In this document: positions 1 through 36,277 of the stretch, one piece after another
Numbering within the stretch: position 1 is the stretch's first letter
Layout: every line of letters starts with the position of its first letter
DNA from: Victivallales bacterium
Lineage (GTDB): Bacteria; Verrucomicrobiota; Lentisphaeria; Oligosphaerales; Oligosphaeraceae
Direction: 5' to 3'
NCBI GenBank assembly: GCA_017535315.1
Contig: JAFXUD010000096.1
Coordinates: forward strand, 1 to 36,277
DNA length: 36,277 nucleotides
Notes under the pieces: generated by a model
What the model was told of the DNA's origin: nothing
Database searches by the model: none
Seen by the model: the letters and a program-made list of their open reading frames with translations, nothing else
Position numbers and translations under genes: made by a program

Positions 1-439
1 GGCGCCCTCCGTGCGCTGGCCGCTTCGCGGCCTTCGCACAATTTCCCTGGAGATAGATTTTCTAAGCTGTTCGCTATTTCACAACCGTCCTCTCGCGGGT
101 GTGGCACAGCGCGGCCCTACAGTGTAAAGGGTGCGCGTTGCGCGCTCCAGAGGCGGGGCATGTTTTGGGGGCTAGCAGGTATGGCGCAACACGGCCCTGG
201 GGGATAAAGTGCTCGTGTTGCGCGCACCAGAGGCTGGGCATGTTTTGGGGGCTAGTAGGCGTGGCGAGCGGAGTGCGTGCTACGAACGGTGTGCGTGCTA
301 CGAACGGTGTGCGCTGGCCGCTTACGCGGCCTACGCTAAACAATCCTTTAGCCGAACTACCCTAGAAAACATACGCCCTAGAAAAACTAGAGGTCACTGT
401 ACGTTGTGGAGGAGAATTGAACCTCTTTGCTGTATGGAT
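1..439. repeat. GC-rich intergenic repeat block (family A copy 1)
   Basis: No convincing gene is seen here. The block contains an 80-bp tandem duplication (112-191 and 192-about 268), in which both units share a short GC-rich core (TTGCGCGC followed by CCAGAGGC) and a GCATGTTTTGGGGGCTAG stretch. An 18-bp direct repeat follows (273-290 and 291-308). A ~28-bp sequence containing the palindrome GGCCGC-GCGGCC occurs at 11-38 and again at 309-337, bracketing the block. Related copies lie at about 4585-4740 and, inverted, at 5310-5490. The short open frames crossing the block are repeat-encoded and low complexity. Confidence 0.75.
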
Positions 440-652
440 TTAAATATCTTGTATAAAATTCATTTTAGCATATTGTGATGGATTGTTTTCATCTTTTACA
501 ATCTGTATTTCGACTTTTTCAAGCGCATTCCATTGTGTAATATTCTGACTAATAGATGCTATTACTTCTATCATTCCATTTTGATTTATCGCCTGTATTC
601 TATTCCATTCATCTTTGGTAAAAGATAACGAGCACACGATTCTTTTAGACAT
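440..652 (-). CDS. Small hypothetical protein (70 aa)
   Basis: I do not recognise this protein. It starts MSKRIVCSLSFTKDEWNRI and is mostly polar, with no signal peptide or membrane segment. The TKDEWNRIQAI stretch looks like a short helix, but the family is unknown. An upstream in-frame Met at 679 gives a longer version. I prefer 652 because the decayed paralogue at 1122-1336 aligns from this ATG and is preceded there by a clean GGAGGTG ribosome site; the equivalent here is the weaker GGATGTG. The gene is AT-rich and lies 3' of a zinc-ribbon gene on the same strand. The existence of a paralogue supports it being a real gene. Confidence 0.6.
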   Translation of the reverse strand: MSKRIVCSLSFTKDEWNRIQAINQNGMIEVIASISQNITQWNALEKVEIQIVKDENNPSQYAKMNFIQDI

Positions 653-747
653 TTTTACACATCCAAACTCATGTAGCACAGCCTTTTGTTGCGTTCTGCC
701 AGGTACGGATTTTTGTGGAGCGGCTCCCCCCAGACGGTACCTTACGT

Positions 748-780
748 GTCCGTAGTCAAGCTATTAGCCAGACTACGGAC
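748..780 (-). terminator. Stem-loop 3' of zinc-ribbon gene
   Basis: There is a perfect 10-bp inverted repeat (GTCCGTAGTC and GACTACGGAC) with a 13-nt loop, starting about 24 nt beyond the stop of the 804-998 gene. No U-tract follows on the minus strand, so it may be a rho-independent-like hairpin or an RNA-stabilising structure. Confidence 0.4.
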
Positions 781-803
781 TTTGCAATTACCTCTTTTGC
801 CAA

Positions 804-998
804 TTACATCTCATCGCGATACCTGACTTGTTTGTAATCAGTGGCCCCGCATACTGGACATTGAGAAGACTGTCCCCAGCCACGCTTTGCTGTCTGGGGA
901 CACGCATAACAGTAAACTTTTCCACATTTTTTGCACTTCAAGATGATAGTACCACTTGTGTCTCCACAATTTGGACAAACTGTAATAATTTCTCTCAT
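804..998 (-). CDS. Small double zinc-ribbon protein (64 aa)
   Basis: Cysteines are arranged in zinc-binding knuckles: CPNC near the N-terminus, CKKC, a CYAC pair, and CPVC near residue 50. This is typical of short bacterial zinc-ribbon proteins that bind nucleic acid or protein. It has no membrane segment and is probably cytosolic. An AAGGAG ribosome site sits about 9 nt before the ATG at 998. It is a paralogue of the protein at 2692-2907: both start (I)xxCPNCG, then CxxCGK-x-x-C-x-x-C, then CP-x-C. It lies between a 70-aa gene and that gene's decayed copy. Metal binding is inferred from the motifs; the function is unknown. Confidence 0.75.
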   Translation of the reverse strand: MREIITVCPNCGDTSGTIILKCKKCGKVYCYACPQTAKRGWGQSSQCPVCGATDYKQVRYRDEM

Positions 999-1121
999 AG
1001 TTGAGTTCTCCTTTTTGTTGTCTGCCTATTATGGCTGGCGGACTTTGCCTTTTAGGCCGCTTTGCGTCATGCATTGCTGAAAAGCCTAGTTTTATTTCAT
1101 TTTGCATTTTTGCTGTATGGT

Positions 1122-1336
1122 TTAAATATCTTGGATAAAATTCATTTTAACTATTTTGTGATGGATTGTTTTTATCAATTACTATCTTTATTTCTACTGG
1201 TTTATGCGCATCCCATCATATAGTATTCTGACTATTAGATGCTATTATTTCTATCATTCCATTTTAATTTCTCGCCTGCATTATATCCCATTCATCTTTG
1301 GTAAAAGACAGCAAGCACACGATTCTATTTTGACAT
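1122..1336 (-). pseudogene. Decayed paralogue of the 440-652 gene
   Basis: The minus strand aligns end to end with the 440-652 gene, from the ATG at 1336 and its GGAGGTG ribosome site to the shared TAA followed by CCATACAGCAAA. It is broken in several places. A one-base insertion early in the gene shifts the frame and creates a TAG at codon 4. In the aligned frame, a CAA codon has become TAA and another CAA has become TGA, and a further insertion lies near the 3' end. The similarity extends a few bases past the stop codon, which marks it as a duplication of the locus and not chance similarity. It is a recent but clearly inactivated copy. Confidence 0.85.
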
Positions 1337-1403
1337 ATTTAACACCTCCAAGATTATCATACGTGCAATAAAATAGAAATGATATGAATGAAAAACACCA
1401 TAT

Positions 1404-2528
1404 TTATATCTTTGCGAGAAACTGTATTAGGACGAAGATGAGAAGGAAAAATATGGTGAATAATAACAGTAACTTAAAACAACCAACGCCCCGCCTACGT
1501 TTAATTTTGATGTGAGGTGCAAAGAACGCTTTTTCCCCAATAGTCGTTTCTTTAGGCACCGTTACGTGTTTGAGTTTTGTGCAATTATAAAACGCTCTTT
1601 CGTCAATGACGCTTACACTATCGGGAATCCGTATGCTGGTCAGGCCCGTGCAATTTTCAAATGCGCTTGCGCCAATGTTCGTCACACTATTGGGTAGCTT
1701 AATGCTGGTCAGACCCGTGCAGCCCTCAAATGCGCTTTCGCCAATGTTCGTCACACTGTTTGGAATCTTAATGCTGGTAAGGCCTGTGCAGTTTTGAAAT
1801 GCCCCAAAGTCAATTGTCGTGACATGTTTGGGAATTTCAATGCTGGTCAGGCCCGTACACCCGAAAAATGTACAGTCGCCAATGCTCGTCACACTGTTGG
1901 GAATCTTAATGCTGGTCAGGCTCGTGCACCCCCAAAATGTCCAGTCGCCAATTTTCGTGACATGTTTGGGAATCTCAATACTGGTCAGGCCCTTGCAGCT
2001 TTCAAATGCGTGTTCGCCAATCTTCGTCACACTGTTGGGAATCTTAATGCTGGTCAGGCCCGTGCAGAGTTCAAATGCGCTTTCGCCAATCTTCGTCACA
2101 CTGTTGGGAATCTTAATGCTGGTCAGGCTCGTGCACCCCCAAAATGTCCAGTCGCCAGTTTTCGTGACATGTTTGGGAATCTTAATGCTGGTCAGGCCCG
2201 TGCAGCGTTTAAATGCATAAGAGCCAATTTCCTTCACACTGTTGGGAATCTTAATGCTGGTCAGGCCCGTGCAGCCCCCAAATGCCCCAGAGCCAATTTC
2301 CATCACACTGTTGGGAAGCTCAATGTTGGTCAGCCCCGTGCAGCCTGCAAATGCTTGCTTGCCGATTACCATCACACTATCGGGAATAATGACACGTATC
2401 AGGTTGGTGCAGTCTTCAAACACGTTGTTACGGATTTCCGTAACACCATTTTCAATTTCAACTTCTGTCACCTCCTTACTGCAACGCGTTGTAATGGCTG
2501 TGCCAATGTCTGGACCGATTCTTGTCAT
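1404..2528 (-). CDS. BspA-like leucine-rich repeat protein with C-terminal membrane tail
   Basis: The 374-aa protein is almost entirely made of about 13 consecutive 23-residue LRR_5/BspA-type repeats with consensus LTSIKIPNSVTKIGxxAFxxC. These form a leucine-rich-repeat solenoid. In known families it is usually surface-exposed and mediates binding to proteins or host matrix. The C-terminus has a basic stretch (KIKRRRG) followed by a strongly hydrophobic segment (about residues 348-372) and then only a few residues, like a tail anchor. No N-terminal signal peptide is seen. The ATG at 2528 is preceded by GAAGG at 5 nt. The reading frame stays open about 34 codons further upstream without an ATG, GTG or TTG start. 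Repeats are near-identical at DNA level (69-bp units), so copy number may vary by recombination. Confidence 0.85.
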   Translation of the reverse strand: MTRIGPDIGTAITTRCSKEVTEVEIENGVTEIRNNVFEDCTNLIRVIIPDSVMVIGKQAFAGCTGLTNIELPNSVMEIGSGAFGGCTGLTSIKIPNSVKEIGSYAFKRCTGLTSIKIPKHVTKTGDWTFWGCTSLTSIKIPNSVTKIGESAFELCTGLTSIKIPNSVTKIGEHAFESCKGLTSIEIPKHVTKIGDWTFWGCTSLTSIKIPNSVTSIGDCTFFGCTGLTSIEIPKHVTTIDFGAFQNCTGLTSIKIPNSVTNIGESAFEGCTGLTSIKLPNSVTNIGASAFENCTGLTSIRIPDSVSVIDERAFYNCTKLKHVTVPKETTIGEKAFFAPHIKIKRRRGVGCFKLLLLFTIFFLLIFVLIQFLAKI

Positions 2529-2691
2529 AAAAACCTTCGTATTCTGCTTTAGTGGTTCAAATTCATTTCCGTCTTGAAAAACATATCCGCCAATAGTGTT
2601 TGCAAAACACCAACTTATCCTGCGAGACTATGCTTAAGCCTCAAATATACTTCAGTCGTTGTCATGCTTGACTGTATTGATGAATAGCCTG

Positions 2692-2907
2692 TTATTGAAT
2701 AGTTCTTTTCATAATGTCATATATCATTGATATGTCACTGACCGACTTCCAATTTAAGCTTCTGCATCTTGGACAAACTTCTGAATGAGGCAACGGATGC
2801 TTGTTGTTCCTATCGCACTCGCTGCACCATATCTTTCCACACTCGTTGCAGACTCTCAATGTAGTTATGTTCTTCTCGCCGCAGTTTGGGCATATTACCA
2901 TCGCCAT
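2692..2907 (-). CDS. Small zinc-ribbon protein, paralogue of 804-998 (71 aa)
   Basis: The sequence starts MAMVICPNCGEKNITTLRVC and contains CPNC, CNEC, CSEC and CPRC knuckles, so it can bind two zinc ions. The spacing matches the 804-998 protein in the first half, after which the two diverge. The C-terminal tail (about 20 residues) has no cysteines. An AGGAG ribosome site lies 8 nt before the ATG at 2907, which favours this start over the in-frame Met at 2940. A promoter-like cassette at 3104-3139 sits about 200 bp upstream, implying a long leader. The function is unknown; the family is typically regulatory or nucleic-acid-associated. Confidence 0.75.
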   Translation of the reverse strand: MAMVICPNCGEKNITTLRVCNECGKIWCSECDRNNKHPLPHSEVCPRCRSLNWKSVSDISMIYDIMKRTIQ

Positions 2908-3103
2908 CGTAATGTCTCCTATATTACAAAACCAAATCAATATATGTCTTTATTAATGTACAAACTGAACGATTTATGGACTCATGTTTTCTCTCTGTGG
3001 TTGAGAGAAGCAAAGAATGATTGTATGATTATCAACTCTTTGCGTTGAACCAGACCCGTCTAAAAAGACTTGCTCTGTACAAAAACAAAAGTTCATTCAA
3101 TTT

Positions 3104-3139
3104 ATATAACTATTGTCTAAAAAAAACAAAACCTGTCAT
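3104..3139 (-). promoter_or_regulatory. Shared promoter-like cassette, copy 1
   Basis: Read on the minus strand: ATGACA (3134-3139), a 16-bp spacer, GACAAT (3112-3117), then AGTTATAT. A GCAGAAAAA tract lies just upstream. The same layout occurs at 4223-4250 and 5208-5236. Assigning these boxes as -35 and -10 is inference. Confidence 0.5.
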
Positions 3140-3210
3140 AAAACTGACGTTTTTCTGCAAAACGTGCTTTTTTGTTATTGAAAACAATACGCCTGTTTTC
3201 CAATGGTAGG

Positions 3211-4158
3211 TCACGGCAACGGTCTTGCCGTCTCTGTCTTGACTGTATTTGCTATTTCCGTCGGGCAGTTGGCAAAAAACAAATCGGGGGCTAGCGCAGC
3301 TAATTCACGCAAGTCCTGAAGAGGGAGGTTTCCCCATGGGACGTACTTGATGAGCTGGCTCTGCGTCTGAAGCAATTCTCCCCACTCCTTGCCATTCAGT
3401 TTTTCCCATGGGCATAGATAGAAGAACAAGGGATGTTTCTCAAGCAAGCGGCTCCAGTTCTCACCATTCAGCTTCTCCCATGAACAAATCCCTGCATAGT
3501 GAGGTTTCTCTCGAAGCAATGAACTCCAATCCTTTCCATCCAGCTTCTCCCAGGCGCACTTGTCGGAAAAGAAGAGTTCCTCCTTTTTAAGCAGATTAAC
3601 CCAATCCTCGCCATCCAGCTTCTCCCAGGCGCACTTGTGGGAAAAGAGGAATCCTTCACTTTCAAGCAGATAAATCCAATCCTTGCCATCCAGCTTTTCC
3701 CAAGCGCATTTGTAGGCGAACTGTGGCATAATCGCAATCAATTCCGCCCATTCAAAACCATCAAATATATCCCATGGGCAGAGGGCGGCGAACTGGGGTT
3801 GTTCCTCAAGCAAGCACAGCCAAGTCCTTCCAGGAAGAGTTTTGAGGTCATTCAATGGACATTTTTCGACAAGCTGTGGATAAGAGCAAAGCACTTGCCC
3901 CCAAGCCGCTGGTTCCAGCTTCTTCCAGTTGAAACTATCAACGAAACCAGATGTGACCAATTCGCGCCAAATCTCATCTCCAAAACATCCCCAGGGGCAT
4001 TGGGCTATGTCGGTATCAGGGTTTTGTTTCAGTTTCCGAACCCAGTCAAGAAGTTCCTCATCATCATGACATGTCATTTCTAAATATGCGATTTCCGCTT
4101 CACTGGGAAATTTCCTATGTATCTTCGAATCACTACGATTAGAACTGTCTTCTGCCAT
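3211..4158 (-). CDS. C-x-W repeat solenoid protein (315 aa), unrecognised family
   Basis: After a ~53-residue acidic N-terminal region the protein consists of about ten imperfect repeats of 23-25 residues. The best-conserved unit reads C-A-W-E-K-L-D-G-K-D-W, then about two residues, then LL, a variable stretch often with P and an aromatic, and K before the next Cys. The first three and last two units are degenerate. No signal peptide or membrane segment is present if the start is at 4158, so it is probably cytosolic. That ATG has AAGGAG about 7 nt upstream and lies downstream of a promoter-like cassette (4223-4250). The longer frame starting at 4326 runs through that promoter and is rejected. 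The regular Trp/Leu pattern suggests an alpha-helical solenoid used for protein binding. I cannot name a family. Confidence 0.75.
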   Translation of the reverse strand: MAEDSSNRSDSKIHRKFPSEAEIAYLEMTCHDDEELLDWVRKLKQNPDTDIAQCPWGCFGDEIWRELVTSGFVDSFNWKKLEPAAWGQVLCSYPQLVEKCPLNDLKTLPGRTWLCLLEEQPQFAALCPWDIFDGFEWAELIAIMPQFAYKCAWEKLDGKDWIYLLESEGFLFSHKCAWEKLDGEDWVNLLKKEELFFSDKCAWEKLDGKDWSSLLREKPHYAGICSWEKLNGENWSRLLEKHPLFFYLCPWEKLNGKEWGELLQTQSQLIKYVPWGNLPLQDLRELAALAPDLFFANCPTEIANTVKTETARPLP

Positions 4159-4222
4159 AATTTCTCCTTTGTTTAGGATAATCAATAAATCTTTGCTGCA
4201 TTTGAAGCAAAACCATATAACC

Positions 4223-4250
4223 ATTGTCAATATAAAAACAAACTTGTCAT
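4223..4250 (-). promoter_or_regulatory. Shared promoter-like cassette, copy 2
   Basis: Minus strand ATGACA (4245-4250), 16-bp spacer, GACAAT (4223-4228), followed by GGTTATAT and preceded by CCGCAAAAAA. It lies about 65 bp upstream of the C-x-W repeat gene start at 4158. It closely resembles copy 1 across about 50 bp. Confidence 0.5.
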
Positions 4251-4320
4251 ACAACAAATGTTTTTTGCGGAACTTTCGTGCGGCGAGAGGCGTTGCCAAC
4301 GCCAATGTGTTCATATCGAC

Positions 4321-4353
4321 GCGCATTTCGCGCTAGTTTTGAAATTACCTCAA
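4321..4353 (-). repeat. GAGGTAATTTC repeat (family C)
   Basis: On the minus strand this reads TTGAGGTAATTTCAAAAC, then a short spacer, then CGAAATGCGC. The same ~33-bp sequence recurs at 28437-28471 with few changes. The short core alone recurs at 15470-15480 and 35879-35889. Confidence 0.6.
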
Positions 4354-4380
4354 TAGTCTGTTTTTTGAAGGGTGCGCGTT

Positions 4381-4414
4381 CCCGATGCCACGCGTTTTAA
4401 CGCATGGCATCGGG
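4381..4414. repeat. Strong 16-bp-arm stem-loop
   Basis: The inverted repeat has arms CCCGATGCCACGCGTT and AACGCATGGCATCGGG, with one mismatch and a 2-nt centre. It lies in the 628-bp gene-free stretch between the C-x-W gene start (4158) and the small membrane protein gene stop (4787). No clear U-tract is present on either strand. It could be a REP-like element. Confidence 0.6.
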
Positions 4415-4584
4415 CAACAACTGTTGCGCAATCTGTGCGCTGGTCACTTCGCGGACCATTATTGAGAAGTCAAAATCTATTCTCATTGAAAAGTCTGTGA
4501 GGATTTCAAATAACTACAATTGATTTTTTGGGGGACAACCAGCACCCATCACCTGGACACAAAGCATTTTGGAAACTGCCCCCG

Positions 4585-4740
4585 AAAAAACGTGCCCGTA
4601 AGGGTACCGCATTTTCCCTGGGGTGTAAAGGGCGCGCATTGCGCGCACCAGAGGCGGTTGAGCTCGCTGGTGGCTTGGCATGCGTGGCGCGGAACAGGCC
4701 TGGGGTGTAAAGGGCGCGCTAATGCGCGCCCTTGGCAGCC
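4585..4740 (+). repeat. Family A repeat, copy 2, with terminator-like hairpin
   Basis: This shares the GTGTAAAGGGCGCGC, GCGCGCACCAGAGGCGG and GTGGCGCGGAACAGGC elements with copies 1 and 3. At 4710-4733 it holds a perfect 10-bp stem (AAGGGCGCGC and GCGCGCCCTT) with a TAAT loop. That stem lies about 55 nt beyond the stop of the 4787-5029 gene and could end its transcript. Open frames across it are repeat artefacts. Confidence 0.65.
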
Positions 4741-4786
4741 AGTATTGCATGTTTATATATCAATACAGTATCAAACAAGGTAGGGG

Positions 4787-5029
4787 TTATTTTTGAATCT
4801 GCTCTGTTTTTTCCTTATTTGATTCGTTTGAAGAATTGTTCTTATCAGATGGTTTAGAAAAAACTACATAAAGTATTAAAACAATTAGAATGGTTAGGAT
4901 TAATCTAATAAGCTTTGATAAACATCCCTTACATAAACCACCATCTTTTGTCAACCATCCAAGACCAAAATCATGAAGCGCTCCATCTAATAAAGCACCC
5001 AAACAACCTTTCATTGTTGTCTCTGCCAT
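4787..5029 (-). CDS. Small single-pass membrane protein (80 aa), hypothetical
   Basis: An N-terminal half rich in Gly and Leu with two CxxC-like spacings (GCLGALL and CKGCLSK) is followed by one hydrophobic segment (about residues 40-58, LIRLILTILIVLILYVVF) and a polar Ser/Asn/Lys/Glu tail. It has no cleavable signal peptide, and the topology cannot be assigned with confidence. GGAG lies about 7 nt before the ATG at 5029. A promoter-like cassette at 5208-5236 and a degenerate version near 5048-5076 lie upstream. I do not recognise the family. Its position and shared promoter tie it to the other accessory genes in 800-5030. Confidence 0.6.
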   Translation of the reverse strand: MAETTMKGCLGALLDGALHDFGLGWLTKDGGLCKGCLSKLIRLILTILIVLILYVVFSKPSDKNNSSNESNKEKTEQIQK

Positions 5030-5207
5030 GTTAAATCTCCGTTTATTGTTGTCATTGACTTTTCGATTTCCGCCAAGTACACCTTGCTTTTTTCTGAAAA
5101 AAGGCTTAGTTTTATCAACAATCGTCTTTTAGATTGCTTCGCTCCACCTCGAAGTTTGGAACAGAATATTCAGGTCAAAGAAAATAGTTAACTCAAACTA
5201 TAAAACT

Positions 5208-5236
5208 ATTGTCATCGACCTTTCAATTCCTGTCAA
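5208..5236 (-). promoter_or_regulatory. Shared promoter-like cassette, copy 3
   Basis: Minus strand TTGACA (5231-5236), 17-bp spacer, GACAAT (5208-5213), then AGTTTTATAG, with an A-tract (TTTGAAAAAA) upstream. The TTGACA box is a perfect sigma70 -35 consensus. It lies about 180 bp before the gene at 4787-5029. A weaker copy (TTGGCG, 17 bp, GACAAC) is nearer the gene at 5048-5076. Confidence 0.5.
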
Positions 5237-5309
5237 GCATATCTCTTTTTTCAAAAAAATGTGTTTTTTGCCATATATCCTAAAGAGGGTAGGTAACACA
5301 TCATATTTG

Positions 5310-5490
5310 TTGCGCCCTTCCGATTGGGTGTTTGGCGCAAAAGAATCCCTGGTACGCGCAAACGCGCGCATTCAATCACTTGCCTGTTCCGCGCCACGCT
5401 TGATAGAAGACGGTTCGCGCTATCTCGCGGGGGGATAATAGCGAACAGCAAATCTAAACTTTCCCCAAGAAAATTGAGCGAAGGCCGAGT
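5310..5490 (-). repeat. Family A repeat, copy 3 (inverted)
   Basis: Read on the minus strand it contains GCTGTTCGCTATT, also found at 67-79 on the plus strand, then a CCGCGAG element, GTGGCGCGGAACAGGC (as at 4684) and a GCGCGTACCAGGG variant of the core. The element order is the same as in copies 1 and 2. Confidence 0.6.
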
Positions 5491-5588
5491 AAGCGGCCTA
5501 CCCTGAACTTGTTTTCATGGGGAAGATAGCTATGCAATGTAGCGTACCCATGCGCTGGTAGCGTTGCGGTCGTCCAGCACCCTTGCAC

Positions 5589-5660
5589 AGATATTCAGGA
5601 AAACGACGACTGTTGCCGTTCGACACTTCTTCGCCTACGGCTTCACAAGCCTGAATATCT
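5589..5660 (+). repeat. 11-bp inverted repeat just upstream of the kinase start
   Basis: AGATATTCAGG (5589-5599) is perfectly complementary to CCTGAATATCT (5650-5660), and the second arm ends 5 nt before the kinase ATG. The enclosed 50 bp is GC-rich with a short CGCCTACGGC palindromic part. It could fold over the start region or be a mobile repeat that inserted here. No ribosome site is visible between the arm and the ATG. Confidence 0.55.
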
Positions 5661-5665
5661 TCGAC

Positions 5666-8494
5666 ATGGCAGAAAACTATGACAAGTTCTCTTGCGAAGA
5701 GCTGCAAAAGGTACTAAATTTATGCAAGTGCGACAGGGAGGAACGGCCTTTCACGGATGTTTTGGAAAACGGCAAGCTCATGGGGAAGATAAGCCTCGAC
5801 GCGGCCTCCCCTTCCATTGGGAGCCCAGCAAATGTCAAAATAGCAAGCATGAAAAGTGGTGATACATTCGGCGGGTGCCGCATCCTGTGCGAGAGCGGGA
5901 CAGGTGCGTATGGCACGATTTACCTGGCAAAGGATGCCCTGGAGCGGACTGTCGCCCTCAAGGTGTTCCATACCAAGTGGAACACGACGCATAGGCTGGA
6001 CGGTCTGCGCAAGTACATCTCCAGCTTCAGCGAGACCGAGGGGCTGGTCAGGATGTACCATTTCGGCGTAGAGGATGACCATTTCTTCTATGTGATGGAG
6101 CCCGCCGACAATGCGACACCCGACGGCGCCTATACTGCGGACACCCTGGCGTTGCGTCTGGCCAACGGCAAACGGTTCCCGCTTGAGACATCATTGGAGC
6201 TGTGCGGGAAGCTACTGGATGCCGTCGAGAAACTGCACAGCCTGGAGATGGTCCACCGCGACATCAAGCCAGAAAACATAATATTCGTGGATGGCCGCCC
6301 CAAGCTGGGGGACCTGGACTTTCTCAGCGACTACACCAAAACCATGTCACTGGTTGGCACGATAGGCTACATCCCGCCTGAATACGTTTCGCTTCCCTCC
6401 CTGCCCAAGTCGCCCGCCACTGACCTCTATGCGCTGGGCAAGATATTCTACTGCTGCGTCACGGGCAATCCACCCGATGCCTATCCAAGCCTGCCAAAGG
6501 ATTTGCCGAAGAAGGTGCTCTACAGCGTTTGCCTCCCATTGTCAAGGCTGTGCAACGTGAATCCCGCCGACCGTCCGCGCACCTGTGCAGAGTTCCGCGA
6601 CCTGCTCCCGAACGGTTCAAATGCGACCGCAAAGAAGGGAGCGTGGCATTGGCTTGCATGCCAGCTCGCCCTGCATCCCTCGCTCAAGTATGCGCTGTGG
6701 GTGGGGGCAGTCGTACTGGTTGCTGGGGTGATTTCTGCGGGAGTCATGGGCAGGAACCATCTGCGCCATGTTCGGGAGGCGTGCATTGCGCTGATGCGTG
6801 AAAAGCAGGCGCAAGTGGTAGAGTTGCAGAAGCGGCTGCCTGTGCTTCAGAGGGAGCTTGGCGAAGAGGCTGGCAGCCAGTTGGCAGGGCTGCTGGAGAA
6901 GGCTGCCTCCATCCACTCGGAGAAGGATGCAGAGAAGCTTGCGGCGGTGGTGGCCGACGCGGAGAGCATGCTCTCCAAGGCAGCCGCTGCGCGGCTGCCT
7001 ATTATTACTGGCCTCCTGGAACCCACATACGAGAACGTACTTAAGTTGGGCGAAGCGTTCGGCTTCCTCCATTCGCAACTGGCACGCAGTGCCATGTCTC
7101 AAGAGGAATGGACTGGATTGCAGGAGAGGTTGCTGAAAGAAGCCAAAAGTATCAATCCATATATGACAGTCGGGAAGGACATCTCGCTTGTTTCAGGCAT
7201 CCCCATCCTATATGACTTTGTGCCGCCAGGCAAAACGGAATATCCCTTCTGGATTATGCAGGACGAGGTCATGCAGTCCAGTTTCGTCGAAATCTGCGGC
7301 TATAGGCGCTTCGAATACAGACCCAATGGCGGTAAGCAGACGAATGTCTGCCTGAACGACATGATGATGTGCAGCCGCTCCACACGGAACTACATCGATA
7401 TAAGGTGGCCGTTGCCGCCTGGATATATCGTGCGTCTGCCGACGAAGCGTGAGTTAGAATGGTATTTCGAGTTCAAGGCACAGGGCGGGCTCGGTTATGA
7501 AATCAAACACGATGAAGTGAAGCGTCCTGCCCCGTCTCTGGCTGCATTCCGTGACGACGACCTGACCCAGCTTTGCCGCTATGATGCAAAGGGGAACTAC
7601 GTGAATCTGCGGAAGGACTTGCAGAACAGCGAGCATTACCTCTTCCGTCTCGTCATCGCCCCTGGCGACGAATCATTCTACACACGCGCCTTCACATCAG
7701 GTGTAGAAATGCTTTCCGCCGAAAGAAATGGCAAGGTTTATGCGGGTATTTCCTCCTCCACCACCTCGCAGATTTTTCGCGAGGCCAATTCACTCTGTCA
7801 AGCTGTCAACGCGAAGCTGGTCGAGCCAGCCTCTTTCGCAGAGTGGAAGGAACTCAATAATCTTGTCAATGATTCCCCCTCCTGGTATGCGCTGCTTGGA
7901 GCAAGCTACAAGGATGGCGAATGGAGGTATCTCTCGAATGGCAAGCCACTTGGCTGGAAGGAGCTGCCATCCTATATCGAAGATCACAACTACCTGGCCG
8001 CCGACAACAAACGCTGCATGAGCCTATTGGAAACAAAGAGAACAGGCGTGCTGATTTTCGAGTGGGAGGACCAGGAGCATTGGAAACACCGCGCCGATGC
8101 CTTGAATGGTACAGGCAAGGTGGCGGAGTGCATCACAAAAACCTTCACCGCTGGTGGACACAAGTTCGCAGTACTCAGCACGGACTTCGCCTCCTACACG
8201 GCAGAGCCATTCTGCCGCTACATGGGGCTGAAGCTGGCTGTCATCAAGGACAAAGAGCTGTTGGAGGAGGTTTGTAAACAGTTGGCCGACATCAAGGGCT
8301 ACATCGGTCTCGATGTACACCGCTTCTACGACCGCTGGCGTTCGAGCGACGGCACAATTACAACCTTCTCTCCCCAGCCCGAAAGAGACTTCGCTCGCGA
8401 AGTCCAGTCTATCATGCTTGACAGCCTCGCAATCAGAGACGGCCATCTCGTCAGCACGCCAATCCTGAACCACCTTTTGCTGGAGTGGCCGTAG
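5666..8494 (+). CDS. Hanks-type Ser/Thr kinase with membrane span, FGE-like and C-type-lectin-like modules (942 aa)
   Basis: The kinase domain spans about residues 65-315. It has a glycine loop (ESGTGAYG, 76-83), VALK lysine K99, HRDIKPEN (D199, N204), a DLD motif (216-218) where DFG is usual, GTIGYIPPE (231-239) and a conserved ADRPR arginine. A membrane segment follows at 342-361, then a coiled-coil-like stretch to about 480. The outer part contains an FGE-sulfatase-like region (EVMQSSFVEICG, then GYIVRLPTKRELEWY, ending YLFRLV). After it come a C-type-lectin-like domain (ANSLC...AKLVE...WYALLGA...ILFEWE in outline) and a second weaker one at the C-terminus. The likely role is a transmembrane sensor kinase. 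I start at 5666 because upstream in-frame sequence is repeat-derived; no good ribosome site is seen. It is convergent with lepB. Confidence 0.85.
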   Translation: MAENYDKFSCEELQKVLNLCKCDREERPFTDVLENGKLMGKISLDAASPSIGSPANVKIASMKSGDTFGGCRILCESGTGAYGTIYLAKDALERTVALKVFHTKWNTTHRLDGLRKYISSFSETEGLVRMYHFGVEDDHFFYVMEPADNATPDGAYTADTLALRLANGKRFPLETSLELCGKLLDAVEKLHSLEMVHRDIKPENIIFVDGRPKLGDLDFLSDYTKTMSLVGTIGYIPPEYVSLPSLPKSPATDLYALGKIFYCCVTGNPPDAYPSLPKDLPKKVLYSVCLPLSRLCNVNPADRPRTCAEFRDLLPNGSNATAKKGAWHWLACQLALHPSLKYALWVGAVVLVAGVISAGVMGRNHLRHVREACIALMREKQAQVVELQKRLPVLQRELGEEAGSQLAGLLEKAASIHSEKDAEKLAAVVADAESMLSKAAAARLPIITGLLEPTYENVLKLGEAFGFLHSQLARSAMSQEEWTGLQERLLKEAKSINPYMTVGKDISLVSGIPILYDFVPPGKTEYPFWIMQDEVMQSSFVEICGYRRFEYRPNGGKQTNVCLNDMMMCSRSTRNYIDIRWPLPPGYIVRLPTKRELEWYFEFKAQGGLGYEIKHDEVKRPAPSLAAFRDDDLTQLCRYDAKGNYVNLRKDLQNSEHYLFRLVIAPGDESFYTRAFTSGVEMLSAERNGKVYAGISSSTTSQIFREANSLCQAVNAKLVEPASFAEWKELNNLVNDSPSWYALLGASYKDGEWRYLSNGKPLGWKELPSYIEDHNYLAADNKRCMSLLETKRTGVLIFEWEDQEHWKHRADALNGTGKVAECITKTFTAGGHKFAVLSTDFASYTAEPFCRYMGLKLAVIKDKELLEEVCKQLADIKGYIGLDVHRFYDRWRSSDGTITTFSPQPERDFAREVQSIMLDSLAIRDGHLVSTPILNHLLLEWP

Positions 8495-8550
8495 CCAGGG
8501 CCTAACAGGTCCTGGCGTAATGTGAGCAAGGGCTCAGGCCCCTGCGAAGA

Positions 8551-8570
8551 CGCGGCACTGAAGTGCCGCG
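8551..8570. terminator. Hairpin between convergent kinase and lepB genes
   Basis: An 8-bp perfect stem (CGCGGCAC and GTGCCGCG) with a TGAA loop sits in the 87-bp gap between two convergent stops. A second weaker stem (CCAGGGCC and GGTCCTGG) is near 8495-8516. Neither has a long U-tract, so terminator function is inferred from position. Confidence 0.45.
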
Positions 8571-8581
8571 CACAGAACAGG

Positions 8582-9856
8582 TTAAAATGACGGTGGCGTG
8601 TCGATGGGGAGCGGTTCCACTCTATCGACGAGTCCCCAGCGGCGCGAGAAGGGCCACCAGACGAAGCAGGCGGTGCCGACGAGGTTGCGGCGGGGAACGG
8701 TGCCCCAGTAGCGACTGTCCAGGGAGTTTTCGCTGTTGTCGCCCAGCATGAAGTAATGACCTTCGGGCACTTTAAAGGAGTCGGTACCGTTTTTCAGGTA
8801 GAGCGAGCCAGGCATGTTGGCGTAGCCGTGGTAGTAGCCTTTGCAACTATGAACGCGCTCGAAACCTGGGTCGTCAGTGGCGTCCAGCAGCCTGAATTCG
8901 GACTCGCCTGGAGCCTTCAGCCACAGCTTGTGGTCGCGGATGAGGAGCTCGTCGCCAGGCAGACCCACGAGGCGCTTGATGTAGAATCGTCCGCCAAAGC
9001 CGCGTCCGTCGTGCATCTTCAGGCCATCGGTCACGAATACCATCACATCGCCGCGGCGCGGCTCCCTGAAGCAGAGGCTCGTGCGGTTTACAAACAAATG
9101 GTCGCCCGACGAGAGAAATCCATGCAGCAGCTTCTCGCCCTTCGCAAAGAAGGGAGTCTCCCGCTTGTTCGCCATCAGCACATCTTCGTAGATGACACGC
9201 ATCACGCGATTGGGGTCGCCAGGCAAAACGTAGTTCACGCCGCCGATGGTCACGCAGGACTTCGGAAAAAGCGGATAGGACTTTACAGGGGTAATTTCCT
9301 GCTCGAAATAGCCGTTGTTGGAAACCTCCAGCTCCATGTTCCTGCGGGAGTGGTTGAGAAAAGAGAAGAACTTGCCAAGCGTCCCCCTGGGCAGCTCGCC
9401 ATCCGCCTTCTCGTAGTGGACGCCGTAGAGCGTCGGCTGCATACTACCCGTCGGTATCTTGAAAGGCTGTATAAACAGGGCGCGGATGCCAAATGCCAGG
9501 CCAACAGCGACAACAAGCATCTCTAGACGCGGAACTAGCCAGGCAGGGCTTTTTTCACGCGGCAGACGCGCCGCCGTTTTCTGAGAAAGTTGCTGGGCAA
9601 TACAGACGTCCAGCTCTTCTAGTTTGCCCTCAGGAAGCATCTTGTCAATGTCTGATATGAGTTCCTCCAAGGCGTTTTTTTCCGCAGATGTGATGATATC
9701 CAAATCACGCTTCAGGAGAGACTTGTATTGTTTCCGAATCTCCTTCAAGCGAAAACGCCTCGCCTGCACCTTCGTGCGTAGAAAAGAAGATACATAGTTT
9801 CCGAAGAAGAACCAGAAGATGGCTATGTCAAGTATGATGATAAACCAAGAAGGCAT
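8582..9856 (-). CDS. lepB: Signal peptidase I
   Basis: The enzyme cleaves signal peptides from exported pre-proteins at the outer face of the inner membrane. Two N-terminal hydrophobic segments are seen (about 4-20 and 111-130). The catalytic serine is in IPTGSMQPTL (S138) and the general-base lysine in FYIKRLVGLPGDE (K294). Box C is GDHLFVNR, box D RRGDVMVF, and box E LGDNSENSLDSRYWG. The protein is 424 aa, longer than the ~320-aa enterobacterial enzyme. The extra length is a coiled N-terminal region between the membrane spans and about 100 residues inserted between the serine motif and box C. It lies downstream of lepA on the same strand, across a 207-bp gap holding a family B repeat. Confidence 0.95.
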   Translation of the reverse strand: MPSWFIIILDIAIFWFFFGNYVSSFLRTKVQARRFRLKEIRKQYKSLLKRDLDIITSAEKNALEELISDIDKMLPEGKLEELDVCIAQQLSQKTAARLPREKSPAWLVPRLEMLVVAVGLAFGIRALFIQPFKIPTGSMQPTLYGVHYEKADGELPRGTLGKFFSFLNHSRRNMELEVSNNGYFEQEITPVKSYPLFPKSCVTIGGVNYVLPGDPNRVMRVIYEDVLMANKRETPFFAKGEKLLHGFLSSGDHLFVNRTSLCFREPRRGDVMVFVTDGLKMHDGRGFGGRFYIKRLVGLPGDELLIRDHKLWLKAPGESEFRLLDATDDPGFERVHSCKGYYHGYANMPGSLYLKNGTDSFKVPEGHYFMLGDNSENSLDSRYWGTVPRRNLVGTACFVWWPFSRRWGLVDRVEPLPIDTPPSF

Positions 9857-9930
9857 GTTATTCTGACCTATTAGTTTTTGTGATGGAATATTGAAAGGAA
9901 GTGTCCACAGAATATAGCAGCCAATTCTAC

Positions 9931-10058
9931 GCCTTGCCGCTCCGCTACGCTACGCGGCACGGCACAAAGGAACTGGAGGGATCGTTTGCCCGTGGGTTTC
10001 GCTCGCGCCTACGACACTCGCTTCACCCACGGCTATATTCCTACCGTCGCTACGCGAC
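9931..10058 (-). repeat. Family B intergenic repeat, copy 1 (3' of lepA)
   Basis: A GCCTTGCCGCTCCGCTACGC segment is followed about 50 bp later by CGTGGGTTTCGCTCGC, then CGCTTCACCCACGGCTAT and a short GTCGCTACGCGAC palindrome. CGTGGGT and ACCCACG can pair as a stem. The element ends 6 bp from the lepA stop. A homologous copy lies at 17020-17143 next to the mtlD stop, in the same orientation. Confidence 0.7.
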
Positions 10059-10063
10059 TTTGC

Positions 10064-11878
<1,815 letters not shown>

Positions 11879-11921
11879 TATCGTTTAATATATCATTTTG
11901 CTGATTGTTAACGGTGGAGAA

Positions 11922-13028
11922 TTATCCCCTGAACTCAAGTTTTCTCATCATATAGAGTCCGCCAATCTGATAAAGCAGATTTGGTATCCATATAATGTAC
12001 TGTGCGCCTGGCTTTTCGCTCAACGTGCCTGCCAGTAGTTTGAAACCGTAAAAAAACAAGGCGAGCAATACGCAAATCAGCAGGCCGATAGAGAGCTCCG
12101 AGCGTTTGCTTCGAATGCCAAAGGGCAGTCCAAGCAGCAAAAAAGAGAAGGGGGTCATTCCAATGGCAAGGCGTTCATGCAGCTCAACCAGAAGGGGAGT
12201 TGGATCTTCTCCTTCTGAACGCCTCATGGCAATCTGCGCACAAAGCATTCCAAAATCCATATACTGCCGTTTGCTTGAAAGCTTACGCTTATTGCGGGAG
12301 GCGTTAATCTCCAGCGGCATCTGCATAGCCCCTACCCTATAGCTGCTGACGGTCGTTGGTTCCGGGCGCTCGTCCAGACTGAAGTGTGTAAGCTCCACCT
12401 TGGAAAGGTAAAGCACAGGAATATCATCACCAGGATTCAGAACTACTTTGCCACTTGCGGCTACCACATCCTGATAGTTTCTGCCTTTTTTGTCTGTCAG
12501 AATGATATGGACATCCTTCAGTTCTTCTCCCTCCTTGGCTCCAACTTTCACATAACAGTTAGGAGCAATGGTCTTGAACATGCCTGGCTCCAGCATGGCA
12601 AGTGGAGTCTCCGTCGTGGCAGATGTCGTCAGAGCCGCCGCCTTATCACGCACGTGGGGCGCGACAAACAGGAACAGCCACAGGCAAAGTGCACAGCAAA
12701 GACCGCTGATGATGATTGCAGGCGTCACAATCTGCCAGATGCCAATTCCCATAGACTTCATCGCCACTATTTCATTGTCAGCGGAAAGACGACTGAACAC
12801 CAGCACTGTCGAAACCAACAACGCCAACGGTAGCGTATAGCACAGGGCGTATGGGAGCATGTACCAGACGAACTTCACCAGCACCATTGGTGAAACACCG
12901 TTGATAAACATATTGAGCACATCCGACTTGCAAAGGTTTCCAGATAGCAGGACAAATGTCATGATGCCCAGCCCCATTCCCAGGGTAACCAGAAAATTGC
13001 GAAGGATGTATGTGTTCAAGGTCCTCAT
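11922..13028 (-). CDS. LptF/LptG (YjgP/YjgQ) family LPS export permease
   Basis: The protein (368 aa) has the typical N-terminus MRTLNTYILRNFLVTLGMG with three membrane spans, a central extracytoplasmic beta-rich region (about 115-260) and three C-terminal spans including the PFSFLLLGLPFGIRSKR loop. LptF and LptG form the membrane part of the LptB2FG transporter, which extracts lipopolysaccharide from the inner membrane. LptF cannot be told from LptG here, and no second copy is in the window. The 5' part of the longer open frame overlaps bamA and is rejected. The chosen ATG is 25 bp after the bamA stop, and its ribosome site is weak. It is probably co-transcribed with bamA, linking two envelope-assembly functions. 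Confidence 0.88.
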   Translation of the reverse strand: MRTLNTYILRNFLVTLGMGLGIMTFVLLSGNLCKSDVLNMFINGVSPMVLVKFVWYMLPYALCYTLPLALLVSTVLVFSRLSADNEIVAMKSMGIGIWQIVTPAIIISGLCCALCLWLFLFVAPHVRDKAAALTTSATTETPLAMLEPGMFKTIAPNCYVKVGAKEGEELKDVHIILTDKKGRNYQDVVAASGKVVLNPGDDIPVLYLSKVELTHFSLDERPEPTTVSSYRVGAMQMPLEINASRNKRKLSSKRQYMDFGMLCAQIAMRRSEGEDPTPLLVELHERLAIGMTPFSFLLLGLPFGIRSKRSELSIGLLICVLLALFFYGFKLLAGTLSEKPGAQYIIWIPNLLYQIGGLYMMRKLEFRG

Positions 13029-13053
13029 CTCAAGGATGGCGAGCACATCTTGT

Positions 13054-15414
13054 TTAGTAGGTGATGCCGATATTGAAGTGCAGGCGCCCGCTCTTGCCAT
13101 CCAGATGGTCGTAGGTGGTTTCAATCGGGTAACCATAGTAGATGCTAACTGGCAGTGCCTTGAACTGTATGCCGACACCAACGCTGTAGTTCAAGTCATC
13201 CAATTTAGCCTCGAACTCATCCCACCAGACATTGCCAGCATCGACAAAGGTGCTAAGATAGCAGAAATTCTTAACGGGCTTGATAAATTCGATGGTTGCC
13301 GTAAATATGGAGTTGCCACCCAGGGGATCCTCAAAGCAATCAACAGGAGCGACATCGCGGCGCTTGAAACCACGAACCGTGCCTATTCCACCCGCAAAGT
13401 AGCGGTCGAAGATTGCGACATCGTCGCCAGTAGCAGTGCCATAGTTCGCTTCCAGCTTCAGGATGTAATCACTAAATACTGGAATGTACTTCGTGGCACT
13501 CAAGTCAAGGCGGCTGTAGGTCTCATAACTGCCAAGAGCCTTCGTGACAAACTCGGATTGGAAATTAATCTTGGAACCACGCGTCGGGAACAGGAAGGCG
13601 TTGCGAGTGTCCCTGGTGAGACGCCAGATAAGCCTATTGGCTATATAGGAATCCTCCTCTTCTGCCAGAATGTGCCCGCGAACAAAGTCGCCTTCCTCCA
13701 TCGCTTTCTCTTCAGAATGCTTATCAACATCAGAAATTCTCACATGCTCGAGGCGTAACCCAATGCCCATACGCCAGTTTTCTATATGGTCTGTTCCCAA
13801 AATTCGGAATGTTATTGGCCATGAAAGCATCATCCCGCCGCCAATGTTGCGCTGGTCGTACTCGCTTTCATAGCGGTGACGCACAAAGAAGTCTGTAGTA
13901 AGTTCCAGGCGTCTATCCAAAAACCATGGTTCAGTGTGGGAAATACTGATGTTGGAGACGCTGGACCCCACCTGAACGCGTGCGCGCAACCTCTGTCCAT
14001 CACCTTTAGGCGGCCACTCCATGTTCAGCAGCCGCCACAGGTCAAAGTTCGTTTCAGAAAACTCGATGAACGCTATGGCATTATCTTCGCTGGAGAAACC
14101 AGCTCCCAATGAAAGCTGACCTGTGGCCTTCTCCTTCAATTCAATCTTCAAATCCTTGGTACCAGACTCACCTGTAGGCACTGGAAGAATATCCACATTC
14201 TCAAAATAACCAAGATTGTGCAGACGGCTCTTTGATATGCGAATCTTGCCAGCATCTGCCAAATCTCCAGGAGCAATTGCCAACTCACGCCGAACGACCT
14301 CGTCCTTTGTGATGGTATTGCCAGTGATGTCGATGTTACGGACATTTGCAGGTGTGCCCTCGCTGACGTGGTAGTTAACATCGACAATTTTCGTGTCCGT
14401 GTGTTTTTCATGGGTGGCGTAGAGTTTCAAATCAATATACCCAAGACGCTCATATTCCACCTTCATCAAGGAGATATCCAACTGTTCGCGCTCGCTGTCA
14501 TGTACATCCCCAGACTTGGAAAGAGATTTTGCCAAAAGGTTTTCAGCGGTGAAAAGCTTGGGGCCCTCCATGCTGATTTTGCCAATGGTATATGGAGACC
14601 CTTCTTGCAGGACAAATGTGACGGTGACCCACTTGGGATTGTCAGGCAGAGGCTCAACCAAGATATCCGAAACGGCAAAATCCATAAAGCCCTTGGTACC
14701 GTATGCCTTCTCGAGTTTGTCCTTGTCAATAGCCTGCATCTCTTTGTTGTAGTAATTGCCGAAACGCAAGATATAGCGCCACCACTGACGCTGCGTCTGC
14801 ACAATGTCTCTCAATTCACCTTCTGTGAAGGCAGTATTATTCTTAAAATAGACTCTCTTCAGCTTGAAACGCTTTTCCTCGCGGATGACAAAGGTGACAT
14901 CGACGCTTCCGTCATCGTTCTTCGTTGTGGTGGTGTTCACCTCTGTTCCATAATAGCCTGCATCGCGGTATTTGTCCAGAATGGCCTTTCGGTCAGCAGC
15001 AAGTTGCGCATCATCCAACAATTTGCCAATTCCCAGTTTCAGAAGGTTCTTTAAGCGCCCGTCTTTATATTTTTCATTGCCCTTGATGAGAATCGCATTT
15101 ACCATAGGTTTGGGGATCACCGTAAACACCAAAGTCAGCCTACCATCGGATTCGCGTTCGATGGCTGTCTTGACATCTGCAACCTTTCCGCTGAGAATCA
15201 GTTTTCGAATGTCTTCCGACAACGTTGATGGATTGAAATTATCCCCAACTTTGGAGGATATGCTGCTGAACACCAACTGCTCCATTGGCTCCTGCATCGC
15301 CTTGTCCGCCTGAGGCTTGACCACAATCTTGCCAATGACGTCGCCATACACTGCACCGACAAATAGGAACGACACAACCAGTACGACCGTCAACAACCGT
15401 CTCGTCAATTTCAT
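13054..15414 (-). CDS. bamA: Outer membrane protein assembly factor BamA
   Basis: The 786-aa protein has a signal peptide (MKLTRRLLTVVLVVSFLFVG, cleavage near 24), a chain of POTRA domains to about residue 420 (probably five) and a C-terminal beta-barrel. The Omp85 signature VRGF is at 680-683 in GGIGTVRGFKRRD, and the chain ends in an aromatic (GITY), as barrel proteins do. BamA inserts beta-barrel proteins into the outer membrane. A GGAG ribosome site precedes the ATG, and a good sigma70-type promoter lies at 15431-15458. It is the first gene of a run continuing into the LPS permease gene and lepA. Confidence 0.95.
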   Translation of the reverse strand: MKLTRRLLTVVLVVSFLFVGAVYGDVIGKIVVKPQADKAMQEPMEQLVFSSISSKVGDNFNPSTLSEDIRKLILSGKVADVKTAIERESDGRLTLVFTVIPKPMVNAILIKGNEKYKDGRLKNLLKLGIGKLLDDAQLAADRKAILDKYRDAGYYGTEVNTTTTKNDDGSVDVTFVIREEKRFKLKRVYFKNNTAFTEGELRDIVQTQRQWWRYILRFGNYYNKEMQAIDKDKLEKAYGTKGFMDFAVSDILVEPLPDNPKWVTVTFVLQEGSPYTIGKISMEGPKLFTAENLLAKSLSKSGDVHDSEREQLDISLMKVEYERLGYIDLKLYATHEKHTDTKIVDVNYHVSEGTPANVRNIDITGNTITKDEVVRRELAIAPGDLADAGKIRISKSRLHNLGYFENVDILPVPTGESGTKDLKIELKEKATGQLSLGAGFSSEDNAIAFIEFSETNFDLWRLLNMEWPPKGDGQRLRARVQVGSSVSNISISHTEPWFLDRRLELTTDFFVRHRYESEYDQRNIGGGMMLSWPITFRILGTDHIENWRMGIGLRLEHVRISDVDKHSEEKAMEEGDFVRGHILAEEEDSYIANRLIWRLTRDTRNAFLFPTRGSKINFQSEFVTKALGSYETYSRLDLSATKYIPVFSDYILKLEANYGTATGDDVAIFDRYFAGGIGTVRGFKRRDVAPVDCFEDPLGGNSIFTATIEFIKPVKNFCYLSTFVDAGNVWWDEFEAKLDDLNYSVGVGIQFKALPVSIYYGYPIETTYDHLDGKSGRLHFNIGITY

Positions 15415-15430
15415 TCTTCTTCTCCGTTGA

Positions 15431-15458
15431 ATTATAATATTAATATTCTTTCTTGCAA
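15431..15458 (-). promoter_or_regulatory. sigma70-type promoter of bamA
   Basis: On the minus strand TTGCAA (15453-15458), a 16-bp spacer and a perfect TATAAT (15431-15436). The -10 box ends 16 bp before the bamA start codon, leaving room for a short leader with the GGAG site. A family C core (GAGGTAATTTC, 15470-15480) lies just upstream. Confidence 0.65.
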
Positions 15459-15530
15459 AACAATAAACCGAAATTACCTCTCATTTATAATTTAATCTGT
15501 TTTTGGGCAACTGCAACCCCCGCCAACTGA

Positions 15531-15604
15531 ATTAGCAATTAGCAATTGAGGGAGACGTAGTAAAACGCTTGTAATTCCAATTGCTAATTGCTAATTGCTA
15601 ATTA
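15531..15604 (-). repeat. AATTAGC heptamer tandem arrays forming a large inverted repeat
   Basis: The left arm ATTAGCAATTAGCAATTG (15531-15548) faces a right arm of three AATTGCT heptamers plus AATT (about 15579-15604). The arms are complementary over about 17 bp with a ~30-nt loop. The right arm overlaps the stop codon of the flavoprotein gene (TAG at 15598-15600). It may act as a transcript-end hairpin, though no U-tract follows. Confidence 0.65.
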
Positions 15605-16953
15605 TTGTGGTATTTGGCGGTGCACGCCTTGTACCACGGGCCATAGACGGCGGCATCACGCATGACGCAGCCCGTATGGGAACCATCACGCATGATCTGG
15701 GTGCAGCGCGAGCAGGTTACACAGGTCTTGCGCGGATCAAGCACGCCCTTGTGGAAAAGGTCGTATGGCAGATCGGGGTATGCGAATGCGCTGCGCCCCA
15801 AACCAACCATTGCCGCCCTGCCCGCCTTAACGGTGCCAGCCGCCGCGTATGGGATGAATTGGCGTAGCCAACTGTAGCCCGTGCCAATGATGGGGAAACC
15901 AGGGAACATCGACTGCACCTGCGCGACGATGTCCAGAATGCGTGCAACTCCGACCAGCGGATGTTCAGGCGATGGTGCACCATTGATGATGGGCACGTCG
16001 TATGGTCTGCCATAATGCGGCTCATAATAGGGATTGGCAATAGAGAGATTAATGAACTTGATGCCTATCTCTCGCAACCATGTAATGTACTGCCGCGTCT
16101 CCTCCAAATCAGGAGAGAGGGAACCGTCCTTCGCCATGGCAAAGCCATATGGATAGGGCATCATGTCGCAAGCATTCAGACGGGTTGTCACAAGTAGATT
16201 CGGGCACTTTTGGCGCACCTTCGCCATGGTCTCGCGCATCAGGCGCGTGCGGTTCTCCAACGAGCCGCCATACCGCCCTTCGCGCAGGTGCGAGGCCTGA
16301 AGCTCCGCCATTAGATAGCGATGACATCCCTTGATGTCAACACCGTCGAAGCCAGCCTTCTCCGCCAGTTCCGCCGCGTGAACGTAAATATCTTGCAGAC
16401 GATCCAGATAGTCGTCAGTCACCAGTGGATAGTCGGCTGGCAGCTTGTGAATCGGATCCAAAAACTTACTGTGATGGGCAATAATCGGTGCAGGCACCCC
16501 CTCGGGGCGGCTATACCGCCCCGAATGGGTCAGTTGCAAAATGCAGACAGGTGCAAAGCCATTCTGATCCAACGAGGCCTTGCGGGTCTTTTCCACAAGC
16601 TCTGCAAAAACCTGCCAGTTGCCATCGTTAATCCACATCTGCGAGGGATTGGAACGCGCCTCATGCAGTACCGCGCACGCCTCAAACCAAATCAGTCCAT
16701 ACTGCCCATGCGCATAGCGCAGATAGCGCCGAAACGCCAATTCACCAGGCGTGCCGTCTGGGTCGGAGTCAAACCCCTCCATCGGATGGACGGCAAAGCG
16801 GTTGGCAATCGTAGGAACACCCTCTATCTTCAACGGCTGTTGTAAAATGCCGAGGTCGTCCTCTAGAAGAATCTTCTCCCCCAAACCGAGGGCTGCAATG
16901 TCTGCCTTCAAATCTTCAAGGCTGCGGTAGTTGAATCGTTTCTGCTCTGACAT
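15598..16953 (-). CDS. Old Yellow Enzyme-type NADH:flavin oxidoreductase with C-terminal Cys cluster
   Basis: The 451-aa protein has an FMN-binding TIM barrel of the OYE family. Visible motifs are RFAVHPMEG near the start, QLTHSGRYSRPEG, the substrate-loop region ending LREGRYGGSLENRTRL, and the late barrel strands around IIGTGYSWLRQF and MVGLGRSAFAYPD. The C-terminus has CVTCSRC, 11 residues, then C (C411, C414, C417, C429). This resembles the 4Fe-4S motif of the 2,4-dienoyl-CoA reductase/TMADH branch, but the FAD/NAD domain those enzymes carry after it is absent. The substrate is unknown. The start at 16953 has AGGAT upstream; the longer frame begins in family B repeat sequence and is rejected. 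It may be a monocistron, 183 bp upstream of bamA. Confidence 0.88.
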   Translation of the reverse strand: MSEQKRFNYRSLEDLKADIAALGLGEKILLEDDLGILQQPLKIEGVPTIANRFAVHPMEGFDSDPDGTPGELAFRRYLRYAHGQYGLIWFEACAVLHEARSNPSQMWINDGNWQVFAELVEKTRKASLDQNGFAPVCILQLTHSGRYSRPEGVPAPIIAHHSKFLDPIHKLPADYPLVTDDYLDRLQDIYVHAAELAEKAGFDGVDIKGCHRYLMAELQASHLREGRYGGSLENRTRLMRETMAKVRQKCPNLLVTTRLNACDMMPYPYGFAMAKDGSLSPDLEETRQYITWLREIGIKFINLSIANPYYEPHYGRPYDVPIINGAPSPEHPLVGVARILDIVAQVQSMFPGFPIIGTGYSWLRQFIPYAAAGTVKAGRAAMVGLGRSAFAYPDLPYDLFHKGVLDPRKTCVTCSRCTQIMRDGSHTGCVMRDAAVYGPWYKACTAKYHNN

Positions 16954-17019
16954 AATCAATATCCTGGATTGGGGTATACTCTTGTTTAAAGTACTCTGAA
17001 GAAAGACGACCTCAGATGC

Positions 17020-17143
17020 GCCCTGCCGCTCCGCTATGCGGTACGGCGCAATAGAACCAGAGATGCTACACAACCGTGGATTTCGCTCGCCGCTTACGCG
17101 GCTTCGCTTCACCCACGGCTATGTTCCTGCGCCTCTACGGCGC
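17020..17143 (-). repeat. Family B intergenic repeat, copy 2 (3' of mtlD)
   Basis: The element has the same order as at 9931-10058: CCTGCCGCTCCGCTATGCGG, a ~45-bp spacer, then CCGTGGATTTCGCTCGC, CTTCGCTTCACCCACGGCTA and a terminal GCGCC-TCTAC-GGCGC hairpin. It ends 6 bp from the mtlD stop, the same distance as copy 1 from lepA. Confidence 0.7.
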
Positions 17144-17149
17144 TTTTAA

Positions 17150-18334
17150 CTACGGAAGCGCTCTGCGGTTCACCGCCAGCTTGGCGTATGCATCAAGAAC
17201 AAGCTTGGAAAGCAGGGAACCAGGCTGGATGCCAGCGACCTCGGCGATGGCCGCATCGGGGCCCTTTTCTTTGATAATAGCCTGCAGTTGCTGTGCACTC
17301 TTGTCTTCTTCTGGGTCGAAGTAGAGGGCTGCTGCGATGCCCCACGCAAGATGCACGGGTTTCTCCCCGCACTTGCAGGCGAGGTTGGCGGCTCCGACCA
17401 GACGGTCTTCAGGGGCCAATTTGCGCATCGGGTCACGCCCCAGGCGGAAGATTGTATCACCGAGCATCTTGTTGGTGAAACGGTTGAGCAGGTCATCGAC
17501 ATGTGCGTAAAGCCAGTTGCGGTCGGCGTTGTATTCTGCGCAGATGCCGTTTACGCTTTCGCGGAGGCCCGCCAGCATGAAGGAGCGCACCTCTTCGTCG
17601 GCCATTGCCTCGTAGCCCATCTTGTAGCCGCGCTGATACCCAACATACGACATCAGCGCATGGCCGCAGTTGTGAACATACAGTTTGCGAGCTGAAAACA
17701 CATCGAACGAATCGTATGGGACCATCGCGGAGATTTCGGGAATCGGCCCGACAAAGCCGTTGCGATCGACAGGCAGTTCCTTGTAGGGCTCCACACGGAT
17801 AAGACTGACATCCTCCGCGCGCATCTCTGGAGTTGGCACTGGAACCATGCGTCCGATGACGGTGTTCACAAAACCCGTCTTGTTCTTGAAGTACTCTTCG
17901 GCCTCAGGCACGATGGACTTGGCAACTAGGTCGCGCATAAACGCCGCTGCGCCATGAAGATTCTCGCAGATGATGAAGTTGATGGGAGCCGCATTGTTCT
18001 TTGCACGAAGGGCAAGTCCCGCCGCGATGTTCGGGGCCACAAACTTCAGTACATTGGCGCCCAATGCAGTCGCGCCGATTTCAGCATTGGCAACGACCTG
18101 CGCCACGGCGTCACGGTCATTGCTGTTGACTGCCTTCACAGGGCCAATCGTATAGTCCTTCACGCCCTCGTTGCTGACCGTCTGAAGATGGTAGCTATGC
18201 TTCTCGTTCATAGAAGCCATTAACTCCACATCGACATCAACGAAGGTCACCTCGTACCCAGACTCGCAGAAAAGCTGTCCGATAAAGCCACGACCAATGT
18301 TTCCACCGCCGAAGATAACCGCAGATTTCGTCAT
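17150..18334 (-). CDS. mtlD: Mannitol-1-phosphate 5-dehydrogenase (polyol dehydrogenase family)
   Basis: The enzyme interconverts mannitol 1-phosphate and fructose 6-phosphate with NAD. The N-terminus MTKSAVIFGGGNIGRGFIGQ is the characteristic Rossmann dinucleotide site of MtlD. The C-terminal helical domain carries the family's KLYVHNCGHALMSYVGY (catalytic-region) motif. The length of 394 aa is close to the ~382-aa norm. GAGGA lies upstream of the ATG, which overlaps the stop of the small secreted protein gene by 4 bp. No mannitol PTS gene is seen in the window, so mannitol 1-phosphate may come from elsewhere. Grouping with an acyltransferase-ligase gene is unusual. Confidence 0.92.
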   Translation of the reverse strand: MTKSAVIFGGGNIGRGFIGQLFCESGYEVTFVDVDVELMASMNEKHSYHLQTVSNEGVKDYTIGPVKAVNSNDRDAVAQVVANAEIGATALGANVLKFVAPNIAAGLALRAKNNAAPINFIICENLHGAAAFMRDLVAKSIVPEAEEYFKNKTGFVNTVIGRMVPVPTPEMRAEDVSLIRVEPYKELPVDRNGFVGPIPEISAMVPYDSFDVFSARKLYVHNCGHALMSYVGYQRGYKMGYEAMADEEVRSFMLAGLRESVNGICAEYNADRNWLYAHVDDLLNRFTNKMLGDTIFRLGRDPMRKLAPEDRLVGAANLACKCGEKPVHLAWGIAAALYFDPEEDKSAQQLQAIIKEKGPDAAIAEVAGIQPGSLLSKLVLDAYAKLAVNRRALP

Positions 18335-18819
18335 TTTTGTTCCTCTTTACTTTCAGATTGTTTGTTTGCTGTAATGAACAGCTCCGTATCTTTGTATATT
18401 TTAATGGAATCGGTTTTACCCATGTTGTAAACGGTACCATTATCCTTGCGAATAGAAAACACCACCCCTTCTGGCAATAGTTCCTTGTCCCACGAAACAG
18501 AGGCAAGTCCCCGTGTTTTGCAGCGAATACGCCAGGTCTGAGGAAATTCGGCGGGACGAATGTCCTGATAAAGGGGAAGGGGATTGTTCTCCAGGATAAG
18601 GCCCACCGTGCCTCCCTGGATGGCAGCTGGGGGAACATAGATGTCCTGCCCCTTGTCATAGTCCGCTGTTGCCCCAGCCTTGCAGCCAATGTGAAGCTCA
18701 CCCACCTGGAAACCCTTTACCGAGAGCTTCAGGTTGAAATCGGGGGCTTTGTCTCCCTGCGCAAGAGCCCTGGGCACAGAACAGGCGAATATCACCAACA
18801 ATGCAAGAAAGCCCTTCAT
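18331..18819 (-). CDS. Small secreted hypothetical protein (162 aa)
   Basis: A Sec signal peptide is present (about residues 1-20, MKGFLALLVIFACSVPRALA, cleavage before Q). The mature part is polar and beta-rich, with no cysteine lipobox at the cleavage site. I do not recognise the family. The gene overlaps the ligase-fusion gene upstream and mtlD downstream by 4 bp each (ATGA junctions) and has a GGAGG ribosome site, so it is translationally coupled to both. It may act in the envelope together with the membrane lipid enzyme encoded before it. Confidence 0.75.
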   Translation of the reverse strand: MKGFLALLVIFACSVPRALAQGDKAPDFNLKLSVKGFQVGELHIGCKAGATADYDKGQDIYVPPAAIQGGTVGLILENNPLPLYQDIRPAEFPQTWRIRCKTRGLASVSWDKELLPEGVVFSIRKDNGTVYNMGKTDSIKIYKDTELFITANKQSESKEEQK

Positions 18820-21446
18820 GCCTCCTCCAGCTTCATCTTCTTCAACGTCTGGTAGTCAGTTTTTCCAGAGCCAAGTATCGGAATCTCCTTTAGTTTAACA
18901 ATCCGCTTGACATAATGGATTGGGGACATTCCCGCCTCCCGAATCTGCGAGTTGATGGTGTTCCTATCCAGATCAAGCACGGTAAACAGAATGATTTCAG
19001 GCATGGCATCAGTGCCCTGCGCCTCAACGGCAAGTGGCAATGGAATCTCATCGCTCCGATACCTGTCCATAAGCACCTCTTCAATGGCGGGAAGCGAAAC
19101 CATTTCACCGCCGACCTTGACAAAGCGCTTGAGGCGCCCTTTGAAGAAGACGATTCCCTGCTCATTCGCCTGCACCAAATCCCCTGTCCGATACCACTCC
19201 TTTCCATTGATGGTTACAAACGGCGAGGGGCCGTCATAGTTCAGATAGCCCTCAAACACGCTTGGCCCACGCACAAAAAGCATTCCCGTATTACCTGGTG
19301 GCAAGGGCTGGTTCTCCTTGTCGCATATCATCCACTCCAGGCAATCGAGCATCAGGCCAGCAGAACCAGGTATGGCGATGGCGGGACGGTTCAAAGCCAC
19401 GATGGGCGAACACTCCGTTATGCCGTAGCCTTCCAGAAAATAGGCTTCTGGACACATCTCGAAGAACATTTTGAAGGTCGCCTCGGGACACTTCTCCGCG
19501 CCTGTAATCAGAATGCGCACGGACTGCAGCTGAGCAGGCGTCGCGTTCTTCATGATGTAGGAAGCAAATGTAGGTGTCCCAACAATCATAGTCACATGAT
19601 AGGCGGCAATCAGCCGCGCCAGCATATTCCCCTCCGTGGGATTCGTATGATAGGCCACACGCAGGTTCGCGCAGGCTGGCATCAGAAAGTCGATGAGCAG
19701 ACCAAACGAATGGAACGGGGGCAGCATCCCTATCATGCAATCGTCGGCACGCAACCCCAACGCATCCATGGCGGAGCGGATATCCGTTATGACGTTCTTG
19801 TGCGTCAGAGGCACAGTCTTCGGCATGGATTCGCTCCCGCTGGTGAAGAGAATCGCAGCGTATTTGGGAACAGGGGCATTCCTCAGGCTGCTCCAGCACA
19901 GACGGCTCTTGACCACGCAGGCCAGTTTATGGAACAGGGAAATCTTTTTCTTTAAGTCCTCCAAATAGACGAACAAATCACGCGCAACGGTGAAGTCGGT
20001 ACCCCTTCCCTCCAGCCGTTCGATGACCACTTTCGAGGTTAAAATGTGTTTGATGCCAGAGTTACGGATGCAGTTCTCCATATTGCGCGAACCGACCGTC
20101 CAATTAATCATCACGGGCACTTTTCCTGCAAAAAGGATAGACATATAGACGATGAAAGCGGGTGCGCAGGAGGGCATGAGCAGGCCAATGCGGTCGCCTG
20201 GCAATGCGGCGATAACATCCTTCAGCACCATTGTGGCCAGTACCATCTTGCGATTGGTTATCACGCCTGTCGTCTGGTCCGCCACCAGCACGAAATTCGG
20301 GTCGCGCTTCGCCAGCTCCAAGAACGCCCCCGTCACCGTCTGGGCGTTTTCAGGGATGGCCAGCAGTGTCGGGTCCTCTTTGACAAACCATTCAGGTGGA
20401 ATGGGGCGCAACGGCTCGGAACTGGCGCTCTCACCAATAGCGGCCATCAGCACGTTTGCAACGGTCTGCAGACTCTCCACATTGTTCACTTGATGCCCGA
20501 AGGTCTCCTGAAGCCACCCCTGCAAATCGGCCACCGCCAGACTGTCCAAACCCAAATCAGTCCCCAAAGTGTAACTCTCCTGAAGAGTCTTCTTCGGCGT
20601 CATCTCATGCAGCTTGGCATAGACGGTCTTGCGGACACTTTCTGGCACCTCGCTTGTATCGACCGAATTGTTGATCACATCTGGTTCAGGGACGACGCGC
20701 GCCCCGCCTTTTTCCCACCAATAGTACGGAACGTATGTGTTGCTGCAGATGTTCTCGTTGTAGAATCTTTCCAGATAACGGTTCATCTCCTCCTTTGTCC
20801 CATGCTTTGGAAAATCCGATGGAAGCTCAACAAACTCGATGCTCACATCACGCTTGGGCACAAAGAAGAGCAAATTCGCTAAAAGATGTTTGACATGGCT
20901 CGTCAACACTTTGACAAAAGGATCCTGATACCCTTTTGCGCGGCCAAAGGAACTCCCCCACAACCCCCTGGTACGCACCAGGACAATGCGAACCTCGGGA
21001 TAAAGCTCAAGTATTTTTGCGACACCGCCATTGCCGCGTAGCTTCTCCGTCTTGCTACGATAGATGCGGCCAGCAGGATACATAATCAGATTGTCGCCAT
21101 TTTTCAAGGCGTCTGCACAGGCGTCAATCTGGTGAATTACCTTTTCCAGTCCCGCCTTTCCAGCAATACCCATATCTGGAAGCGGAAGAATGCGCAGGCT
21201 TTTCTCAAAATAGCGTAAGAAGACATTCTGACGAATCTGTTTTTCATCCACCAATGCCCTGGGATGAAATTTGAGAAAGAGCACACGGCTCAGAATCACA
21301 GGGTCTATCAGCGCAGGATGATTCGGGAGAAACAGTATCCCCTTGTTCCCTTTCTTGTGACACTCATCAAGTCCCTTTATATGCAGACGGTATCTAAGCA
21401 TTATCAAAAATGCCACAAAGAAGAAAAACAGGTAAAGAATTATCAT
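18816..21446 (-). CDS. Fused PlsC acyltransferase - acyl carrier - AMP-dependent acyl ligase (876 aa)
   Basis: Three modules are seen. Residues 1-17 are a hydrophobic anchor and about 30-240 a PlsC-type acyltransferase with NHPALID (H43, D48). Its MYPAGRIYRS stretch replaces the usual FPEGTRS. About residues 270-340 form a phosphopantetheine carrier domain with GLDSL (S302). From about 365 to the end is an AMP-forming ligase with the phosphate loop TSGSESMPKT (535-544), YGITE in the A5 region and YRTGD in A7. The likely role is activating a free fatty acid, loading it on the built-in carrier and transferring it to a lysophospholipid, as in E. coli Aas. Aas lacks a carrier domain of this kind. 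AAGGAG precedes the ATG. The gene follows prmC by 20 bp. Confidence 0.85.
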   Translation of the reverse strand: MIILYLFFFFVAFLIMLRYRLHIKGLDECHKKGNKGILFLPNHPALIDPVILSRVLFLKFHPRALVDEKQIRQNVFLRYFEKSLRILPLPDMGIAGKAGLEKVIHQIDACADALKNGDNLIMYPAGRIYRSKTEKLRGNGGVAKILELYPEVRIVLVRTRGLWGSSFGRAKGYQDPFVKVLTSHVKHLLANLLFFVPKRDVSIEFVELPSDFPKHGTKEEMNRYLERFYNENICSNTYVPYYWWEKGGARVVPEPDVINNSVDTSEVPESVRKTVYAKLHEMTPKKTLQESYTLGTDLGLDSLAVADLQGWLQETFGHQVNNVESLQTVANVLMAAIGESASSEPLRPIPPEWFVKEDPTLLAIPENAQTVTGAFLELAKRDPNFVLVADQTTGVITNRKMVLATMVLKDVIAALPGDRIGLLMPSCAPAFIVYMSILFAGKVPVMINWTVGSRNMENCIRNSGIKHILTSKVVIERLEGRGTDFTVARDLFVYLEDLKKKISLFHKLACVVKSRLCWSSLRNAPVPKYAAILFTSGSESMPKTVPLTHKNVITDIRSAMDALGLRADDCMIGMLPPFHSFGLLIDFLMPACANLRVAYHTNPTEGNMLARLIAAYHVTMIVGTPTFASYIMKNATPAQLQSVRILITGAEKCPEATFKMFFEMCPEAYFLEGYGITECSPIVALNRPAIAIPGSAGLMLDCLEWMICDKENQPLPPGNTGMLFVRGPSVFEGYLNYDGPSPFVTINGKEWYRTGDLVQANEQGIVFFKGRLKRFVKVGGEMVSLPAIEEVLMDRYRSDEIPLPLAVEAQGTDAMPEIILFTVLDLDRNTINSQIREAGMSPIHYVKRIVKLKEIPILGSGKTDYQTLKKMKLEEA

Positions 21447-21466
21447 GCTGCAAACTCCTTATTTCA

Positions 21467-22297
21467 TCATCCTTTGACAGCCACCACAAATCGATCTTTT
21501 TCTGAATAGTCTTTCAGAACTTGCACATTCTGTAGATTGGCCTCCTGAAAAATCGTCTTCACCGCTCTGCCCTGCTCATCACCGATTTCGGAAATGACGA
21601 AGCCACCATCCACAAGAACCCTCCCCACTCCCTCAGCAATGCGTCTGAGAACGGCCAAGCCATTCTCTTCAGCCAGCAACGCCTGCCTGGGTTCATACAC
21701 CCGCACCACAGGCTCCAAGTTATCATAATCCTTTTCTGAAACGTATGGGGGATTTGCCGTGACAAGAGTGTATTTTGTTCCCGCAGGAAGCGGTGCAAAC
21801 AAATCCCCTTGCAGGAACTCCACGTTCAATGTTCCAAGCCTAGATTTGTTCTGACGCGCATAGCATAAAGCCTCTTCGGAAATATCAACTCCCGTAAAAC
21901 GCGCGTTGGGACGCTGCATAGCCATGGCCAGCGCAATAGCCCCAGAACCAGTGCATAAGTCAAGGACCTCTGCATTGGCGGGACATTGTTTCAAAGCAAG
22001 CTCCACAAGCTGCTCCGTTTCTGGACGCGGTATCAAAACGCCTGGCCCAACAGCCAGCTCAATGCAATGGAAAGCCGCACTTCCCATCACATACTGCAAA
22101 GGCTCACCCTGAACACGCCGCTCAACTTGTTTCTCGAATGCCTTTTGCACCTCTACAGAAAGCTCACATCCACCACAACAAGGCGACAAAACAGACACAA
22201 TGCCACCCATTATCCACCGCGCCTCCTGGCGACCGTTGGATATTCCCGCATCAACCAGGCACTGCCCAGCATCCGCTATCATTGTTTCTGCACGCAT
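21467..22297 (-). CDS. prmC: Release factor N5-glutamine methyltransferase PrmC
   Basis: PrmC methylates the GGQ glutamine of peptide chain release factors RF1 and RF2 using S-adenosylmethionine. An N-terminal helical domain (to about 85) is followed by a Rossmann methyltransferase domain. It has VLDLCTGSGAIALAMA (SAM site) and the substrate-binding NPPY motif in VTANPPYVSEKDY, and also the LIPRPETEQLVE signature that marks PrmC. The length of 276 aa is normal. prfA, its frequent neighbour, is not in this window. No clear ribosome site is seen, because the start lies beside a 10-bp inverted repeat (22299-22341). It is the first gene of the run prmC, ligase fusion, small secreted protein, mtlD. 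Confidence 0.95.
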   Translation of the reverse strand: MRAETMIADAGQCLVDAGISNGRQEARWIMGGIVSVLSPCCGGCELSVEVQKAFEKQVERRVQGEPLQYVMGSAAFHCIELAVGPGVLIPRPETEQLVELALKQCPANAEVLDLCTGSGAIALAMAMQRPNARFTGVDISEEALCYARQNKSRLGTLNVEFLQGDLFAPLPAGTKYTLVTANPPYVSEKDYDNLEPVVRVYEPRQALLAEENGLAVLRRIAEGVGRVLVDGGFVISEIGDEQGRAVKTIFQEANLQNVQVLKDYSEKDRFVVAVKG

Positions 22298-22298
22298 C

Positions 22299-22341
22299 GT
22301 TTCAGTTTCTCTACCAATATATGACTAATATAAACTGAAAC
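22299..22341 (-). promoter_or_regulatory. Inverted repeat in prmC leader
   Basis: GTTTCAGTTT (22299-22308) and AAACTGAAAC (22332-22341) form a perfect 10-bp stem with a 23-nt AT-rich loop that includes TATATT. The near arm ends 1-2 nt before the prmC start codon. It could be an operator or an RNA stem that controls initiation. Confidence 0.5.
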
Positions 22342-22510
22342 TTGCATTTTGCTAATTAAACACCGCTTTCTAGCAAAAAAACTGAGGTGGCGACAGAGTA
22401 TCCTGTACATAAAAGAGAAAAGTGACAGGGAAGAATCCCAATATAGTTTCGCTATCTTCCCCTCTCATCAAAAAAGCAAACTAACGGCATCGTCGTCGCC
22501 ACTATCTCCA

Positions 22511-23650
22511 CTATTCCCAGGCCTGGTTACCGAAAATGCCTTCCTGGAAGAAAACGGGCTGATAGCCCAGTTCGGATGGTACACGACAGCAGGTTTCGAG
22601 GCGTTCAAAATAATTGGACAGGTAATTCTTATAGTGCGGATAGGCATACTGCTCATGCCCGACGGCCTCCAGCACCTCCGTGCCTGTTTCGGCGGCTCGC
22701 GCGTCCTCCTGTCGAATCTTCGCCTCAATTTCAGTAGGCGTATCAATGTTGAAGCAGAAGAATGTGCGCGAGAGGAACAAATCGTGGTCTGGGTCGTAGA
22801 AGCACCGCCTGTCGAGCATGTATCGGGCCACATCCTGCTCATAAAAGAAGCCGATGTCGCAGGAGGTATCCTCCATGTTCTGCACCTCGCCATCCACGAT
22901 GATGCGATTGGCCATAAAGCCTGCAGAAGTCAGGATGCGGGTACCCCTCTCATGCAGGACATGGTACAACTTTGGCGGAAGCATCGCCCAGTGGACATTG
23001 GTTGGCGGCGTGCATACCTTTTCGCCTGCGATGCGCTTCAGTTCCTGCGTGGTCAAGTCGTAGTCGTAAGCCAGTTTCTCCGTAGAACAACGCTGATAGG
23101 GGCGATCGGGGAACTCGGACAAAGCGTGGAAGGCAAGGTGGAGCCAGTCCGCATTCTCCTCGAATTCACCTCGATAGCAATCGGGCACCTGGGACAACGT
23201 TGTCTTGTCTGGATCATGGTCGTTGCGGTAGAAGCACTTGAGAATGAACTTGCTGCCGTAGGTCTTGTGCAGACGTTTCAGTTCCTTCAAGTAAAAATGA
23301 TCGAAGAGATGTGCAGGCTTTTCCTTCACCAAATCGGTGAAAAAGAAACTATTGTCATCAATGCGCACAGTATAGCGCTTGAACGATGCCTTGTCCCAGA
23401 CAAGAACAATGGTCTGGGTGCGTTCACCAAACTTGTCGTGCGCACAGGCCGTGACGCGGTTGATTCTCTCGCGCAAAGGCAATTCTACGAAGAACTGCCT
23501 GTCGTGGCGAAGCGTTGGCAGCCCATTGACCGTCACGCGACTCTGCGGGTCGGCTATTCCGTGCACAACGATTGTCAAAGCCTCTTCCGATTCCCTGCCA
23601 TGGGTATGATTCAGAACTTCGCCATTTCTATGCGATGTGATCTCAAGCAT
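22511..23650 (-). CDS. Hypothetical protein, possible polysaccharide-deacetylase-like barrel (379 aa)
   Basis: The protein has no signal peptide. Residues 1-85 look like an Ig/beta-sandwich domain (GIADPQSRVTVNGLPTLRHD and similar strands). The rest reads RIDDNSFFFTDL, a helix, ILKCFYRNDHD and HALSEFPDRPY. Such D-rich strand ends and histidines occur in NodB-like deacetylase or glycoside-hydrolase barrels. This is pattern-based and weak, and no clear TFDDG or HxxxH deacetylase triad is visible. An AGGAG site precedes the ATG at 23650. It is last of a four-gene run with a secreted barrel protein, an esterase and a phosphatase, which supports a role in carbohydrate processing. A cytosolic location would be odd beside three exported partners. 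Confidence 0.6.
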   Translation of the reverse strand: MLEITSHRNGEVLNHTHGRESEEALTIVVHGIADPQSRVTVNGLPTLRHDRQFFVELPLRERINRVTACAHDKFGERTQTIVLVWDKASFKRYTVRIDDNSFFFTDLVKEKPAHLFDHFYLKELKRLHKTYGSKFILKCFYRNDHDPDKTTLSQVPDCYRGEFEENADWLHLAFHALSEFPDRPYQRCSTEKLAYDYDLTTQELKRIAGEKVCTPPTNVHWAMLPPKLYHVLHERGTRILTSAGFMANRIIVDGEVQNMEDTSCDIGFFYEQDVARYMLDRRCFYDPDHDLFLSRTFFCFNIDTPTEIEAKIRQEDARAAETGTEVLEAVGHEQYAYPHYKNYLSNYFERLETCCRVPSELGYQPVFFQEGIFGNQAWE

Positions 23651-23721
23651 TTTTTACTACTCCTATGAAACAAAACGTGTTTCGTGCATTATGTTAACCA
23701 GGCTGTGACGGAGCCATCACT

Positions 23722-24891
23722 TCACTCCAGAATAATGGCCTTGTAGGCGTCAATTTCCGCCTGGGTGACACCGACAGAGAGCAGGAAGTTCTGGATTTTG
23801 ACGGAAAGCGGGTCGGTTGGCTCGCCGCACTGGTCGAAGCCAGGGGCAATTTTGTCGTATTTGGCGTAGTTGAAGTAGTTGCGTGCAGTCACCTCCCAAT
23901 CCTTGCGAAGGTCATCGGCATCGACGCCGACCAGTCCGCAGAGGATGTAGGCGAGCGTGCCTGTGCGGTCCGCACCAGCAATGCAGTGGAAGACGATGGG
24001 GTAGTTGGCAGGATCCGCAAACAGCTTGAAGTCCTCGCGAATGGCCGCCTTGCCCTCGGGGGAGAAAAGGCGCCCATAGTCATAAGAAGAGATGTGTATC
24101 CACTTCACCTTTTTGCCCAGAGGCGATTCCGTCATTACGGCGACTTCGCCGTCCCACCGCAGATCCAGCTCGGTCTTGATGCCAACTTTGTTCACGAGGT
24201 AGTTGATGCCTTCGGGCTTGACGACGGTCTCGCCTATGCGGCTCTTCTTCGGGTCGATGCGCTTCTTCTCGTCCCACTGCCAGTCGGGGCTGTCCAAGTT
24301 GAATCCTGCGGATCGGAAAATGACGCCCTGGCGCATGCGGCGACCGTCCACCGTCTTCCAGCCGCCGACATCGCGCACGTTATCGACGCCAGGGATAGTT
24401 ATTTGGCGGGGCAGCAAATCCTCCGTTTTGAACATGCCAACGGGCGAGAGAAAAAGCTTGCCAGCTCTATTAGTTCCTCTCACACGCCAGTAGATGGTCT
24501 TGCCAGCAGGGAAGTTGCAGACACTGGCCTTTCCCTCTTTCACATCCAGGCCGACCACGAACTCCTGGGCAGAGGTGGTCAGAGCCTCGTCCAGCGCAAA
24601 CTCCAGCTTGCACTCCTTCAGTTCATCGGCGGCCTTCCATCTGAACTCGTTGGGCACCGACTGGTGGCGTTCGTAGAGCACCGCGCGTTTCTCCTTGTCG
24701 TTGAAGTACTCCTTCCGTGCGGCATCAGGCAGAAGCAGAAACTCGTGCATCTCTGCGGGATGCTGCGTCAGCACCGCGCTCGGCGCAGGAGATAGAAGCG
24801 TGATGGAGCCAGGTTTCCTGCAGCAGCCAACCAGCGACAAGAGAACCACTGAAAGAAGGATGGGGGCGAGTTTTTTGTAGTTGTTGTTCAT
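23722..24891 (-). CDS. Lipoprotein tyrosine/dual-specificity phosphatase
   Basis: The lipoprotein signal ends in LSLVGC, with the lipidated Cys at residue 23. About residues 30-160 resemble a fibronectin-III-like domain that includes YWRVRGTNRAG. The phosphatase domain begins with VDNVRDVGGWKT, typical of the Y_phosphatase3/atypical tyrosine phosphatase family. It contains the catalytic P-loop HCIAGADRTGT (HCxxGxxR[ST]), so Cys and Arg of the CX5R motif are intact. It would dephosphorylate phosphotyrosine, phosphoinositide or phospho-sugar substrates outside the cytoplasm. The substrate is unknown. AAGGAG precedes the ATG, and the gene follows the SGNH esterase gene by 9 bp in an apparent operon. 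Confidence 0.85.
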   Translation of the reverse strand: MNNNYKKLAPILLSVVLLSLVGCCRKPGSITLLSPAPSAVLTQHPAEMHEFLLLPDAARKEYFNDKEKRAVLYERHQSVPNEFRWKAADELKECKLEFALDEALTTSAQEFVVGLDVKEGKASVCNFPAGKTIYWRVRGTNRAGKLFLSPVGMFKTEDLLPRQITIPGVDNVRDVGGWKTVDGRRMRQGVIFRSAGFNLDSPDWQWDEKKRIDPKKSRIGETVVKPEGINYLVNKVGIKTELDLRWDGEVAVMTESPLGKKVKWIHISSYDYGRLFSPEGKAAIREDFKLFADPANYPIVFHCIAGADRTGTLAYILCGLVGVDADDLRKDWEVTARNYFNYAKYDKIAPGFDQCGEPTDPLSVKIQNFLLSVGVTQAEIDAYKAIILE

Positions 24892-24900
24892 GGATACTCC

Positions 24901-26031
24901 TTATTTCAGCACTTTGTACTTCTCGAACAGTGGAGCAAGCAGCTTGATCATGGCGTCGGCCATGCGGGTGATGCCGAGGTCGTTTGGGTGCTTGCCGTCG
25001 ATATGGCACTCGCCGAAGTCATCGCCGAGAAAGTTCGTGCAGTCCCACCAATACAAATCGGGATCGGTCGGCTGCATTCTTTCCATAAACTTCCGCTGTT
25101 CCGCCATGATAAGGGGGCGGTTCGTGTCCTTGCCCCACCACGGATTTCCCTGCATCACCACGATAGGCACGCCTGGGTGCTTCTGGCGAATCGTCGTGAT
25201 GAAGGCAGGTTCGAGGTCGCGCACGCGCTGCCAGCCTGCGTTCCTGTCCCCCTCAACAATCACAAGAGCAGGATTCTCCACAGCAGCGGTCATTTCCGCC
25301 ATAATCGGCTCAAAACGGCTGCTGCCCGAAAAGCCCAGGTTGATGACCTCCATGTTGAAATGGCGTCCGATGATGTTCAGGAAGCCACGACCAGGGCGCG
25401 AAGCGGAGGCCCCCTGCGCCACGCTGCCACCATAAAGGACCAGTTTCTTCGTGGTCGCGTATGGCGTCGGCGGCTCAATCACCGCTCCCTCATCCAGCCC
25501 GATGCGCAACGATTTCACGCCATTGTACATCGGGAAATTCAGCAAGTATTCGCGCATCTTCTTGTCAGGAGCGGCATAAACCTCGCTCTGCTCCTGGAAG
25601 ACACGGGTGACACCCACAACTTTCCACGCGCCAGGCCCACCCTCGTAGAGGTCGAAGCCGCTGTGACCCAGCGGAGGCATGTTCCACATCTTCAAATCTG
25701 GGGACAAAAGCTGCACATCCACCTGTATTCTACGGGAGTCGGTCTTGAACGCAATGGTCGCACCCGTGGTGTGGTTGGCCAGGCTGTCCACAGCGGGCGG
25801 AAGTCCCTCATCGTGCGGCAGACGGCGAAACTCACGGTCTTTAGAGAACCACTCCAGTCCCCTCAGACGGAAGGGTGTCTGCGTCGGGTCATACCACACA
25901 ATGCCGTCCGAAACGGCCTTTTTTGCGGCCATGTTCTTGTCCAATTTTCCAATGTCCATCTTCTCTCCTTTTTCTGCGGCAAACAGTTCAAAACAACACA
26001 GCACCAGCAAGATAACACAACTCTTTTTCAT
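24901..26031 (-). CDS. Secreted SGNH/GDSL esterase with N-terminal GxDLY-type domain
   Basis: The protein is 376 aa with a signal peptide (MKKSCVILLVLCCFELFAA). An N-terminal beta-domain contains the GFDLYE motif of the GxDLY family, which precedes many SGNH hydrolases. The catalytic part has block I YGGSVAQGA with the nucleophile Ser, block II NLGFSG, and a late DGKHPNDLG supplying the Asp/His pair. Such enzymes remove acetyl or similar esters from polysaccharides. Its ATG overlaps the stop of the LamG-barrel gene by 4 bp, with a GGGAGG ribosome site. It is probably part of the four-gene extracytoplasmic carbohydrate operon. Confidence 0.88.
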   Translation of the reverse strand: MKKSCVILLVLCCFELFAAEKGEKMDIGKLDKNMAAKKAVSDGIVWYDPTQTPFRLRGLEWFSKDREFRRLPHDEGLPPAVDSLANHTTGATIAFKTDSRRIQVDVQLLSPDLKMWNMPPLGHSGFDLYEGGPGAWKVVGVTRVFQEQSEVYAAPDKKMREYLLNFPMYNGVKSLRIGLDEGAVIEPPTPYATTKKLVLYGGSVAQGASASRPGRGFLNIIGRHFNMEVINLGFSGSSRFEPIMAEMTAAVENPALVIVEGDRNAGWQRVRDLEPAFITTIRQKHPGVPIVVMQGNPWWGKDTNRPLIMAEQRKFMERMQPTDPDLYWWDCTNFLGDDFGECHIDGKHPNDLGITRMADAMIKLLAPLFEKYKVLK

Positions 26032-28388
26032 GGTACCTCCCTGACCTCCGCACTGTTGGGCGCAACCGTCACTTTCCCTAAACGTTCCACATCAAAGATC
26101 ATGGGCTTCGAGGTGAAATTGAGCATAGTCGCCAACAATTTGCCATCTTTCTCGTGAACGAATGTGAGGTATTGCTCAGGCTTCGCATCCACAATGAAGG
26201 AGAGCTTGTCAACGAGTTTGCCGTCCAGGTAGAAGCGTTCGTAGGTGCGAATGATGCGCGCAGCGCGTGCCATGGCGGTCAATGCAGTGGCCTCGATGCT
26301 CAGGCCAGGCCAAATGCTGTAGCAGGTGTGCCCCATTGCACCAAAAAGGATTGCCTTCTGGAAAATCTGCTCGGGCGACAGGCACTCGGAGGGAGAGGTG
26401 TAGTTTCCCGAGTTCAGGTTGGAGCGGGAGATCAGCGATGCCTGACAGATGGGTTTCTTCAGGTGCTGGCTGGAGAGCAACGTCTGCTCGTAGGCGGCGC
26501 GTCCGTTGACGTGATAAAGCGACAACATGCTGCAGTCATAGTATTTTTCGTTGCGACGCACATCCTTCGGAATGCTGAAGAATCTGTCATTCAATGCCTT
26601 TTCATCATTGTAGGGGAAGACATACGTGTAGTCCCAGACCTCGACATTTGGCCCGACCTCCTTGAAGGCCCTGACCATCATCTCGGTCCACCTCTCGCAG
26701 GTTTCCGTCCAGAAGGCAGCCCACTGGGGTCTGTAGTCCTTGAGAATCTCATCAGCGGTCGGGGTATGGTCCAAATTGTTCTCCTTGCGAAACTCACCAA
26801 GACAGTAATCGCAGAAGCAGAAGTTGGCGGGGGCACTCCATGGCTCATAGTCCATCATCGCGACGGAGACCAGTTCGGGATGCAGCCGTTTCGCCACCAC
26901 CGACTTGTAGAGTTCGTAGGCGCGTGGGCTATCGACCATCTGGCGATCGCATAGCCTGTTTTCATCCGCCTTGCCCTCCTTGTTGACGGCGCGCGGAATA
27001 ACACCATCGAAGAGACGCTCCCACTTGGATGCACGCGTAGGGCCGTCCCACAGGTCAACAGAGAAGAGCTTGAAGCCATACTCGTTCTTCAGGATGGCAT
27101 CCTTCTTCAACAATTCCTCATCGGTGGAGGCATTGGGGAAAAGGCCCTTGCCCGTCAGGCCGACACGCTTGAAGAGTTCCGCAAAGCGGCGCATATTCTT
27201 CTCACTGTAGTTGAAAGCCGACAGCCAACTCATATAGTAGAAGCGGCCTTCAGGCATGACTGGCAGCGGGGGAATCACCTTCAATACAAAGTCATCGTCA
27301 TACATCACCTGTTCGCCATCTAGAGCAGCCCACGTCACGTTTCCCTCCGTAAAGCCATCTGGCAGATTAATAAGGCACTGCATAATCTTGCGCTGCTTCG
27401 CCTTTTCGGGGTCAATCTCGAAAGCAAAGAGGTATTCGAGGCGGCCATCAGACAACTCCTTGCGCGAAAGAAGCGTACGCGTCTCATCTGTTGGCAACTC
27501 CTCAAAATCCACGCCTTTCGGGAAAGTGATGCGCAGGCGGGGCTGTGCGCCCTTCATAATGTAGAGCATGAACTTGGCATCGACAGGCATCCCCTCAAAG
27601 GCGTGCAGGGTCTTAATGCCGCCGAAGTGCCTTTCATTTCCCTCCACGGGTTCCACAAGGGCGTTGATAGTGCATTTGACTATCTTGGTGTTCGCATCTG
27701 GCTTTGGCGCAACATCGGCGCTGGACGCCAGCACCAGCTCATCCAGTGCTCCGTTCATCGGGTAGGCGTGTTTGACGAGAGGATAGTTGCCGAAAGTTAT
27801 GACATGGGCAACTTCTGCAATTCTCTTGATGCCAACCGTGCCCGATTTCAGCAGTTCGCCGTTTTCGTGGATGGACCATTCGCCCTTGTTGAACTGGACC
27901 TCGAAAAGCCCCCAGTTGCGCAGCGGAACATTGGACGCCACCGTGACGCGCTCCACGCTGGTACCGTCCGCAAAATCAACCATCCATTTGCCGCCAACAT
28001 TGAAAACAGAGAACCCTTGCTTGCCAACGTCATGCCTGTTTCCAATGATATACTGACGCGAATGGCTTTCGAGGCGGAAGTAGAAGCGGATATAGAGCGT
28101 CTCCGTCTCTGGCATCTTGAAGTTCAGCATCTCCGCATAACTTTGGAAAAGGGGGAAGAAATAGAGAGCCTTTCCCACGACGCCCTGCTTGTGGTAGCGT
28201 TCGGGATTCGTCGTCTCTGGGGTGTCGTTGTCCCTTGATGCGGCAGGAGTGTATTGTCCGTCGCATTTGCCGATGCTGTCCTTGATGGCTGCAGAAGCGT
28301 CCTCAAAGGAGTAATGTACGCAAAAACTCTCAGCCAGTGTTGCCAACGCCAGCAGCAGGCATAAACTAATCACAACTCGTTTTTTCAT
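26028..28388 (-). CDS. Secreted LamG-plus-barrel protein, putative glycoside hydrolase (786 aa)
   Basis: A signal peptide is present (about 1-21, MKKRVVISLCLLLALATLAES). The first ~220 residues resemble a concanavalin/LamG-like sugar-binding domain (HYSFEDASAAIKDSIGK at the start). A beta-rich linker follows. The C-terminal ~430 residues read like a TIM-barrel glycosidase: strands with FYYMSWLSAF, FKLFSVDLWD, VAMMDYEPW and VEVWDYTYVFP, and acidic residues at strand ends that could be catalytic. I cannot assign a GH family. It is first in a run continuing into the SGNH esterase, phosphatase and deacetylase-like genes, consistent with attack on a substituted glycan. A family C palindrome (28419-28469) lies in its leader. 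Its ribosome site is an AAGGAC about 9 nt upstream. Confidence 0.75.
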   Translation of the reverse strand: MKKRVVISLCLLLALATLAESFCVHYSFEDASAAIKDSIGKCDGQYTPAASRDNDTPETTNPERYHKQGVVGKALYFFPLFQSYAEMLNFKMPETETLYIRFYFRLESHSRQYIIGNRHDVGKQGFSVFNVGGKWMVDFADGTSVERVTVASNVPLRNWGLFEVQFNKGEWSIHENGELLKSGTVGIKRIAEVAHVITFGNYPLVKHAYPMNGALDELVLASSADVAPKPDANTKIVKCTINALVEPVEGNERHFGGIKTLHAFEGMPVDAKFMLYIMKGAQPRLRITFPKGVDFEELPTDETRTLLSRKELSDGRLEYLFAFEIDPEKAKQRKIMQCLINLPDGFTEGNVTWAALDGEQVMYDDDFVLKVIPPLPVMPEGRFYYMSWLSAFNYSEKNMRRFAELFKRVGLTGKGLFPNASTDEELLKKDAILKNEYGFKLFSVDLWDGPTRASKWERLFDGVIPRAVNKEGKADENRLCDRQMVDSPRAYELYKSVVAKRLHPELVSVAMMDYEPWSAPANFCFCDYCLGEFRKENNLDHTPTADEILKDYRPQWAAFWTETCERWTEMMVRAFKEVGPNVEVWDYTYVFPYNDEKALNDRFFSIPKDVRRNEKYYDCSMLSLYHVNGRAAYEQTLLSSQHLKKPICQASLISRSNLNSGNYTSPSECLSPEQIFQKAILFGAMGHTCYSIWPGLSIEATALTAMARAARIIRTYERFYLDGKLVDKLSFIVDAKPEQYLTFVHEKDGKLLATMLNFTSKPMIFDVERLGKVTVAPNSAEVREVP

Positions 28389-28418
28389 TTTCCCATTGTC
28401 CTTTTTTGAATGGCTAAA

Positions 28419-28469
28419 GAGGTAATTGCAAAATTAGCGCATTTCGATGATAGTTTTTGAAATTACCTC
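28419..28469 (-). repeat. Family C palindromic element, 51 bp
   Basis: GAGGTAATTGCAAAA (28419-28433) faces TTTTGAAATTACCTC (28455-28469), nearly complementary. The half nearest 28471 matches 4321-4353. The other end, on the minus strand TTTTGCAATTACCTCTTTAGCC, matches 781-801 (TTTGCAATTACCTCTTTTGCC). It sits 31 bp upstream of the secreted LamG-barrel gene. Confidence 0.65.
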
Positions 28470-28533
28470 AAAAATCATTTTGATAAAACAACCTCCACCA
28501 GGTGATTTGCAAAACTCTTCAATTTGTGTTTCG

Positions 28534-30642
28534 TCACAGCCGACAAGAGCAACTTCCTGACATCTCCACACCAAGGAATCCGAGTAGGCCGTTTTCGTAA
28601 ACTAGACCTGCGGCACCGTCCTTCAGCAGCGTGCAGGTTGCTTCCAGCTTTTTCTCTCCATCAAAATAGCCACAAACGGCATCACCTTGGCATACCAGCT
28701 TCAGCGTATGGATTTCACCAAGAGGCCAGTTGCAGGGAAGCTCCGCCAAGATGGTCTCGCCGTAGTACTGTTGAGCAAGCACAAGACGGTTGCCACGGCG
28801 GGTCAGGGAGATATATCGCTGCAAGCCTTGGAAACGGCACATCAGGCCAGCCTGATCTGCCAAATGAACACAGAGAGGTGCTTCTATGCTCTGGTTCTTC
28901 CAGAACCGATTTCCCGTATAGGCATACCCCCTACCCTGGTTTTTGCCCAGATAAAACAGCTTTTCCCTATCCTCACTGAATGCCCCCCGCACAAAATCAT
29001 AGTCTGCAATCCAGTCGGCAAACGCCTGCTCGTGCAGACGCACGGCAGAAACCTTGTAATGGAATGGCGCATCTTCCAACAGGTCAACACACTGAAGCGT
29101 AATGGTGCCTTCGCACGTTTCCCCACTGCAAACTTCCACACCAAGGCTGGCTACAAACAGACCCTCAAGCTCGGGCACACTCATTTCGAGTTGTGTGCCT
29201 GTAGCAAGCAACTTCTTCTCCGAATAGAGCAGTTTGGCTTCAGCATCACCGCCGACACGCAGGAAAAGAGCCACCGTGGGAGCAGAGGCCATGGAAGTAC
29301 AGTCGCCCAATGTCACCTTAATATGCATTCCAGGGTAGAGTTTCCCCGTGCCAACGACACTGTAGCCTGATTTTGCCTTTGGAGGTAGCATGGGAGCGGA
29401 TATGCGAGCAACGCCGCCGATTGGAATGCTGTAGTGGAATGTGAGAGGTGATGTTGCAGGAAGCTGCGCAACCTTCACACCACGTCCCGTAGCCTCCGCC
29501 ATAAAGCCTTGCGCAGCGCCAGGCGCGTTGAAGTCGTACCAATGGTATGGCGATGACGGCTCGTCGTTGCCATTCTTCTCTTTCCACCCCATGTTTTTCC
29601 GCCCAATGCGTGCGATGCGACGTGCCTCGGTCAGGCAGTCCGTCACCGCATTTGTGCCATCAGCAGTCGGAAGGATGATGCGGTCGGCGAAAGGTGTGCG
29701 GAAGTCATACGAGCGGCAGATACTTTCCAGCCCTACGACGAGTGCCATCAGGCAGCCAACGTTGGCGGAATTGCAGTCGGTGTCCCATCCGCAGGTGTTG
29801 ACGATGGAGAGCGCCTTGTGGAAATCGTCTGGCGCATAGTTCCACGCCATCACCATCAAGGCATGATTGGGTATGACGTGACAATTGCCGCCGTATGTGT
29901 CATAGCCATAAACCTGGCGTATGCGGTTGTAGGTTTTGCGCCAGTCACCGTCCTCTTTGCACCACGCACGCACATTGCAATGCAACTTGGCCACCAGGGA
30001 ATCCTGCGGGATGAAGGAGATACCGATGTCGAGCAGCTTCTCCATATCCTTCTCCTCAAAGGCCGCGGCCTCCATGGCCGCCACCACCATGGCGGCATTG
30101 ACAGCCTCGCCATCGTGGGAAACACGCGCAGCCTTGCGAGCCAGCTTGGCCGCAAGAGACGGTTGCCCTGGGCAGACAAGCCCGAAGCCATCAATGAAAA
30201 TCTGGGCGCCAATCTGCTCGGCAACCGTCTTCCCATTGAGTTCAATCGAGCCAGACCGCGGGGATGGGATGCCCGCTTTCAGTCGCAAATAGGCGGTGTG
30301 CTCCGTCGATTGCCCCATGCCTCCCCACCAGAGAATGGTCTTGTTTTCAAGCAGATAGTTCAACCACGTCTTGCCAAAGAAATCCTCTGGCGTGTCGGCG
30401 TACAAGCCCGAATCCTCCAGAGCACGCACAAATGTCAGCGTGCCTGAAATATCGTCATCGGAAACGACCAGCGGCACTCCCTGGTCATCATGGACATAGT
30501 GGTCAACCAGTCCCCACTTCTCCTCGATGCGAGTTTTGTCCCACCCTTCGAATGGACGACCTAGATAGACGCCGATAACCTTGCCCAGCACTCCTGCATA
30601 GACCTGCTTTTCGTATGAATACTCAAGTTGTGCGTGGTTCAT
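28534..30642 (-). CDS. ADP-ribosylglycohydrolase (DraG-like) with C-terminal beta-sandwich domain (702 aa)
   Basis: The N-terminal domain (about 10-340) is of the ADP_ribosyl_GH family. It begins YAGVLGKVIGVYLGRPFEGW, has the metal-binding SDDDISGT and ends with CGWDTDCNSANVG. Both Asp clusters that hold the two Mg ions are present. The family removes ADP-ribose from proteins or nucleic acids or hydrolyses related N-glycosides. After a linker, about residues 540-700 form a second beta-rich domain like a LamG or sugar-binding module (ending EMSGSCSCRL), an unusual partner. There is no signal peptide. I use the ATG at 30642, since the next start upstream (30648) is TTG. It overlaps ispH by 20 bp and ends the sugar-isomerase-like operon, so a nucleoside or sugar N-glycoside is a plausible substrate. 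Confidence 0.85.
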   Translation of the reverse strand: MNHAQLEYSYEKQVYAGVLGKVIGVYLGRPFEGWDKTRIEEKWGLVDHYVHDDQGVPLVVSDDDISGTLTFVRALEDSGLYADTPEDFFGKTWLNYLLENKTILWWGGMGQSTEHTAYLRLKAGIPSPRSGSIELNGKTVAEQIGAQIFIDGFGLVCPGQPSLAAKLARKAARVSHDGEAVNAAMVVAAMEAAAFEEKDMEKLLDIGISFIPQDSLVAKLHCNVRAWCKEDGDWRKTYNRIRQVYGYDTYGGNCHVIPNHALMVMAWNYAPDDFHKALSIVNTCGWDTDCNSANVGCLMALVVGLESICRSYDFRTPFADRIILPTADGTNAVTDCLTEARRIARIGRKNMGWKEKNGNDEPSSPYHWYDFNAPGAAQGFMAEATGRGVKVAQLPATSPLTFHYSIPIGGVARISAPMLPPKAKSGYSVVGTGKLYPGMHIKVTLGDCTSMASAPTVALFLRVGGDAEAKLLYSEKKLLATGTQLEMSVPELEGLFVASLGVEVCSGETCEGTITLQCVDLLEDAPFHYKVSAVRLHEQAFADWIADYDFVRGAFSEDREKLFYLGKNQGRGYAYTGNRFWKNQSIEAPLCVHLADQAGLMCRFQGLQRYISLTRRGNRLVLAQQYYGETILAELPCNWPLGEIHTLKLVCQGDAVCGYFDGEKKLEATCTLLKDGAAGLVYENGLLGFLGVEMSGSCSCRL

Positions 30643-31741
30643 TTGCAACTGCCTTTCGTAGAATCAAACAATCTAGCCTTATCAACAGCCGTTCCAGTTC
30701 TGAATCAGGACATGAAGCCCCTGCCAGAACACCGATGCGCCTTGCTTTGAGGATTGGCTCGTTCATGGAAGAGCCCCAACGCCGTTCAAAAGGGATGAAA
30801 TGGCGCACACTGTCCGTCTGCAAATCCAATTCTGACTGAACGAAGAAGCAGTGTTCCGCCCCGATTCTCTCCACTGCCATGCGGTAAAGCTGTGTGGTGT
30901 TGCTGCTGTCCGTGCCGCCAAGTACAATGATAACCTCACATCCTTTTGCACACAACTCCTGCGCAGCCGCCTGACGTTCTCGTGTCGCGGGACATAAAGT
31001 ACCAGCCATAAACGCCTTTCCTCTATGCCATCTTGCTTTTTGCAGAATCTCCGCTATTTCAGCAGTCTCAGTAGAAAGCATGGTGGTCTGGTTCAACAGC
31101 GTCCAGTCACATCCCGCCAGCTTTTCTGGATTGAAAAGGCGTGATTTCTCCACAACACTAAGGTTTTCAGCAAATACTCTGGCTTCCTCTACGGTGGAGA
31201 GAAGTACGCAAGCAGGCGCCTTGTTCACGGCCCTTGACCATATCCCGTACGTCTCTTGATGACCGTATTTACCGTGAATAATGACCGCATTACCCTGTTT
31301 TCCCGCTTGTTCCGCCGCGTTCCAGACACGCCGCACAAAAGGACAGGTCGCATCGACAATATTCTCCGCCGCAGCCACAAAGCCACGCAAGCGCTTATCC
31401 AGTTCAAGCGGCAAACCAAACGCGGGAATGACAAAGATGTCATGGGGACTGGCCTTTTCAAACACCTCCTCTGCACAGGTTGAAACCTGCACACCCCCCT
31501 TTGCAAATGCCTCATTAACGGCGGGGTTGTGAATCATCGCCCCCAAAAGCCAAATGGGGCGCGCGATATGTTTTCCATTCACAATGTCATTCAGTTTTGT
31601 CACGGCACGGTTGACTCCTGTGCAGAAGCCAAACGTGGATGGAAGCATAATCGTGCAGTCAGGGGAAATGGCAATCGTTCCGCCATTCTCCCGAACTTTG
31701 TTCACCAGCTCCGATGAAAACCGTGATACGGAAACTGTCAT
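30623..31741 (-). CDS. ispH: 4-hydroxy-3-methylbut-2-enyl diphosphate reductase
   Basis: IspH makes IPP and DMAPP from HMBPP in the last step of the MEP isoprenoid pathway, using a 4Fe-4S cluster. The three conserved cysteines are in GFCTGV (C40), ATCPFV (C133) and GTLCPATRERQ (C250). HNP, HGKYGHQE, LNQTTMLST and GGTDSSNT motifs are also intact. The length of 372 aa is longer than the ~310-aa norm, with about 25 extra N-terminal residues and additional insertions around the central region. The ATG overlaps the rluD stop by 4 bp. No other MEP genes are in the window. Confidence 0.96.
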   Translation of the reverse strand: MTVSVSRFSSELVNKVRENGGTIAISPDCTIMLPSTFGFCTGVNRAVTKLNDIVNGKHIARPIWLLGAMIHNPAVNEAFAKGGVQVSTCAEEVFEKASPHDIFVIPAFGLPLELDKRLRGFVAAAENIVDATCPFVRRVWNAAEQAGKQGNAVIIHGKYGHQETYGIWSRAVNKAPACVLLSTVEEARVFAENLSVVEKSRLFNPEKLAGCDWTLLNQTTMLSTETAEIAEILQKARWHRGKAFMAGTLCPATRERQAAAQELCAKGCEVIIVLGGTDSSNTTQLYRMAVERIGAEHCFFVQSELDLQTDSVRHFIPFERRWGSSMNEPILKARRIGVLAGASCPDSELERLLIRLDCLILRKAVANEPRTT

Positions 31742-32700
31742 AAGGCTCGTGCTCCTGTTGGCAGTGGAAGTTTCAGGGCACGCAACGCTTCAATGAAATC
31801 TTCGCTCAAAGGTGCGGTAATCTTCAGCTTTTTCCCAGAACGCGGGTGTGCAAAGGTGATTTCGTATGCATGAAGCATCTGGCGTGCGGCAGCATAAGGG
31901 GACTGCTGCGGACGGCCGCCATATAAGGCATCTCCTAGCACAGGATGCCCGAAATGGGCGAAATGCACCCGAATCTGATGGGTTCGCCCTGTATGAAGCA
32001 ATATCTTAACCAAGGAAACCCCATTGCTGAAGGCAATGGTTTTGTATTGCGTGGAAGCCTCCTTCCCACGGTCCATGACAACCGCCATCTTCTGAAAATT
32101 GTAGGGATGACGTCCAATCGGCAATTCAATTTTGCCATTGGCTGCATTCATCTTCCCCAAAATCAGCGCAGCATAGACCTTTCGCACCTCATGGTTTATA
32201 AATGCCTCCTTGAATTTTTCTCTGATTTCCTGATTTTTCGCAATGATGAGCGCCCCCGAGGTGTCTTTGTCGAGACGGTGCACGATTCCAGGGCGTAGAT
32301 CGTCGTCAATCATCTCTTCAAACTCGTCTGAATCGCAATGGTTCAAGAGGGCATTGACAAGCGTGCCATTCCAATTGCCATTAGCTGGATGAACAACCAG
32401 ACCTGGCTGCTTGTTGACGACAATCAAATCATCGTCCTCATATAGCACATCAAGCGGTATCTCTTCAGGCTCCAACTGCCTGACCACGCTAGGCGTCACA
32501 TCCACCGTGACAGTTGCCCCAGGTCGAATAAGGTCAGACTTTTCAACCTTTTCGCCGTCCACAAGAAGGAATCCGTCTTGGATGGCACGCTGGAAGTAGG
32601 CGCGACTGTATTCAGGTAGCATCTTCGCAAGATACTTGTCAAGACGTTGTCCAGGAACAACATCCAGGGGAATGGTCAATGTGACGAATTCGTGGCTCAT
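31738..32700 (-). CDS. rluD: RluD-type large-subunit pseudouridine synthase
   Basis: The protein is 320 aa. An S4 RNA-binding domain at the N-terminus (GQRLDKYLAKMLPEYSRAYF, then GFLLVDGE) is followed by the RluA/RluD-type catalytic domain. The catalytic aspartate is in PGIVHRLDKDTSG. Late motifs LLHTGRTHQIRVH and HPVLGDALYGG are intact. RluD modifies 23S rRNA helix 69; RluA or RluC cannot be excluded from sequence alone, but the S4 domain fits RluD best. The start at 32700 forms a 4-bp overlap with lgt. A longer frame starting at 32760 lies inside lgt and is rejected. It is part of a six-gene run. Confidence 0.92.
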   Translation of the reverse strand: MSHEFVTLTIPLDVVPGQRLDKYLAKMLPEYSRAYFQRAIQDGFLLVDGEKVEKSDLIRPGATVTVDVTPSVVRQLEPEEIPLDVLYEDDDLIVVNKQPGLVVHPANGNWNGTLVNALLNHCDSDEFEEMIDDDLRPGIVHRLDKDTSGALIIAKNQEIREKFKEAFINHEVRKVYAALILGKMNAANGKIELPIGRHPYNFQKMAVVMDRGKEASTQYKTIAFSNGVSLVKILLHTGRTHQIRVHFAHFGHPVLGDALYGGRPQQSPYAAARQMLHAYEITFAHPRSGKKLKITAPLSEDFIEALRALKLPLPTGARAL

Positions 32701-33479
32701 TTTGCGGGTGTACCTTTTATGGAACGTCCTGCAAAATGAAACACAGCATAGACCACGCACACAGCAGGCAGCAGCCAGAGACAGGTTATCTGTGCGGGGG
32801 TCAATCCCTGCACACGCTGTTCGGCTGGATAGTCCCCACGCCCGTATTCGATGCAGAAACGCCCGATGTTGTACATCACCATATATGCGAGGAACAACCT
32901 CTTTTTAAGCCAGCCTTTCTTTTCGCACAGCAGCAAAACCAGGCAGATAATGAGATTGCCAAGAGCTGAAAAAAACTGGAGCGGGAAAGTCCCATTTGGC
33001 TCATCCACATAACGGAATGCACAGAAGCCATCGTATGGGAAACCATAACAGCAGCCATTCAGCAGACACCCCATCCGCCCGAAAGCATGCCCAAGCGCCA
33101 AGGCTGGCGACACAAAATCCGCCACCTTCCAGACAGGCCATTTGCGCCAATAAGACATACCCACGAGAAGTAGCGCGGCACCACAGAACCCGCCAAAAAA
33201 CACCAGCCCTCCTTCATACACCTTGCAAACCGAAATAAACGGACGTCCAGCAAACCCCTCATCCCAAAAGCGGATGACATACAGGGTCCGCGCACCAATA
33301 ATGGCAGCCAGCATCGTCCAGAATACCATATCCGAAACATTGTCTTTCGTGAAACCGTATTTATCACAGCGCTTCTGCATCAACAGGAAAGCAGCCAGCA
33401 AGCCGCAAGCCGCCATGACGCCATACCAGCGAATATGCATAGCACCGATTGATATGACTTCTGGGTTAATTTCTATCAT
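32697..33479 (-). CDS. lgt: Prolipoprotein diacylglyceryl transferase
   Basis: Lgt transfers a diacylglyceryl group from phosphatidylglycerol to the lipobox cysteine of prolipoproteins in the inner membrane. The protein (260 aa) has about seven hydrophobic segments, the signature HAFGRMGCLLNGCCYG with the conserved Arg and Asn, HIRWYG near the N-terminus and FCIEYGRGD late. It is typical in length. It overlaps the EamA gene by 14 bp and rluD by 4 bp, so it is translated in a coupled operon. The window also encodes a Cys-lipoprotein (the phosphatase at 23722-24891) that Lgt would modify. Confidence 0.95.
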   Translation of the reverse strand: MIEINPEVISIGAMHIRWYGVMAACGLLAAFLLMQKRCDKYGFTKDNVSDMVFWTMLAAIIGARTLYVIRFWDEGFAGRPFISVCKVYEGGLVFFGGFCGAALLLVGMSYWRKWPVWKVADFVSPALALGHAFGRMGCLLNGCCYGFPYDGFCAFRYVDEPNGTFPLQFFSALGNLIICLVLLLCEKKGWLKKRLFLAYMVMYNIGRFCIEYGRGDYPAEQRVQGLTPAQITCLWLLPAVCVVYAVFHFAGRSIKGTPAK

Positions 33480-34437
33480 TTTTCTTTCCCTTCACGTCTC
33501 CTAATTGTGCAACAATCACGGCGACAAAGATAATCGTACACCCCAAAAGCTCCGTTCCACTGAGCCTCTCATGCAGAATCAGCCATCCACTCAACGCGGC
33601 AAAAACCGATTCAAGGCTCATCAGCAACGATGCCACCACGGGTTGAACGCTTTTCTGGCCGATGATTTGAAGTGTATAGGCAACCCCACAGGACATGACC
33701 CCCGCATATAAAAGCGGCCATTTCGCGTTCAGCAAATCACGCCAGACAACATTTTCAAAAATGAGCGCACACCCCGTTGCTATGATTCCAGCAACCCAAA
33801 ACTGGATGCAGGACATGCGAACTCCATCCGCCTGAGGTGCAAATCTATCCACCACAAGAATATGAAAAGAAAAGACAATGGAGCAGAGGAAGACAAGAAG
33901 ATCGCCAACATTTAGTCCTCCGAAAACCCTGATGCCGTGGAGCGTCTCCCCGCCGCCAACGTTCTGACTGCCAATGCCGCAGAAGCACAGAAGATACATC
34001 CCGAAAATAGCCAGTAACGAGCAGAACCACATCACTATCCCGACCTTCCTTCGGAAAAACACACCCAGCATGGGCACGATGATGATATACAGCGTCGTGA
34101 TGAAGCCAGCCTTGCCGACACTGGTGTATTTTATGCCATACTGCTGCAAGGAACTCGCAATGCCAAGGATTATGCCGCAATAGCCTCCGCCCTTTATCAG
34201 GGCAAGACGCCTTTCGCCGCTGCCGCAACTCCCCCACAACGAGGGGCGTTGCCCATTGACAAGGTCAATTAAAACGATGCACGGCAACAGCGCCAGCCCG
34301 CCAATGAAACTGCGAACTCCATTGAACGTGAATGGTCCCAGATAATCCAGACCACTCTTCTGCGCCACAAATGCCGTGCCCCATATCAGGGCCGTCACCC
34401 AAAGGCACAATATGCCAGCGACCTCCTGCTTTTTCAT
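33466..34437 (-). CDS. EamA/DMT-family transporter
   Basis: The 323-aa protein has about ten membrane spans arranged as two EamA repeats. The first opens with WVTALIWGTAFVAQKSG and contains NGVRSFIGGLALL. The second ends with PVVASLLMSLESVFAALSGW, the typical EamA motif, and a WLILHERLSGTELLG stretch. Such proteins move small metabolites, amino acids or sugars; the substrate is unknown. It sits 38 bp after the sugar-isomerase-like gene and overlaps lgt by 14 bp. Its placement suggests it may handle the substrate or product of the isomerase-like enzyme, which is inference. Confidence 0.88.
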   Translation of the reverse strand: MKKQEVAGILCLWVTALIWGTAFVAQKSGLDYLGPFTFNGVRSFIGGLALLPCIVLIDLVNGQRPSLWGSCGSGERRLALIKGGGYCGIILGIASSLQQYGIKYTSVGKAGFITTLYIIIVPMLGVFFRRKVGIVMWFCSLLAIFGMYLLCFCGIGSQNVGGGETLHGIRVFGGLNVGDLLVFLCSIVFSFHILVVDRFAPQADGVRMSCIQFWVAGIIATGCALIFENVVWRDLLNAKWPLLYAGVMSCGVAYTLQIIGQKSVQPVVASLLMSLESVFAALSGWLILHERLSGTELLGCTIIFVAVIVAQLGDVKGKKNDRN

Positions 34438-34475
34438 AACTCAACCAATGCAGTTCTGCCCAAGAACGCCCACGG

Positions 34476-35840
34476 CTATCCGATGTGATGATGCTCAATG
34501 CCCAGGAAACCTGCAAGGTCATCCCAGAATACCTCTGGCACGTCGTAACATAGCGCACTGTGATGAGTTCCACCCTCCATGCTGAACCTCCTCAAAAACT
34601 CCTTCAGCGACATATACGGCTTAAAGTAAGCACTAATCCGCTTGCAGCCAGTTTCGGGATAGGGGATGAGTTCTCCTGATGCCGTGGTAATCTGCATGGT
34701 ATCCCCTGGTCCAGGTGTCAGATTGGCAATCGTCACATGCCCTTTCTTTAAACTGCCGACAAACGAAAGCGGTTTCGGGTCGGGCAGATAGCTTCCACCC
34801 TGCAATCGTAGCGAAGGAGCCTCAAGAAGTGCCACATTCACTTCCCCCATGTGGGAAAGATAAACCAGATTGTTCTTCCAGTCTGGCGTAAACATTTCAG
34901 TAAAGGTTATCGCAGGAAACACCTTTAGCAACGCGCCAAGCCAGGCAGCATCCAAAGCATCGCCCTCCCCTGCGTATCCAATGCCGCGAGACATTGCGAA
35001 GCAGGCCTCGGCGAACGGCGGTGACGGAACACCGACCTGATGCGCATCCAAAAACGAGCAGGTAAAAGCGGTCAGTTTTTCCGTCTCGATAAATTTCCGC
35101 GTCAGGAGCGAAGCAACAGCTGTTGAACGCAAATTGGCGCTGACATCCCCTTTATCCACAACTGGGTATGCTTGATACTCCTTAATGACGTCAGCTATTT
35201 CCTTTTCCTCCAATGTGCAAACATGCTTAGCGGCATCGAATCTGACCACCTCGATTCCCAGGGCCTCCATCGCCTCAGGCGAGATGACAAAGTCGCCCAT
35301 CCCTTTGAAATCGCCTCCAATCCGTCCAACACGGCTATTGCGAAATGCACGGGCGCATTTCGCCGCTCGTGCAGCGTTCACAGTCTCCTCAAGCACATTG
35401 GATTCCACCCAATGCCCCACTACCAGACGATACGGCCTGCAACGCCGACGCAGCAGGTTCGCCAAATCTTGCACACCATGGATACCATGATTCCCCATCA
35501 GGGTTGAATGGTCTTCTGGGTATTCAAAATCAGGGGTGGTATCCAGTATGATCAAGGGAAGGTCCGTCGATGTCAGCGCATCAATCGCCTCCAGAGATGG
35601 TGAATAAGCCAGATGCAGGGTCACGATGGCATCCACATTCTCCTGCTCAAGCATCTTCACAGAGGTACTAATCTCTTCCGACACGGCACTGACAGGGGCT
35701 GTCGTAACCGAGACGCCTGGACGGCACAACGCCGCTGCAATCTGGTCAGCAAATGCCTCAACCTTTTCATTGTACTGTGGTGCCACCTCGCGATAAAGCT
35801 GAAGGTATAACGGAAGAAGACCTAGTTTTAGTTCTGTCAT
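34476..35840 (-). CDS. L-arabinose/L-fucose isomerase-like protein (454 aa)
   Basis: The fold pattern is that of the FucI/AraA ketol-isomerase superfamily. An N-terminal substrate-binding domain (KLGLLPLYLQLYREVAP) is followed by a central VDAIVTLHLAYSPSLEA strand-helix. A C-terminal domain has SHMGEVNVALLE, PGPGDTMQITTASGEL and GTHHSALC. In known AraA the C-terminal domain provides metal-binding Glu and His residues. Here HMGE and the GGTHHS histidines may serve, but I cannot verify each. The true substrate is unknown. AAGGAGG lies 7 nt before the ATG at 35840. It is the first gene of the operon ending with the ADP-ribosylglycohydrolase gene, and a family C core (35879-35889) lies upstream. 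Confidence 0.8.
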   Translation of the reverse strand: MTELKLGLLPLYLQLYREVAPQYNEKVEAFADQIAAALCRPGVSVTTAPVSAVSEEISTSVKMLEQENVDAIVTLHLAYSPSLEAIDALTSTDLPLIILDTTPDFEYPEDHSTLMGNHGIHGVQDLANLLRRRCRPYRLVVGHWVESNVLEETVNAARAAKCARAFRNSRVGRIGGDFKGMGDFVISPEAMEALGIEVVRFDAAKHVCTLEEKEIADVIKEYQAYPVVDKGDVSANLRSTAVASLLTRKFIETEKLTAFTCSFLDAHQVGVPSPPFAEACFAMSRGIGYAGEGDALDAAWLGALLKVFPAITFTEMFTPDWKNNLVYLSHMGEVNVALLEAPSLRLQGGSYLPDPKPLSFVGSLKKGHVTIANLTPGPGDTMQITTASGELIPYPETGCKRISAYFKPYMSLKEFLRRFSMEGGTHHSALCYDVPEVFWDDLAGFLGIEHHHIG

Positions 35841-36134
35841 TTATTTGCCTCCTTGAAGAGTTTATGTGCGTTGTTGTGGAAATTACCTCTGAATATAATA
35901 CTTGAACCTCCAAAATAAAGGCTATTTCCTGGAAAAAAACTCTTTTCCTGTTTATTTCTGGAATATCTATGAACAATGCATGGAGACCGCAGAGGGTGCC
36001 ACGTGAAAAACGGTGCGCGGAGCGCACCCTGCAAAACCCCGCGGTTTTGCACGGCGCGGTTCTGCACGGCGCGGTTCTGCACGGCGCGGTTCTGCACGGC
36101 GCGCTCCGCGCGCCGCAGGGACTGGCCCGCGCGC
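35841..36134. repeat. Gap between operon and rRNA: 15-bp tandem repeat and hairpins
   Basis: GCGGTTTTGCACGGC (36041-36055) is followed by three copies of GCGGTTCTGCACGGC (36056-36100). A hairpin GGTGCGC-GGA-GCGCACC lies at about 36012-36028 and a GCGCGCTCCGCGCGC palindrome at about 36099-36113. The array is GC-rich and I see no gene in it. A family C core and the leader of the isomerase-like gene are at its left end. Confidence 0.65.
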
Positions 36135-36169
36135 AAAAAAAGCCCCCTGCGCGGTATGCGCAGGGGGCT
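36135..36169 (-). terminator. rho-independent terminator of rRNA operon
   Basis: On the minus strand a 12-bp GC-rich stem (AGCCCCCTGCGC and GCGCAGGGGGCT) with a short loop is followed by a run of seven T. It lies about 12 nt beyond the 5S 3' end and in the correct orientation. Confidence 0.9.
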
Positions 36170-36180
36170 GTGAAAGGGAG

Positions 36181-36277
36181 GTTGGCGACGCGCTACTTTC
36201 CCGCGCTCCTGGGCGCAGTATCATCGCCGCGCGGGCCCTTAACGGCCGTGTTCGGGATGGGAACGGGTGTTTCAGCC
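36181..36277 (-). rRNA. rrf: 5S ribosomal RNA (3' part, cut by window edge)
   Basis: The minus strand contains the universally conserved 5S core GAAACACCCGTTCCCATCCC, then GAACACGGCCGTTAAG, and later GGGAAAGTAGCGCGTCGCCA. These are the loop A/helix III region and the loop D/helix IV region ending at the 3' end near 36181. About 97 nt are present; the first ~15-20 nt lie beyond 36277. The terminator follows directly, so 5S is the last gene of an rRNA operon that continues outside the window. Confidence 0.93.

Follow-up and report, generated by a model that had tools for sequence, protein, structure and literature searches.

How do neighbouring genes of different families come to stand behind nearly the same upstream sequence? 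This question is raised by the left end of the window (i.e., the whole stretch of 36,277 nucleotides analysed here, which is contig C43 of a 4.9-Mb source genome in 96 contigs), where a sequence-only reading had noticed one repeated layout before three accessory genes and had proposed a shared promoter, possibly served by an unusual sigma factor.

A promoter-like cassette before unrelated genes

From position 1 to about 5570, the GC content is 0.40-0.48, versus mostly 0.50-0.60 to the right, which delimits an A+T-richer island. The small accessory genes it holds are encoded on the minus strand:

4787-5029, minus strand: SMP, a small membrane protein of 80 amino acids
3211-4158, minus strand: C-x-W repeat protein of 315 amino acids (start at 4158, with GGAG before the start)
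2692-2907, minus strand: ZR2, a 71-amino-acid zinc-ribbon protein with four CxxC
1404-2528, minus strand: BspA-type LRR protein, without a cassette copy of its own
804-998, minus strand: ZR1, a zinc ribbon and paralogue of ZR2 (35% identity)
440-652, minus strand: ORF of 70 amino acids

Scans of the island genes against Pfam and other collections gave the ZR2, C-x-W and SMP products no family in common. No integrase was found among the inspected island ORFs, and the contig end cuts the island. A kinase gene occupies 5564-8494. At the other side of the window, a 5S rRNA gene (36180-36277) is truncated by the right contig end. The sole 16S rRNA match (G000:C30:34-990, L087) covers the whole model in 957 bases and seems to be without a large internal part, possibly through an assembly fault.

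On the minus strand, TGACA-N16/17-GACAATRGTTWTAT occurs at 3104-3138, 4215-4249 and 5200-5235, preceding the ZR2, C-x-W and SMP genes, respectively. These sites belong to cassettes of about 60-75 bases with the look of an ordinary bacterial promoter, and a decayed fourth copy lies proximal to the SMP gene:

3094-3166, minus strand: cassette copy 1, before ZR2; A-tract at about 3155-3148, ATGACA 3139-3134, spacer of 16, GACAAT 3117-3112, AGTTATAT 3111-3104
4205-4277, minus strand: cassette copy 2, before the C-x-W gene; A-tract at about 4268-4260, ATGACA 4250-4245, spacer of 16, GACAAT 4228-4223, GGTTATAT 4222-4215
5190-5263, minus strand: cassette copy 3 (distal), before the SMP gene; A-tract at about 5252-5245, TTGACA 5236-5231, spacer of 17, GACAAT 5213-5208, AGTTTTAT 5207-5200
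5040-5103, minus strand: decayed copy 4 (proximal, SMP gene), downstream block lost; TTGGCG 5076-5071, spacer of 17, GACAAC 5053-5048

In every copy, an A-tract stands some 10-14 bases upstream, and all copies lie directly upstream of a gene and in its orientation, with a leader of about 200 nt between cassette and gene in the case of ZR2. The proximal SMP copy, which has neither the -35 consensus nor the downstream block, is probably redundant.

Likeness and proposed descent of the copies

Upstream regions were compared by local alignment, the chance level being set by 300 dinucleotide shuffles. The ZR2 and C-x-W regions aligned with a score of 51 and the distal and proximal SMP copies with a score of 41, in each case above the shuffle maximum of 28 (n=300). 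Both the repeated layout, with its coordinates and boxes, and the degenerate copy proposed at 5048-5076 (TTGGCG-17-GACAAC) are borne out. The ZR2-SMP score of 36 was equalled in 1/300 shuffles and the C-x-W-SMP score of 25 in 12/300, the latter being weak taken alone; what links these two copies is chiefly ZR2, together with how rare the composite motif is. Weaker elements had also been suggested near the LRR and ZR1 genes, and these do not rise clearly above chance: against the three cassettes, 72-253 of 300 shuffles did as well as the LRR upstream region, and the likeness of ZR1 to SMP is marginal (7/300 shuffles). The LRR gene lacks the element, and so, probably, does the ZR1 gene; the LRR gene may be transcribed by read-through from ZR2.

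Regarding the origin of this likeness, the identity of aligned copies was counted per segment (-35, spacer, -10 and flanks). Between the C-x-W and distal SMP copies, the -35 box is kept at 5/6 positions and the -10 box at 6/6, with only 3/16 in the spacer. By contrast, the spacers of ZR2 and C-x-W agree at 10/16 positions ungapped, and at more with gaps, and those of the distal and proximal SMP copies at 13/17. Sigma-factor recognition needs no spacer likeness. Since the spacers are nevertheless alike within pairs, common descent is the better reading, and hexamers conserved where spacers have diverged indicate that the hexamers are held by function. ZR2 resembles the distal SMP copy on its downstream side (24/32) and C-x-W on its upstream side, a mixed likeness that is at most suggestive of recombination between copies. 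Local duplication with shared ancestry explains these patterns better than a common recognition factor does. The cassettes are probably paralogues that go back to a single ancestral promoter region of the sigma-70 type, multiplied by local duplication in the island.

Proposed promoter type and occurrence of the cassette

The cassettes carry what defines a sigma-70-type promoter, i.e., TTGACA-like and TATAAT-like hexamers with 16-18 bases between them. Indeed, in a promoter scan the SMP cassette matched the sigma-70 consensus at 10/12 positions and those of C-x-W and ZR2 at 9/12, with a spacing of 16-17 nt. In about 100 kb of non-ORF DNA of this genome, the combination of TTGACA (with at most one mismatch) and a TAnnnT behind it has its peak at a spacing of 16, with 35 occurrences versus about 17 for the remaining spacings. 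The promoters used by the host appear to be canonical, and among them GACAAT, being without the usual first T of the -10 box, would be a weak -10. GACAAT is nonetheless our candidate for this box, a TATA nine bases downstream being the less likely alternative; for SMP, the alternative TTGAAA-18-TATAGT also matches sigma-70 at 10/12 positions.

Two further readings of the boxes were rejected. GACAAT as a general promoter box of the lineage is not favoured, as it follows TTGACA twice in the same 100 kb versus 0.5 times expected, which is no clear enrichment. A coding reading of the cassette fails on the ZR2 and SMP copies, which hit stops in the matching frame; in the C-x-W copy, the reading frame is open upstream to 4326.

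Searched across the genome, TGACA-N16/18-GACAATNGTTNTAT gave three matches in 4.9 Mb, all at this locus and spanning 2.1 kb, with none for the controls; among 98 relatives it gave no match. That all copies lie within 2.1 kb argues for local duplication rather than dispersal. A profile of 73 positions built from the three copies recovered them at E <= 3e-14, the next match in the genome standing at E = 0.14 and the best in 59 relatives at E = 0.013. The weak profile matches at contigs C95, C77 and C1 adjoin genes unrelated to those of the island. A stricter pattern had no match in viral contigs; in 257 Gb of genomes it had four, of which three fall within ORFs, and this is about the chance expectation. 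The motif matches are neither scattered nor placed before housekeeping genes, either of which would have spoken against the sequence-only reading. The motif was also looked for at the fetched loci of C-x-W relatives and is absent from them. With its promoter layout, its exclusivity genome-wide and its hexamers kept while spacers diverged, the cassette does answer to the description of a promoter element that several genes without homology have in common.

A genome-wide regulon was rejected, since exact, two-mismatch and profile searches yielded no further noteworthy sites. Because the boxes match sigma-70 at 9-10 of 12 positions and such a regulon is missing, and with the canonical TTGACA-16-TAnnnT peak in the genome, the proposal of an unusual sigma factor finds no support. 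In a related explanation, a dedicated regulator or an alternative sigma factor would bind the cassette and control the three genes together as a small unit. The operator would then consist of RGTTWTAT and a direct repeat of TGACA at a distance of 22-23 bases, or about two helical turns. The conservation does continue past the -10 hexamer to the end of RGTTWTAT, three copies contain GACA twice at a similar distance, and the hexamers are kept despite spacer divergence. We regard this explanation as unlikely, however: no further site exists in the genome or in the 98 relatives, neither a regulator nor a sigma factor was suggested when the island genes were scanned with Pfam, NCBIfam and PADLOC, the boxes are compatible with sigma-70, and a binding site leaves the spacer likeness within pairs unexplained.

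Repeats around the cassettes

The island is rich in repeats, two of which lie beside cassettes:

4272-4351, minus strand: left half of a MITE, which breaks off close to the middle of the palindrome and has cassette copy 2 immediately next to it
5283-5329, minus strand: dispersed repeat, 96% identical to G000:C88:15576-15623; about 20 bases separate its end from cassette copy 3

The MITE family is 154 bp long and near-palindromic, with the terminal repeat GAGGTAATTTCAAAACTA and about 40 copies in the genome, most of them full length (e.g., L079:5132-5285) and many with matching 4-bp flanks (target-site duplication). Genes may have entered behind the cassette, or it may be the MITE that landed next to it. 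Elsewhere in the island, a 244-nt stretch is duplicated at 86% identity (426-666 and 1109-1351), and inverted repeats at 18-78 and 5437-5498 (79% over 62 bases), near both island ends, could mark its borders; together they indicate that the island is much rearranged. As further local duplications, the ZR1/ZR2 paralogues and the 244-nt repeat count in favour of the duplication explanation, and so do the half-MITE and the second repeat next to cassettes. The copy at 426-666 holds the 70-amino-acid ORF, and that at 1109-1351 looks decayed. Non-coding parts of the island also contain GC-rich repeats of the GTGTAAAGGGCGCGC type (92-266 and 4616-4729).

With such surroundings, the cassette could be the margin of a repeat that transposes or recombines, its promoter likeness being incidental or secondary. 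Copies 2 and 3 do adjoin dispersed repeats, copy 2 directly at the half-MITE, and a T-run/A-run inverted repeat stands at the upstream edge in 3/4 copies. We nevertheless hold this to be quite improbable, as each copy directly precedes a gene and points the same way, the genome has no cassette copy elsewhere (versus about 40 for the MITE), and the hexamers are the best conserved part. An invertible (phase-variable) promoter would have inverted repeats on its two sides; those seen at the cassette are weak and imperfect. Chance likeness is hardly credible: the upstream stretches are A+T-rich and the C-x-W-SMP alignment alone is equalled in 12/300 shuffles, but chance is refuted for the ZR2-C-x-W and SMP pairs by their scores, and the exact composite motif, present three times in 2.1 kb, is otherwise absent from 4.9 Mb.

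Gene products and their relatives

C-x-W repeat proteins are found in 19/99 genomes, the own genome counted, with a patchy distribution across the class and a best identity of 49% outside the own genome. In the protein of the window, the repeats measure about 24-25 residues each, and structure prediction gives a confident alpha-solenoid (mean pLDDT 83) for which no solved structure was matched at E <= 0.001. DUF285 matches occur in 3/6 aligned family members. ZR2 has weak relatives only, and SMP a single marginal one (E = 0.008) in the 98 related genomes. A phage or plasmid origin was rejected, no C-x-W relatives being found in phage or plasmid records; viral contigs contained no relatives of C-x-W or ZR2. 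The LRR protein passes TIGR02167 (PARCEL repeat surface protein) with 64 bits for a cut-off of 30, and horizontal spread has been described for PARCEL repeats (PMC2996958).

Comparison with known systems

Among known systems, the locus is most like published promoter reuse and mobile promoters, but it is local. Putative mobile promoters and promoter propagation were reportedly described by Matus-Garcia, Nijveen and van Passel in 2012 (doi 10.1093/nar/gks787). In these, genes of one genome that are not homologous are preceded by promoter-like sequences that are (PMC8049555). The cassette shares with them a homologous promoter before non-homologous genes; they are dispersed, whereas its copies all lie within 2.1 kb. 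Promoter-carrying MITEs, of which the neisserial Correia element is one, can provide adjacent genes with sigma-70-like promoters (PMC10969869). Here too, short repeats are present and a MITE stands directly beside copy 2, but cassette and MITE are distinct, and the cassette shows no terminal inverted repeats, target-site duplication or dispersal. Upstream regions can also change between strains at orthologous genes, which is described as regulatory switching. This term appears in PMC5890482 and PMC9944727. In both cases, an upstream region changes on its own, apart from the gene that follows it, but the cassette differs in concerning neighbouring unrelated genes of one genome.

Proposed origin and meaning

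In the duplication explanation, the ancestral unit would have comprised an A-tract, TTGACA or ATGACA, 16-17 bases, GACAAT and a conserved start region. Within the accessory island and its many repeats, this unit would have been multiplied by local duplication and by recombination, which would have placed different genes behind one common promoter. The housekeeping sigma-70 holoenzyme would then read the copies, with GACAAT or, less likely, TATA as -10, and similar basal expression of the three genes would result. From sequence, we infer promoter activity, the sigma factor, start sites and shared expression, as well as the order and mechanism of the duplications; shared expression of the three genes is plausible, and their co-regulation as one system, as the sequence-only reading suggested, is conjectural. 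No duplication breakpoint was resolved on both sides, and the island sits at a contig end.

There is also a small chance that the island is a promoter-plus-gene capture site, in which promoter and unrelated accessory gene would enter or be swapped together as a module, the breaks falling at repeats like the half-MITE. If this were true, incoming genes would be expressed at once from the common promoter.

As the probable product of local duplication, the cassette calls for no new sigma factor or regulatory system. It would be a clear case, confined to one locus, in which accessory genes that are not related have one promoter by descent, next to a broken MITE, and it illustrates how a genome might come to express genes that it has newly acquired.
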